From contig NZ_JAMZMM010000003.1 of the NCBI RefSeq assembly GCF_024178385.1, positions 1 through 50,999 on the forward strand: a stretch of DNA of 50,999 bases. Reading direction: 5' to 3'. The DNA is from Limnofasciculus baicalensis BBK-W-15 (GTDB lineage: Bacteria; Cyanobacteriota; Cyanobacteriia; Cyanobacteriales; Coleofasciculaceae). Position 1 is the stretch's first letter. Every line of letters begins with the position of its first letter. This document shows, piece by piece, positions 1 through 50,999 of the stretch. The notes under the pieces are model-generated. The model made no database searches. It was not told the origin of the DNA and worked only from the letters and a program-made list of their open reading frames with translations. The position numbers and the translations under genes are program-made.

Positions 1-95
1 TGCGTCGTTTCAGCTATTGTGGTCTAATAATCCAAAGGAGGGCTAATGACCTTTTGGAGATTTTACACCCTATGGTGAGCTACTTCAGCATTTTC
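1..95. repeat. Dispersed repeat A, copy 1
   Basis: This stretch aligns base for base, with scattered mismatches (about four in five identical by eye), to 35,156-35,256 in the same orientation. Both copies begin with TGCGTCGTTTCAGC and share TAATCCAAAGGAGGGCT near the middle. The GGAGG inside resembles a ribosome binding site but no reading frame of note follows. It may be the edge of an old insertion or a non-autonomous element. Confidence 0.65.
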
Positions 96-99
96 ACTT

Positions 100-212
100 C
101 AGTCGCGACAACGGTTAGGAAATCCGAAAACGCTAGAATCAATTCACAGCAAGCATTTCAATGGGTGAATGAGTAAATGCCTGAATGGGTGACTTTTGAC
201 TTTTGTTATATC
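100..212. repeat. Dispersed repeat B, copy 1, in the 5' gap
   Basis: Resembles 21,925-22,014: both run AGTCGC, then a CGGTTA block, then AGCAAGCATTTCA, and end in TTTTGACTTTTG. Copy 1 has extra bases before the shared end. The rest of the gap up to about 380 holds no gene that I can see. Confidence 0.5.
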
Positions 213-386
213 CTCTCTATACAGCCCCTCATCGATTATATTCAAAAAATTAGCACCCCTTTGTAGGTCAGACCCAATAATTTGAGGAAGCTAGCAAGTT
301 ACTAAAGTGGCACAAACCTGACTCCTTTACTGTAGTGAAGGGTTACCGTTTATCAGTATATTCTGGTTGGAAACGGAGGATTGAAA

Positions 387-1079
387 ATGCTTGAATATTC
401 CGCTCGTAAAAATGTCGGATTGGCTGTGGGATCGATTGTAGCTGCGGCTAGCATCGGTGCGGCAATGACTGTGTATATTTCGCCGGGAATTTTAGGACGG
501 ATATCGTTTTCATTATGCCAAATTTGGATGATAGGGCTACCTCTGATGTGGTTTTTTTGGATTGATGGAGGCAAGATTAATCTACCACTGCCGAAGCGAA
601 AAGAATTATTAGTAGGCACTCTATTGGGATTGTTAATGTTTGGCATTATTATCGCTATTTATTGGTTTTTTGGTCAAGACTGGATCGATCCTATAGATGT
701 GCGAAATAGAGCGAAACAAGTTGGTATTAGTAGCCAAACTATTTACTTAGTAGGTTCTATTTATTTTACGGTTGTTAACTCTTTGCTTGAAGAGTATATA
801 TGGCGTTGTTTTGTTTATAGCAAGTGTGAAATCCTGATACCGGGAAAGGGGGCTATATTTGTGGCAGGATTGTTTTTCACACTTCATCACATCATTGGTT
901 TGGCAGCTTACACTAACGACTGGCGCGTTGTCATGGTAGCCTCATTAGGCGTATTTATTGCTGGATCTCTGTGGTCGTTGTGTTATTTGCATTACCGTTC
1001 AATATGGTCTAATTATATCAGTCATGCTCTGGCGGATTTTGCGATCGCAATTGTCGGTTGGCAATTGCTATTTGGATAA
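387..1079 (+). CDS. CPBP family intramembrane metalloprotease
   Basis: Predicted polytopic membrane protein of the CPBP (CAAX protease and bacteriocin-processing) family, a family that cleaves within membranes. Visible motifs are EE at residues 135-136 followed by R140, His pair 167-168 after a Phe-rich helix, and H213 with D217, matching the EExxxR / FxxxH / HxxxD signatures. Several hydrophobic helices cover the protein. An upstream TTG at 381 is possible, but GGAGGA ends at 380 and gives normal spacing only for the ATG at 387, so I chose 387 (230 aa). The gene stands alone. Substrate unknown; cyanobacterial members are mostly uncharacterised. Confidence 0.82.
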   Translation: MLEYSARKNVGLAVGSIVAAASIGAAMTVYISPGILGRISFSLCQIWMIGLPLMWFFWIDGGKINLPLPKRKELLVGTLLGLLMFGIIIAIYWFFGQDWIDPIDVRNRAKQVGISSQTIYLVGSIYFTVVNSLLEEYIWRCFVYSKCEILIPGKGAIFVAGLFFTLHHIIGLAAYTNDWRVVMVASLGVFIAGSLWSLCYLHYRSIWSNYISHALADFAIAIVGWQLLFG

Positions 1080-1345
1080 GGAGGTAGGTAAAATTAAACC
1101 TAAAACGGCTCTCCGGGAGTTATGGTGATAAGTCAAAGTTATTGAAATCACCAAAGGCATACTAGATCGGGTTTCCCCCTGCTAGAAAGCCCCCCTGCCC
1201 CCCTGCCAAAAAAAGGGTTTTCCACCACAAGTACGGGAGATCCCCTAAAACTTGCAGGTGTAGAGACTAGCAGGTGCAACGTCTCTACATCAGTATCGTT
1301 AAAAATGATATTTTTCCACCTATTTTAATCCCATTAATCGTTACT
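1080..1345. other. Gap with a small inverted repeat
   Basis: No gene seen. C-rich runs lie around 1,165-1,205. At about 1,259-1,288 GTAGAGAC is followed by its complement GTCTCTAC, a hairpin of a type common between cyanobacterial genes. It overlaps the GTG-started extension of the next gene, which is one reason not to accept that extension. Confidence 0.45.
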
Positions 1346-2251
1346 ATGTCACAAAAGAATGAAACTGTAACTCTAATATTAGCCCTAGGGATCGCCGCTG
1401 GTATATTAGCCATTGGCTTTTGGTGGTTTACCCGTAAATCTGACGTGAATCTAGATGCTAAAAGCGATAATAATAATCCTGCCACTAATGTGACTGAGAA
1501 TAACTTTCCACCTCCGACAAATGTCCCTAGTGGCACAGTTGTCAATATTGAAGGTTCTACCAGCATGGTGCAAATTAATCAAGCACTTAAAATAGCTTTT
1601 GAACGTAAATTTCCCGGAACAACCGTTAATACTCAATCTGGCGGAACCGAAAAAGGAATTCAGTCACTAATTGCTGGTACTGTAGATATTGCTGCTATTT
1701 CTCGTCCTCTGAATGCTCAGGAACAATCCCAAGGTTTAGTTGCTGTACCCGTAACCAAAGACGCAATCGCAATCGTAGTCGGCGATCAAAATTCATTAGG
1801 TAGCAAAGGATTGACGCAAACTCAAATAGTGGTAATTTTTCAAGGAAAAATTACAGATTGGGCACAAGTAGGAGGAAAACCGGGAACTATTCAGGTAATT
1901 AATCGACCTGTATTTAGCGGCACTCATCAAGCCTTTCAATCAAAAGTATTAGGAGGACAGAATTTTGGCACTACTCCTAATATTATAACTTGGCCTAAAG
2001 ATGAGACTACTGCTGTACTGCAACAATTGAAAACAGATGGAATTAGTTATGCAACTTTTGCTCAAGTGGCAAATCAACAAACAGTGCGAATAGTAGCTGT
2101 GGATGGATTGACTCCCCAATCTGCTAATTATCCCTATCAAAGAGAACTTTCTTATGTCTACAAACAGCCTGCTACTCCGCAGGTACAAGCATTTCTAGGC
2201 TATGTTAGTTCACCAGAAGGGCAGAGTGCGATCGCCGAGGGGGTAAAATAA
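1346..2251 (+). CDS. PstS-like phosphate ABC transporter substrate-binding protein
   Basis: Periplasmic binding protein of the PstS/PBP-like-2 type. Residues 8-28 form a hydrophobic N-terminal anchor or signal, followed by a low-complexity Asn-rich linker. The body starts with an EGSTSM motif, then QSGGTEKGIQ and GTVDIAAISRPL, which in this family contact the anion. The C-terminus ends in the usual SPEGQ element. An in-frame GTG at 1,274 would add 24 residues, but they lie over a hairpin and do not look like a signal peptide, so the ATG at 1,346 is preferred (301 aa). No permease or ATPase genes follow, so it is an orphan binding protein. Phosphate as ligand is inferred from the family. Confidence 0.78.
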   Translation: MSQKNETVTLILALGIAAGILAIGFWWFTRKSDVNLDAKSDNNNPATNVTENNFPPPTNVPSGTVVNIEGSTSMVQINQALKIAFERKFPGTTVNTQSGGTEKGIQSLIAGTVDIAAISRPLNAQEQSQGLVAVPVTKDAIAIVVGDQNSLGSKGLTQTQIVVIFQGKITDWAQVGGKPGTIQVINRPVFSGTHQAFQSKVLGGQNFGTTPNIITWPKDETTAVLQQLKTDGISYATFAQVANQQTVRIVAVDGLTPQSANYPYQRELSYVYKQPATPQVQAFLGYVSSPEGQSAIAEGVK

Positions 2252-2266
2252 AGGAGAATAAAGCAG

Positions 2267-2383
2267 TTGCAGAATTTATCCTGCCTAATTCCCGAAATTC
2301 ATAGAGCATTTGAAATTGCTAACCAAGCTAATTTAACCCGTGAAGAAATGGAAGACCTAGATCCGCGAGAAATGTTTATATAG
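2267..2383 (+). pseudogene. Fragment resembling the C-terminus of an Rpn/PD-(D/E)XK nuclease
   Basis: A 38-codon open frame ending in TAG reads as a tail with AFEIANQANLTREEMEDL, a pattern seen at the C-terminus of cyanobacterial Rpn-type nucleases. There is no good start and no nuclease core, so if real it is a remnant. Weak call from a short match remembered by pattern. Confidence 0.3.
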
Positions 2384-2462
2384 GGATAAGTAAGAAACCT
2401 ACGCAAAGCTTAACCCATCCTACATATAAATATTTTGCGTAAGTCCTGACATATTCACTTTC

Positions 2463-2765
2463 CTAAAAACGATCCCCTCCAATATGTACCTGCCACTCCA
2501 CAACCCTAGCAGAATCGGCTAGCATACCATCTCGCGCACGAGGGCTACTCTTGACAATAGCTTGAGCCTCTTCAAGATTCTCCGCCTGAATTACCCAAAG
2601 CCCAGTGCCATCATGAGGAAAAAATGGACCGCAGCAGAGTAGTATTCCTTTCTCCTCTTGTTCCCGAAACCAAGCTAGTTGATTTTCATCATGTTGTGGG
2701 TGAGTCTTTTTATATTCGTAATATTCTGGAACAGTTGCTACGACAACGGCAAAAAGTTTAGACAT
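2463..2765 (-). CDS. YciI family protein
   Basis: Small single-domain protein of the YCII family (dimeric alpha-beta ferredoxin-like fold). The N-terminal strand is followed by the THPQHDENQLAWF segment, containing the family's conserved His, then GPFFPHDGTGLWVI and the AIVKSSP-type helix. Its 100 aa fit the family. Members are proposed to be small enzymes or accessory domains; the reaction is not known here. ATG start at 2,765 with an AGAGGA-like stretch a few bases upstream. It lies 70 bases downstream of the gamma-carbonic-anhydrase-like gene on the same strand and may be cotranscribed. Confidence 0.8.
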   Translation of the reverse strand: MSKLFAVVVATVPEYYEYKKTHPQHDENQLAWFREQEEKGILLCCGPFFPHDGTGLWVIQAENLEEAQAIVKSSPRARDGMLADSARVVEWQVHIGGDRF

Positions 2766-2834
2766 AATCCTCTTTTAGTAATTTCAGATTACTTTCAAAT
2801 TGCAATGGATATCTGGAAATCATAAACTGCTAAA

Positions 2835-3386
2835 CTACTCCCTAACAAACCCCAAATCCGTTCCTTTCCCCGCGTGAACTAAAGCTAATTTCTCATAACG
2901 TAGCGCATGTTCAATTAAATCAGCCGCTTCCGCCTCCGAAAGTTCCCGCACGCGCCGCGCCGGAACCCCAACCACCAGAGATAAGGGGGGGACATCTTTC
3001 GTCACCAACGCACCAGCACCCACGATACTGCCATATCCCACACGCACCCCATCCAAGACAATCGCACCAATCCCAATCAAGCAACCGCGCTCGATATGGG
3101 CTGAATGAATCACAGCTCTATGTCCAAGGGTGACATGATCTTCTAAAATAGTAGGCTTACCCGGATCTCCGTGTAAAATAACACCATCTTGAATATTCGT
3201 GCGATCGCCAATTTCGATCCGCTCGACATCGCCCCTGACAACCGCACCATACCAGATGCTGACACCAGAGCCGATGGATACATCACCGATAACCACTGCA
3301 TTTGAGGCGACAAAAGCAGCTTTAGAGAGATCGGGAGGAGACCAATAGGAAGTGGAGAAAGACAATTGCGGATTAAAATTATTCAC
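2835..3386 (-). CDS. Gamma-carbonic-anhydrase-like hexapeptide protein
   Basis: Left-handed beta-helix protein of the YrdA/PaaY/CamH type: hexapeptide repeats of the form (V/I)GxxxxI run from about residue 28 to 135, followed by a C-terminal helix. The three expected zinc ligands are present as H72 (LHGD), H89 and H94 (LGHRAVIH). These proteins form trimers; some hydrate CO2, others are inactive or are acyltransferase-like. Length 183 aa is normal. The start is GTG at 3,386 with no clear ribosome site and no internal Met to replace it. Divergently oriented to the TIGR02652 gene, sharing an 89-base upstream region. Confidence 0.82.
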   Translation of the reverse strand: MNNFNPQLSFSTSYWSPPDLSKAAFVASNAVVIGDVSIGSGVSIWYGAVVRGDVERIEIGDRTNIQDGVILHGDPGKPTILEDHVTLGHRAVIHSAHIERGCLIGIGAIVLDGVRVGYGSIVGAGALVTKDVPPLSLVVGVPARRVRELSEAEAADLIEHALRYEKLALVHAGKGTDLGFVRE

Positions 3387-3475
3387 AGATATGATTAATT
3401 TAGTTGTGGAATGCCCCTTAGATATAATAAATCCACAGGCACTAGCACATATAGCAAAGATGCCGAGAGCGCTTA

Positions 3476-3985
3476 ATGATTAATACTAGCTTGCAGTATC
3501 CCATATTTGGGTCAGAAATTAATTGTCCCCATTGCCGCCAGACAATCGCGGCGTTAACTTTGACGGATACTTATCTGTGCCCCCGTCATGGTGCATTTGA
3601 AGCAGATCCGAATACAGGGGAACTCGTTCACCTCCAATCGGGACGACACTGGCGTTTGTGGCAGGATCAGTGGTATCGTCAACACACCCATCCAGACGGA
3701 ATTCGCTTTGAAATTCACGAGGCATTGGATCGTCTCTATACCCAAGGATACAGAGCCACAAGGGTAATTATCGCCAGTCGGTATCGGGAATTAGTCAGCA
3801 CCTACTTAGAACGTAGCACCCCTTGGCGCGGTCAATCCGATCCCACCAAACCCAGATTATACGGCTTACCCGTAGAATTTAGCCCAGATCCCGCAGAAGA
3901 TCCTTGTTGGGAAGTAATCAATTTTGATTTGGAAAAAGAACCAGGTATCCCTGTCCGCTATCCTTATTTTAGATTATTTGAATAG
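3476..3985 (+). CDS. TIGR02652 family zinc-ribbon protein
   Basis: Conserved cyanobacterial protein of unknown function. The N-terminus has CPHC followed some 15 residues later by CPRH, a likely zinc ribbon (residues about 18-38). A Trp- and Tyr-rich middle with RLYTQGYRATRVIIASRYREL is the family's most typical stretch. 169 aa. ATG at 3,476; no strong ribosome site. It faces away from the carbonic-anhydrase-like gene and is separated from the VOC gene by a heptamer repeat. Family name is from memory of the TIGR pattern; function cannot be inferred. Confidence 0.75.
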   Translation: MINTSLQYPIFGSEINCPHCRQTIAALTLTDTYLCPRHGAFEADPNTGELVHLQSGRHWRLWQDQWYRQHTHPDGIRFEIHEALDRLYTQGYRATRVIIASRYRELVSTYLERSTPWRGQSDPTKPRLYGLPVEFSPDPAEDPCWEVINFDLEKEPGIPVRYPYFRLFE

Positions 3986-4020
3986 AGTGGTTATTTGTTA
4001 TTTGTTAAGAAAAATCCAAG

Positions 4021-4055
4021 AACAAACAACAAACAACAAACAACAAACAACAAAT
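4021..4055. repeat. Heptamer tandem repeat (AACAAAC)
   Basis: Four perfect copies of AACAAAC plus a fifth ending in T lie directly before the next start codon. This is a short-tandem-repeat type common in filamentous cyanobacteria; related heptamers occur at 5,540-5,600 and 10,880-10,936. Confidence 0.9.
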
Positions 4056-4059
4056 TCCT

Positions 4060-4503
4060 ATGCACCACGCTTCGATTCGGACTGCCAATATTCACCGTGC
4101 GATCGCGTTTTACGAACTATTAGGTTTTACTGTATCTGAACGTTTCACCGCCGGGATTACTCTCGCTTGCTGGATGGAGGGATTGGCAGGAAGAATCGAA
4201 CTTATCCAAATTCCCGAACCCAAGCCTGGACCAGATCCTTTTGGTGATGAACATTACGTTGGCTACTACCATCTATCCTTCGATCTAACTGATAGTGTAA
4301 GCGATATACCAACGTGGTTGACTAATTTAGAAGGGCAATTTGCTGAAGCATCCCACAATAACCCAGATCAATTCCAACCTCTTAAAATTTTATTACCACC
4401 AACTCAACAGATGATTGGTTCCCTAGTTTACGAAGTTGCTTTTATTGCCGATACTGATGGTTTACCGTTGGAATTTATACGGGTGATGACATCTATGGGT
4501 TAA
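4060..4503 (+). CDS. VOC (glyoxalase/bleomycin-resistance fold) protein
   Basis: Single vicinal-oxygen-chelate domain protein, 147 aa. It opens with HHASIRTANIHRAIAFYELLGF, typical of the first VOC beta-alpha unit, and ends with DTDGLPLEFIRV, the last strand that usually supplies the metal-binding Glu. A candidate metal ligand is the His near the N-terminus, with another in the YYHLSFDL strand. Substrate unknown. The start codon sits five bases after a heptamer repeat array that occupies the place of a ribosome site, so translation may be leaderless-like or start elsewhere; no better Met exists in frame. Confidence 0.8.
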   Translation: MHHASIRTANIHRAIAFYELLGFTVSERFTAGITLACWMEGLAGRIELIQIPEPKPGPDPFGDEHYVGYYHLSFDLTDSVSDIPTWLTNLEGQFAEASHNNPDQFQPLKILLPPTQQMIGSLVYEVAFIADTDGLPLEFIRVMTSMG

Positions 4504-4640
4504 ACAACCTGAGTGGATTGGCACTATTGGGAATAACCTTTTAATAAACCACTAAGACACTAAGACACAAAGGAGGAGATAGATTTCGTTAGACTAGGAT
4601 AGCGATCGGAGTTAATTTTTTAGTTCATGCCAAAAAATCT

Positions 4641-7535
4641 ATGGGTTTTAAGTTAATCTTGCGTAGTCGTGGTTTTCTGCTATTCCTGTTCGGAATCTGT
4701 CTGAGTACCGTACTCTTTGCCACGAAAGCTACTTCCATTCCACCAACTCTCCCTCAATCGAAACCAGCAGTCACCTCTGCTTATAGCGTTAATGACAATA
4801 GCAATTCGCCACAAACGGCTGTAAAACTAGTGTCAGCAAACAAATCTACCGACACCCCACTAAAATTAACCCAAGGTGTCCGTAAGACAGTATTGGATAA
4901 TGGTCTTACTGTCCTTACTAAAGAAGTCCATACTGCGCCTGTTGTTACTGTACAGGTGTGGTATAAAATTGGTTCTCGTAATGAATCCCCAGGTGTGAAT
5001 GGGATTGCCCACCAATTGGAACACATGCTATTTAAAGGTACAAAAGATCGTCCGATTCAATTCGGTCGTCTTTTTAGCGCTTTGGGCAGTGATTTCAACG
5101 CTTTCACCAGTTACGATCATACTGTTTATTTCGGTACTGTAAAACGTGAAAAGTTGACACCGTTACTAACCTTAGAAGCGGATCGAATGGTAAATTCAAC
5201 CATCGATTCAGAACAATTAGAAACAGAAAAGCGGGTAGTAATTTCTGAGTTACAAGGTTATGAAAATAGCCAACAATATCGACTTAGCCGCGCTGTAATG
5301 CGTCAAGCTTTTCCCTATCAATCTTATGGTTTACCTGTAGGTGGAACAAAGGCAGATGTGGAGAAATTTACTGTTGAGCAAGTACGGGAATACTACCATA
5401 AATATTATCGCCCCGATAATGCCATATTAATTATTGTCGGCGATTTTCAAACTGAATCTACTCTGGCTAAAGTCAAAGAAACATTTGGCAAAATCCCTAA
5501 GAATGGGGAGTCGGGAATGGGGAGTGGGGAGTGGGGAAAAACCAATAACCAACAACCAACAACTAACAACCAACAACCAACAACTAACAACCAACAACCA
5601 ATTATCTTAAAGGAACAAGGTAGTGCGACTTTCTTGAATGAAGTCTATCCTTTACCTGCAGCTAACCACCCTGATGGACCTGCTGTTGATGTAATGGATT
5701 ATATATTGACTGGGGGGCGTAATTCTCGACTATACCAAGCCTTAGTGGAATCTGGTATTGCTAGCAACTTTTCAGGTGGTGCAATTAACTTAATTGATGG
5801 GGGTTGGTATGAAATATCAGCAACGGCTGCACCTGGCAATCAGTTGACAGAAATTGAGCAGGTTATTATTTCAGAAATCGCTACTTTGAGTGAGAAAGGT
5901 GTTACCTCCGAAGAACTCCATCGGGCTAAAGCTCAACTGACTGCTACTGTAATTTTAAATAACCGAGACATTACTAGTCAAGCGATGCAGCTTGGTTCCG
6001 ATGAATCTGTTACTGGCGATTATCGTTTTACGGATCGCTATTTAGCGGCAGTCCAGAATATTAGTGCCGCAGACGTACAGCGGGTTGCTAAAACTTACCT
6101 TGCTAGTACTAATCGAACTGTCGGCTTTTTTGAACCAACGAAGTTGGATAATCAACCAGAAGGAACGATGGTTGGTGGGAGTCAAACTAGCGAAAAGTTT
6201 AATGCTGGACCACCTGTAGATCCTGCGGAGGTAGCTAAGTATTTGCCTCCGGATGACTCTCAGACTGGACAAATGAATCAGTCTCTACCAGAGGAGTTTA
6301 TTTTAGCTAATAATCTGCGGGTGTTGCTGTTACCTGATTCTAGTACACCTACTGTAACTTTAAGTGGTTATATCCGCGCGGGAACTGAGTTTGATTCAGA
6401 AGTTTTAGCAGGGTTGGCTAGTCTGACTGCTGATAATTTAATGAATGGAACGAAAACACGAGATGCGCTGGAAGTGGCGAAAGGATTGGAAGATTTAGGT
6501 GCAAGTTTAGGCTTTAGTGCCAGCAGGGAAGGTGTCAGTATTGGTGGGTATAGTTTAGCGCCAGATTTGCCAATGCTGATCGAAACATTCTCAGATGTTG
6601 TGCAAAATGCGACATTCCCTACGGATCAGTTAGAATTAAGCCGTCAACAAACATTAACTGACCTAACTGTAGCATTAGATGAACCAGCAGTAGTCGCCAG
6701 ACGGACTTTCCAACAAGCGATTTATCCAGTAAATCATCCTTTCCATGCTTTTCCCACAGAAGAAAGCTTAAAGCGGATTACCCGCGAAGATGTGGTGAAG
6801 TTTTATCAGACTAATTACCGTCCTGAAACAACTATACTGACTCTTGTTGGAGATTTCGAGCCAGCCAAAGTGCGATCGCTATTAGAATCTCAATTATCTT
6901 CTTGGAAAGGAATTGGTAATCCGTCAATTCCTCAATATCCAGAGATATCTATGGGGAAGACTATGGTACAATTAAACCCAATTCTTCCCGGCAAAACCCA
7001 ATCTATTACCTTGTTGGGTAATGAAGGAATTAGCCGCAAAGATCCTCGTTTCTATGCGGCATTAGTGCTGAATCAAATCCTCGGTGGCGATACTTTATCC
7101 AGTCGATTAGGAGCAGAAATTCGCGATCGCCTTGGTTTGACTTATGGTATTTATAGCTACTTTCAGGCGGGACAACATCGAGGACCATTTGTAATTTCCA
7201 TGCAAACTGCGCCAGAAGATAGTAAAAATGCGATCGCAAGTACTATCGCTGTGGTGCAGCAGGTACGAGAAAAAGGTGTAACAGCGGCTGAAGTTGCCAC
7301 AGCTAAACGAGCAATTAGCAGCCAATATCCTGTTGGTATTGCTAATCCAGATGGTTTGGCTCAAACTATTCTGGATAACGAAGTTTATGGATTAGACAAG
7401 AGCGAAATTCGCGCATTTGTCAATCAAATTGAAGGAGTTACTTTAGCAGAGGTAAATCAGGTGGCGAAGGAGTTGCTCCATCCAGATAATTTAGTAGTTG
7501 TGACTGCGGGTCCTTCTGTGGCGGCTTCTCGGTAG
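4641..7535 (+). CDS. M16 family (pitrilysin/insulinase-like) metallopeptidase, double domain
   Basis: Exported zinc peptidase of 964 aa. Residues 10-30 form a signal peptide or anchor. The first M16 domain has the inverted zinc motif HQLEH (H124, E127, H128) and the third ligand E203, 75 residues after H128 as in the family. The second half (from about residue 550) has the C-terminal M16 fold with a SRLGAEIRDRLGLTYG element containing the R/Y pair, and lacks HxxEH, so it is the usual non-catalytic partner domain. It probably degrades or processes peptides in the periplasm. Residues 288-320 are a low-complexity insert made from tandem repeats (listed separately). ATG start at 4,641 has no clear ribosome site but precedes a good signal sequence. 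Confidence 0.9.
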   Translation: MGFKLILRSRGFLLFLFGICLSTVLFATKATSIPPTLPQSKPAVTSAYSVNDNSNSPQTAVKLVSANKSTDTPLKLTQGVRKTVLDNGLTVLTKEVHTAPVVTVQVWYKIGSRNESPGVNGIAHQLEHMLFKGTKDRPIQFGRLFSALGSDFNAFTSYDHTVYFGTVKREKLTPLLTLEADRMVNSTIDSEQLETEKRVVISELQGYENSQQYRLSRAVMRQAFPYQSYGLPVGGTKADVEKFTVEQVREYYHKYYRPDNAILIIVGDFQTESTLAKVKETFGKIPKNGESGMGSGEWGKTNNQQPTTNNQQPTTNNQQPIILKEQGSATFLNEVYPLPAANHPDGPAVDVMDYILTGGRNSRLYQALVESGIASNFSGGAINLIDGGWYEISATAAPGNQLTEIEQVIISEIATLSEKGVTSEELHRAKAQLTATVILNNRDITSQAMQLGSDESVTGDYRFTDRYLAAVQNISAADVQRVAKTYLASTNRTVGFFEPTKLDNQPEGTMVGGSQTSEKFNAGPPVDPAEVAKYLPPDDSQTGQMNQSLPEEFILANNLRVLLLPDSSTPTVTLSGYIRAGTEFDSEVLAGLASLTADNLMNGTKTRDALEVAKGLEDLGASLGFSASREGVSIGGYSLAPDLPMLIETFSDVVQNATFPTDQLELSRQQTLTDLTVALDEPAVVARRTFQQAIYPVNHPFHAFPTEESLKRITREDVVKFYQTNYRPETTILTLVGDFEPAKVRSLLESQLSSWKGIGNPSIPQYPEISMGKTMVQLNPILPGKTQSITLLGNEGISRKDPRFYAALVLNQILGGDTLSSRLGAEIRDRLGLTYGIYSYFQAGQHRGPFVISMQTAPEDSKNAIASTIAVVQQVREKGVTAAEVATAKRAISSQYPVGIANPDGLAQTILDNEVYGLDKSEIRAFVNQIEGVTLAEVNQVAKELLHPDNLVVVTAGPSVAASR
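5502..5601. repeat. In-frame tandem-repeat insert inside the M16 gene
   Basis: A GGGGAGT-type block (about 5,507-5,537) is followed by heptamers CCAACAA/CTAACAA to about 5,601. Three heptamers make 21 bases, so the array reads as the heptapeptide NNQQPTT repeated. It lies between the two subdomains of the first M16 unit. The same two repeat types, in the same order, fill the non-coding gap at 10,731-10,936. Confidence 0.85.
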
Positions 7536-8146
7536 ATTAGTTAGTGCGAGCTGTGCTGTGCGAAGCGCAGATCGCACTTATTTCAGGTATGTGAAGTACA
7601 GAAAAACGACAAAGAAACCCGGTTTCTGAGGTGTACTTCATCCAACTGAAAACCGCTATAAATGAGCCGATAACCTGCACTTTTACCCTTTTGAATATTA
7701 CTATTTTTAACTCTTACTTTGAGAATGAAATAGATGATTCCTGTCACTTCAACGGCTCTCATCTTTTTACCCTTAATTGCTTTTAAATTTATCTTAACCC
7801 AATATCATCATTCTTTTGCCATTTGAACTTATAGCAGTTGCAATAACCGTAGGGTGGGCAGTCCCCACCAACGTAATAATCAGCTTTTTGCCTTATATTG
7901 GGGACTGCCCACCCTAGATAAAACTCTTTTTTTTACATTGGTGCAAGATCTCAGTAGAAGATGATTTGTAGGGAGGAAGCATAAGGGCGATATCCTTAGT
8001 GAAAAAATAAATATCGTCATCTCCCAATGCTTCCCCCAGCCCTAAAGATAAGTCTATAGCACTTCTCAAATGCTAAGAATATAACCAGGCTAACAGTCTC
8101 TTATTTATGTTATTTCCAGTTGACTTCATGTTTAAAACAATACCAT
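7536..8146. other. 610-base gap without genes, several repeats
   Basis: No convincing reading frame. It contains a GC-rich inverted repeat (AGTGCGA ... TCGCACT, about 7,541-7,580) just after the peptidase stop that could help end its transcript, an AGAAACCCGGTTTCT palindrome around 7,613, the long inverted repeat listed next, and GGTGCAAGATCTCAGT near 7,942, which resembles the flank of the nested palindrome at 35,760. Confidence 0.55.
7850..7916. repeat. Perfect 18-base inverted repeat
   Basis: Left arm 7,850-7,867 (TAGGGTGGGCAGTCCCCA) and right arm 7,899-7,916 are exact reverse complements around a 31-base loop. The outer TAGGGTG half resembles the smaller TAGGGTGCGTTA palindromes elsewhere in the window. 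Likely a mobile or structural repeat rather than a terminator, since no T-run follows. Confidence 0.85.
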
Positions 8147-8650
8147 TTAAACCACACCAAACTCAGCTTGTAATGCGTCATCATTATCATCAGCAATAGT
8201 AGCGACAATAGTAATAGCACGAGAAATTTCGCCAGGGGATAATTCCGCCACTGTGCGCGATGCTAAAACGATAACTCGCTCCTCTACAATACCAAAACGG
8301 GCTTCAAATGTATCAGACCAATTCATTTCCAGAAGCTTTCGCATCAACTGAGGTTCATTATTTGCAGGTAGTTGAAGTACCGCAGACCAAACAGTGAAGG
8401 TATCATCATCAGTAGAACCCGTAAGTTCCACAAAAACTTCAACACTACCATACTTAAACTTCCACAGGTAACCTTCCTCATTGCGGCTAACCATGGCGCT
8501 ATCTTCTTCTGCCAAACTGGAGATTACTGTTTCAATTTTCTCCGCATAGTTTATGGTAACGACATCCTCTATAAAATCAGTGGAGGCTACATCTTCTGTT
8601 GACAATTCCTCGGTGGTGATTGTCTCCGGATTCGGCTGTTGGGTAGTCAT
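8147..8650 (-). CDS. YbjN domain-containing protein
   Basis: Acidic cytosolic protein of 167 aa. The first 35 residues are a disordered Thr/Glu-rich leader; the rest is a YbjN-type alpha-beta domain, with strands around EGYLWKFKYGSVEVFVEL, the helix LMRKLLEMNWSDTFEARFGI and the strand ERVIVLASRTVAEL. This fold is shared with type III secretion chaperones. Cyanobacteria carry many copies; the role is unknown. The ATG at 8,650 is the only reasonable start. Stands alone between two repeat-bearing gaps. Confidence 0.8.
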   Translation of the reverse strand: MTTQQPNPETITTEELSTEDVASTDFIEDVVTINYAEKIETVISSLAEEDSAMVSRNEEGYLWKFKYGSVEVFVELTGSTDDDTFTVWSAVLQLPANNEPQLMRKLLEMNWSDTFEARFGIVEERVIVLASRTVAELSPGEISRAITIVATIADDNDDALQAEFGVV

Positions 8651-9180
8651 AGCAGTTGTTCTGACATGATGTTAGGGTTTACTTAAAACAGAGTATCGCC
8701 TCTGGGTGTCCTTCTGGGTACTTTTACCATATTAGTTTTATTAATCTTTTTTTGGCGATGGCTTCTCTGCGAGACGCTAGTGCAGCGCCGAGCTAGCCTA
8801 GCACTAATTCTAACGCCCGCCTCTGGTATCCCAAACTAAGCTGCGGCGCATCTAAATTGGATATTAAATTTGTGGAAAGGGCTGTGGGGTGTGGGGTGTG
8901 GGGATATACAAATTAAATCCACCCGCAGCTTACCATACCTTCCGAAACCTTCCTCTCTATAGCTTTGGCGCTGCTGAATTGGTCAAGGAGCGGCGAATTT
9001 ATAATTAATTACACTGGGCGTTCCCTCACTTCGTTCTCGTTTGCCAAAATGCTTCAAACATACCATAAGTCTAATCCAATCATCTTCACTGTTAAGCAAA
9101 TTGGAGTTTCTGTTATCAGAGGATTCATGCTATATTTAGGTACGCTATTAAAAATAAAATTTTATCAAGGATCAAAATTA
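8651..9180. other. 530-base gap, no supported gene
   Basis: A frame open from 8,965 runs into the next gene, but its first 72 codons look unlike protein and lack a ribosome site, so I treat it as non-coding. A mixed palindromic repeat (about 8,760-8,805: CTCTGCGAGACGCTAG and CTAGCCTAGCAC) and a GTGTGGG run (8,885-8,902) are present. Confidence 0.5.
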
Positions 9181-9498
9181 ATGACAACAACAAATTCTAC
9201 CCGCACAATGAGGAGAGGAAGGATCTTTCCAGAAATACAATGGTCTCCTGAAAAAATTGCTCAATGGAAAGCCGAACTTGAAGCAACTCATAAACGTTGT
9301 AAAGTGGTTTTCGATCGCCTTAAGCCTGAGTTGATTGAAACTCACTACAACTGGTATATTGCTGTCGATCCAGAAAGTGGAGATTATGTTATCGACCAGG
9401 ATATAGAAGTGGCTACACAGATAGCCCATCAGAAGCATCCAAATTCTAAGCTCCACGTTTTCCGGATTAATGATACTGGAGTGTGCGGCACGATATGA
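9181..9498 (+). CDS. Hypothetical protein, coupled to retropepsin-like gene
   Basis: A 105-aa protein: basic N-terminus with a WSPEKIAQWKAE helix, then a small alpha-beta domain with HYNWYIAVDPESGDYVIDQD, a helix and a final strand. The domain recalls the small DUF5678-like module found beside aspartyl-protease-like genes in cyanobacteria, but I cannot confirm the family. The ATG at 9,181 is preceded by AAGGA at suitable distance. The stop codon overlaps the next start (ATGA), so the two proteins are translationally coupled and probably work together. Confidence 0.65.
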   Translation: MTTTNSTRTMRRGRIFPEIQWSPEKIAQWKAELEATHKRCKVVFDRLKPELIETHYNWYIAVDPESGDYVIDQDIEVATQIAHQKHPNSKLHVFRINDTGVCGTI

Positions 9499-9863
9499 TT
9501 CAAGGTACATTTGGTGATGAGGATGAGTTATTTTTTGAAATTGATTTGCTTGCTGATAATGGTTTTGAACTACTAGTTGATGCCATGCTTGATACAGGTT
9601 TTTCAGGTTGGCTAGCCATTGATAAACAAGATTTAGAGGGATTTGATTGGACTTATCTACGTCAGCAAACTATGACAACAGCACGAGGAGATGTCGATTT
9701 TGAACTCTATATTGGTAAACTCCGTATAGATGGACAAGAATTCGATATTCCCGTTCATGCGGGTGATGGAGTACCGGAAATTTTAATTGGTCGTAAGTGG
9801 TTGAAAAATCGGCAGTTATTAGTAGATATGGAGTCAGGTGTTTTGACTCTGGGAAAAAGTTAA
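9495..9863 (+). CDS. Retropepsin-like aspartic protease
   Basis: A 122-aa protein with the single-domain aspartic protease signature LDTGFSG near residue 34, preceded by a hydrophobic strand, and a second-half GRKWLKNRQLLVD element that matches the closing part of clan AA folds. Such proteins work as homodimers, each subunit giving one catalytic Asp. The target is unknown. The GTG at 9,483 is also open, but the ATG at 9,495 overlaps the upstream stop and is the natural coupled start. It ends 6 bases before tlyA, forming a three-gene operon. Confidence 0.75.
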   Translation: MIQGTFGDEDELFFEIDLLADNGFELLVDAMLDTGFSGWLAIDKQDLEGFDWTYLRQQTMTTARGDVDFELYIGKLRIDGQEFDIPVHAGDGVPEILIGRKWLKNRQLLVDMESGVLTLGKS

Positions 9864-9869
9864 AATTAC

Positions 9870-10730
9870 ATGACTAAACAACGCCTCGATACTTTATTAG
9901 TAGAACTAGATTTATGTTCATCTCGACAACAAGCACAGCGACTAATTCGTGCTGGCGAAGTCATGGTGAAACAGCAAGTTATTGATAAACCAGGAACGGA
10001 AATCGATACAACTGCGGAAATTAAGATTAAAGAAAGATCCCCTTATGTATCTAGAGGCGGCGAAAAGCTAGTCAAAGCCCTAAAATTATTTGAAATTACT
10101 GTAGCGGGAAGGATTTGCTTAGATGGTGGTATTTCCACAGGTGGTTTTACCGATTGCTTGCTACAAGCTGGTGCGAAATTAGTTTATGGTGTTGATGTTG
10201 GCTATGGGCAAGTTGCTTGGAGTTTGCGAAACGATCCACGACTTATTTTGAAAGAACGGACTAATATTCGCTATCTTCAACCTAGCGATTTATATGGAAA
10301 TTCACCGCAGTTTGAAGAAGGAGATAGAGGGGAGACGATTGAGGCAAGTGGAACCTCGTTTTATCCAGATTTGGGGGTTGTGGATGTATCGTTTATTTCC
10401 CTTACTAAAATTATTGTACCATTGTGGAATCTATTGCAAGCACCTCGCGAGATACTGTTATTAGTAAAGCCACAATTTGAAGTAGGAAGAGAGCGGGTAG
10501 GGAAAAAAGGGGTAGTGAGAAATTCTAACGATCAAGCCGATGCGATTGCACAAGTTTTAACAGCAGCCCAAAATCAAGGCTGGCTTTACAAAGGTTTAAC
10601 TTACTCACCTATTACTGGTCCGGCTGGTAATATCGAATATCTGCTATGGATGGGAATGGATAGCCAAACTCCAACTCCCGACTTAGGCACGATTAAACAG
10701 ATTACTCAGTCTGCTGTTTCTAATTTTTGA
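9870..10730 (+). CDS. tlyA: TlyA family rRNA (cytidine-2'-O)-methyltransferase
   Basis: 286-aa protein with an N-terminal S4 RNA-binding domain (residues 1-65, RLDTLLVELDLCSSRQQAQR) and a C-terminal FtsJ-type Rossmann methyltransferase, with SAM-binding LDGGISTGGFTDCLLQAGA and a later KPQFEVGR motif holding a catalytic Lys. TlyA enzymes methylate ribose on 16S and 23S rRNA; older annotation calls them haemolysin A. Last gene of the three-gene run, and followed by a repeat tract and a hairpin that could terminate the transcript. I cannot tell whether it is the long (two-substrate) or short type. Confidence 0.9.
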   Translation: MTKQRLDTLLVELDLCSSRQQAQRLIRAGEVMVKQQVIDKPGTEIDTTAEIKIKERSPYVSRGGEKLVKALKLFEITVAGRICLDGGISTGGFTDCLLQAGAKLVYGVDVGYGQVAWSLRNDPRLILKERTNIRYLQPSDLYGNSPQFEEGDRGETIEASGTSFYPDLGVVDVSFISLTKIIVPLWNLLQAPREILLLVKPQFEVGRERVGKKGVVRNSNDQADAIAQVLTAAQNQGWLYKGLTYSPITGPAGNIEYLLWMGMDSQTPTPDLGTIKQITQSAVSNF

Positions 10731-10936
10731 ATGGGGAGTGGGGAGTGGGGAAGACAGTTTTGAGTTTTGAGTTTTGAGTTTTGAGTTTTGAGTTTTGAGT
10801 TTTGAGTTTTGAGTTTTAATTCAAAATTGAGAACTAAAAACTCATAACTTTTAGGGGGAGTGTGGAGTAGGGAGTGGGGAGTGGGAAGCAACAACCAACA
10901 ACCAACAACCAACAACCAATAACCAACAACCAACAA
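10731..10936. repeat. Composite heptamer repeat tract
   Basis: Starts with GGGGAGT-type units, then eight perfect copies of GTTTTGA (10,757-10,812) plus a degenerate one, a spacer, more GGGGAGT-type units, and finally CCAACAA units to 10,936. All have period 7. It fills the space between convergent tlyA and lipoprotein genes. Confidence 0.9.
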
Positions 10937-10937
10937 C

Positions 10938-11369
10938 CTAGAAACGATTTCCAGCTTTATTCTCAAAACAAACCCTTTCTAAAACAACGCCCTCGGTAGA
11001 ATCCGAGGGCGGTTTTTGTGATTCCATTTTAATTATCTCATCATGTAACGTTTCTCCCTGTAGCCCTAACTGCATCTTACGCTCGATTTGGTACGTTTCG
11101 CGATCGCAATCAAACTTACCATAAAACTGAATAGCATTCACTGTTGGCTTAGATTGGGTTGTGTAATCAACTCGTACCCAAACTGTAGCGGTTTTATCCT
11201 TTTTGGAGTACTTTCCAGTATCTATTGAAATGATATTTTTGTCCTTAGTTTCACCAACTGGTATCCATTCCCCGGATGCTTCCGGTGTTGAGGTAGTTTG
11301 CGCACAAGCTGAAAGAGTCAAGGCAAAGAATACCAAGAATCCATACAAAGCTTTTCTGGTTGCAGTCAT
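10938..11369 (-). CDS. Lipoprotein resembling surface-adhesin E family
   Basis: 143-aa secreted lipoprotein: residues 5-21 are hydrophobic and lead to the lipobox LSAC with C22 as the lipidation site, followed by a short Thr/Ser linker. The mature domain has WIPVGETKDKNIISID, the VWVRVDYT strand and a KFDCDRETY motif, with a second Cys near the C-terminus that could form a disulphide. This pattern fits the surface-adhesin-E-like domain, found in many cyanobacterial exported proteins of unknown role. ATG at 11,369. A strong hairpin lies inside the last 30 codons (see terminator). Confidence 0.65.
   Translation of the reverse strand: MTATRKALYGFLVFFALTLSACAQTTSTPEASGEWIPVGETKDKNIISIDTGKYSKKDKTATVWVRVDYTTQSKPTVNAIQFYGKFDCDRETYQIERKMQLGLQGETLHDEIIKMESQKPPSDSTEGVVLERVCFENKAGNRF
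10988..11017 (+). terminator. Intrinsic-terminator-like hairpin for the tlyA transcript
   Basis: Stem CGCCCTCGG (10,988-10,996), loop TAGAAT, stem CCGAGGGCG (11,003-11,011), then GTTTTT. A perfect nine-pair GC-rich stem with a T-run has the form of an intrinsic terminator for rightward transcription. It lies within the coding part of the convergent lipoprotein gene. A shorter T-rich run also follows on the other strand. Confidence 0.55.
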
Positions 11370-11555
11370 AGCTATTTTTTTTTTACACCTAAACTTATTT
11401 TGACCTTTATTTATTTTTCGTCAAGTAACTTTACACAATCTTTAAACTCTGATGGTAATTTAAAGATTTGATGAAGAACGCTAAAATTTGAAGTTTTTTT
11501 GTCAAGAAACGAGCCAGCCAAAATCAAGTAAATTACCCATCTCTTCCTTCCTGTC

Positions 11556-13007
11556 TTAGTATCTTGGTGGTTGATTAAATACTTGCTCTCCCAACTCCTG
11601 CCGCAAGCGATAAAGAATAGTATCTGGTTCCACACTATTAAGAATTTCTTGAATCACAGTACTCGCACCAAGGGGACCCCAAGTACAACCTTGTTCTAAA
11701 TAAATCTGCGCCGCATTACCAACAGCATAAGCACCATAACCAGCAATTGAAGCTTGAGTAACAGCAGCCCCAGCATAAGCAGTTAAACCTGCTGGAGTAT
11801 CAACCGTAGTGGCAATAGCAGAAGCACTTTTGCCCAATCCTAAAATAGCACTACTACCAAGTTCACCTAATAATAATCCACCAGAACTAATGACTATTTT
11901 ACGCCAAAGTTTCCCTGCTTCATAACTCGTCATTGGTAAACCATATAGTCTAGATAGGGAACGAATCAGTACCAAATCGGCAATAGTACCGCCAAAAACA
12001 TCTAATAACCCAATCGGATTGAGGGCAACTCCCAGCGCCTTATACTTAGCAAAACGCCAGATTAAATTTTCCGCTTCTTTTTTCCGGATTTCCTGTGTTT
12101 TTTGGGCAATAGTAGCTTGAGCATTTCGGGATTGAAATAGGGCGTTTAGAGATAGTAAAGATCGCCCTTCTCGGTTGAGAACAGTTAAAATTTTATCCTT
12201 TAACTCATCCACTTGTGGCAGCGGAGTTTCCCATTGATATGTTACCTTACCATTAGGCCATTCAACCCGCACTTGTAGGGGAGCAGGTTCTGCTGCTACC
12301 ATAACTATTTCATTCTGCGATAATAACTTTTGCAAACGGCGATCGCGAGGACTACCTGTTCCCAACTCTTGTAATTGTTGGTAAATCGCTGCTCGGTCTT
12401 TTTCTGGATAAAGATCTATTTTATTAAACACTAAAATCAGCGGTTTTTGAGCTTGTCGCAATTCGCAAAGCGCCTTATATTCCGTGCGAGTAATATCCCC
12501 CGCCACCACAAATAGAATTAAATCTGCTTGCCCAGCGACTTCTTTTGCCATTTGTGCCCTAGCTTCCCCCTGAATTTCATCTAATCCAGGAGTATCGATT
12601 AACTCAACCTGTACTTTCCCCTCACTAATAGGTGTCCATCGCACCGATTTTGGCCATTGAGTCACTCCATGTAAAGGACCAGTTTGCAGGATTTTTTGTC
12701 CCAGCAAAGCATTAACAACTGATGATTTACCACGACTCACCAAACCAAAAGTAGCAATACGAATTACACTTTGCTCTAACTTATCCAGGCTAAACTGCAA
12801 AACTTCCAATTCATTGCGGAGCGCTGCTTGCAATTCCACATCCGGAAAGGGTTCCCTAGGGCGACGCAAATTAGTATACCAAGACAGCGCTTGCCGCAAA
12901 CTAGCACGAGTGCGGTTAAAATCCGTTTCCTGCTGCTGATTGCGGGTAAGTTTGGTTGGGCGGGAGGAAGATTGAGTCAAGGATAGATTCACAAAGGACA
13001 ACGACAT
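11556..13007 (-). CDS. Membrane-associated GTPase with DUF697-type C-terminus
   Basis: P-loop GTPase of 483 aa. G1 is GLVSRGKS (88-95), G3 is DTPG (138-141) and G4 is NKID (195-198); the domain resembles the Era/dynamin-like group of cyanobacterial YcjF-type proteins. From about residue 300 there is a helix, a hydrophobic hairpin and Ala/Gly-rich membrane segments typical of DUF697. Possible work in membrane or envelope dynamics is inference only. A TTG at 13,046 extends the frame by 13 codons, but the ATG at 13,007 is better. The 186 bases downstream hold nothing clear. Confidence 0.8.
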   Translation of the reverse strand: MSLSFVNLSLTQSSSRPTKLTRNQQQETDFNRTRASLRQALSWYTNLRRPREPFPDVELQAALRNELEVLQFSLDKLEQSVIRIATFGLVSRGKSSVVNALLGQKILQTGPLHGVTQWPKSVRWTPISEGKVQVELIDTPGLDEIQGEARAQMAKEVAGQADLILFVVAGDITRTEYKALCELRQAQKPLILVFNKIDLYPEKDRAAIYQQLQELGTGSPRDRRLQKLLSQNEIVMVAAEPAPLQVRVEWPNGKVTYQWETPLPQVDELKDKILTVLNREGRSLLSLNALFQSRNAQATIAQKTQEIRKKEAENLIWRFAKYKALGVALNPIGLLDVFGGTIADLVLIRSLSRLYGLPMTSYEAGKLWRKIVISSGGLLLGELGSSAILGLGKSASAIATTVDTPAGLTAYAGAAVTQASIAGYGAYAVGNAAQIYLEQGCTWGPLGASTVIQEILNSVEPDTILYRLRQELGEQVFNQPPRY

Positions 13008-13129
13008 CTCTATTTTGCGCCAATCTGCCCAGAATTGCGATGGCAAGATGAAGGCTAAAGGATGAAGCCTTCATACTTCCCCATTCCGCCTCGACGGCTC
13101 GACGGCTCGACTGAGCGCTCGCCGAAGTC

Positions 13130-13441
13130 CTACTCACCATTCCCTACTCTACTAATCAATTCCTGCTCAGGTATCCGGTGACCATTTTCCGGGGTTCGAT
13201 CTGAATTATCGTACCTAACGCCAACAGGTTTCCAGTTTTCTCGGATATACTCTAAATCTTCTGCCGAGGTGACATAGTTTTCAGCGTAGCCACAAGTAAC
13301 GCAAACATAAGTATCCAGGGAAGCATAACGGGCAACTGAGCTACCCACCGTTAGGGTGATTGTATTCAGGGCGGGAAATTTGCGATTCCGATTGGATCTA
13401 ACTTCATGGGAACCGCAGGCGCGACACTGACCATTTTTCAT
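13130..13441 (-). CDS. Zinc-ribbon hypothetical protein
   Basis: 103-aa protein with CRACG at residues 6-10 and CVTCG near residue 47, a paired CxxC arrangement that should bind one zinc. Between them are two strands (NTITLTVG, SSVARYASLDTYVC). The C-terminal third is polar and probably disordered. Seems a conserved cyanobacterial protein; no function can be given. ATG at 13,441. It lies upstream of the GTPase gene on the same strand, separated by a 120-base stretch with short palindromes (ATGAAGCCTTCAT-type near 13,060 and GACGGCTCGACGGCTCGA near 13,091). Confidence 0.65.
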   Translation of the reverse strand: MKNGQCRACGSHEVRSNRNRKFPALNTITLTVGSSVARYASLDTYVCVTCGYAENYVTSAEDLEYIRENWKPVGVRYDNSDRTPENGHRIPEQELISRVGNGE

Positions 13442-13572
13442 TTTGGTAACGCTAAAATTTTGCTTTTATTCTTTTTTCACCCTGAAGACGGTTGCATCCG
13501 GACAAAAGTTGCCGTCTACTCTAAGGATAAACGGTAAAGTGGAAAGGGTAAAGAGTAAAAGCAACAACTCTC

Positions 13573-14325
13573 ATGTCTCAAGCCGCAGAAATTGCCGTTG
13601 AATTTCGGGATGTCAGTTTCCAGATTAATCGCCGTACCCTCTTATCTCAATTGAATCTTACCATCTTTCCAGGAGAAGCGATCGTCTTATTAGGACGTAG
13701 TGGTAGTGGCAAAACCACTACTTTGAAATTAATTAATCATCTCCTTATACCCACAGGAGGGCAAGTTTTAGTTAACTCACGCCCTACTACTGACTGGGAT
13801 GCCATTCAACTAAGGCGGCGCATCGGCTACGTTATACAGGAAATTGGCTTATTTCCCCACTTTAGCGTGGGAGAAAATATTGGACTTGTACCTTCACTAG
13901 AAAAGTGGACGGAACAGAAAATTCAAGCGCGAGTCTATGAAATGTTAAACTTAGTTGGTTTAGATCCAGAAATCTTTGCTCAACGCTATCCCGATCAACT
14001 ATCTGGTGGTCAACGTCAACGAGTGGGTGTGGCTAGGGCTTTAGCTGCAGATCCCCCCATATTATTGATGGATGAACCTTTTGGCGCACTTGATCCTATC
14101 ACTCGCCTGGAATTGCAAGAGCAGTTTCGCTATTTGCAAAGGCAATTGGGAAAGACTGTTATTTTTGTCACTCACGATATACAGGAGGCTTTCTTCTTGG
14201 GGACTCGAATTGGGTTAATGTATGAAGGTACTTTAGTTGCGCTAGGAACCAAAGCTGAATTTCTCGAATCTCAACATCCAGAGGCACAAGCTTTTATTGC
14301 TTGTTTGCATAGTGGAGAAAATTAG
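13573..14325 (+). CDS. Compatible-solute ABC transporter ATPase (OpuCA/OsmV-like)
   Basis: 250-aa ABC ATPase: Walker A GRSGSGKT (41-48), signature LSGGQ (143-147), Walker B ILLMDEP (about 163-169) and the switch His in VTHDIQEAF. Sequence style and partner gene fit the quaternary-amine (glycine betaine, choline, carnitine) uptake type, shorter than OpuAA because it lacks the C-terminal CBS pair that would sense ionic strength. ATG at 13,573. It lies 63 bases before the fused permease/binding protein and forms an operon with it. Solute identity is inference. Confidence 0.85.
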   Translation: MSQAAEIAVEFRDVSFQINRRTLLSQLNLTIFPGEAIVLLGRSGSGKTTTLKLINHLLIPTGGQVLVNSRPTTDWDAIQLRRRIGYVIQEIGLFPHFSVGENIGLVPSLEKWTEQKIQARVYEMLNLVGLDPEIFAQRYPDQLSGGQRQRVGVARALAADPPILLMDEPFGALDPITRLELQEQFRYLQRQLGKTVIFVTHDIQEAFFLGTRIGLMYEGTLVALGTKAEFLESQHPEAQAFIACLHSGEN

Positions 14326-14388
14326 TGAGAAACCTAACCCGGGAGGGGTAAAATTAATTATTGAGATAGACATTTTTATTGGCAATTT

Positions 14389-15927
14389 ATGTTTTTCAAT
14401 CAATATGCTTCAGAAATCATCCTCCACACGGTCGAACATTTAGTATTAGTTGCTATCGCGATGACTGTGGCTATCTCCATTGGAATACCTTTAGGTATTC
14501 TCATCACTCGCAAACCGAAATTTGCCTCACCAATTCTTGGTTTAGCTAACGCCATTCAAACTATTCCCAGTTTAGCTATTTTTGGTTTCCTTATTTCTGT
14601 ACCATTTTTAGGAGGAATTGGCAAAGTTCCTGCCATTGTTGCCTTAACTCTCTACGCTTTACTTCCCCTGATTCGCAATACTTATATCGGGATTAATAGC
14701 GTCGATCCTGCGATTCGAGAAGCGGGCAGGGGGATGGGAATGACAGACTGGCAATTACTCTTTCAGGTAGAAATTCCCCTGGCTTTAGGTGTGATTTTAG
14801 CGGGAGTTAGAGTGGCAACAGTTATTTCTGTTGGGATTGCCACTATTGCTGCGGCGATTGGTGGTGGTGGATTGGGAGTTTTTATTTTTCGGGGGATTTC
14901 TACAGTTAATAATCAGCTAATTCTCGCTGGAGCAATCCCAGCTACTTTCATTGCATTAGGGGCAGATTTCGCATTGGGATCGTTAGAAAAGCAACTAACG
15001 CAACAAAGGAAACAAAACCGCAAGGGAAATATAAATCCTAAAATAGTTATTTCTTTTACTGTCATAATATTACTGGCTGTAGGATTAATTACTTTTGCCT
15101 ATCGACAAACAACGCCAACGATTGTGATTGGATCAAAAAACTTTACTGAACAAGTAATTTTAGGAGAATTACTAGCTCAAGAAATTGAATCACATACTAA
15201 CTTAAAAGTGGATCGTAGTTTAAATTTAGCAGGAACGTTTATCTGTCATGAAGCTGTCAAAGCAGGACAAATTGCTGGCTATGTAGAATATACGGGAACG
15301 GCGTTTACTGCTGTATTGAAAGAAAAACCGATTAGCAATCCTCAACTTGTCTATGAAAAAGTTAAAGAAGAATACAATCGTAAATTTCAATTAGAAGTCA
15401 TGCAGCCTTTAGGATTTAACAATACCTTCGCGATGATTATCCGGGGTGAAGATGCTAAACGCTTGCAAATCAAGACTCTTTCAGAAGCTGCGAAGTATAC
15501 TCCTCAAATGGTAGCAGGATTTGGGTATGAATTTCTTGAACGAGAAGATGGCTATCCAGGGTTAGCTAAAACTTATGGCTTAAAGTTTGCCAAGCCGCCG
15601 CAACAAATGGAGTTAGGATTAATGTATAAGGCTTTAACGGAAAAGAAAGTAGATTTGATTGCCGCCAATTCTACCGATGGCTTGATTCCGGTTTTGAACT
15701 TAGTTATTTTAGAAGATGATAAGCAATATTTTCCTCCATATCAAGCTGTGCCTGTATTCAATCAGGCAACCCTGGAAAAGTATCCAGAGTTACGCGGAGT
15801 TATCGAGAGATTGGCGGGAGTGATTTCAACGGTGGAAATGCAAAATATGAATTATCAAGTGGATAATCAATCTCGCCCTGTTGAGTCAGTTGTGCAGGAG
15901 TTTATTAAGTCTAAGTCTAAGCTGTGA
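14389..15927 (+). CDS. Fused permease and substrate-binding protein of compatible-solute importer
   Basis: 512-aa two-domain protein. Residues 1-205 are a binding-protein-dependent permease with about five or six helices and the EAGRGMGMTDWQLLFQVEIP coupling loop. After one more membrane helix (about 224-240), residues 245-510 form an OpuAC/ProX-type binding domain (IGSKNFTEQVILGELLAQ). The binding domain is thus tethered to the permease outside the membrane. Fusions of this type are known among OpuC/OpuB-like systems. With the ATPase upstream it makes a complete importer, probably for osmoprotectants. Start ATG at 14,389; no strong ribosome site. Confidence 0.88.
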   Translation: MFFNQYASEIILHTVEHLVLVAIAMTVAISIGIPLGILITRKPKFASPILGLANAIQTIPSLAIFGFLISVPFLGGIGKVPAIVALTLYALLPLIRNTYIGINSVDPAIREAGRGMGMTDWQLLFQVEIPLALGVILAGVRVATVISVGIATIAAAIGGGGLGVFIFRGISTVNNQLILAGAIPATFIALGADFALGSLEKQLTQQRKQNRKGNINPKIVISFTVIILLAVGLITFAYRQTTPTIVIGSKNFTEQVILGELLAQEIESHTNLKVDRSLNLAGTFICHEAVKAGQIAGYVEYTGTAFTAVLKEKPISNPQLVYEKVKEEYNRKFQLEVMQPLGFNNTFAMIIRGEDAKRLQIKTLSEAAKYTPQMVAGFGYEFLEREDGYPGLAKTYGLKFAKPPQQMELGLMYKALTEKKVDLIAANSTDGLIPVLNLVILEDDKQYFPPYQAVPVFNQATLEKYPELRGVIERLAGVISTVEMQNMNYQVDNQSRPVESVVQEFIKSKSKL

Positions 15928-15965
15928 AATAACTAAAGTTGCTAGTTATAACCTACAGGAGGGAT

Positions 15966-15992
15966 GGTGCGTTAGCATTAGCGTAACGCACC
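15966..15992. repeat. GGTGCGTTA/TAACGCACC palindrome
   Basis: Nine-base perfect arms around a nine-base loop. One of four members in the window (also 19,578, 22,033 and 35,843). Located between convergent genes. Confidence 0.85.
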
Positions 15993-16044
15993 CGACAAAC
16001 AGGGTTTTTGCTTAAGTAATGATCCACAAATAACCAATAATAAT

Positions 16045-17067
16045 TTATTCCTCCTGTTGCTCTAATTCATCTAACCACTTGACTAAATCTGTTACTTCCG
16101 AAAAATCTAATAAGGCTTCTCCTAATGATTCTACTTGCTCAATTGATAGCCGCTGAACTCGGTTAATTAGTGATAGTTCAACTTCTCCTAACCTTCGGTT
16201 TAACAGGCGTATAATTAAAGATACTTGGGCTTGTCTGGGATCTTTCCGTCTCAACCAAGTGACTAAATCCTCAACGTTAAAAAAGTCTAGCAGCGCTTCA
16301 GCTAACTCTTCTAAGAGGAAAGTAGATAATCCTCGAATTTGTTCTTGCAGTATGGGGTTAATTGTACCCAAGCGTCGGTTTAGCTGGCGCAAAATTACAA
16401 TTGCTTCTCCTTGTTGTTGCCCTCGCTGTACTCCTTGTTGTAAAATATCTTGATAAATTACAGATCCTTGCATGATTTCCTCCCGAAATAGTTGACGAAT
16501 AAGATTTTTTTCAAACCGCAATCCAGCGAAAATCTGAGTGCAACTGGCTATTGTTTGCTGTTGTTCCCTATCGGAAATTGTAGCAATTTGTTCTGCCACT
16601 TGTGTGAGTAAGGTTTCGGGAGAGTCGGTTTGGGTTAAGGTGGCTAGGGGTAATAATCCAGGATTGGCGAGAAATAGGGCTGGGTTTTGTTCCCACAAGC
16701 GGATAACTCGATAGTGGTGCGATGTGTTTCTGTCTCGATATTCTTGGGTGAAAACTACCTCTGAGGTTGTTTGTTGCAAAAAGATGACTACTTGTTCCAC
16801 CTCACAACGGTATTGCCGTTTTAATCTGACTGAGTAATCGAGCATTCGCAGTGGCATGGGTGGGTCAGAATAGGGAAGGGTTTGGAATTCTAGGTGTAAT
16901 ATTTGGTTGGCTGTTCGTAGAAAGGTGATGGCATCTGCACGAATTGGTTCGTTTGTCAATTCGGTTTTGAGGATTTCAATATTGGATGATTGAATTCCTA
17001 GTAACCAATTGGCAAATGCGGTGGGGTATTTTTCGGCTAGGTATTTGCATGTGTTATCGTAACTCAA
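16045..17067 (-). CDS. Rpn family PD-(D/E)XK nuclease with two DUF4351 repeats
   Basis: 340-aa protein. The N-terminal part is a recombination-promoting-nuclease-like PD-(D/E)XK domain with D45 and the strand motif LEFQT (the expected E-x-Q/K). The C-terminus has two tandem copies of the DUF4351 helical unit, each with LNRRLG, an ALLDF turn and a (D/E)DLVxWL end (about 222-275 and 280-335). The copies are clear duplicates at protein level. Rpn proteins are DNA endonucleases linked to recombination and mobile elements. ATG at 17,067. Monocistronic. Confidence 0.82.
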   Translation of the reverse strand: MSYDNTCKYLAEKYPTAFANWLLGIQSSNIEILKTELTNEPIRADAITFLRTANQILHLEFQTLPYSDPPMPLRMLDYSVRLKRQYRCEVEQVVIFLQQTTSEVVFTQEYRDRNTSHHYRVIRLWEQNPALFLANPGLLPLATLTQTDSPETLLTQVAEQIATISDREQQQTIASCTQIFAGLRFEKNLIRQLFREEIMQGSVIYQDILQQGVQRGQQQGEAIVILRQLNRRLGTINPILQEQIRGLSTFLLEELAEALLDFFNVEDLVTWLRRKDPRQAQVSLIIRLLNRRLGEVELSLINRVQRLSIEQVESLGEALLDFSEVTDLVKWLDELEQQEE

Positions 17068-17260
17068 GGTTTAGTTTTGCTATTGGTGTTTGGACAGTTG
17101 GGAATTTAGCGCAAACGGCTGAAGATAATAACGCTATCAGAGTCAATGCCAATTTTACTACTAACAAAGGTGAAGTTATCCTTATCGGAGATAGAGATAG
17201 TAATCGAGACGGTAGTGTCAGCGTCGGGCTGATTCCTCTTTATTATCCTTGCTATGTCTA

Positions 17261-18091
17261 CTACTTCATGACTATCTTCTCCAAAGAAGCGACAGGGAAC
17301 ATAATTCCCGGCTTCTTTGTAGGAGGATTCAGGGTTTTGAATACCCGATCCCAAAATCCTTGAATGCCATAGTTTCCCTTAAAACAAGTATGATGAAGAT
17401 CGTGAAAATCTGAGGGAATGAAAAATATTGATAAGGAACTATGACCTTCTAGATTGTAAGCATTGCCTATAATCGTCCAGGCACATAGTTGGGTGATATC
17501 ATAACCAAATATAAAGATAGGCAAACACTCGGCAATGGTAACAATAATATATTCAGCTAAGGTTTTATGTCCAGCCACAAAACTTGATGTGTCAGGAAAC
17601 TCATGATGTTTAAGATGTATTTTCTGGAAGGACTTTCTGTGAAATAGCCAATGGGTGACGTAAAAACAGAAATCAAAAACAACTATCCTCATCAAAAACC
17701 ATCCAAGATTCAGGAGCAAGCTATATCCTCTATCTACCTCTGGCGCTAGATAGAGGATAATTAAGGCTGCTATGAAACTTCTGATTTCCCCAATAATAAT
17801 GCCTTTGGCAGTAAAGGAATGAAATGTTTGTTTTTTGACCTGCTTAACTCTGACATTTAGTTTCTCTCTCAGGGTATCATTCTTTTTAATTACATTTTCG
17901 ATGAAAATGCCCATGGTATAAAATGAGATAGAACCAATAAGCGAGTACAAAAGCACCTGAGTGATAAAATTGAGTTCTATATTTATATAGTGCAACAGCC
18001 AATAAAATAGTTGCTGAAAGATTGTGCAGGTAATAGCTATTTTTAAATAAAATTCAAACTCAAAACAGATATCAAAGAATTTTTTCATCAT
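17261..18091 (-). CDS. Sterol desaturase / fatty acid hydroxylase family protein
   Basis: 276-aa integral membrane di-iron enzyme. Histidine clusters of the family are present: HWLFH, then HLKHH, then HDLHH near the C-terminus, separated by hydrophobic helices. Four or more membrane segments. It should hydroxylate or desaturate a lipid or carotenoid-like substrate with O2; the actual substrate is unknown. The frame is open from 18,118, but GAGGA sits at correct distance only before the ATG at 18,091 (tandem ATGATG), so this start is preferred. Base composition is a little more AT-rich than its neighbours, which may point to transfer. Confidence 0.8.
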   Translation of the reverse strand: MMKKFFDICFEFEFYLKIAITCTIFQQLFYWLLHYINIELNFITQVLLYSLIGSISFYTMGIFIENVIKKNDTLREKLNVRVKQVKKQTFHSFTAKGIIIGEIRSFIAALIILYLAPEVDRGYSLLLNLGWFLMRIVVFDFCFYVTHWLFHRKSFQKIHLKHHEFPDTSSFVAGHKTLAEYIIVTIAECLPIFIFGYDITQLCAWTIIGNAYNLEGHSSLSIFFIPSDFHDLHHTCFKGNYGIQGFWDRVFKTLNPPTKKPGIMFPVASLEKIVMK

Positions 18092-18246
18092 TGTATCCTC
18101 AATGTATTTATTAACCATTTAGATAAAACCACCCTGTTTCTCACTTTTTAGATCATGTCCGGTAGCATCGGTTCTATGCTCGCAACTGATGGGTTATTTC
18201 TGCCCACCTGCACTAGTGCTTCTAAACTACAGCACTTCCCGCTCTA

Positions 18247-19257
18247 TTAAGGCTGTGAGGTTTTAAGAATCTCGGTGTCAAGAGACAGGGGAGTGTCAAC
18301 TTTGGCCGTTAATTCGCTAGTTGTAGCTAGGTATATCCCTAGCATCACTGTAGGAAAAGCCAGCAAATTATATAAATCTAGTCTTTCGGAGAAAATTACC
18401 CAAGCGAAGATACCTGTCAAGATTGGCTCAATCAATAAAACCATAGCCACAAACCCTGAAGAAAGCCATTTAAGAGCATATAGTGTAGAGCAGAAACCCA
18501 AAACAACAGTCCAAGCTAGCCCCACAACTGCTAGCCATCCACCCCATGAAGAAGGGAAAATGCAATCTTTGCTTGTACAAATGATCGGTAATATTGCTAA
18601 AGTGCCAATAATGCACAAGTAGAAAACTGTAGTGACAGCATCTAAGTGATGTCGGACACGTTCAACAAGGATTAGATATATAGCGAAAAAGAGCGCAGAA
18701 ATCAGGGCAATTCCGTCACCTAAGACTTTGCTAGTTCCGTATAATAGGTCATCAAGTCCGAGAATGACTGAGCCACTGATGGCAATTATCATACCCAGAA
18801 TAAATTTGCGATCAAAGCGTTGACCAAATAACAGGAAGCCTATAACAGCAACAAACAGAGGAGTGAAGTTATGCAGCAGTGAGGAGTTAGCCAGACTCGT
18901 CTGAGTAACTGAAAATGCCCAAAGAATTTGTTGGGCAGCAAAGAAGACTCCTGTTAATAGCAATAATCCTATTTGGCGACTGCTATAGGGATTAACTGGT
19001 GAGGGCTGTTCAGGCAAAAGTTCACTTCTTTTCCTCATAAATGCCTGACCTAATCCCAAGATAGCACCTGCTATCCAGAGGCGATGAAAGATGATCGCCT
19101 TGGGGCTAATTTCATTTTCAGCGAACTTGACCAGGATTGGGACAAAACTAATCACCACTGCGGCGAATAATAAGGCTGCGATCGCTTTGTTTTTTGGATT
19201 GGCAAAAAATGCTTGTCGCGATAGAGATTGTTCAGATACAGTGAGTTGATTTGTCAT
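18247..19257 (-). CDS. EamA/DMT family transporter
   Basis: 336-aa drug/metabolite transporter superfamily protein with about ten hydrophobic helices in two EamA repeats. Typical features are the HRLWIAGAIL segment after helix 2, AFSVTQTSLANSSLLHNFTPL after helix 3-4, and the LIEPILTGIFAW segment in the second repeat. Usually exports metabolites such as amino acids or nucleotide-derived compounds; the substrate is not predictable. ATG at 19,257. Separate transcription from flanking genes is likely given gaps of 62 and 155 bases. Confidence 0.85.
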   Translation of the reverse strand: MTNQLTVSEQSLSRQAFFANPKNKAIAALLFAAVVISFVPILVKFAENEISPKAIIFHRLWIAGAILGLGQAFMRKRSELLPEQPSPVNPYSSRQIGLLLLTGVFFAAQQILWAFSVTQTSLANSSLLHNFTPLFVAVIGFLLFGQRFDRKFILGMIIAISGSVILGLDDLLYGTSKVLGDGIALISALFFAIYLILVERVRHHLDAVTTVFYLCIIGTLAILPIICTSKDCIFPSSWGGWLAVVGLAWTVVLGFCSTLYALKWLSSGFVAMVLLIEPILTGIFAWVIFSERLDLYNLLAFPTVMLGIYLATTSELTAKVDTPLSLDTEILKTSQP

Positions 19258-19319
19258 GCTTTATGTATATTGCCTACCCTTTAATAAATTAACATATAAT
19301 TACTTATAACGCTAATGAC

Positions 19320-19511
19320 TTATTTCTCTAGATAGGAAAAAAGCTGATCTGGCTTGAAGGCTAAATTATCAAAACTGGGTTTGAGAGAGACAAAAACATT
19401 TTCAGAGTTTAACCATCGGTTTTGCGAGCAAGAGTTCTCAGCGCTGGCTGGCAAGCTAGCTGCCCCCATCGCCAGAATTATTGCTAAACAAAAAGCGAAT
19501 AGTTTTTTCAT
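19320..19511 (-). CDS. Small secreted peptide
   Basis: 63-aa product with a clear signal peptide: KK, a hydrophobic core (FAFCLAIILAMGAA) and a cleavage site after ASA. The mature peptide of about 39 residues contains one Cys, aromatic residues and an SLKPSFDNLAF segment. An AAGGAA ribosome site lies about 6 bases before the ATG at 19,511, so I believe this small gene. No family recognised. It lies downstream of the phytochelatin-synthase-like gene on the same strand, with 161 bases and one palindrome between. Confidence 0.6.
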   Translation of the reverse strand: MKKLFAFCLAIILAMGAASLPASAENSCSQNRWLNSENVFVSLKPSFDNLAFKPDQLFSYLEK

Positions 19512-19577
19512 GATTATTCCTTTTGCGAGATCGTTGAAATGTCATATTCAGGAATTACGCAAAGCCTCCATCTGTAG

Positions 19578-19603
19578 GGTGCGTTAGGCTTTGCTAACGC
19601 ACC
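19578..19603. repeat. GGTGCGTTAG/CTAACGCACC palindrome
   Basis: Ten-base arms around GCTTTG minus overlap. Adjacent sequence (TTACGCAAAGCCTC before it, TAAGTCCTGACAT after it) resembles 2,400-2,455, so two repeat types are combined here. Confidence 0.8.
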
Positions 19604-19672
19604 ATCCCCACTATCAGTAGCGTCGCGACCTAAGTCCTGACATTCTAATTCAGCAATAGGTACGGCAGAATC

Positions 19673-20236
19673 TTAGTTGCTATTCTTCCGCACAACAATC
19701 ATACCACGAGAGCGATCGCAGGCAGAATCTTTATCCACACAGGCTTTATACATCAAATCTATAGGACACTTCCAAAAGCGAGTGTATCGCTTAGGATTTG
19801 TATCTGCAATAGTGATTTCCTTAGCATTAGGATCGTAGTCTGCTAACAGGGAGAAATGTCCTCCTTCCAGGTTAGGGTTATTGTGAGCAATTTTGGTATT
19901 GAAGTTGAAAATGTGAATGTCATTTGTATCTGAAACCGCTTTTTCCACAGATGCCACAAACTTCTCCATCGTCATTGATGGACTGTCAAAATATTCCACA
20001 CTGACGGTGAGTGGTAAGTTGGCATTCTCGACATATTTCACACAGGTATCGTATGTCTCAGCCAATGTCATCCCATCATCTAAAACTGAAGCGATGGGTA
20101 GCCTCGTTGCGTAGAAAATATCATCAACCGTTGTCGGAAAGCCTAACGCAGTTGTCGCATAAGCAAGGGCTGTGACGTTACAACAACGAATCGGTTGTTG
20201 AAATTCCGTCATCTGAATATTATCAAAATCTTTCAT
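19673..20236 (-). CDS. Phytochelatin synthase family protein
   Basis: 187-aa papain-fold protein. The Cys-His-Asp triad of phytochelatin synthases can be placed at C18 or C19 (QPIRCCNVTALA), H127 (EGGHFSLLADYD) and D145 (IADTNP); the His-to-Asp spacing of 18 equals that of the Nostoc enzyme. Prokaryotic members mainly remove Gly from glutathione (gamma-Glu-Cys formation) and rarely make phytochelatin. No signal peptide is visible. A strong AGGAGA site precedes the ATG at 20,236. Neighbours are an OvoA-like gene upstream and a small secreted peptide downstream, which suggests thiol metabolism. Confidence 0.72.
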   Translation of the reverse strand: MKDFDNIQMTEFQQPIRCCNVTALAYATTALGFPTTVDDIFYATRLPIASVLDDGMTLAETYDTCVKYVENANLPLTVSVEYFDSPSMTMEKFVASVEKAVSDTNDIHIFNFNTKIAHNNPNLEGGHFSLLADYDPNAKEITIADTNPKRYTRFWKCPIDLMYKACVDKDSACDRSRGMIVVRKNSN

Positions 20237-20377
20237 GATTTATCTCCTACTTTCAGTACAAGCAATCAGTTTCAACTTCTTGATTATAAGCTAAAACAAT
20301 AGTCAGTTAATTTCGTGTACTTCCCCATCTATAGCATTCCTAAATTAGTCGTAAATAAACCCAAGCCAGAACCCTTG

Positions 20378-20400
20378 TAGCCCAGGCATCTTGCCTGGGT
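20378..20400. repeat. Short hairpin (CCCAGGCA/TGCCTGGG)
   Basis: Eight-base arms around a three-base loop, followed on the plus strand by an AT-rich run. It lies between the OvoA-like and phytochelatin-synthase-like genes. T-run polarity does not suit the minus-strand transcript, so I call it a repeat. Confidence 0.6.
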
Positions 20401-20432
20401 ATATTTTTATAAACCATTTAGGATTGCTATAT

Positions 20433-21800
20433 CTAGACGGTGGGTAATTTCCGATCTCGAACAATCCGAAAACCAGCGTGCTGATAGAAATTCGGACGGA
20501 ACCAGTTGCGATAATATTTTAAAGCTTCTGTCCCGTTCGTGATCCAACATCCCCCTAACATCATATTATGTTTGGTATCAAAAAAGATCGCAGAATTGTC
20601 TTCATAAAGAAAATGCGGCTTATATCCTGAAAGTGGATTTAAGTTATCGCTCAACCATTCCCACACATTCCCACGCAAATCATATAATCCAGATGGACTT
20701 TTGGCGGTTTCTAACATCCCGACGGGAGTGGGAGAACCGAATTTGAAATTGAGATTATAATTCTCTACATCTTCTACCAAACCATGACCATAAGTTGCTA
20801 GATTGTACTCGGCTTCAGTCATTAACCGAGTCCCCTCACCTTGGGCGCGACAGTAAGCCATTGCTTCATAATGATTTACTTCCACAGGCCAATCTAATGG
20901 TAACTCCATTTCATCAAACATGGCGCGATATTTATAACCACCATTTTCAGGCAGCCAAAATTTCGGATATTTGATATTATTTTGAGTCTTCCACTCCCAA
21001 GCTTCTTCATTCCAATAGTCTGGATTGTCGTAGCCACCACCCTGGACAAATTTTAGAAATTCACCATTGGTAATTTGATATTTGCTAGCGACAAAAGGGG
21101 CAACTTCAACAGTGCGCGAGCCATAGTCAATATCCCATCCGTAGGTAGAATCATCATCAGCTTTACCCAGTTTTGCTACCCCACCAGCCACTTCTACCAT
21201 TTCATTCTGAGGAAAGTAACTGTTAGCCGGGGCATATTTCCAGTTGGCGGGGCGTTTCACTCTCTCAATCGGGAGTTGGCGAATTAACATCGAAGATGTT
21301 TCAATGTGAATCCGCTGATGTTCAAGTCCCATCATTAAAGCCCAAAGCCGATGATCCGGATTGATAGGAGTGTCGAATTCGGTTTTCTTAATCAGTTCTG
21401 ATATAATTTTATAGGCTTGTTCTCGATACTGCCAAACCTCTTGGACTTCTGGCCAATTCAGATGACCAATTACTCGATCTAGTTCTTCAGGTATTTCTGG
21501 ATCTACCCCAAGTTCAAACAGGATTTCATAGTCATGATTTAGTCGCTTTTCTAATAAGCCAACACGGATTAATTTGTTGATATAAAAAACTGCAGAATGT
21601 CCCAGATAAAAAATTAGGTGATTTCTCAGGGGGTCAGGATTGAGATAGAATGTATCTGGCCCTACCAGACTTTTCATCATCATATCTTCTAGTTGCCAAG
21701 CCTCCTCAAAGTAATCGAGGATTGTTTGGCGTAGCGATACCCCACTGGAGGCATCGCAACTATCAAGTTTGGGAGGATAAGTAGCTTGGAGAGTTTTCAT
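20433..21800 (-). CDS. ovoA: OvoA-like 5-histidylcysteine sulfoxide synthase (no methyltransferase domain)
   Basis: 455-aa non-haem iron enzyme. The N-terminal DinB-like helical domain carries the iron-binding His set: H68 in LGHSAVFYINKL and H161/H165 in EHQRIHIETSS. The second half is an FGE-sulfatase (EgtB-like) domain with YGWDIDYG, WPVEVNHYEAMAYC, GTRLMTEAEY and a LRGNVWEW finish. This matches the ovothiol route enzyme joining cysteine and histidine with O2. Full OvoA (about 700 aa) ends with a SAM methyltransferase, absent here, so the expected product is unmethylated. A TTG at 21,851 would add 17 odd residues; the ATG at 21,800 is preferred. Confidence 0.8.
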   Translation of the reverse strand: MKTLQATYPPKLDSCDASSGVSLRQTILDYFEEAWQLEDMMMKSLVGPDTFYLNPDPLRNHLIFYLGHSAVFYINKLIRVGLLEKRLNHDYEILFELGVDPEIPEELDRVIGHLNWPEVQEVWQYREQAYKIISELIKKTEFDTPINPDHRLWALMMGLEHQRIHIETSSMLIRQLPIERVKRPANWKYAPANSYFPQNEMVEVAGGVAKLGKADDDSTYGWDIDYGSRTVEVAPFVASKYQITNGEFLKFVQGGGYDNPDYWNEEAWEWKTQNNIKYPKFWLPENGGYKYRAMFDEMELPLDWPVEVNHYEAMAYCRAQGEGTRLMTEAEYNLATYGHGLVEDVENYNLNFKFGSPTPVGMLETAKSPSGLYDLRGNVWEWLSDNLNPLSGYKPHFLYEDNSAIFFDTKHNMMLGGCWITNGTEALKYYRNWFRPNFYQHAGFRIVRDRKLPTV

Positions 21801-21924
21801 GTTATATTTGCGTGATACTCTAACTTGGGCGAAGCAACCGTCTAGAGACAAGGGTGCTTGACAGGTCAGAGAATATCACATAGTCTTAACTTTGACAAGG
21901 AGTGATGATAAAGTTGTTATAGTA

Positions 21925-22014
21925 GTCGCCAAGGCGGTTACGGTATCAGAAAACCCCAAAACCGATTCATAGCAAGCATTTCACTTTTGACTGTTGACTT
22001 TTGCTATATATAGC
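21925..22014. repeat. Dispersed repeat B, copy 2
   Basis: Resembles 100-212 (see there): AGTCGC, GGCGGTTACGG, a shared CAGAAAAC/CCGAAAAC region, AGCAAGCATTTCA and TTGACTTTTGCTATAT. Confidence 0.5.
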
Positions 22015-22032
22015 GGTTTTATCCCAATGGCT

Positions 22033-22064
22033 TAGGGTGCGTTAGCGCAGCGTAACGCACCCTA
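22033..22064. repeat. TAGGGTGCGTTA/TAACGCACCCTA palindrome
   Basis: Perfect twelve-base arms around an eight-base loop; the longest member of this palindrome family in the window. Confidence 0.9.
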
Positions 22065-22108
22065 CTTCTAACTACAAAGGAAAATGCAATCTTTCTGTTT
22101 GGAGTTTA

Positions 22109-22166
22109 TAACATGCCCACGGGATTGGGAGAACCGAATTTGAAATTGAGATTGTAATTATCTACC
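22109..22166 (-). pseudogene. Fragment duplicate of the ovoA-like gene
   Basis: 57-58 bases match 20,712-20,769 of the OvoA-like gene with about five mismatches and the same orientation. Translated on the minus strand it reads NYNLNFKFGSPNPVGML and then meets a stop. It is a trace of a second, lost paralogue or of a partial duplication, about 1.4 kb from the intact gene. Confidence 0.75.
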
Positions 22167-22198
22167 CTTGCCATTAAAACCTTCTATCCCAATAACAT

Positions 22199-22936
22199 TT
22201 AATCAGATTTGCGAACGATCAAATCCATGAGATTAGTTTTCCCGATTTCCAGCAGGGTTAATTCGTTGACAGGGGGCGAAGTTTTGCCCAGTTGATGCCA
22301 GCTTGAACCCATCAAAGGTAAAGAACTTCCGGCAATAAATAAGGCAATCAGTAAACTAATTATCCCGTCTAACCAAAAGCACTGAAAAGCATAAATAGCA
22401 AGGGCGCTCATCATCACTCCCACAGAACTTGCCAAATCTGCCAATATATGTAAAAAAGCCCCCCGCACATTCAGATTACTTTGGCTATCTTCATGGAGTA
22501 GAGCAATACCAATGATATTAATTGTCAGACCAATTGTCGCCGCGATCAACATTGGAGTGGTGAGGATTTGCTGGGGAGATTCCGTCAAGTGGGTAATGGC
22601 TTCCCAGGCAATTAATCCTGCCATCAGCAGCAATCCTACACTATTTAAGAAAGCAGCGATCGCATCTAAGCGAGGTTGCCCCCGCAGTCGGCGGCTAATA
22701 GTCCAGCGGGTGAGCCAACTGGCACTCAATGCCAGGAAAATTGCGCCCCCATCTGCAACCATGTGCCAAGCATCAGAGCGCAATGCAAGGCTATGGCTTA
22801 AATATCCTGCAAACCATTCCACAATCGCAAATATCAAAATTACCACCAGCATCACTGTCAACCGAAAGCGTTGCTGATTGTCCATTGGCTGCCTAATACA
22901 GTTCGCTGAATTGCAAGTATGCTCAAAATAAGCCAT
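22199..22936 (-). CDS. Cation diffusion facilitator (metal efflux), short form
   Basis: 245-aa CDF-family transporter with six membrane helices. Metal-site residues are present in helix 2 (H58 and D62, HMVAD) and helix 5 (H163 and D167, HILAD), the H/D pattern of zinc-type members. The N-terminus has His and two Cys that could help bind metal. The C-terminal cytosolic ferredoxin-like domain (about 80 aa) is missing; the protein ends soon after helix 6, as in known CTD-less CDFs, or because of truncation. An AAGGA site precedes the ATG at 22,936. Located upstream of the thiol genes. Confidence 0.78.
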   Translation of the reverse strand: MAYFEHTCNSANCIRQPMDNQQRFRLTVMLVVILIFAIVEWFAGYLSHSLALRSDAWHMVADGGAIFLALSASWLTRWTISRRLRGQPRLDAIAAFLNSVGLLLMAGLIAWEAITHLTESPQQILTTPMLIAATIGLTINIIGIALLHEDSQSNLNVRGAFLHILADLASSVGVMMSALAIYAFQCFWLDGIISLLIALFIAGSSLPLMGSSWHQLGKTSPPVNELTLLEIGKTNLMDLIVRKSD

Positions 22937-23267
22937 TTAGAGAATCCTTCTGTTTAAAAAACTGTACTGCAGAGAGTTAGAATCTGCCTATATGAGAAGC
23001 AAGCGAGGCAGAGCCTCTGGATATGGGTTCCCAGGCTCCAGCCTGGGAACCAGTTAAGGGCGATGGTGTTCATCTGGGTAGAAGAGAATGTTGAACCAGA
23101 ACTTAAAGTCTTCGTCTATAAGATAGGAAATCATTGAATTCCTGGAGCTTGCCACCATAGCTAACAATTTTGATTATTGAGAAAGGGGCAAGGTTTTATA
23201 CCATATCTGAGCGTGGGTATTCAAAAAATTAATATAATTTTACAAACATCATTTTGCTGTTGAATCT
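22937..23267. other. Gap with a 12-base hairpin
   Basis: No gene seen. GGTTCCCAGGCT (23,026-23,037) and its complement (23,040-23,051) form a perfect stem with a two-base loop, without a T-run. Confidence 0.7.
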
Positions 23268-24575
23268 TCACCCTAAATCCCGATGGGTAAATGCCTTCGC
23301 ATCTTTCCCTGCATAAGTCGCCACCACATCACCTTTCCCTGTCATCTTATATTTATAAGTTACCAATCCATCTAACCCCACGGGGCCGCGAGGTGGTATT
23401 TTATTAGTACTAATTCCCACTTCTGCACCAAATCCATAGCGAAAACCATCGGCAAAACGAGTGGAACAATTGTGGAAAACATTAGCTGCATCCACTTGAT
23501 TCATAAAGGTTTCGGCTGTTACTAAATCTTCTGTAACAATTGCCTCTGTATGGCGAGATCCGTAAGTATTGATATGCTGAATAGCATCATCTAAGGAATC
23601 GACTATTTTAATAGAAAGAATTAAATCGTTGTACTCTGTACGCCAATCATCCTCAGTTGCTGGTACAATATCCAAAATTTGACAAGTTGCTTCATCTCCA
23701 CGTAATTCTACCTGACTTTCTTGCAAAGCTCCTGCTACAATGGGGAGAAATTTATTTGCGATCGCACTATGGACTAGTAAGGTTTCTATCGCATTACAAA
23801 CCGCCGGGTATTGGGTTTTCGCATCCACAGTTAGATTTACTGCTTTTTCTAAATCAGCAGTACTATCTATATATAGATGACATATTCCATCTGCATGTCC
23901 TAATACGGGAATGCAAGTATTATCCTGGACAAATTGGACAAAAGAGTTAGATCCTCTGGGAATAATTAAATCGATATATTCATCAAGCTGTAACATGGCG
24001 ATAGTTTCTTCCCGCGTAGTTAATAATTGAACTGCCGCCGGATTTACCGATGTTTGGGCTAATCCCTGATGAATTGCTTTGACAATCGCTTCACAAGAAC
24101 GAACCGCTTCTTTACCACCTTTCAAAATTACTCCATTACCCGATTTTACCGCTAAAGAAGTAATTTGAATTGCGGCATCGGGACGAGCTTCAAATATAAT
24201 TCCTAAAACACCTAAAGGGCAACTAATTCTTTTTAAGATTAATCCCTCATCTAATTCCCGATGGAGTTGCACTTCACCCACAGGATCTTTAAGTCTACCA
24301 ACATCCCGCACCCCTTGAATTGCCCCTTTTAACTTAGTTTCGTCTAACTTGAGGCGATCGTAAAGTGGTTTGGCAATATTATCTTCCTTTGCCGCTTGGC
24401 AATCTGCTGCATTTGCGGCTAATATCTCAGGTGTAGCAGCTTCTAAAGCTTGGGCAATTGCTTCAATGGCTTGGTTTTTCGCTTCTGTGGAGAGAATCGC
24501 CAACTGACGGGCAGCTTGGCGGGTAGATTTTGCGATCGCACTGAGGGATAGGGCAGAAATTTGAGTTGCTGTCAT
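23268..24575 (-). CDS. proA: Glutamate-5-semialdehyde dehydrogenase
   Basis: 435-aa aldehyde dehydrogenase superfamily enzyme of proline biosynthesis; reduces gamma-glutamyl phosphate to the semialdehyde with NADPH. Typical ProA features are [34 protein letters not shown], the catalytic Cys in [11 protein letters not shown], and a C-terminal [11 protein letters not shown] with [14 protein letters not shown]. Full length. A start at 24,614 would add 13 residues; the ATG at 24,575 gives the usual N-terminus, though neither has a clear ribosome site. Monocistronic; the kinase ProB is not in the window. Confidence 0.95.
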
Positions 24576-24717
24576 GGATTTGGTCGATCGAGACTTAACC
24601 TGATATTTTACCATTGGGGAGGGATCTTTGGTTTTTGCGATCTAGGGAAAATTATTTAACCACTAAGACACAAAGACACGAAGGAGGAGTAATTGGGTAA
24701 TCTTTTATGGGATGGGA

Positions 24718-25170
24718 TTAGGATCTAATCCACTTTGTCATGATATCGCGATCGCAATCTTCAAAGCCCATTTTATGATAGAGGGAATGGGCTGTATTAT
24801 TTTTTCTTTCCACTACCAGATGAATGGCTTTAATTCCCAGAGAATTACAAAATTCTGTGACAAATTCTAGGACTTTTGTTCCTATACCAGCTCGGCGATA
24901 TTCCTCTCGAATATATAATTCATCTATAAGTCCATCCCTGCCACCAAACTCTAAACTGTAACCGAAAGTGAGAACAAGATAACCGATAGCTTCTCCATCG
25001 CCATAAATTAGCCAGACATATCCGAGTGAATCATCTTCTAAAAGTTGTGATAAGGCTGTATTAGCAATAGATTCATCAAACCTGATATCCTCATGTTCGT
25101 ACAGCTCTTGGATGAATTTCATGATCGTATCGCTTTCAGATAATTTCGCTACTGTTAAGGTTATATCCAT
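24718..25170 (-). CDS. GNAT family N-acetyltransferase
   Basis: 150-aa GNAT-fold protein. The acetyl-CoA pyrophosphate loop is RRAGIG (motif A), after the strand DGLIDELYI; motif B follows with HLVVERKNNTAHSLYHKMGF. Single domain, no fusion. The acceptor (amine, protein or antibiotic) cannot be told. ATG at 25,170. Downstream lies a repeat of the type AACCACTAAGACACAAAGACAC (24,659-24,680) also seen at 4,543-4,570. Confidence 0.85.
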   Translation of the reverse strand: MDITLTVAKLSESDTIMKFIQELYEHEDIRFDESIANTALSQLLEDDSLGYVWLIYGDGEAIGYLVLTFGYSLEFGGRDGLIDELYIREEYRRAGIGTKVLEFVTEFCNSLGIKAIHLVVERKNNTAHSLYHKMGFEDCDRDIMTKWIRS

Positions 25171-25480
25171 AATATATTTAAAGTATCTAATATTTCAAAA
25201 TTGATTTCTTTACTAGAAACATTTGAAACTACCAGGATAAATCAAGACAACCCTCTGCGTACCTCTGTGTTAAAAAAACATCACATTTTCTTAGCTACAG
25301 ATTTGATATAATTCCCAAAAATAAGAACAATGATTTGGTATTGATTGGTAGATTTTATTAGTTCAATCATTAGATGTAGGTTAGGTTGAGGGAGGAAACC
25401 GAATATAGTCAAGGTAAGTTGGGTAACGCTTGCGCTCTACCCAACCTACATTTTTAGCTTTGCCACATCACGACAATTTC
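25171..25480. other. 310-base gap with inverted repeat
   Basis: No gene. GATGTAGGTTAGGTTGAG (from 25,374) faces CTACCCAACCTACAT (to about 25,453), an imperfect inverted repeat. CTCTGCGTACCTCTGTGTTAA (25,253-25,273) belongs to a spread cyanobacterial sequence also seen at 34,110 and 35,905. Confidence 0.6.
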
Positions 25481-25870
25481 CTATTCTCCCTTAAGTTGCG
25501 CCATCATCTCAGATTCATTCCAATAGGATGATACCTTTTGAATTTTGCCCACCTCATTAATTTCAAAGGTACTAATTCCTTCAGTCATCGCATTTCGCCC
25601 ATTCTTCGCTACCACTCGCATTGTCCACTTAACTGCTGCATTATTACCAACAATAATGATATTGTCTTGTGACAATTCCAGCTTTTCAAAGAAAGCTGAT
25701 AGCATCCCAAAAAACTTGTGAAAATCTTCATGTGCTTTGCTGGGAGGATTGCCAATGGGATCGCAAATAACTGCATCCTCAGCAAATGTATCTACCCAGC
25801 CTTCTGGATTCATCGCTGCCATGTTAGCGAAATAAGCGGTTAAAGTTGATGAGATTGCTTCTTTTGACAT
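25481..25870 (-). CDS. NTF2/SnoaL-like protein
   Basis: 129-aa cone-shaped alpha+beta protein of the NTF2-like superfamily: an N-terminal helix (AISSTLTAYFANMAAM), the WVDTFAEDAVICDPIG turn typical of SnoaL-like ketosteroid-isomerase folds, and three later strands (VKWTMRVVAKNG, GISTFEINEVGKI, VSSYW). May be a small enzyme or a binding protein; unknown. The frame opens at 25,885, but GGAGA is placed to serve the ATG at 25,870. Followed on the same strand, 41 bases upstream, by the paralogue pair; possible operon. Confidence 0.72.
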   Translation of the reverse strand: MSKEAISSTLTAYFANMAAMNPEGWVDTFAEDAVICDPIGNPPSKAHEDFHKFFGMLSAFFEKLELSQDNIIIVGNNAAVKWTMRVVAKNGRNAMTEGISTFEINEVGKIQKVSSYWNESEMMAQLKGE

Positions 25871-25911
25871 GATTTTATTCTCCATTAAGTAGCAGATATA
25901 TAACTTATTCG

Positions 25912-26427
25912 TTATACTTCAGTAGGTTGTTTTTCTTGTGTTTTGAGCCATTCTGTTGTGGCTCTTGACTCTTTTTGTCTGGCTTCTGGTTGAGACTTGA
26001 GCCATGTTTTATAAGCTTCTTCATCACCGCCAAAGGAAGCTAGTGATGGAGAAAGACGATGAGCTTTTTTTGTCCATTCATCTTCTGGAGATAAGGGTTT
26101 ATAGACGCAATAGCAAATACAAATTGAATCGAATTTAGCACCGTAGGGGGCGGGAATTTCTGGAGTATATTCCTCCACCTGAATAACCTCCCATCCACTA
26201 TCACGGAAAGAATCTCGATCTTCTGGTACAGTTTCTGTTAGTCTATATCCAGGAGTGGGAATCGGCTTACCACTGCAATCGTAATATTCGGCAAGGGTAT
26301 TGGTGAGAAATGGAATTGTTCCTGCGTTAGCAATAGAATAGAAAGCTTCTCCATGCTTTGTTCCCGTTTCTCCTCTATATTTATTTACCTCACTCCAATC
26401 GGCTTTAAACACAAATAATTTACGCAT
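25912..26427 (-). CDS. Unknown protein, tandem paralogue 1
   Basis: 171-aa cytosolic protein with no family I recognise. It begins MRKLFVFKADW and is rich in short strands: TIPFLTNTLAEY, PGYRLTETVPED, WEVIQVEEYTPEIPAPYG, then a Cys-containing SICICYCVYKPLSPEDEW core and a polar C-terminus with EEAYKTWL and TTEWLKTQEK. About four residues in five match the adjacent gene. A strong AAGGAGGG site nine bases before the ATG at 26,427 fixes the start. The three Cys (CICYC) could bind metal, but this is only a guess. Confidence 0.65.
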   Translation of the reverse strand: MRKLFVFKADWSEVNKYRGETGTKHGEAFYSIANAGTIPFLTNTLAEYYDCSGKPIPTPGYRLTETVPEDRDSFRDSGWEVIQVEEYTPEIPAPYGAKFDSICICYCVYKPLSPEDEWTKKAHRLSPSLASFGGDEEAYKTWLKSQPEARQKESRATTEWLKTQEKQPTEV

Positions 26428-26506
26428 CTTCTTTTCCCTCCTTGAAATAATCACCTTGAGACAAATCTATGGGAGATAACAGGTACTAGTATTGAAGATT
26501 AGATTG

Positions 26507-27022
26507 TTACACTTCAGTAGGTTGTTTTTCTTGTGTTTTCAGCCATTGGGTTGTGGCTATTGACTCTTTTTGAGTTTCCTCTGATTGAGAATTGAGCCAT
26601 GCTTTGTAAGCTGACTCATCACCGCCAAAGGAATCTAAAGATGGCACAAGACGATGAGCTTTTTTTGTCCATTCATCTTCTGGGGATAGGGGTTTATAGA
26701 CGCAATAGCAAATACAAATGGAATCGAATTCAGCACCATAGGGTGCGGGAATTTCTGGAGTGTATTCTTCTGTGCGAATAACCTCCCATCCATTATCGCG
26801 AAAAGAATCTTTATCTTCTGGTACAGTTTCAGTAAGTCGATAACCCGGTTGGGGGGAGGGTTTGGTGCTAGAGTAGTGATATTCTGCGAGGGTGTTAATT
26901 AAAATTGGGATAGAGCCAACGTTGGCAATTCGATAAAAGGATTCACCAATTGCTGTGCCTGTGGCTTCCCGATATTTTTTAATTTCTCCTTTATCTGCTT
27001 TAAATAAAATCAGTCTATTCAT
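26507..27022 (-). CDS. Unknown protein, tandem paralogue 2
   Basis: 171-aa paralogue of the next gene downstream, identical through most of the CICYCVYKPLSPEDEWTKKAHRL core and in the last residues (KTQEKQPTEV). Divergence is greatest at residues 8-50, which suggests that the N-terminal part differs in specificity. The leader is also duplicated: AAGGAGA before the ATG at 27,022 and CTCAAGG further upstream match those of paralogue 1, so the duplicated unit (about 595 bases) includes the control region. No function known. Confidence 0.65.
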   Translation of the reverse strand: MNRLILFKADKGEIKKYREATGTAIGESFYRIANVGSIPILINTLAEYHYSSTKPSPQPGYRLTETVPEDKDSFRDNGWEVIRTEEYTPEIPAPYGAEFDSICICYCVYKPLSPEDEWTKKAHRLVPSLDSFGGDESAYKAWLNSQSEETQKESIATTQWLKTQEKQPTEV

Positions 27023-27074
27023 CTTCGTTTTTCTCCTTGATAACATCCCCTTGAGCTATGTCTATGTAGCTATT

Positions 27075-27560
27075 TCACCTATCCCATAACTGCTGCAATC
27101 GAATTCTCAAATACATCCTGATTGGAAATTGATAAAACTCCGTCACTAACCATAAAATAATGGTTAAATGAGATAAAAAAGTTAACCCTGTCCAAACAAG
27201 AGGAAACCAATAAAAACGGCTAGTAGGCTCTGGAGGAAAAGTGTAAGCAGACAAACCAATCAAAGTGGCTGGGAGGACGACAAAAGCTATAGCTAAAACC
27301 CATATCGTCCATCCCCATTCAACCCCCTCTAAATGTCCTCCCATCCAATTTTTACCATTCCAGCGCCAGACAAGAGGGGGCTGTCTATCCGTCATTTTGA
27401 GGATTTGTTTGTCTAAATCAGCAATAAAAATCTGGCGACAAGAATCACAAGCCATAGCATCCATTAACAGCATGGATTGAATCTCGCCAGCACGACAAAT
27501 TGGACAAGGATAAATTCCTTGATAAGTCAAAGGTTTTGCTGAATTTGGCAAACTATTCAT
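27075..27560 (-). CDS. Membrane protein with N-terminal zinc ribbon
   Basis: 161-aa protein: CPIC near residue 19 and CDSC near residue 40 form a likely zinc ribbon on the cytosolic side, a short middle part has WRWNGKNWMGG, and two hydrophobic helices follow (WTIWVLAIAFVVLPATLIGL and an FPLVWTGLTFLSHLTIILWL hairpin) with a basic tail. Unknown function. The frame is open to 27,611, but that extension overlaps the YqaE gene, so the ATG at 27,560 is chosen. It starts 20 bases after the YqaE stop, so the two are cotranscribed. Confidence 0.65.
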   Translation of the reverse strand: MNSLPNSAKPLTYQGIYPCPICRAGEIQSMLLMDAMACDSCRQIFIADLDKQILKMTDRQPPLVWRWNGKNWMGGHLEGVEWGWTIWVLAIAFVVLPATLIGLSAYTFPPEPTSRFYWFPLVWTGLTFLSHLTIILWLVTEFYQFPIRMYLRIRLQQLWDR

Positions 27561-27579
27561 GTAAAAAGTAATCTCGAAT

Positions 27580-27741
27580 CTAGTCCCTTTTTGCAATAAT
27601 CCAGATAGCATGAACTAGCCCTGGCACATAACCGAGTAAGGTTAACAGAATATTAAGCCAAAAAGCCCCGCCCAACCCAACTTGCAAGAATACGCCCAGC
27701 GGTGGTAGGAAAATGGCGATGATGATACGAACGACATCCAT
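27580..27741 (-). CDS. YqaE/Pmp3 family small membrane protein
   Basis: 53-aa protein read on the minus strand. It begins MDVVRIIIAIFLPPLGVFLQ, the hallmark of the Pmp3/YqaE/RCI2 family, and ends in a second helix (NILLTLLGYVPGLVHAIWII) and AKRD. Two membrane helices make a hairpin; in plants and fungi these proteins affect membrane potential and salt or cold tolerance. A strong GGGAGG site stands about eight bases before the ATG. The gene leads a probable operon with the zinc-ribbon membrane protein. Confidence 0.9.
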   Translation of the reverse strand: MDVVRIIIAIFLPPLGVFLQVGLGGAFWLNILLTLLGYVPGLVHAIWIIAKRD

Positions 27742-27837
27742 GGTTTTATCCTCCCTGTCAGTCAGAAATAGTTGTTATCGAGTTTTCTCTTTACATATTA
27801 GACTCTTTGAGGATAAAGTGTCGCCCTCGGCTAGGCC

Positions 27838-27958
27838 GTGTCTTCAAACCCTGGAAGGGAGAAGCATTTGGATAGGAAACCTTGGGTTTAAGCCTGATGT
27901 TATCGCCCAAAGCCTTCTCCCCTACACTAGATTTTGGACTTTGAAGACATGGAATATG
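27838..27958. repeat. Large imperfect inverted repeat
   Basis: TGTCTTCAAA (from 27,838) faces TTTGAAGACA (to 27,953), GGGAGAAG (27,857) faces CTTCTCCC (27,911-27,918), and CTTGGGTTTAAGCC faces CGCCCAAAGCC inside. This looks like a folded repeat unit of about 115 bases between the YqaE and ChaN genes, non-coding. Confidence 0.55.
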
Positions 27959-27998
27959 GGCTATCAAAGGTAAAACTCAAAAATTTTTTCCCCACTCC

Positions 27999-28889
27999 CT
28001 ACTTCCAAAAGAAATCTGCAATCCTATTTTCTCCATCCAGTTTCCCATCTTCGGCAACACCAAACAAAAGGGAATACTGGAGGAAATCAGGGGTATTGAT
28101 GCGGCGGGCAACTCGACTTGGTATCCCGTAACCGTAAATAATATGACCCTTGCCAGCGATCGCAACTACTTGATAGTCTGGGTTAGCGATGATAAATTGG
28201 GCAATGGTTTCTGCCATAGTTTCATCCCACAGTACTTGGGTAGTAAAAAATCTCTCAAAGCTAGTACTATTTCCATGAGAGCCTTCCTGATGCTGTTCGT
28301 AGATTTCTTGGATCATTTTACGATAGTCGGGGTTATCGGTACGAATTTCTGTTAAGGGTGGAATATGTTTCTGTTCATCAAGTGTTAGACTTTCTAAGCC
28401 ATGACGGGCAACTTTACGGGTGATTTCTGTGGGAGTATTTAAGGCTAAAACTGGCAGTTTATTGTCTTTGGCAAAACGTAATAGTGGCGCGTAGTATTCC
28501 CAAGGGAAGCCCCAGCGTTTTTCGTATTCAGTTTGCTCGATTAATTCAGCTTCGGTAAGTTCTCCTGCCAAATATCGATCTATGATAGATTGATAGGGAC
28601 GCTGAAACATCTCCATGGCGATCGCAATTTTGGGATTTCGTTGGTGGAGTGCTTGCAGGATTTCCAGTTGCGCCTTGTGGTCATCTGGATTATTGTGAGT
28701 TTCACCCAGGTATACAACATCCGCTTTGACTAATTCATCTAGTATCGCCCCACGAGATGAGATAACTGGCGTTGTTATCGCTTCCGTATAGAATTGGGGA
28801 GGTTTGGCATGAGTTTGGATGTTACAGATAACGAAAATACCTAAAGACAAGGCACAGAGTTGGGTAATTGAATGGATTTCGAGCTTCAT
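27999..28889 (-). CDS. ChaN family (haem-binding-type) protein
   Basis: 296-aa exported protein; an N-terminal hydrophobic stretch with a Cys (residues 9-27) is a signal or lipoprotein-like leader. The ChaN/DUF399 core has VVYLGETHNNPDDHKAQ, AIAMEMFQRPYQ, LALNTPTEI and a final VAIAGKGHIIYGYGIPSR, where the His residues are thought to bind haem iron. Related proteins include the Campylobacter iron-regulated ChaN and cyanobacterial 'iron-regulated' lipoproteins. ATG at 28,889 after GAGGG. It follows the kinase gene by 42 bases on the same strand, so readthrough is possible. Confidence 0.82.
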   Translation of the reverse strand: MKLEIHSITQLCALSLGIFVICNIQTHAKPPQFYTEAITTPVISSRGAILDELVKADVVYLGETHNNPDDHKAQLEILQALHQRNPKIAIAMEMFQRPYQSIIDRYLAGELTEAELIEQTEYEKRWGFPWEYYAPLLRFAKDNKLPVLALNTPTEITRKVARHGLESLTLDEQKHIPPLTEIRTDNPDYRKMIQEIYEQHQEGSHGNSTSFERFFTTQVLWDETMAETIAQFIIANPDYQVVAIAGKGHIIYGYGIPSRVARRINTPDFLQYSLLFGVAEDGKLDGENRIADFFWK

Positions 28890-28931
28890 ATTTTGCCCTC
28901 GGTTAACCTCCCTCTAAGAATAATCCCTCAA

Positions 28932-30797
28932 TTAATGCAAATCTGCTTCCCAAACACCAATATAAATGCGATCGCGTTCATTCCGTTCAATTGCCACCTT
29001 CAAGTGGTTTCCCGTTATGAATCGATAGCGATTGGATTGGCGCTGATACACTCTTGCCAATCCTCCCTGAATCTCTGGCGTGATATTACCATTGAGCATT
29101 TGATTTAATGTATCAGATATTGTCTCCAACTCAACTGACTGATAAAATGAAGCTTCGGTTTGGCGCAAACGTCCTGAATTAACGTCAAATAGATATCCCA
29201 AACTAACTTTATTGGGCAGAAATTCTTCATATAATAAAGCACTAGTTTTCGGCCATAATCCTTTGGATTGCTTCGTCGGATTACCTAGAGAAGATTCGAC
29301 TATTTTTTTTGAAGTCCCCGGGGCAAATGCCGGGATACTTTTACTCTGAGAATGGGTGGGATTGTTCTTTTCAATAGTTGGGGATGGTGTTGGTGTTACT
29401 AAAGGTGTGGATGTTGCTAAAGGTTTCGGTATTGCTAAAGGTGTGGGTGTTTCTAAGGGTTTAGGTTGTGGAGTTTTTAGGGGTGAGGATAATTGAGAAA
29501 AACTTGATGTAGCTTGCTTCGGTGTTGATGCTACTTTCGGTAATTCAGCAATAATTGGTGTAGATTCAGGATTAGATGGGATTTCTGACGTTTCGGGAGA
29601 TTCAGTAACTTCAGGAGATTGAGGGAGAATTACTGAGGGTTTGGCAATGAGTGGTGATGAAGGTATTAGCGCAGGTATTGGGGATGGAGATGGTTTAATA
29701 GTCGGTAATTCTGATATGGTTTGAGTTGGAGATGGTACTGGATTTGAGGTAGTCTGATAACGATTAAAATTGAGCGCAATAGCCACAGCTACAAGTAGCC
29801 AACCTCCTACTACTAAACCTCCTGCAATGAGTTGTTTTTGTTCCTCTGCTGCGGGATAATGCCAAAAGCGATAGCGTTTTCTCTTAAAAGGAACAGTAGG
29901 TGGCACTGCTGGGTTACTGGCAATAGGGTAACGCTTGAGAGGCACTGACTGAGTTGCTATTTCTGAAGATTCGGTATTTAATTTTAATGTGTCTAACATT
30001 TCTCTGGCAGTAGAAAAGCGATCGCGAGGATGAAACCGAATTGTTCGATCCACTACTCCTGCTAGGTTTGAGTGACAATGGGGTGCATCCCTGCGCCATA
30101 AAATTTCCCCATTACCGGAATCTATTTCCAAAGATTGAGGTAATTTGCCCGTTAGTAAAAATACCGCTACCAATCCTAAACTATACAAATCGCTAGCATA
30201 AATTGGTCTTCCTGCGGCTTGCTCGGCTGCCATAAATCCTGGCGTACCAATTACCATAGATTGGGTAGTACTAGCTTGGGGATTAGCTACTGTTGTAATC
30301 GCTTCTTTTACTGCACCAAAATCAATTAGTACAGGCAACCCATCCCGTTTTCGGATAATTATATTATCTGGTTTGATATCTCGATGAACTATGCGATAAT
30401 TATGGACATAATCCAATACAGGTAATAAACTAAGTAAAATTGCTGTCACCTGACTTTCACTTAGCATTCCCTCCTTTTGTACCTTATTAGTTAAAGTATC
30501 CCCTTCAATCCATTCTTGAACTAAATAAAATTCCCCTCCTTCTGAAAAATAAGCATATAATTGAGGAATCTGATTATTACCTTCCCCTAGTGCTTCTAAA
30601 ACTGCGGCTTCTCGCTGAAAACGCTCTTGCACCAGCTTATCAACCTGGGGATTGTTACTTATCGGTTTGAGTTGCTTGATCGCACAGCGCCTTCCCGAAG
30701 GCATATAGGTATCTTCGGCGAGAAAAGTATAACCGAATCCACCCGCAGCTAGTGTTTGAAGTACCCGATAGCGATTGTTTAGCAGCGTTGGTGTCAT
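28932..30797 (-). CDS. Membrane-bound Ser/Thr protein kinase
   Basis: 621-aa Hanks-type kinase. Kinase domain residues 8-270: glycine loop LAAGGFGYTF, Lys41, catalytic HRDIKPDN (138-145), DFG (159-161), with AAEQ in place of the usual APE. A single membrane helix follows (about 320-342), then a 130-residue Pro/Ser/Thr-rich linker with repeated TPxPLA(T/I)P-like units (about 430-490), and a C-terminal domain (about 505-621) with periplasmic strands ending in YIGVWEADLH. The extracellular tail probably senses a signal. ATG at 30,797. Its C-terminal domain type is frequent after cyanobacterial kinases; ligand unknown. Confidence 0.9.
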   Translation of the reverse strand: MTPTLLNNRYRVLQTLAAGGFGYTFLAEDTYMPSGRRCAIKQLKPISNNPQVDKLVQERFQREAAVLEALGEGNNQIPQLYAYFSEGGEFYLVQEWIEGDTLTNKVQKEGMLSESQVTAILLSLLPVLDYVHNYRIVHRDIKPDNIIIRKRDGLPVLIDFGAVKEAITTVANPQASTTQSMVIGTPGFMAAEQAAGRPIYASDLYSLGLVAVFLLTGKLPQSLEIDSGNGEILWRRDAPHCHSNLAGVVDRTIRFHPRDRFSTAREMLDTLKLNTESSEIATQSVPLKRYPIASNPAVPPTVPFKRKRYRFWHYPAAEEQKQLIAGGLVVGGWLLVAVAIALNFNRYQTTSNPVPSPTQTISELPTIKPSPSPIPALIPSSPLIAKPSVILPQSPEVTESPETSEIPSNPESTPIIAELPKVASTPKQATSSFSQLSSPLKTPQPKPLETPTPLAIPKPLATSTPLVTPTPSPTIEKNNPTHSQSKSIPAFAPGTSKKIVESSLGNPTKQSKGLWPKTSALLYEEFLPNKVSLGYLFDVNSGRLRQTEASFYQSVELETISDTLNQMLNGNITPEIQGGLARVYQRQSNRYRFITGNHLKVAIERNERDRIYIGVWEADLH

Positions 30798-30832
30798 GGG
30801 CGGAAACTATTATCTTTGTTAAATATCAGTTA

Positions 30833-31372
30833 CTATTTTAAATCCAGTAATCCTTGCTCCTTTAACTTAGGATTAAAGCGAATATCACCTTGCAAACCAC
30901 GGGATTCTAGCATCTCAAAAATTTGACCTTCAACTCGCCGTGCGATATTTTTTAACAGCTTAATTTGGCTGACTCCATCGCTTTTATCATAAGTTGCTCG
31001 CTCTTCATCTGTCATCGTTAATTTAGCATCAATAGCATGATTCCAAATTACTTCATCAACACCATTCCCCGGAGGAATTATCCCATTTTCCTCAATCCAA
31101 GCTTGCCGCACTGCCTCTAAATGAGTACGATTGGGGCGATCGATAGTTTCTACCTTTACCCAATAACAAGATTGAGGCTGACGGACAAGGTGTTGTTTGA
31201 GGCTGAGATAAATATCGCGAGAATAGTTAACTAGTTGAAGGTTTTTTTGCTCGTTAAAAATTGCATAAATACCAATTTTTCCCTGTAACGATTCTGGTAA
31301 ATTGCCCGTCTCGTCAATATAAGATATAAAGTCTAGCTCAGAGAGAATAGGAATCTTTGTTTCGGATATCAT
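30833..31372 (-). CDS. GIY-YIG nuclease family protein
   Basis: 179-aa protein whose first half is a GIY-YIG-like domain: GIYAIFNEQKNLQLVNYSRDIYLSLKQHL corresponds to the GIY...YIG core with a Y-S-R-D version, followed by the Glu-containing helix THLEAVRQAWIEENG. The second half is charged and contains a long helix (SQIKLLKNIARRVEGQIFEML). The YIG motif is degenerate, so catalytic activity is uncertain. ATG at 31,372, 21 bases upstream of the unknown gene's stop; they may share a transcript. It also precedes the kinase gene by 35 bases. Confidence 0.7.
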   Translation of the reverse strand: MISETKIPILSELDFISYIDETGNLPESLQGKIGIYAIFNEQKNLQLVNYSRDIYLSLKQHLVRQPQSCYWVKVETIDRPNRTHLEAVRQAWIEENGIIPPGNGVDEVIWNHAIDAKLTMTDEERATYDKSDGVSQIKLLKNIARRVEGQIFEMLESRGLQGDIRFNPKLKEQGLLDLK

Positions 31373-31393
31373 CTTTATTTCCCTTTAGATTTA

Positions 31394-31720
31394 CTATCGA
31401 ATTTTTTGATAAATAGCACAGAGACGGCTAGGTTGGAATATTTTAGCTTTGAACATGAAATTAGGAGGAACATTGATGATAATATGATCGTCAGATTCCT
31501 GGTATTTTTCATATTCCCTTGGCATCCCTTTCGGTGTCCCCTCACTGTAGGGCACAGGTTGAAATAATAATTCTGTAAACTCAATATCTTGGCATTGGAT
31601 TTGTGTCGCAATTTGGTTGCGGAAGGTTTCGCCAATCAATAAAGCAAATAAGTTTTCGCGAGCTTCTGGATCGAGAACGAAGCTACTATTAAAGTTATTA
31701 ACAATTTTTAATCGAGCCAT
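31394..31720 (-). CDS. Hypothetical protein
   Basis: 108-aa protein beginning MARLKIVNNFNSSFVL. No family recognised. Segments include ENLFALLIGETFRNQIATQIQCQDI and an IIINVPPNFMFKAKIFQP strand near the C-terminus. The frame extends to 31,786 with improbable residues; the ATG at 31,720 is preferred, with a distant GGGAG upstream. It leads the probable run hypothetical, GIY-YIG, kinase, ChaN on the minus strand. Confidence 0.5.
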   Translation of the reverse strand: MARLKIVNNFNSSFVLDPEARENLFALLIGETFRNQIATQIQCQDIEFTELLFQPVPYSEGTPKGMPREYEKYQESDDHIIINVPPNFMFKAKIFQPSRLCAIYQKIR

Positions 31721-32103
31721 CTTGAACGGGAGTGGGAGGTGACAACAGGGATGATTATAGCCTGTCGGGTGCGTTATTACTCTCAACAGCCAGAAGATTA
31801 CTTATTTTGTCCATCTTCCACTCCCCCCACTCCCCAGTCGGTATTCTTTTCTCTTGAAAGTAGGGGGTGGGGTGGCTTTGGCATCTTGGATGATTGGCGA
31901 TGCGATCGCGCTAATAGGACTGACGCAGGGAGTCAGAAACCCGGTTTCTTCCTTAACATCGATCGTCTCAACCGATGATTTTGTCTAGAAACCGGGTTTC
32001 TTCCGCGCTAATAGGAGTCAGAAACCCAGTTTCTTCCTTAACATCGATCGTCTCAACCGATGATTTTGTCTAGAAACCGAGTTTCTTTGCCTAACTCCTG
32101 ATT
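31721..32103. other. Gap with tandem repeat
   Basis: No gene. C-rich CACTCCCCCCACTCCCC (31,811-31,828) and its reverse form (31,861-31,874) are short repeats of the GGGGAGT type. The tandem 85-base repeat is listed separately. Confidence 0.6.
31931..32088. repeat. 85-base tandem repeat with palindromic ends, two copies
   Basis: AGTCAGAAACCC begins at 31,931 and again at 32,016. Each copy has an AGAAACC(C/G)GGTTTCT palindrome at both ends and a CATCGATCGTCTCAACCGATG core; the copies differ at few positions. A CGCGCTAATAGGA linker precedes each copy. Confidence 0.88.
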
Positions 32104-33048
32104 TTAATTGTTTCCTGCCCTAACTTTATTTCTTTCTGCTCGGCAATCTCGACTGCCATTATCGAGGCTATTTTGGACTTTGCATCTTTCGTAAGTAATC
32201 TGGGCAGCGGAATAGTTGGGGAGTTGTGTCTGTTTGGCTAGGGATTGGTTGAAATAATCGAGTGCTTCTTTATCTTTGTCTTGACGTACTAATATCTGGG
32301 CTTTTAGGTATAAAACCTCTGGATTATTTGGCGTTAATTGGAGGGCGCGATTTACATAGTCGAGTGCTTCGTCGTATTTTTTGAGATCGCGCTTACCCAC
32401 TGCTATCCCCCGATAGGATAAATATTTGGGGTAACCGTAATTTTCTAACTTTTGAATTGCTTGGGCGGGATCGGAAAATGGCAGATTTACGGCTAACATT
32501 AAATCCATGTAGCCTGTGATTAGGTTGAATTCTGGATCGTTAGGATCGCTTTTTTTGGCTTCATCTAAATATTCAAACACTTTCTGTAACTTGCTTACCG
32601 CCCTGACTGGTCCATCTTGTTCAAAATCAGCAGCCCCTTCTAAAAAATGACCCACTGCCATATATAAGTTACCGCGCAAGGAATCGGTAGCAGCTAGTTT
32701 TTCAGCGGTTGTTCTAGTTTTGCTAGCGTAGGTTTTGAAACTATCGAAATTAGGCTTACTCTGCGATTTGGCATCAAGATAAGACAAAGATGCTAGCAAA
32801 GCATAAACTAGAGGTTCATTCCCTTCAGTAGACTCTGCTTTTTGCAGATAATCTTTAGCCTTTTTATAGTCTCCATCCTTGAATATTAATTCAAAAGCAG
32901 TTTCGGTATTGTCGCCAATGGCACGGGGATTACTGGTACGAAAGGGATCGCCAGCAAGGGTGGGTTGTGATAAAAAACCAAGCAAGACAACCGCTGCACC
33001 AGCAAAAGCTGTTACTGTTCGTTTTGGTGTGGCAAAGCAATCGATCAT
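32104..33048 (-). CDS. Sll0314/Alr1548 family TPR protein
   Basis: 314-aa exported TPR protein conserved in cyanobacteria. Signal peptide at residues 10-32 (AGAAVVLLGFLSQPTLAG). Mature part starts DPFRTSNPRAIGDNTETAFELIFKDGDYKKAKDYL; later regular helical pairs include DEALDYVNRALQLTPNNPEVLYLKA and KEALDYFNQSL, classic TPR units. The C-terminus has a CKVQ...DCRAERN pair of Cys that may be bridged. Function unknown; probably a scaffold in the periplasm or lumen. ATG at 33,048. Confidence 0.82.
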   Translation of the reverse strand: MIDCFATPKRTVTAFAGAAVVLLGFLSQPTLAGDPFRTSNPRAIGDNTETAFELIFKDGDYKKAKDYLQKAESTEGNEPLVYALLASLSYLDAKSQSKPNFDSFKTYASKTRTTAEKLAATDSLRGNLYMAVGHFLEGAADFEQDGPVRAVSKLQKVFEYLDEAKKSDPNDPEFNLITGYMDLMLAVNLPFSDPAQAIQKLENYGYPKYLSYRGIAVGKRDLKKYDEALDYVNRALQLTPNNPEVLYLKAQILVRQDKDKEALDYFNQSLAKQTQLPNYSAAQITYERCKVQNSLDNGSRDCRAERNKVRAGNN

Positions 33049-33383
33049 TGTTATCCAAAAATAACTCTCGGTTAAACCTTGACGTTAGAATTGATTTGAT
33101 GTTCCATTAGGGAATCCTTGGGAAAATCAATGTAATAATTAAAAGGAGGCGATCGCTCCCTCAACTTAGCCGATAAATAAAGCTATTTTCAGGTATGTGA
33201 GGTACAGAGAAACCCGGTTTCTCAAAGAAACCGGGTTTCTGGGCTGTGCTTTATAAACCTGGAATCTGCTGTAATTCTAGGGATCAACCTTACCGATTGT
33301 AGCCCAGTGCGATCGCAAAGCGTTGCTCCAAGGAGATCGCACTCTATACCTCAAAACAATATAATGTCTCTGACAGATTCTGA
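33049..33383. other. 335-base gap with CCGGG palindrome pair
   Basis: No gene. Two AGAAACCCGGTTTCT-type palindromes abut at 33,208-33,240 and could form a larger cruciform. The preceding CAGGTATGTGAGGTACAG matches 7,587-7,604, so this is a dispersed repeat. Several HIP1-type GCGATCGC sites follow. Confidence 0.7.
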
Positions 33384-34052
33384 ATGCTATATCTCAAAAA
33401 CCTCTCGTACCACCCCCCTGCTACCCCTACCCCGATCTTAAAAGCTTTGAATCTGGAATTAGCACCCCAACAACTAGGACTAGTAATTGGTCCTTCTGGC
33501 TCAGGTAAAAGTACATTATTAGAAATATTAGCAGGGTTAGCGGAACCCACAGGAGGTAATATATTCTGGCGAGATCAGGATTTAATCTCTGATGACTTAC
33601 AACAGTTGGGGGGATTAGTATTTCAGTTTCCCGAAAGACACTTCTGCGGTAGTACGGTTTTAGAGGAATTGCGCCTTGGGCATCCAGAGTTGAGTACTGA
33701 AAAAGTTTACGAAGCACTACAAGAAGTTGGATTAGCAAATTTATCCCTAAATGCCATCCCTCATGCTTTAAGTGGAGGACAACAGCGAAGGCTTGCTTTA
33801 GCCGTCCAACTCATTCGCCAACCAACCATGTTAATGTTAGATGAACCAACCGCAGGTTTAGATTGGTCAATGCGCCGTCAGTTAGTCAATCTTTTGGCAA
33901 AACTGAAAACCCATTGGACACTATTAATTGTCACCCACGATGCGGGCGATCTATTGCCAATTGCCGATCGCTGTTGGACAATTAAACAGGGAGAATTAGA
34001 AGCCGTCGATCCCACCTCTTTAGCCAAAAAAACAACAGTTGTTAGTTGTTAG
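33384..34052 (+). CDS. Energy-coupling factor type ABC ATPase
   Basis: 222-aa ATPase: Walker A GPSGSGKS (36-43), the Q-loop GLVFQFPERHFCG typical of CbiO/EcfA enzymes (PE after the Q-loop), signature LSGGQQRRLAL and Walker B LMLDEPTAGLD. It should power an ECF importer for a vitamin or metal, together with a T-component and S-component that are not next to it. ATG at 33,384; the last codons run into a GTTAGTT-type repeat. Substrate unknown. Confidence 0.85.
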   Translation: MLYLKNLSYHPPATPTPILKALNLELAPQQLGLVIGPSGSGKSTLLEILAGLAEPTGGNIFWRDQDLISDDLQQLGGLVFQFPERHFCGSTVLEELRLGHPELSTEKVYEALQEVGLANLSLNAIPHALSGGQQRRLALAVQLIRQPTMLMLDEPTAGLDWSMRRQLVNLLAKLKTHWTLLIVTHDAGDLLPIADRCWTIKQGELEAVDPTSLAKKTTVVSC

Positions 34053-34098
34053 TTATTGATTATTGGTTATTGGTTATTTATTATTGGTTGTTTATTGT
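34037..34098. repeat. GTTAGTT/ATTGGTT-type heptamer tract
   Basis: Short period-7 units straddle the stop of the ECF ATPase gene, like the tract beside tlyA but more degenerate. It is followed by CTTTGCGCTCTTTGCGTTAAAAA, part of a repeat family seen at 25,255 and 35,905. Confidence 0.65.
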
Positions 34099-34220
34099 TA
34101 ATCTGCTCTTTCCTTTGCGCTCTTTGCGTTAAAAAAAATGTCTTATATTCAACCGATATCCTCTATCAAAGATCTTAACAATTTCAAAAATAACTCAAGC
34201 TCAACAGTACCCAAACACCC

Positions 34221-34964
34221 ATGACAAGTAATCTAAATACTATATTATTGCCAGAAAAGCAGGAGATTTGGCAAGAAACTCTAAATTGGCAGCCGGACGA
34301 AACACAGCAGCAAATGTTTCAATCTATTTACGATGAAATCTTAGCCGTTAACCGCCACTTAAATTTGACTCGAATAACTGAACCAGATGAGTTTTGGGAA
34401 AAGCACATCTGGGATTCTCTGCGAGGAGTGAGATCCTTATTAACCTCAGTGAATTCTCCACTCAGAATTATTGATATCGGTACAGGGGGAGGATTTCCCG
34501 GATTGCCAATTGCGATAACATTTCCTCAAAGTTCAGTTACCTTACTAGATTCTACCTGTAAAAAAATTACCTTTCTCGACCAATTAATTGCCAAATTAGG
34601 CATTAACAACGTTGAAAGCATAATGGGAAGATCGGAAGATATTGGCAGACAAAAAAAGTACCGACAAACTTACGATATTGCCTTAATTCGTGCCGTTGGC
34701 TCCGCTTCTGTCTGTGCTGAATATGCCCTACCTTTCCTAAAAGTTGGCGGATTAGCGATTCTTTATCGAGGTAATTGGACAGATGAAGAAATGGAGGGAC
34801 TCAAGCCAGCGGTTGAACAGTTAGGAGGAGCAATTGAATCGATCGAACAATTTACTACACCCTTAAGTAATAGTATCCGTCATTGTTTATATTTACGTCT
34901 TATTTCACCCACTCCGGTGAAATTTCCCCGTGGAGTTGGCGTACCCGCACAACATCCTTTATAG
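34221..34964 (+). CDS. rsmG: 16S rRNA (guanine(527)-N7)-methyltransferase
   Basis: 247-aa class I methyltransferase, formerly GidB. An N-terminal helical part (NRHLNLTRITEPDEFWEKHIWDSL) leads to the SAM site IDIGTGGGFPGLPIAI; later LLDSTCKKITFL and ALIRAVGSASVCAEYALPFLK are typical. Modifies G527 in the 530 loop of 16S rRNA; loss gives low-level streptomycin resistance. ATG at 34,221, no marked ribosome site. The tail may be a little extended compared with shorter homologues. Separately transcribed from the ECF ATPase gene by a 168-base repeat-bearing gap. Confidence 0.92.
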   Translation: MTSNLNTILLPEKQEIWQETLNWQPDETQQQMFQSIYDEILAVNRHLNLTRITEPDEFWEKHIWDSLRGVRSLLTSVNSPLRIIDIGTGGGFPGLPIAITFPQSSVTLLDSTCKKITFLDQLIAKLGINNVESIMGRSEDIGRQKKYRQTYDIALIRAVGSASVCAEYALPFLKVGGLAILYRGNWTDEEMEGLKPAVEQLGGAIESIEQFTTPLSNSIRHCLYLRLISPTPVKFPRGVGVPAQHPL

Positions 34965-35155
34965 GTTGGGGAGTGGGGAGTAGGTTTTGTCCGGAATGCG
35001 ATCGCTCCAGCCAGCAAACTAGATCAAAAGTACTATTTTTTCCCTCGTCTCCCTCAAAAAGAATGTTCTTCACATAACTTAACAAATAAATAATGGCTGA
35101 AAGCCGCTTAACTTCGTGAAATTTATTGAGATTAATTCCTAATAATTTACGAGAT

Positions 35156-35256
35156 TGCGTCGTTTCAGCGATCGTGGTAGAATAATCCAAAGGAGGGCTA
35201 CTGACCTTTAGCAGGTTTTATACATTATGGTGAGTCATTTCAAGATTTTATCATCT
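35156..35256. repeat. Dispersed repeat A, copy 2
   Basis: Same orientation as 1-95. Starts TGCGTCGTTTCAGCGATCGT, where a HIP1-like site replaces the AGCTATTGT of copy 1. Confidence 0.65.
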
Positions 35257-35403
35257 CAATGAGAGTCTGAAAGGTTTTTCTGTAGATATGGCGATGTAAA
35301 AACCGATTAAACACATCAAAAGTAGCCATCAAAATTATTAGCTCAAGATCATGCCATTACTGGCAAACACTTGCTCCAGATTTTGCACTTCATACTTCTA
35401 AAT

Positions 35404-35583
35404 TCAGCCTTCGTTTGACCGAGCTTTATTTTGCAGGAAATCACCCACATATAGCCAGATAAATTTTGCTGTGGCATCAGGATCGATCCTTTTGAGTGCT
35501 TCAGCAATTTCCACGACGGTTTCGGCAGTGGGATCTCTAATCCTGTCAGAGAATTGCGATCGCGTAAAGGATGAGGGGTGCGA
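35404..35583 (-). pseudogene. C-terminal fragment of an XRE-type regulator
   Basis: On the minus strand an open frame without a start reads TRSQFSDRIRDPTAETVVEIAEALKRI and continues to a FIWLYVGDFLQNKARSNEG end. The DPTAETVVEIAEAL helix is like the last helix of a cyanobacterial helix-turn-helix domain. The upstream frame is closed by TAA, so the N-terminus is lost. About 130 bases further down a further short frame (EVQNLEQVFASNGMILS, then stop) may be another remnant. No promoter or intact gene here. Confidence 0.45.
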
Positions 35584-35601
35584 TTATCTTGGCTCTAACA
35601 A

Positions 35602-35768
35602 CTTGCACCACTTACAATAACCCGACAGTGGTTAAAACCACTGTCTAATAGCTCAAGTCAGTTAAAACTGACTGGCATAATAATTTCAGTCCATTTTAAT
35701 GGACTTGAGCTATTAGCCGTAGAATTAATTCTACGGCGGGTTGTAAGGCTTACCGACAATGGTGCAAG
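35602..35768. repeat. Nested palindromic element
   Basis: Outer arms CTTGCACCA/TGGTGCAAG (35,602 and 35,760). Inside: CAGTGGTTAAAACCACTG (about 35,626), TAATAGCTCAAGT facing ACTTGAGCTATTA (35,647 and 35,703), within it AGTCAGTTAAAACTGACT and AGTCCATTTTAATGGACT, then CGTAGAATTAATTCTACG (about 35,718) and CGGGTTGTAAG facing CTTACAATAACCCG. RNA or DNA could fold into a multi-armed junction. Non-coding. Confidence 0.85.
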
Positions 35769-35842
35769 CTCTCAGTTGAAACCGACTGAATGAAAATTTA
35801 AGTCAATTTTAAAAGAGGCTCAAAGAATTAATTTATCTGTAG

Positions 35843-35864
35843 GGTGCGTTATCTAACGCACCCC
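35843..35864. repeat. GGGTGCGTTA/TAACGCACCC palindrome
   Basis: Fourth member of the palindrome family, with a loop of two bases. Followed by CTCTGCGCACCTC repeated twice (35,880-35,919). Confidence 0.8.
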
Positions 35865-35977
35865 ATCTTTCCCCCAAAACCTCTGCGCACCTCCCCACCA
35901 CCCTCTGCGCACCTCTGCGTTAAAAAAAACATATCATCCCCACACTAAAGAAATTGATAAGAAACATTTCCACCTCC

Positions 35978-36007
35978 TTGACACTGTATGTATTATACGT
36001 GTAGCAT
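35978..36007 (+). promoter_or_regulatory. Possible sigma-70 type promoter of the EF-G gene
   Basis: TTGACA at 35,978-35,983 and TAGCAT at 36,002-36,007 are separated by 18 bases. A weaker TATTAT/TATACG also lies between. About 66 bases before the start codon. The -35 is perfect, the -10 poor. Confidence 0.35.
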
Positions 36008-36073
36008 AAAAGAGATTGCCCCACAAACGGCAACAAATTGTCCATCACAAAAAGCACAAAAGGAGAAAATCCG

Positions 36074-38134
36074 ATGATTCCCCTCCAAAACATCCGTAAC
36101 ATCGGGATATCAGCCCATATCGACTCCGGAAAGACAACTCTTACGGAGCGAATTCTCTTCTACACTGGCAGAATCCACAAAATTGAAGAAGTAAGAGGAG
36201 GGGGTGCAGGTGCGACAATGGACTTCATGGAATTGGAGCAAGAAAAAGGCATCACTATCACTTCTGCTGCAACAACTTGCATGTGGCACGATCTCCAAAT
36301 TAACCTGATTGATACTCCCGGGCACGTCGATTTTACTATAGAAGTAGAGCGAGCTTTGCGAGTACTTGATGGTGGAGTTATGGTACTCTGTGCAGTTGCA
36401 GGTGTTCAATCTCAATCTATTACCGTAGACAGGCAAATGAAGCGCTATCGAGTGCCGCGTATTGCCTTTATTAATAAGATGGATAGATTGGGTGCAAATC
36501 CCTTCCGAGTTGTGCAAGCACTGCGAGAGAAATTGGGGTTAAATCCCTTCTTACTTCAGCATCCTATCGGTAGTGAGGATACCTTTACTGGCGTTATCGA
36601 TTTAATTGAAATGAACGCCCATTATTTTGAAGGAGAAAAAGGAGAAGAGCATCGGATTGTGCCAATTCCAGATTATTTACAATCTGAGGCACAAGAAGCA
36701 CGAGATCAACTCCTCGATCGCATTTCCATCTTTTCCGAACCGATGATGGAATTGTTGATTGATGGTAAAGAAGTTCCCAAAGAATTAATTTGGGATACCA
36801 TTCGCCAGGGAACCTTAAATCATCAACTAACTCCAGTGCTAATTGGTTCCGCTTATAAAAATAAGGGGGTGCAGAATCTACTAGATGCGATCGCGCTTTA
36901 TCTACCTTCTCCTATGGATCGTGAGGTAGTGCAAGCCTTTGACGTTAAAACCAACGAAACTGTTGAAGTTTACGCTGATCCAGATACTTCCCTAGTCGCC
37001 ATGGCGTTCAAACTTACCGATGAAGATACGGGACAATTAACCTATACTCGCATCTACTCCGGTACTCTCAAAAAAGGCGATACCGTCTACAATACTCGCA
37101 CAGGCAAACGATTGCGAATTGGGCGATTTGTCCGGATGCACGCCAATCATCGACAGGAAATATCGGAAGCACCAGCAGGTAATATTGTGGCGCTAATTGG
37201 GATTGACTGTAATTCTGGCGATACCTTCTGTTCGGAAGGAGTTAATCTCTCCTTAGAAGGTATGTTTGTACCGGAGCCAGTGGTAACTCTTGCTGTCACT
37301 CCCAAACATCAAGATGATATGGATCGAATCTCCAAAGCCATCCATCGCTTTACGCGAGAAGATCCAACTTTCCGCGTTAAAGTTGACCCAGAATCCAAAC
37401 AAACCCTAATTTCTGGAATGGGAGAATTGCATCTAGAAATCTACATCGAAAGAATGAAGCGGGAATACAATGCTGAAGTTTATGTTGGTGCGCCTGCGGT
37501 TGCTTATCGAGAAACAATTTCCCAACCAGCAACATTCGACTATACCCTGAAAAAACAAACAGGAGGTTCCGGTGATTTCGCCCATGTCATCGGACGAATT
37601 GAACCCTGTGATGAACCCTTTGTTTTCGAGAATCGGGTAGTTGGCGGTGCAATTCCCAAACAGTTTATTTCCGCTTGCGAGAAAGGATGCCACGATGGTA
37701 CTCAAAGTGGACTGTTAATTGGGTATCCCGTGACTGGAGTTAAAGTAATTTTAACCGGAGGTGACTATCACAATGTTGATTCTTCGGATTTAGCATTTCG
37801 CTCCGCAGCCAAGCAAGGTTTCTTGCAAGGCTTTAGAAAAGCAGCACCCATTATTTTAGAACCAATTATGCTAGTGGAAGTGGAAACACCAAACGAGTAT
37901 GTGGGCAGAGTACAGGGAGATTTATCTTCTCGCCGTGGAATGTTACTAGGTTCTCAAACGATGGAAGGTTACTCGGTAATTCGTGCCGAAGTGCCATTGA
38001 AAGAAATGTTTGGTTACGCGAAAGATTTACGATCTTTTACTGCGGGGCAGGCTAGTTTTTCCATGGAGTTTGCTAGTTATCGACAGGTTCCTCCTGTGCA
38101 ACAGACTCAGTTAGTTGGTGGGGGTGTGCGATGA
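36074..38134 (+). CDS. Elongation factor G, mitochondrial EFG1/spdEFG1-like paralogue
   Basis: 686-aa translational GTPase with all EF-G domains. G1 is AHIDSGKT (14-21), G3 DTPGH (80-84), G4 NKMD (134-137). It has DSGKTT where housekeeping bacterial EF-G has DAGKTT, plus GGAGATMDFMELE, TSAATTCMW, VDRQMKRYRVP and GSAYKNKGVQNLLDAI, which resemble mitochondrial EFG1 and the spirochaete/planctomycete spdEFG1 group. It would move tRNA and mRNA through the ribosome. The gene stands alone, not beside rpsL, rpsG or tufA as the normal fusA does. The start is the ATG at 36,074 after AAGGAG; an upstream ATG at 36,038 lacks one. Confidence 0.92.
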   Translation: MIPLQNIRNIGISAHIDSGKTTLTERILFYTGRIHKIEEVRGGGAGATMDFMELEQEKGITITSAATTCMWHDLQINLIDTPGHVDFTIEVERALRVLDGGVMVLCAVAGVQSQSITVDRQMKRYRVPRIAFINKMDRLGANPFRVVQALREKLGLNPFLLQHPIGSEDTFTGVIDLIEMNAHYFEGEKGEEHRIVPIPDYLQSEAQEARDQLLDRISIFSEPMMELLIDGKEVPKELIWDTIRQGTLNHQLTPVLIGSAYKNKGVQNLLDAIALYLPSPMDREVVQAFDVKTNETVEVYADPDTSLVAMAFKLTDEDTGQLTYTRIYSGTLKKGDTVYNTRTGKRLRIGRFVRMHANHRQEISEAPAGNIVALIGIDCNSGDTFCSEGVNLSLEGMFVPEPVVTLAVTPKHQDDMDRISKAIHRFTREDPTFRVKVDPESKQTLISGMGELHLEIYIERMKREYNAEVYVGAPAVAYRETISQPATFDYTLKKQTGGSGDFAHVIGRIEPCDEPFVFENRVVGGAIPKQFISACEKGCHDGTQSGLLIGYPVTGVKVILTGGDYHNVDSSDLAFRSAAKQGFLQGFRKAAPIILEPIMLVEVETPNEYVGRVQGDLSSRRGMLLGSQTMEGYSVIRAEVPLKEMFGYAKDLRSFTAGQASFSMEFASYRQVPPVQQTQLVGGGVR

Positions 38135-38200
38135 TGCGGTGAATTAATGTGGGGGTGTTGAAAAAGTCAGATTTAGACAATCCATGGATTAATTAGTTAT

Positions 38201-38752
38201 TTAACCCTGAAGAAATGATGAGCTTTTCTTCTTGACAATTTCCCCAATTATAACCGGAATTAATAGTTGCCTCCAAAAAAGGTGTAATGAGGGTTTGAAG
38301 TCAAAAAAAATCCCCTTCCCCTGCCTCAGCAGGGTGGAAAGATTCATAACTAAAAAAGCAATGGCAATCGCAGTTTGAGAAGTATGAGGTAGTTTAGCCA
38401 TGACTCGATTCAAGCTATATCTACGTTTAGAAACTCCAAATTTTCCTTCAATCGTATTACGAACCCTCTCATCTTATTGAGCTTGCTTTTTCTTTGAGGC
38501 ACTGACATTAGCTGGTGGCCTCCCCAAGGGAGGACCACTGATTCTAATTCCTCTTTCTTTACAGAAGGCTCGATTTTCTCTTGTCCGATAAATTCGGTCA
38601 ACATGTACCGATTCTGGATAGACTCCTCTGGCTTCTTTAAATGCTTCTACTTGCGCTTTTAAATCGAGTGATTCATTAAAGTTATTCCAGTCTATACGGT
38701 CTAAAAATACATATCCATCTCGACAAGAAACCGATAGTTTCGCTACTACCAT
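38201..38752 (-). pseudogene. IS5-family transposase remnant, 5'-truncated with in-frame stop
   Basis: On the minus strand the frame begins within the catalytic core (KLSVSCRDGYVFLDRIDWNNF) and reads on through YPESVHVDRIYRTRENRAF, GIRISGPPLGRP and KKKQAQ, then a TAA (38,474-38,476), and continues in the same frame as DERVRNTIEGKFGVSKRRYSL, MAKLPHTSQTAIAIAFLVMNL. The Glu of the DDE triad lies in IEGKFG after the stop. The N-terminal third is lost at about 38,755. Therefore an inactive insertion-sequence copy. Terminal inverted repeats could not be placed. It abuts the degenerate tail of the neighbouring gene. Confidence 0.85.
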
Positions 38753-38832
38753 GAATGCGAGCGCGAAAGGAGCCAGAACTATTCCACAGCCTTTTGCCCA
38801 TCGTCTTTTTCCTCTTATTCAGCAAACCCTAG

Positions 38833-39039
38833 TTAGCGACTCTCCAATATTCGTTCAATTCTCGATAGGATGGTTTTTGCCGTCTTCTTAGCAGAATCGC
38901 TTGATTTACAGTCATCAGTAGATACACGAATTATTCTTACGCCCTCATCCTCCAAGTGACTAAAGCATTACCCAGTCGAGTGTAAGCATTGGTTTCATCT
39001 TGAAATTGCTTAAAGTAGGCAGCAAATGCTTCAGATAGG
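38833..39039 (-). pseudogene. Degenerate C-terminal tail downstream of the heme-oxygenase-fold gene
   Basis: Past the stop of the upstream gene, coding-like sequence goes on in other frames: first NDLSEAFAAYFKQFQDETNAY and RLGNAL, ending in TAA at 38,937; then a third frame reads HLEDEGVRIIRVSTDDCKSS and SAKKTAKTILSRIERILESR to a TAA at 38,833-38,835. The first shift is at an A8 run, where one more A would join it to the preceding protein. Looks like an extension or a second gene broken by two small indels next to the IS remnant. Confidence 0.5.
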
Positions 39040-39804
39040 TCATTTTTTTTGACAAAAGCTGACGGGGCGATCCCTGATGAACTGATCGTAAAATTGACAT
39101 TTAAGCTGATATGAATTCTCTTGAAGATTAAGGCAGTAAACTAGAGCATCTTTAGACGAAATGAGTCTCTTTAAATGAATCGCCAGTTCTTGAGAATGGG
39201 TCAATCCGCCCAGAATGCTTTCTTGTCCAATATCTGAATTTCTGCTGTCATGGATCATGTGGAAATAATAGAACTCTGATCTGATTTTGTGTGGTGATTG
39301 TCCATTGGATAGGCGTTCAGAAATTCGTTGCCAAAGACAGGAATACTCAACTGAGACCAGCACCTCTGCCCAAAAGCGAAGAAATGCGACCAGCCCCACC
39401 TGACAATGCTTTTCACCCAGACAACCGATCATGCACTGATAGCTCTCATTTCTAACCTTTTGAGTGGTTGGTGTTTCCGGTGTTATTAGTATCATTTCAG
39501 AAGTCGCACCTAAATTGAGCAGATCTTGGAAAAGTAGCTCTCGATGAGAAGGTAGGGGAACCCCTTTTGTATTGCGTGGAAATTCCTCATTCAGAATCCC
39601 TCTAACTGTCCGTTTGATCCCCTCATCAGTCAGAGCATCAATCACAAATTCGTAAAGGTTGACGATAGAAAGCGATAAAAAGCGGCGCTGGATAAGAATT
39701 GCCAGCAGGTCTTCCCAAGCGATCGCATCAATCTGGCTAAACAATGGATGATTTCTAAACTTCGTAATCAATGAAATCTCGAAATCGTTGAGGGTTTCAA
39801 TCAT
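39040..39804 (-). CDS. Heme-oxygenase-fold protein, possible di-iron oxidase (CADD/DUF3865-like)
   Basis: 254-aa all-helical protein. Candidate metal ligands are E73/E74 and H87 (EEFPRNTKG ... SHRELLF), E147 or E153 (FWAEVLVSVEY), H182/H185 with D186 (FHMIHDSRNSD), the order seen in TenA/PqqC-like and HDO enzymes such as CADD. Members cleave or oxidise small molecules or act in cofactor synthesis; nothing shows which here. The stop comes within an A8 run and the sequence beyond seems coding, so this C-terminus may be a frameshift product. ATG at 39,804, five bases after the upstream regulator: an operon. Confidence 0.6.
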   Translation of the reverse strand: MIETLNDFEISLITKFRNHPLFSQIDAIAWEDLLAILIQRRFLSLSIVNLYEFVIDALTDEGIKRTVRGILNEEFPRNTKGVPLPSHRELLFQDLLNLGATSEMILITPETPTTQKVRNESYQCMIGCLGEKHCQVGLVAFLRFWAEVLVSVEYSCLWQRISERLSNGQSPHKIRSEFYYFHMIHDSRNSDIGQESILGGLTHSQELAIHLKRLISSKDALVYCLNLQENSYQLKCQFYDQFIRDRPVSFCQKK

Positions 39805-39809
39805 AATTT

Positions 39810-40712
39810 TTAACTCGTAAATAGGATTTTCAGATCATTTCTCCAATTGCGGTTTGGATTTGGATAAAAGCGACGAGCAACTTGCCACATCAACTCAAAA
39901 TCTTTTTGTAAGGTATCCGTGATGAGTTGATTGGCAGAGTTTAGCGTCAGCTCTAATTGGAACGTATTAATAGCAAGCGATCCGTGGAGAAAAGGTGCTG
40001 CCAACATATAACTACCAGCTCGATAAATTGCTAGAGAAGGAAGCGTATCATACAGCTTAATCTCGATAAGTTTAGAAGTGTCTGAAACTCCGATGATTTT
40101 CTCTAACGTCTCCAGATTGGCAATTACGCAATCTCGAATATTAATCTCATCCCCGATGCTGCTATTGGCATACCTCCTCAGAACCTCTTCTCTCAGTTTT
40201 GCTGCTTCGGAATAGGGCCAAGCTAGCAATATTCTGACCTGAACGCCATTTTGGAGGCATCGAGTGAGATGTTCAAAATAGTCATTCAAATTGGGTGCAA
40301 AGGTTTGGAGAATATCTACTTGCTTATGTTCTGAATTGTCCGAATCGATCAAATTATCAATTGCTTTTCCAAAGGCATCTCTAGGAAAATTTGGATAAAT
40401 GTAATTCAAGCCGATTTCCGAAAAGAATATATCGTTGTTCTGGTATTGAAGATACTGCTCAGTTAAACGTTTATGAAGTTGTGGCAGCTTATGCCCTTTT
40501 CCCACAATTTTAAATTTTTTATAGATATTCTTTAGCCTTTGGGTAAAAGCTTCCTCTTCAATTGTTGAGTATGACGCAAGATAGGCTTCTAGCAATTCAC
40601 TTTTAGTTGGACATTGAGCTTCTTGAAGACAGATGACTACGTCTGCTTCAAGAGAGGTCAATCCGTACTCTTGACAATTGCAAAGTGCTTCTAAGAAAGA
40701 ATCCCAGCTCAT
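39810..40712 (-). CDS. HTH plus PLD-like/DUF5919-like two-domain protein
   Basis: 300-aa protein. Residues 1-90 are a helical, HTH-like region (LTSLEADVVICL, AFTQRLKNIYKKFKIVGKG) resembling the N-terminal domain of cyanobacterial vWA-MoxR-associated (VMAP) proteins. Residues 140-290 have a PLD-like or DUF5919-like fold: FEHLTRCLQNGVQVRILLAWP, IEIKLYDTLPSLAIYRAG, and DTLQKDFELMWQVARRF at the end. No HKD catalytic motif, so probably sensory. It starts an operon with the heme-oxygenase-fold gene and is divergent from the DUF1399-like gene 148 bases away. A regulator or sensor role is inference. Confidence 0.55.
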   Translation of the reverse strand: MSWDSFLEALCNCQEYGLTSLEADVVICLQEAQCPTKSELLEAYLASYSTIEEEAFTQRLKNIYKKFKIVGKGHKLPQLHKRLTEQYLQYQNNDIFFSEIGLNYIYPNFPRDAFGKAIDNLIDSDNSEHKQVDILQTFAPNLNDYFEHLTRCLQNGVQVRILLAWPYSEAAKLREEVLRRYANSSIGDEINIRDCVIANLETLEKIIGVSDTSKLIEIKLYDTLPSLAIYRAGSYMLAAPFLHGSLAINTFQLELTLNSANQLITDTLQKDFELMWQVARRFYPNPNRNWRNDLKILFTS

Positions 40713-40860
40713 AATCAGTCACTATTTGGCAACGGACAAAACGACAAGAGCATTCTGTGGCTCCCTTACACTTGATTACACTTTACTACACTTCCCCAAT
40801 ATTTACTTATCTCTAGATGTCATTCAAGATGATTATACCCTTTTAGAAAATTTAGTACCT

Positions 40861-42225
40861 ATGCTAGATACGTTCCAGTCAGCCCTTTATCAGCGGCTAC
40901 AAACATTTGAATTGGATGACCCAACCCATGAGTTTGGGTTTACCCGCCATCTCATGAAAAATCAGGGTTGGACCCTGACCTATACCCAAAGGGCGATCGC
41001 AGAGTATAAAAAGTTTGCCTTTCTCACGGTCGTCGCCAACCATCAGATAGTGCCCTCTGATCAGGTAGACCAGGTATGGCACGCCCATGTGCTCCTCACT
41101 CAGTCCTACTGGGAAGAGTTTTGCCCAAAGGTGTTAGGAAAAAAACTACATCATCATCCAGCACGGGGGGGACGGGTAGAACGGGCAGAATTTCATCACC
41201 TCTACACGAAAACCATCGCAAGTTATCGGCAATTTTTTGGCTCTCCACCCACCGACATTTGGTCGCCCCCAGATGTGCGGTTTGGCGCAGAGTTGAAAAT
41301 GCAGCGAGTGAGCTTAAACGACCATTGGGTCATTCCCAAGCGATTCCCTCACTTGAAGTTTGCCCAACCCCTTAGTATCTTTGTCCAACCCTTCAGTATC
41401 TTTGCCATTATTACCTGCATGACAACAATTGCCTGGATCCGTGCAGCTCAAGGATCTCCCATTGGGCAGGTGGCGCGTGATGTACCTGCCAATCAGTTTG
41501 TTATTCCTATTTGTGGATTTGTCATCCTGGGACTGATATTACGTTATATAATTCGCAGCCCCAGCCAGCAGCCCCAAAAACCTCAACTGGATATATATAA
41601 AATCGCTTATTTAGCAGGTGGGGACTCACGAGCAGTGGAGTTAGCGATTACACAACTAGTACATCAGGGATGTCTACGTCCTAATGTGCGAAATCGGACA
41701 TTTGCAATCGAAAAGCTACTACCTTACGAAGCAGCTACTTTAGAACGACAAGTGATGGAGCAGGCTCAACGAACTCCAGTTCTAAAGGAGCTACGGCAAG
41801 CTAGCAAATACAACACGAAATTTCTCAGAAGCTCCCTGGAGCAGGAGAAACTTTTGATGACAGGGTGGGCAGCTTTTATGGGAGCAAGTTTTGTACTCTT
41901 CCTTTTTATATCAATTTTCGGTGGAATATTGATGGTAGCTGTAAGAAGTCTTCTAGGTATTCAACCCTCAGAGATGAATATCTTTGCAGTTTTACATTGG
42001 TCGATTGGTATTGTTACTTTATGCTGTATTGTACCTGGTTTCCGCACCCGTTGGGGCGGTCGAATACTGGCAGATATCCAGAAAAACCACGATGTCTACG
42101 ATGTGATGCAACGGTTTGCCCTTTATGGGTACACCGTGCTTTCCGGGGGAGCGCTGGATGATTTAAAGCAGATTTTTAAGGCAGAAGCAGAAGCGGCAAG
42201 CGGTGGTTGTGGTTGTGGCTGCTAG
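40861..42225 (+). CDS. DUF1399/TIGR04222-like membrane protein with GGCGCGC tail
   Basis: 454-aa protein. Residues 1-125 form a DUF1399 (glycine-rich-domain-protein-like) part with VDQVWHAHVLLTQSYW (H74, H76) and a His cluster LHHHP; the DIWSPPDV end marks its border. Two membrane helices (about 180-240), a winged-helix-like TIGR04222 part (KIAYLAGGDSRAVELAITQLVHQG), two more helices (about 340-400), and a C-terminal Gly/Cys tail ending SGGCGCGC. The start chosen is the ATG at 40,861; the frame is open to 40,678, overlapping the opposite gene. Its last four bases overlap the convergent methyltransferase gene. Tail Cys may bind metal or be modified. Confidence 0.72.
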   Translation: MLDTFQSALYQRLQTFELDDPTHEFGFTRHLMKNQGWTLTYTQRAIAEYKKFAFLTVVANHQIVPSDQVDQVWHAHVLLTQSYWEEFCPKVLGKKLHHHPARGGRVERAEFHHLYTKTIASYRQFFGSPPTDIWSPPDVRFGAELKMQRVSLNDHWVIPKRFPHLKFAQPLSIFVQPFSIFAIITCMTTIAWIRAAQGSPIGQVARDVPANQFVIPICGFVILGLILRYIIRSPSQQPQKPQLDIYKIAYLAGGDSRAVELAITQLVHQGCLRPNVRNRTFAIEKLLPYEAATLERQVMEQAQRTPVLKELRQASKYNTKFLRSSLEQEKLLMTGWAAFMGASFVLFLFISIFGGILMVAVRSLLGIQPSEMNIFAVLHWSIGIVTLCCIVPGFRTRWGGRILADIQKNHDVYDVMQRFALYGYTVLSGGALDDLKQIFKAEAEAASGGCGCGC

Positions 42226-42824
42226 CTTGATCTCATCTGGAAAATTGCCAAATGTTCTTCCCCTTTACGACGAGCAATCGAGTCTTGCGCTGTCTTAAAC
42301 AGGAGGATATCAAAGTGCGGGGCAAAGAGATCTAAAACCGCTTGCGGCTTTATGCAAAATGGAGGACCATTTGCCCGAGAATGGGTATAAAACAGAGCAA
42401 TTAGTTGACCGTTAGGACGTAATAAGTTTTTGACAACTTGTACATATTTTGGTCTCAGCGTTGCATCAATGGTACAAAAACAAGTATGTTCCAATACGTA
42501 ATCAAAACTATTGAGGAACTCGGCTTCCAATTCAAAAATATTGCGCTGTAAAAACTGAGCATCTAGTTCTCGTGCCTTGGCAGTAGCACGGGCACGCTCA
42601 ATTGCGCTGGGCGCAAAATCAAACCCGACGACATCAAACTCTGCCGTTGAAAATAGCATTGCATCCTGCCCACTGCCACAGCCCAAAACTGCGATTTTGC
42701 CCACTTTTGGGGCTTGAGCGGATGCCAAAAGATTGATCAATGGAGGAGCTGGGCAACCCAAATCCCAACGATCTTGACCTTCCTGGTACCGTTTTTCCCA
42801 AGCGTCAGCGGTGAGGTCAATCAC
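42222..42824 (-). CDS. TPMT-like SAM-dependent methyltransferase
   Basis: 200-aa thiopurine/thiol S-methyltransferase-family protein: WEKRYQEGQDRWDLGCPAPPL at the N-terminus, SAM site AVLGCGSGQDAMLF, VVGFDFAPSAIERA, and EHTCFCTIDATLRPKYVQ. Relatives methylate thiols, thiocyanate or halides (HOL-like). Stop codon overlaps the end of the convergent membrane-protein gene by four bases. ATG at 42,824. Could detoxify thiols or hydrosulphide; this is inference. Confidence 0.8.
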   Translation of the reverse strand: MIDLTADAWEKRYQEGQDRWDLGCPAPPLINLLASAQAPKVGKIAVLGCGSGQDAMLFSTAEFDVVGFDFAPSAIERARATAKARELDAQFLQRNIFELEAEFLNSFDYVLEHTCFCTIDATLRPKYVQVVKNLLRPNGQLIALFYTHSRANGPPFCIKPQAVLDLFAPHFDILLFKTAQDSIARRKGEEHLAIFQMRSS

Positions 42825-43134
42825 GCTTTAACTCCAAAACTGCAAGATTATGACTAATTTTCATAAGTTTAACTCATTGCAACGCATAAGAATTCAGATG
42901 GAGCGGACTGACCTAAACCTTTAGTAAAGTTCCAGATTTATCCCTTGAGGATTGGACAGTATAAATCGAGGGGAATTGAGATATCACCTACCGCAGTCAC
43001 CGATATAGAACGGAAGTTACCCCCGGAGTTCGTACTTTCGTCGGCTGAAAGTATTGATATATATGAGATAGAGGCATTTCATCATAGTTAAGTTAACTTA
43101 ACTTAACCATATTATTTCTGGAATCAGGTAGTTA
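42825..43134. other. 310-base gap with a weak remnant
   Basis: A frame without ATG from about 42,920 to 43,091 reads SPTAVTDIERKLPPEFVLSS and ESIDIYEIEAFHHS then stop; it looks protein-like but I know no family. A GTTAAGTT/AACTTAAC palindrome follows. Nothing else seen. Confidence 0.3.
43087..43102. promoter_or_regulatory. 16-base perfect palindrome, possible operator
   Basis: GTTAAGTTAACTTAAC is fully symmetrical and is followed by another TTAACC half. It lies 33 bases before the start of a truncated XRE-type gene. Such regulators often bind palindromes of this form in their own promoters. Confidence 0.4.
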
Positions 43135-43221
43135 ATGACTAGTGTCAGTGTGGGGGAAAAGCTCAAACAACGACGTAAATTGCTCAATTTGACATTGAAA
43201 GAGGCTCTACCTTTTCTGTAG
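43135..43221 (+). pseudogene. Truncated XRE-family regulator (N-terminus only)
   Basis: 28 codons from ATG to TAG read MTSVSVGEKLKQRRKLLNLT then KEALPFL. The DNA resembles the start of the XRE gene at 46,753 (GAAAAGCTCAAACAACGACG versus GAAAAACTCAAACAACGACG). The helix-turn-helix is cut off by TAG after one helix, so non-functional. Confidence 0.7.
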
Positions 43222-43303
43222 CATCTTCTAAGGCAGGAACCTGTTTTTCGGTTTGGTTAGTTTCCAAATATTCGATTGCTCTATCAAGGTTAAATACGCT
43301 CAT
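43184..43303 (-). CDS. Possible 39-aa small protein, opposite the XRE remnant
   Basis: A minus-strand frame from ATG to TGA reads MSVFNLDRAIEYLETNQTEK and ends EKVEPLSMSN; a GGTTAGG element precedes it. Composition is protein-like (two helices), but it overlaps other frames and has no known family. It may also be a truncated gene start. Confidence 0.22.
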   Translation of the reverse strand: MSVFNLDRAIEYLETNQTEKQVPALEDATEKVEPLSMSN

Positions 43304-43306
43304 CAC

Positions 43307-43525
43307 CTAACCCTCGTTACTAAAAACTTACCTCTGAGTGTAGTACCACCAGGAATAGAAAATATACTTCTGGAGGGAACCTCTCCCATCACTCTGATTC
43401 CATTTAAGAGAAATGCTGTTTCCTCTGATAACTGAATTACAAAGTTCTGTTTATCTCCAAAGACACCAACCAACAATTATCATTGGTTTACGGGTGACTC
43501 ACATGCCAAGGCATCAGCTAGGTTA
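43307..43525 (+). pseudogene. Coding-like 5' extension of the 448-aa gene, interrupted by TGA
   Basis: The frame of the next gene stays protein-like upstream of its first ATG: LPLSVVPPGIENILLEGTSP, PFKRNAVSSDN, then TGA (43,433-43,435), then ITKFCLSPKTPTNNYHWFTG and SHAKASARL into the annotated start. A single nonsense change would explain this. Whether the shortened protein works is unknown. Confidence 0.45.
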
Positions 43526-44872
43526 ATGAACTTCCTGGGGCTTCCCTTGGTAGATGATGAGGGGTATATAAATGAGTCAGATGTAAACCTCCCAGTTCAA
43601 TTTAGAGTTGCTGAGTTTCAAAAATGGATTGGAAAGGGAACTATAAGTTATAACCCCAAACTAGATACAAGTGGGTATGACATGGCAATTCCTTTAACGA
43701 GCTTAAAGGAATTGCCATTGGGTAACTACACGGTTAAATTCCCCAATGTGGCACTTACAGGCGATCTAAAAGTAATTACTTCCCGTTCAATGCACGATAG
43801 AACGGGAATTGTCGCATCATTAATTGCTAAGGCAAAAGCATCAAATTCAGAAAATGTTGTTTTAAAAATCCCTCCTGGAGGCGAGCAAAAAGAATGGCAG
43901 GAAATGACTATTATTGAGTTTTTAGGACAACAGTTACAAATTGCAGTTGATAGTTTAAAGTCAGCTTATCCCAACAATCAAAACGGTTTTAATTGTGTAA
44001 GTGAGTTTTTAAAAGACATAAAAATACCGTGGTTGAGTGATTTTAAAAATCCTGAATGTTACCGCGATCGCAAATGTCAGGTTGATGAACAAGCCCAAGA
44101 CACCATATCCAGATTAGTCAGGGAAGTTAATAGTTTTTGGCGACATGAAGAACTAGGGTCTAACATTCGCCCCAATGTGTTTGTTGACACATTATTTGCG
44201 GATGAAGAAGTAGTAAAAGAACAAATTGATACAGCCTATAAAGACCGAGAAATTTATCGTTCAGAGATGAAAGAAGCAATTGAATGGAAAGATGCTAACA
44301 ATGGTAATTACGAAAAACTTTTACAAGTAAGTTCAAGGTGGCAAAAAATAGCTCTGGAAAGGATTGAAACCCCATATTGGTATCCATTAACAGGGCGATC
44401 GTGGGCAGCAGCTTATTGGCGAGTAGCTAATGATGCTAGTTCAGGTGGGGCGGGGATGGTTTTTACCATGTTTTTTGATTATATTTTGGAGGAATTAAGA
44501 GAAGCGCAAGAGAAACCAGCACCAAAATTTGTTGACATTTATGGTGTTCAATATTACTCATGGTCAGCACCACAAGACAAGCCATGGCGCGGTCAATTGG
44601 TTAATGTAAAATTTTTGATGGCTCCTAGGGGAAAAAATGGAGCCGAAGTTTTATCGGCAGACATGCTGTACCCCAACGCCACCAAACAATTTGGATGGCA
44701 TCCCGCAGGGCTTGTCAAAGATAGCGATCGCCCTAAAATAACAATTGGCGAGACTAGACAATACCTGGTATATTCGGTAAGATTTAGGAAAGCACAAACC
44801 ACTGCTTTTATTTTGCTTGACCCAGAAATTTCTGAGGAAGACAAGCAGGTAATCCTTGACATTTATTCGTAA
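43526..44872 (+). CDS. Unrecognised 448-aa protein
   Basis: I do not recognise this family. The N-terminal 110 residues are strand-rich (VQFRVAEFQKWIGKGTISYN, GNYTVKFPNVALTGD), followed by VLKIPPGGEQKEWQEMTIIEF and helical middle parts with Cys (NCVSEF, NPECYRDRKCQ). The second half has long helices (VVKEQIDTAYKDREIYRSEM) and a motif-like GRSWAAAYWRVANDASSGGA, then VNVKFLMAPRGKNGAEVLSA and a final strand set. No signal or membrane segment. It ends five bases before an HU-like gene, so they form a pair. The start at 43,526 lacks a ribosome site and the upstream frame suggests a longer ancestor. Confidence 0.55.
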   Translation: MNFLGLPLVDDEGYINESDVNLPVQFRVAEFQKWIGKGTISYNPKLDTSGYDMAIPLTSLKELPLGNYTVKFPNVALTGDLKVITSRSMHDRTGIVASLIAKAKASNSENVVLKIPPGGEQKEWQEMTIIEFLGQQLQIAVDSLKSAYPNNQNGFNCVSEFLKDIKIPWLSDFKNPECYRDRKCQVDEQAQDTISRLVREVNSFWRHEELGSNIRPNVFVDTLFADEEVVKEQIDTAYKDREIYRSEMKEAIEWKDANNGNYEKLLQVSSRWQKIALERIETPYWYPLTGRSWAAAYWRVANDASSGGAGMVFTMFFDYILEELREAQEKPAPKFVDIYGVQYYSWSAPQDKPWRGQLVNVKFLMAPRGKNGAEVLSADMLYPNATKQFGWHPAGLVKDSDRPKITIGETRQYLVYSVRFRKAQTTAFILLDPEISEEDKQVILDIYS

Positions 44873-44877
44873 CCCAG

Positions 44878-45387
44878 ATGAACTTACTGACTGATATTGC
44901 ACTAGAAACTGATTTGCCGTTAAAAACGGTAAAATTAATTTTTGATTTGATTGAAGAAAAGGCTAAAAGTCTTCTTCAAAACTCTGATGAACCTTTTGAA
45001 TTCTTCGGCTTCACTCTTTCTGCCAAAAATTACGGGCAATTTGAGCGCCGCAAACGGAATGGTGAACCTAATGTAATCCCAGCTCAACGCCGGATTAAGG
45101 TGGTGGTTTCAGAAGAATTGACCGCTTCTATCCAAAATGATGAGGTAAAAGTTGTTCCACTTGGTGACGAAACTCCTACAAAAGTTTGGAGTACTCCTGC
45201 TTCTGTTCCACCAATTCTTCCTAAAGACCAACCTACTCCACCCACTCCCCCTGCTCCCGCTACTCCACCTGCTCCAATTCCGCCTGGATTAAACATGACT
45301 GAATCAAGCGAGATCGTCAACTTGCTAAATACTGGCTGGCTCCCATCAGCCTGGAAAAAAACCGAGGGTTCAAGGAGCATGAGTTAA
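44878..45387 (+). CDS. HU/IHF-like DNA-binding protein with proline-rich tail
   Basis: 169-aa protein. Residues 1-80 have the HU fold pattern: LPLKTVKLIFDLIEEKAKSLL, the FEFFGFTLSAKNYGQF strand-turn, RRKRNG and IPAQRRIKVVVSEEL (arm and closing strand). Residues 100-140 are a PTPPxP-rich disordered tail. The last 25 residues (from about 45,303) are read in a different frame of a DUF4160 remnant, so the native C-terminus was probably replaced. Starts five bases after the 448-aa gene; probable operon. Perhaps it binds DNA for its partner; unproven. Confidence 0.62.
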   Translation: MNLLTDIALETDLPLKTVKLIFDLIEEKAKSLLQNSDEPFEFFGFTLSAKNYGQFERRKRNGEPNVIPAQRRIKVVVSEELTASIQNDEVKVVPLGDETPTKVWSTPASVPPILPKDQPTPPTPPAPATPPAPIPPGLNMTESSEIVNLLNTGWLPSAWKKTEGSRSMS

Positions 45388-45461
45388 ACCAGATTGCTAA
45401 ACTGGTAACAGAACATCAAACATTTTTGCTGGATGCTTGGCATGATTACTTTGACGCTTGA
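45303..45461 (+). pseudogene. DUF4160 C-terminal fragment
   Basis: In the frame shifted from the HU-like gene the sequence reads AKYWLAPISLEKNRGFKEHE, LNQIAKLVTEHQTFLLDAWH and ends DYFDA, the usual end of DUF4160 proteins. It begins with a stop upstream (TGA 45,300-45,302), so the N-terminal half is gone. DUF4160 and DUF2442 genes are often neighbours, and DUF2442 overlaps it here. Confidence 0.65.
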
Positions 45462-45762
45462 GACAGATCCCGTTGCTAGCCAAGTCACCATTACAGATGA
45501 CAAACTAATTGTCGATCTCGCTGATGGTCGTAGTATCAGTATCCCATTAAATTGGTATCCTCGCTTAATGTACGGCTCGCTCAATGAACGCCAAAACTGG
45601 CAGTTATTGGCAGATGGTTATGCAATTGAATGGAGTGATTTGGATGAGCATATTGGGATTGAGGGTTTGCTAGCAGGTAGGCGTAGTGGAGAAAGTCAAA
45701 AATCCTTAGAACGTTGGTTAGCAACACGTAATTATTCAGCGAATAATGTAACACCAATCTAA
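45442..45762 (+). CDS. DUF2442 domain-containing protein
   Basis: 106-aa protein with the DUF2442 pattern: VTITDDKLIVDLADGRSISI followed by PLNWYPRLMYGSLNERQNW, WSDLDEHIGIEGLLAGRRSG. Thought to be linked to toxin-antitoxin or mobile loci together with DUF4160. An earlier ATG at 45,433 is possible. The 20 codons at the N-terminus overlap the DUF4160 remnant, as normal for these pairs, so the partner has been damaged but this gene looks intact. Confidence 0.78.
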   Translation: MITLTLETDPVASQVTITDDKLIVDLADGRSISIPLNWYPRLMYGSLNERQNWQLLADGYAIEWSDLDEHIGIEGLLAGRRSGESQKSLERWLATRNYSANNVTPI

Positions 45763-45773
45763 CTACTCAAAAT

Positions 45774-45857
45774 TCATACAATAGCGATTTCAATCTTCAA
45801 TTCATCCTCCGTTATCTTGGCGGTGCGGATAATATCATCAGGAACTAAGACACTCAT
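45774..45857 (-). pseudogene. UPF0175 N-terminal fragment
   Basis: 27 codons read MSVLVPDDIIRTAKITEDEL then KIEIAIV and a stop. This is the start of UPF0175 proteins (IIPDDIVQAAKISEDELKLE-like), usually followed by a DNA-binding helix that is missing here. It lies between the DUF2442 gene and a repeat-like GAAGCGCTGCTGCAAGGC hairpin (about 45,910-45,945). Confidence 0.65.
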
Positions 45858-46011
45858 AAAAATTTTGCTAAAAATTGTATTTTATATAATTCTAGTACAG
45901 CATAAAGCCTTGCGATAGCGAAGCGCTGCTGCAAGGCTTTACGCTGTAAGTCTTCTCGCAGCTTCTTATTCCCGCAGTGCGATCGCACCTTCACTTATAC
46001 CATAAAAAAAA

Positions 46012-46278
46012 TTACTCATAATGAGTCCACATCCGCAGAATCTTCACCGTATTTTGTGACTCAATCACCTCATAGACGAGACGATGCTGAACATTAATGC
46101 GTCGCGAGTAAGCACCGGATAAATCCCCCACCAGCTTTTCATAAGGTGGGGGATTCTGAAATGGATTTATTGCAATGATATCGAGTAGTGCTTGTGCCTT
46201 ATCTCTTAAGTTACTTTGAGTCAATTTTTTAGCATCTTTCTGAGCCTGTTTTGTGTAAACTAATTCCCAACTCACCAT
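46012..46278 (-). CDS. yoeB: Txe/YoeB family toxin (mRNA endonuclease)
   Basis: 88-aa RelE-superfamily toxin starting MVSWELVYTKQAQKDAKKL, with NPFQNPPPYEKLVGDLSGAY, SRRINVQHRLVYEV and the C-terminal MWTHYE, where R and terminal H-Y are catalytic in YoeB. It should cut mRNA in the ribosome A site. The frame opens upstream at 46,296, but the ATG at 46,278 overlaps the antitoxin stop by seven bases. Complete toxin; neutralised by the antitoxin preceding it. Confidence 0.9.
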   Translation of the reverse strand: MVSWELVYTKQAQKDAKKLTQSNLRDKAQALLDIIAINPFQNPPPYEKLVGDLSGAYSRRINVQHRLVYEVIESQNTVKILRMWTHYE

Positions 46279-46508
46279 TCCAACTCCTGACTGCACTCTT
46301 CAATTGGAGTAGCCAAACCAGCACGAATTGATTCCCGCATTCCTGGTATCGAAAGCAAATATAACGTCTCCTGAATCGCCAACCAATCTGCTTCTGACAG
46401 TAAAATCGCGTTGCTGTTTTGGGAAGTAATTACAATCGGCTGATGGGATTGACTCACAGTATCAATCAAATCTTGCAATCGCTGTTTGGCTTCATTAATC
46501 GGAATCAT
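46272..46508 (-). CDS. yefM: YefM/Phd family antitoxin
   Basis: 78-aa antitoxin: MIPINEAKQRLQDLIDTVSQ, PIVITSQNSNAILLSEADW and a C-terminal ESIRAGLATPIEECSQELEW that would bind the toxin. TTG at 46,517 adds three codons; the ATG at 46,508 is chosen. Translationally overlapped with yoeB and presumably autoregulates. Type II toxin-antitoxin operon, apparently intact, in a region of broken modules. Confidence 0.88.
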   Translation of the reverse strand: MIPINEAKQRLQDLIDTVSQSHQPIVITSQNSNAILLSEADWLAIQETLYLLSIPGMRESIRAGLATPIEECSQELEW

Positions 46509-46558
46509 CGCTATCAATATGGTAAATTAAAGAATCTTAATTTTAGTTTGCTGGACTA

Positions 46559-46750
46559 CTATGGTTCATTCCAGTTTTCGATCTGTAGTCCGGGAATGCG
46601 ATCGTAATGACGAATATTATTCGTAATCAATACGCAGCCTTCTGTAAGTGCAATACTGGCAATCAATAAATTAAAATCAGCCACAGGTTGTCCTGTTATA
46701 CGAAATTCGGCTTTTAATTCTCCAAAGCGTTTGAGGGCATTATAGTACCA
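46559..46750 (-). pseudogene. VapC/PIN-domain toxin, C-terminal fragment
   Basis: Minus-strand frame reads NALKRFGELKAEFRITGQPV, ADFNLLIASIALTEGCVLIT, NNIRHYDRIPGLQIENW. This is the second half of a PIN-type VapC with the conserved D (ADFNLLIA) and (T)NNxxHY. The N-terminal half is cut by the divergent XRE fragment at 46,753. Inactive. Immediately upstream of the yefM promoter on the same strand. Confidence 0.78.
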
Positions 46751-46752
46751 GA

Positions 46753-46986
46753 ATGGCTAGTTTGGGAGAAAAACTCAAACAACGACGAGAATCACTCCAT
46801 GTGACACAGCGGCAAATTGCGCTGGAATTGGGCGTGACTGTAACTACTGTGCAAAACTGGGAAGCTGGCAGATATATCCCAAAGCTATCTCCCATGGGAA
46901 TGAAAGACATGGAGTTTCTCCTAAAATACTTGAGCATTGCCAACAGGCAGTACAGATCCCAATGTATGGTGTCAATGGCTCGATGA
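46753..46986 (+). pseudogene. Chimeric XRE regulator N-terminus
   Basis: 77-codon frame. Residues 1-46 are a good helix-turn-helix of the XRE family (GEKLKQRRESLHVTQRQIAL, ELGVTVTTVQNWEAGRYIP). From about residue 47 the sequence is out-of-frame RNA-methyltransferase remnant, so the C-terminal part is random. Might still bind DNA as a minimal HTH, but most likely a broken gene. Start ATG at 46,753. Confidence 0.65.
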
Positions 46987-47099
46987 ATGTCACCCATGCC
47001 TTAGCAATAGTATTATTTGAATGGCGGATACAGCATTCAACATCACCAGTCCCTTCTCATAACCAGAATCAAAGTAAAATTATGCTGGTGAATCCGTAA
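46893..47099 (+). pseudogene. SpoU/TrmH family RNA methyltransferase, C-terminal fragment
   Basis: In a different frame from the XRE fragment the strand reads HGNERHGVSPKILEHCQQAV, QIPMYGVNGSMNVTHALAIV and FEWRIQHS, then a tail to TAA at 47,097. GNExxG, IPMxG and SMNVxxA are SpoU-family motifs 2 and 3, SAM-binding knot. The N-terminal two thirds are missing. Fused by deletion to the XRE gene. Confidence 0.75.
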
Positions 47100-47211
47100 T
47101 TGTAGCTTTGATAAACATGACAGAAAGGCAGGCAATAGAAAAATTATTATAGAATTAATCACCACCAAAGATGCAGCAAAAGTTGAAAGGTTTTTACAGC
47201 AAAAATCCCAG

Positions 47212-47451
47212 ATGTCTGAATTGCGATTCTTGTGTTGTGGATGGGAAGCAGTAAGACGGATAGAAAATGCTAACTCTCCCAGCTATGGAAGTTTTAAAGA
47301 TAGTCGCGGTTACAAGTATAAAGTAAGTATGTTTTCTCAAGAAACTTTAATCAACGCGCGTCAAGATTGGCACAAGATACCATTCTTTTATGTTGATGTT
47401 ATAGCAACTGCCAGGGCGGTTAAGTCATTGATCAGAGTCGAAATACACTGA
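47212..47451 (+). CDS. Hypothetical protein, possibly N-truncated
   Basis: 79-aa product from the ATG at 47,212: a Cys pair in RFLCCGWEAVRRIEN, SYGSFKDSRGYKYKVSMFSQ and a final FFYVDVIATARAVKSLIRVE. The frame stays open upstream to about 47,110 and reads KIIIELITTKDAAKVERFLQ in protein-like fashion but without ATG, so the start may be lost or non-canonical. No family recognised. Confidence 0.4.
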   Translation: MSELRFLCCGWEAVRRIENANSPSYGSFKDSRGYKYKVSMFSQETLINARQDWHKIPFFYVDVIATARAVKSLIRVEIH

Positions 47452-47539
47452 CAAAGTGACCAAAAATGCACTAAGCGCCTTGGCGACTGCTATACTTTAT
47501 ATCTTGAAGAGCCATAACCGATTAAGTAAAAGTGAAAAT

Positions 47540-48580
47540 ATGTCACCAAATTCACCAAAAAAAAGACTCAGAATCCAAATCATCACCAAACCAGCCCTAA
47601 TCCGCTTGGCAATACTTTTCGCTATCTTGCTAATTCTGAGTATCTGGGGCTGGTTTACACTATTTTGGATGCCTGAACAAAGTTATCAAGCGCAACTCCC
47701 TCCCTTACAGAAATCAGAAATAACCCTAAAAAATGCCCTCCAAGAAGATGTTAAAAAGCTAGCTGATGATATTGGTATCCGCGAATTTAATCAGTATAAA
47801 AACCTTAATGCTGCTGCCAATTTTCTCGAAACTGCTTTTAGTGAAGTAGGATATGAAGTAAAAAGACAAGAATACCAGATAGATGAAAAATCATACTATA
47901 ACATAATTGCCGAGAAAATCGGTATCAAAAAGCCCAATGAAATTGTAGTAATTGGCGGTCATTATGACTCTGTATTTGGCAGCCCTGGTGCTAATGATAA
48001 TGGTACAGGTGCAGCAGCTACTTTGGAATTAGCGAAGATATTTGCTAAAAAAGAAAACAATCGCACGATTCGCTTTATTGAGTTTACTAATGAGGAACCG
48101 CCGTTTTTTTGGACAGATAATATGGGTAGTTTTGTATATGCCAAACAGTCACGCCAGGAAAAGGAAAACATTGTGGCTATGTTGAGTCTGGAAACAATGG
48201 GCTATTTCTCAGATAGCAAAGGCAGTCAAAAATATCCTTTTCCCATAGGACTATTCTATCCAGATCGAGGTAATTTTATTTGTTTTATTGGTAATATTAA
48301 TTCTGGGGAATTAGTGAGGAATGCGATCTCATCCTTTCGTCGTCATGCTCAATTTCCTTCTGAAGGCGCTGTTTTGCCTAATTGGGTTCCTGGTGTTGGT
48401 TGGTCAGATCATTGGTCTTTTTGGCAGTCAGGTTACCAGGCAATTATGGTAACAGATACTGCTCCTTACCGCTATAATTATTATCATACAGAACAAGATA
48501 CTCCCGACAAAATTGACTATAATAAGCTGGCAAGAGTCGTCGCTGGTTTAGCAGAAGTTATTTCTGACTTAGCAAGATAA
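47540..48580 (+). CDS. M28 family peptidase, membrane-anchored
   Basis: 346-aa zinc aminopeptidase-type enzyme. Membrane helix at residues 21-41, then a periplasmic catalytic domain: H141 (GGHYDSV), D153 (GANDNGTG), E185/E186 (TNEEPPF), E218 (SLETMGY) and H316 (YYHTEQDTPDKID) match the co-catalytic zinc set. It likely removes N-terminal residues or degrades peptides outside the cytoplasm. The frame is open from a GTG at 47,456; the ATG at 47,540 gives a normal anchor and is preferred. Confidence 0.88.
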   Translation: MSPNSPKKRLRIQIITKPALIRLAILFAILLILSIWGWFTLFWMPEQSYQAQLPPLQKSEITLKNALQEDVKKLADDIGIREFNQYKNLNAAANFLETAFSEVGYEVKRQEYQIDEKSYYNIIAEKIGIKKPNEIVVIGGHYDSVFGSPGANDNGTGAAATLELAKIFAKKENNRTIRFIEFTNEEPPFFWTDNMGSFVYAKQSRQEKENIVAMLSLETMGYFSDSKGSQKYPFPIGLFYPDRGNFICFIGNINSGELVRNAISSFRRHAQFPSEGAVLPNWVPGVGWSDHWSFWQSGYQAIMVTDTAPYRYNYYHTEQDTPDKIDYNKLARVVAGLAEVISDLAR

Positions 48581-48650
48581 TCTGCTGTTAGTAAACTACA
48601 ATTAGCGGTAAGCTGAATAGTGCCACTATCTATAAAGGTTAATTAGATTT

Positions 48651-49085
48651 ATGAAATTTCGATCTTGGTTTACAACAATTACTGTTGCTTGTCTTCTCTG
48701 GACAATTAGTTGGGTATTTGCCCCAAGTGCTTTTGCCTTAGTACAACTTCAAGTATCAGATATTTCTTACAAGGAATGTCCCGCAAAGTTGGCTGAAGGG
48801 ATTGTAGTAGCTGGCTCTAGCGCCCGCGCTAATTGCTTCTTAATTACAGGAAAAGCGATTAATAATTCTGGGAAAATGGTTGTCAATGCCGATGTTTTTG
48901 GTCGCATTTACGATGCCAATCATAACTCAGTTTTCCAAAACCGCACTCGCGTCGGTGGAATTGATGAAGTACCACCTGGCGTGAGTGATTTTGAATTGAG
49001 AATTTCGGTGGCAGAGAATCAACCCACGCCTCTAATACTGGAACAATTCAAAGCCTCTGGTTTTATAGGCATTGTCCGCCGCTGA
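48651..49085 (+). CDS. Conserved secreted cyanobacterial protein, FxLyD-like
   Basis: 144-aa exported protein. Signal peptide residues 7-29 (cleavage after AFA), mature part ALVQLQVSDISYKECP, with ANCFLITGKAINNSGKMVVN, ADVFGRIYDANHNSVFQNRT and a VPPGVSDFELRISVAENQPT strand, an immunoglobulin-like beta sandwich reminiscent of FxLyD. Two Cys (KECP and ANCF) may pair. Some databases call relatives biotin carboxylase without support; I do not see such a domain. Unknown role. Confidence 0.7.
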   Translation: MKFRSWFTTITVACLLWTISWVFAPSAFALVQLQVSDISYKECPAKLAEGIVVAGSSARANCFLITGKAINNSGKMVVNADVFGRIYDANHNSVFQNRTRVGGIDEVPPGVSDFELRISVAENQPTPLILEQFKASGFIGIVRR

Positions 49086-49120
49086 GTTGAGGGGCGAGAG
49101 GAGGAGAGGAGAATTTTAAT

Positions 49121-49148
49121 TCAAAACTCAAAACTCAAAACTCAAAAC
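49121..49148. repeat. TCAAAAC heptamer, four copies
   Basis: Exact reverse complement unit of the GTTTTGA array at 10,757-10,812; flanked by GGAGAATTTTAAT, again like the other site. Confidence 0.9.
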
Positions 49149-49177
49149 TCTCCTTCCCATTCCCCATTCTCTATAGC

Positions 49178-49432
49178 CTAACCGAACAATCCAGCCACGA
49201 CTTGCAAGACTAAAATTGCGAGGATGGGAGACAAATCCATCCCGCCAATTGGTGGAATGAAGGAGCGAAAAATGTTCAGGTAGGGATCAGTAATTGGACT
49301 TAAGACAGAGGAAACCTGATTCATCCACTCAACCGTGGGAAACCAGGTTAACAGGATGCGGATGAATATCAGGAGCAAGTAGATTTGGAGGAAGTTGGCA
49401 AGGCTGTCAGTGAGAAGATTTGTAGCACTCAT
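49178..49432 (-). CDS. YggT family membrane protein
   Basis: 84-aa protein with two membrane helices: FLQIYLLLIFIRILLTWFP, then SPITDPYLNIFRSFIPPIGG, and a last helix LSPILAILVLQVVAG. The DPYLNxFRxFIPP motif is diagnostic of YggT. In plastids and cyanobacteria homologues (CCB3/YLMG) help in cytochrome b6 haem attachment or thylakoid and nucleoid layout. ATG at 49,432. Single gene. Confidence 0.9.
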   Translation of the reverse strand: MSATNLLTDSLANFLQIYLLLIFIRILLTWFPTVEWMNQVSSVLSPITDPYLNIFRSFIPPIGGMDLSPILAILVLQVVAGLFG

Positions 49433-49593
49433 AACTGGAAAAACTGATTTACTAAATTGCGATCGCTTGCGAGTAAAGCCCAGCAGATCGCAGATTGACC
49501 TTTTAAGTAAGTTTAACGGATATCATCCCAATCTGGTTTCCCCATCTCTGGTGATATATACCCGAAATATCGCTCCCGTTGTGGAATTCCCGA

Positions 49594-49929
49594 TTAAGAA
49601 TCGAGCGATCGCTCCCGGTAGGGCAGATCGGCGCTACCATTGACTTGACCGAGTTGATCGCGCACATCATCAATCGCTGTATTAAGCTGGGCAATTTTAT
49701 CCTCCAAGCTGCGACGTGCCATTTCCATGCTTTCTTCTGTCTGAAGCTCGGCTTTTTTCGTCTTGAGTGCTTTAGCTTCTGAGCGTTTCGCATTCAGCAA
49801 AGGCTGTTCGGTATCGTCGCTGTTATTGTTCCGCCTATCGGCTACCAATGCGCCAATAACTCCACCAACCACTCCACCCAATAGAATTCCAGCTAAAAAT
49901 CCGCCTGTAAAACCATCACGCTGACTCAT
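49594..49929 (-). CDS. YtxH-like membrane protein with coiled coil
   Basis: 111-aa protein: a Gly-rich hydrophobic segment (TGGFLAGILLGGVVGGVIGALV, residues 8-30), a polar linker and a long charged helix likely to form a coiled coil (SEAKALKTKKAELQTEESME; LEDKIAQLNTAIDDVRDQLG). Resembles the YtxH/gas-vesicle-like family of stress proteins. A good GGAGG precedes the ATG at 49,929, which shares one base with the stop of the iscB remnant, so that remnant's transcript could reach it. Confidence 0.72.
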   Translation of the reverse strand: MSQRDGFTGGFLAGILLGGVVGGVIGALVADRRNNNSDDTEQPLLNAKRSEAKALKTKKAELQTEESMEMARRSLEDKIAQLNTAIDDVRDQLGQVNGSADLPYRERSLDS

Positions 49930-50618
49930 CAGAACACCTCCGTCGTCGGAAACTCTGTGTCTTTAGACCAGAGAGGAAGAGGCGGCAGCGGTTTTAACCG
50001 CCTACAATATTCAAAATCCATAGTTGTAACCATCCTTTTGTTTAATAAATACTCACGCACCTCGTATCCAGCTAATTCACCTTGTTGATATTCAATCCCT
50101 GATATTTCTGGGTTTTCCATTTGCTGCAAATCAAACCTAACCAACTCTTGAGAAATAGCGCTAATTGGTGCAATTCTTGACAGTTTGTCAACCCAATTTA
50201 AAGTTGTTTCAACTCGATGCTGAAGGCTTGGCGCTAACCAACCTTTTGGTCTGGTTCGATTGAGGAATCGAGCTTGACGATATCTTGTGTGTCGATTTCT
50301 ACGACCACGACGCAATGAACGTCTGGATTCTAGAGAAGCTTTAATTGTTTGACCACGGTGGCTTAATTCGGCTACCCAAATCAGATTACAACCTGAAAGA
50401 ATAGCTAATCCTGTTGTTTTAGAACCAGGGTCAATCTTCAGGATCAAAGGTTCTGGTGTGCCTGCTACCTCCTTATTCAAAATAATTGTGAACGGGTACA
50501 ACCTAAAAACTTTAGCCTTGCCAACATTCAGTAACTTACGAGCTACGGATGGTTTGCAGGGTGTCAAATGTTTACGGTTGGTATCAAGAACAAAAACGTA
50601 ATTTGCTAGTTTAGACAT
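49929..50618 (-). pseudogene. iscB: Truncated IscB (RNA-guided nuclease ancestor of Cas9)
   Basis: 229 codons with the IscB layout: PLMP-type N-terminus (VFVLDTNRKHLTPCKPSVAR), RuvC-I with D63 (LKIDPGSKTTG), an Arg-rich bridge helix (about 97-118, RRSLRRGRRNRHTRYRQARF) and RuvC-II with E158 (ISQELVRFD). After EVREYLLNK the HNH domain and RuvC-III are missing; the last 37 codons are unrelated, including a GGCGGTTAAAACCGC palindrome and a GGTCTAAAGACAC copy. Catalytically incomplete, so counted as broken although it could still bind its RNA. Start ATG at 50,618; TTG at 50,657 is less likely. Confidence 0.85.
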
Positions 50619-50639
50619 TGTTGCGTCTGACCTTTTCAG

Positions 50640-50870
50640 TAATGTTAGCTTTGACAAAGTTTTAAGAGCTTTTTAGACCTGCAACACTATCTCAGTGACA
50701 GAGCAGACTGTTTAATTGCAGATGACAGAGCAAGGGACTAGCTACGCATCCACGGGGTGTCGTGACTCGAAAAACGTAGTACTCGTGGTACTTAGTCTGG
50801 CAAGCATGGCTTCAACTAATCTCTTAGCTGAGAGCCACCGTGTCTTTAGACCGGGGTTGCTTACCTTCTT
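50640..50870 (-). ncRNA. Probable HEARO / omega RNA of the IscB element
   Basis: The gene-free stretch directly upstream of iscB on the same strand is where omega (HEARO) RNA lies. From about 50,870 downward it has compact helices: GGTCTAAAGACACGGTGGC, CTCAGCTAAGAG with AGATTAGTTGAAGC, GTACCACGAGTAC hairpin, ACGTTTTTCGAGTCACGACA, then a pair of TGCTCTGTCA copies. The conserved order resembles the HEARO family. Exact ends unknown; 3' end probably overlaps the coding start region. Confidence 0.65.
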
Positions 50871-50933
50871 TTATACCTAACTTTTTTCCAGATTAACGGT
50901 TCCGTAACTAAACTGCCTAGTAATGGGAGAATG

Positions 50934-50961
50934 GCTAATGGCTAATTGCTAATTGCTAATT
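50934..50961. repeat. GCTAAT(T/G) heptamer, four copies
   Basis: GCTAATG followed by three GCTAATT units, then a T-run. Period 7, at the edge of the window. Confidence 0.88.
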
Positions 50962-50999
50962 TTTAGAGATTATCAACAACAGTTTCCCACCCCTAGCCC

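What the first reader, a model, noticed from the sequence alone, without database searches (positions are those of the whole stretch)
49929..50870. Truncated IscB with its probable omega RNA still in place
The protein keeps the N-terminal domain, RuvC-I, bridge helix and RuvC-II but lost HNH and RuvC-III, and the last codons read through a palindrome and a copy of GGTCTAAAGACAC that also stands near the 5' end of the upstream RNA (49,957-49,970 and 50,840-50,852). This suggests a deletion between repeats, leaving a nuclease-dead RNA-binding module. Dead relatives of such nucleases have in several cases been reused as regulators, which is the idea worth testing.
Basis: partly seen in the sequence, partly recalled or inferred. 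Interest (0 to 1): 0.75.

Follow-up and report, generated by a model that had tools for sequence, protein, structure and literature searches.

The report
Decayed IscB element before start codon
This is a jumping gene that landed exactly between a host gene's leader and its start codon in a cyanobacterium and later lost the DNA-cutting half of its RNA-guided nuclease; the loss itself is ordinary decay, but the whole family's habit of sitting at start codons is a testable and less expected pattern.

Summary
The HEARO/omega RNA is real (RF02033, 120.6 bits, 50864-50639 minus). The protein is an IscB reduced to its N-terminal part, RuvC-I, bridge helix and RuvC-II. The explanation changes. GTGTCTTTAGACC is the core of a hairpin at each end of the element; both copies are intact, about 70 and 800 nt from the deletion junction. 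The deletion is 676 bp with 4-nt microhomology (CAAA) at 50040-50037, fixed against intact relatives. The ORF's tail is a frame-shifted stump of iscB plus element end. The element (49930-50864) lies exactly between the 5' leader and the ATG of a small YtxH-like gene: relatives lacking it have leader and gene joined. It is one of about 40 HEARO copies in this genome; only three have an intact iscB. Signs of reuse are absent: no second guide target, no other copy of this junction, no unusual selection, RuvC-III and the TAM-reading end lost. Unexpected: these elements often end in a Shine-Dalgarno-like sequence followed by ATGA, and 27 of 42 such ends start an ORF of 60 aa or more (20% expected, P about 7e-10). 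Verdict: ordinary non-autonomous IscB relic; the start-codon habit and a group II intron at the same iscB codon merit follow-up.

The parts
49930..50864 (-). whole element: non-autonomous, internally deleted IscB/HEARO (ISC, IS605-like) insertion
   Evidence: ends defined by alignment with intact elements L065-L067, mini-elements L042/L017/L015/L038 and the empty site in relatives
50639..50864 (-). HEARO / omega RNA (RF02033), at the 5' end of the element
   Evidence: cmscan 120.6 bits, E 1.8e-24, full model
50865..50880 (-). presumed guide: host sequence just 5' of the HEARO (TTAGGTATAAAAGAAG), which is the 5' leader of the downstream host gene
   Evidence: position inferred from known omega RNA architecture; no other good match in the genome; leader homology
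   Evidence: DNA fold z -3.75; same hairpin in intact elements
50037..50618 (-). surviving iscB codons 1-194: N-terminal domain, RuvC-I (D63), bridge helix, RuvC-II (E158)
   Evidence: Pfam RRXRR 6e-75, NCBIfam guided_IscB, 84-86% identity to intact iscB of G001
50037..50040 (-). deletion junction, 4-nt microhomology CAAA; 676 bp (HNH, RuvC-III and most of the C-terminal domain) missing; frame shifted
   Evidence: alignment with L065, L066, L067 and parental ends
49929..50036 (-). frame-shifted tail RMVTTMDFEYCRRLKPLPPLPLWSKDTEFPTTEVF, made of the last iscB codons and the element end; its stop TGA overlaps the next ATG (TGATG)
   Evidence: predicted disordered (residues 160-229 pLDDT < 50)
49988..50001 (.). 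palindrome GCGGTTTTAACCGC of the element end, also seen in L067 and in mini-elements
49953..49973 (-). terminal hairpin at the ATGA end (CTCTGGTCTAAAGACACAGAG); holds the other repeat copy
   Evidence: corresponding hairpin in intact elements
49937..49941 (-). GGAGG, Shine-Dalgarno-like, supplied by the element end 7 nt before the host ATG
   Evidence: sequence; same feature in L065-L067, L042, L017, L078
49926..49929 (-). ATGA: target-site motif (presumed TAM) and start codon of the host gene
   Evidence: present in empty-site orthologues; ATGA or GTGA at 54 defined element ends
49594..49929 (-). host gene, 111-aa YtxH/glycine-zipper-like protein, whose leader was split from its start codon by the insertion
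   Evidence: orthologues in 18 of 21 other relatives searched

Best explanation
An IscB/HEARO insertion element of the IS605 type inserted exactly between the 5' leader and the start codon (ATGA) of a YtxH-like gene, without duplicating the target. It later lost 676 bp of iscB through a 4-nt microhomology deletion. What remains is a non-autonomous relic with both end hairpins, a well-scoring omega RNA and an open but frame-shifted ORF. The truncated protein cannot cut DNA and most likely has no RNA-guided DNA-binding activity, because RuvC-III and the TAM-reading end are gone. The host gene is presumably still translated from its own ATG with a Shine-Dalgarno sequence that the element brings. 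Shown here: insertion point, deletion, hairpins, omega RNA match, and genome-wide abundance of similar relics. Inferred: expression, lack of protein function, translation from the element-borne Shine-Dalgarno, and mobilisation in trans.
For: HEARO hit. Full alignment with intact elements fixes the deletion and shows the repeats at both ends of intact copies. Empty site: leader AACCGTTAATCTGGA...AAAGTT and ATGAGTCAGCG belong together in relatives; leader alignment scores up to 41 against shuffle maxima near 23. 40 HEARO matches in the genome, 30 over the cut-off; of those 30 loci 3 have intact iscB, 6 (with the window) partial and 21 none detected. The partial copies have different junctions (L016, L018, L020). 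HEARO-plus-end mini-elements share the same element end. Three Y1 transposase matches in the genome could act in trans. Structure: pLDDT 66.9, pTM 0.56, residues 160-229 below 50.
Against: The surviving 194 codons show no stop or frameshift, and dN/dS to intact copies is 0.06-0.08, like intact-intact pairs, so decay has not proceeded far; this fits a recent deletion but does not exclude a kept function. The deletion starts exactly at a domain boundary (end of RuvC-II), where two other broken copies also start. Upstream context is limited: the contig ends 135 bp beyond the element.
Confidence: 0.88

Rival explanations
1. The truncated IscB is a domesticated nuclease-dead regulator, analogous to TldR proteins derived from TnpB.
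For: Omega RNA and an open ORF remain; the N-terminal part is as conserved as in intact copies; the guide corresponds to the 5' leader of a host gene.
Against: The guide has no second match better than 2 mismatches in 17, and fewer near-matches than the reversed control pattern (25 against 58). The junction was not found in 390 other genomes. RuvC-III and the C-terminal TAM-interacting domain are lost, whereas TldRs are described as losing nuclease activity without apparent loss of guide RNA and DNA binding (PMC13418256; TAM domain PMC9755519). The tail is a frame-shifted artefact.
Confidence: 0.04
2. The element works only as a guide-RNA donor: its omega RNA is used in trans by intact IscB proteins elsewhere in the genome, which would cleave the empty allele of this site and so help retain the copy.
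For: HEARO well above the gathering score; three intact iscB genes in the genome; many HEARO copies without any ORF.
Against: The three intact IscBs are only 58-62% identical to the window protein and sit with other HEARO subtypes and other element ends; cross-use is untested.
Confidence: 0.15
3. Truncation at codon 193/194 is favoured by a break hot spot: a group II intron inserts into iscB at exactly this codon in related genomes, and abortive homing could start deletions there.
For: Intron (RF00029 hit, 580-aa ORF with reverse-transcriptase-like sequence) splits iscB after codon 193 in L230, and the same intron start follows codon 193 in L205 and L208. L146 (EYLLEK|LM) and L214 (EYLLD|LPKTHW) break at the same codon.
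Against: The intron was not found in the window's own genome. Short microhomology alone explains the window deletion, and a shared CTAGAT may explain L214 (inferred, its parent was not aligned). The search favoured copies with intact codons 1-194, which biases the sample.
Confidence: 0.1
4. The deletion arose between the two GGTCTAAAGACAC copies.
For: The two copies exist, and repeat-mediated core deletion between near-terminal palindromes is known for IS605-type elements (PMC3119063).
Against: Such an event would remove the core and one copy; both copies and most of the core are present, and intact relatives have both.
Confidence: 0.01
5. Assembly or sequencing artefact.
For: Draft assembly of 762 contigs; the contig ends 135 bp beyond the element.
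Against: A 676-bp deletion with clean microhomology lies about 960 bp inside the contig; other copies show different deletions of the same kind.
Confidence: 0.03

Closest known systems
IscB/HEARO (OMEGA) elements of the IS200/IS605 superfamily
   Same: HEARO RNA upstream of iscB, RRXRR domain, end hairpins, insertion next to a short target motif without target duplication
   Different: HNH, RuvC-III and most of the C-terminal part deleted; no own transposase
Non-autonomous IS605 derivatives (PATEs, MITE-like elements)
   Same: near-terminal palindromes at both ends, core deleted, no transposase, many copies per genome (PMC3119063)
   Different: keeps the omega RNA and 194 codons of the nuclease; the deletion is by 4-nt microhomology, not between the palindromes
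IsrB (natural HNH-less nickase with a HEARO-type omega RNA)
   Same: no HNH domain; RuvC-I, bridge helix and RuvC-II match IsrB (8dmb)
   Different: IsrB keeps RuvC-III and the C-terminal domain; the window protein does not, and its closest relatives are full-length IscBs (80-86% identity)
TldR (TnpB-like nuclease-dead repressors)
   Same: an IS605-family RNA-guided nuclease that has lost its nuclease
   Different: derived from TnpB, guide matches a promoter elsewhere, conserved association with a cargo gene (PMC13418256); none of these is seen here

Membership tests
IscB/HEARO element (as a decayed member) | HEARO / omega RNA directly upstream of the ORF on the same strand | tested here: met
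   RF02033 50864-50639, 20 nt before the ATG at 50618
IscB/HEARO element (as a decayed member) | RRXRR domain with RuvC-I, bridge helix, RuvC-II | tested here: met
IscB (functional nuclease) | HNH domain and RuvC-III | tested here: not met
   no HNH in Pfam scan while the intact L065 protein has it; 676-bp deletion
IS605-type non-autonomous element | subterminal imperfect hairpins at both ends | tested here: met
   fold z -2.7 and -3.75; corresponding hairpins in intact elements
IS605-type non-autonomous element | insertion at a fixed short target motif without target duplication | tested here: met
   leader and ATGA adjoin in relatives without the element; ATGA or GTGA at 54 defined ends
IS605-type non-autonomous element | mobilised by TnpA (Y1 transposase) in trans | not testable with these tools
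   Y1 transposases exist in the genome, but their match to these ends is unknown
IsrB | RuvC-III and C-terminal domain retained without HNH | tested here: not met
   both lost
TldR-like dead regulator | guide complementary to a regulatory target elsewhere in the genome | tested here: not met
   no match with fewer than 2 mismatches in 17; fewer near-matches than the control pattern
TldR-like dead regulator | same dead form conserved across strains | tested here: not met
   no junction-spanning match among 390 other genomes of the order, two candidates scored per genome

The most novel reading that the evidence does not exclude
Cyanobacterial IscB/HEARO elements are specialised to sit at start codons: they insert 5' of ATGA, bring their own Shine-Dalgarno sequence so that the host gene stays translated, and thereby take their guides from the 5' leaders of host genes. 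Relics such as this one would then still hold a guide against the ribosome-binding region of the gene they sit in, and could affect or be expressed with it.
Probability: 0.35. Interest if true: 0.6.

Novelty: new member of a known kind. Interest (0 to 1): 0.4.

Why it matters
As a single locus it is a worked example of how IscB elements decay: precise insertion, microhomology deletion, omega RNA outliving the nuclease. The wider observation matters more. If these elements really prefer or survive at start codons with a self-supplied ribosome-binding site, that explains how a genome can carry dozens of copies cheaply, and it says what many omega RNA guides are made of: host gene leaders. It also makes a clear prediction for expression studies. 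The shared ATGA/GTGA flank itself is, to my recollection, already described for HEARO (Weinberg et al. 2009, not held in the library and so not checked); I did not find the start-codon enrichment in the library searched.

Tried and rejected
Repeat-mediated deletion between the two GGTCTAAAGACAC copies: rejected by alignment with intact elements. Second genomic target for the guide: none above control. Same truncated element elsewhere: none found; no plasmid match. Ktedonobacter and other distant ends do not share the ATGA end type recognised by the rule and were left out of the start-codon test. L116, L135, L115 and two duplicate loci were removed from that test by hand. The first rule placed a few ends wrongly (GTGAGG inside the element end) and was corrected before counting. 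Some apparent truncations are gaps of N or contig ends (L127/L210, L211, L209, L218) and were not counted. The library does not hold Weinberg 2009 or Kapitonov 2016.

Full report
What is there. On the minus strand, 50864-50639 matches Rfam HEARO over its whole length at 120.6 bits. Twenty bases later an ORF of 229 aa (50618-49929) matches Pfam RRXRR and the first 194 of 314 positions of the NCBIfam IscB model, and the N-terminal parts of solved IscB and IsrB chains. RuvC-I D63 and RuvC-II E158 are present and invariant in the alignments. No HNH is detected, while the intact relative scanned beside it has one.

How the truncation arose. The closest intact elements are in a genome of the same genus (L065, L066) and one of the same family (L067). 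Aligned end to end, the window element lacks one internal block. Parental ends read AACAAA|TGG on the left and CATCAAAAGGATGG on the right; the window reads AACAAAAGGATGG, so 676 bp were lost with a 4-nt overlap CAAA at 50040-50037. Because 676 is not a multiple of three, the last iscB codons and the element end are read in a shifted frame, which gives the odd tail RMVTTMDF...TTEVF. AlphaFold gives residues 160-229 a pLDDT below 50.

The repeats. GTGTCTTTAGACC at 49957 and 50840 is the core of an imperfect hairpin at each end. Intact elements and HEARO-only mini-elements have corresponding hairpins. Near-terminal palindromes, sometimes identical at both ends, are the hallmark of IS605-type elements (PMC3119063). 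They are not the scar of the deletion, which lies about 70 nt from one copy and 800 nt from the other.

Where it sits. The element ends ...GGAGGTGTTCTG and is followed by ATGAGTCAGCG, the start of a 111-aa YtxH-like gene with orthologues in 18 of 21 other relatives. In relatives the sequence upstream of that ATG is not element but a leader, AACCGTTAATCTGGAGAAAAGTT and so on; the same leader stands on the far side of the element in the window, and joining the flanks restores the relatives' arrangement, with a somewhat shorter leader. Twelve of fourteen relatives score above every shuffle. The element thus split leader from start codon and supplied its own Shine-Dalgarno-like GGAGG. The truncated ORF happens to stop with TGA overlapping that ATG. 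One reading frame of three through the element end is open, so this needs no selection.

How common it is. The genome has 40 HEARO matches, 30 over the cut-off. Of those 30 loci, 3 carry an intact iscB, 6 including the window a partial one, and 21 none that these queries detect within 1.5 kb or the contig end. The partial ones are broken differently: L018 lacks the bridge helix to RuvC-II in frame, L020 and L016 have other junctions. Y1 transposases are present. No other genome of 390 searched has the window's junction (only two candidates scored per genome).

Is it reused? Pairwise dN/dS of the surviving part is 0.06-0.08, as between intact copies, so the deletion looks recent; this does not separate a recent death from a kept function. 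The presumed guide has no convincing second target. RuvC-III and the C-terminal part, which reads the TAM in relatives (PMC9755519), are lost. Known dead relatives of TnpB that act as regulators are described as retaining guide RNA and DNA binding (PMC13418256). Reuse is unlikely.

An unexpected pattern. Fifty-four element ends could be defined without looking at what ORF follows. All are followed by ATGA (42) or GTGA (12), as the end rule requires. For ATGA, 27 of 42 begin an ORF of at least 60 aa, against 20% of other ATGA sites in the same loci (P 7e-10); against ATGA sites whose use would not break a gene the figure is 21% (26 of 42 with at least 80 aa, P 1e-8). GTGA ends show no excess (2 of 12). 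Ten of the downstream ORFs were scanned and all match known domains, most of them complete and near the N-terminus: LivH-type permease, TauE, protein kinase, response regulator, ammonium transporter and others; in the window's own genome one (L035) reads as an acyl carrier protein (by eye). Limits: the loci are not all independent, end placement was partly curated by hand, and start codons were not taken from annotation.

A second unexpected pattern. In three related iscB genes (L205, L208, L230) a group II intron, or its first 99 nt up to the contig end, stands exactly after codon 193, the boundary between RuvC-II and HNH. The window deletion and two other broken copies (L146, L214) start at the same codon. 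This may be chance or sampling, because copies with intact codons 1-194 rank highest in the searches, but it can be tested.

Verdict. A non-autonomous relic of a known kind of element, with a well-defined insertion and deletion history. The regulator idea is not supported. The start-codon habit of the family is the part worth pursuing.

Noticed in passing
L230:1018-3491, also L205 from 1297 and L208 (minus strand) at its contig end: A group II intron (RF00029 match, 580-aa ORF with reverse-transcriptase-like sequence) interrupts iscB exactly after codon 193, at the RuvC-II/HNH boundary; the complete copy is in one genome and two contig-end copies in another.
   Followed up: partly
L214 (G114:C1, about 4728470) and L134/L215: IscB copies with in-frame deletions that remove all or part of HNH but keep RuvC-III (311 and 351 aa open frames), giving an IsrB-like layout that probably arose independently of IsrB.
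   Followed up: partly
L146:3750-4590 (Cyanomargarita calcarea): A second HEARO plus IscB truncated right after codon 194 (EYLLEK|LM), with the element end also lost; an independent case of the same truncation point.
   Followed up: partly
L018 (own genome C309, about 7000-7962): An IscB copy with an in-frame loss from bridge helix to RuvC-II, leaving a 314-aa open frame with HNH and RuvC-III.
   Followed up: no
L035, position 1893 in the HEARO-forward orientation (own genome C302): A HEARO mini-element sits directly before the start codon of what reads as an acyl carrier protein gene, usually an essential gene.
   Followed up: no
window 49926-49931: The truncated ORF's TGA and the host gene's ATG share a base (TGATG), a layout that allows translational coupling.
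   Followed up: no
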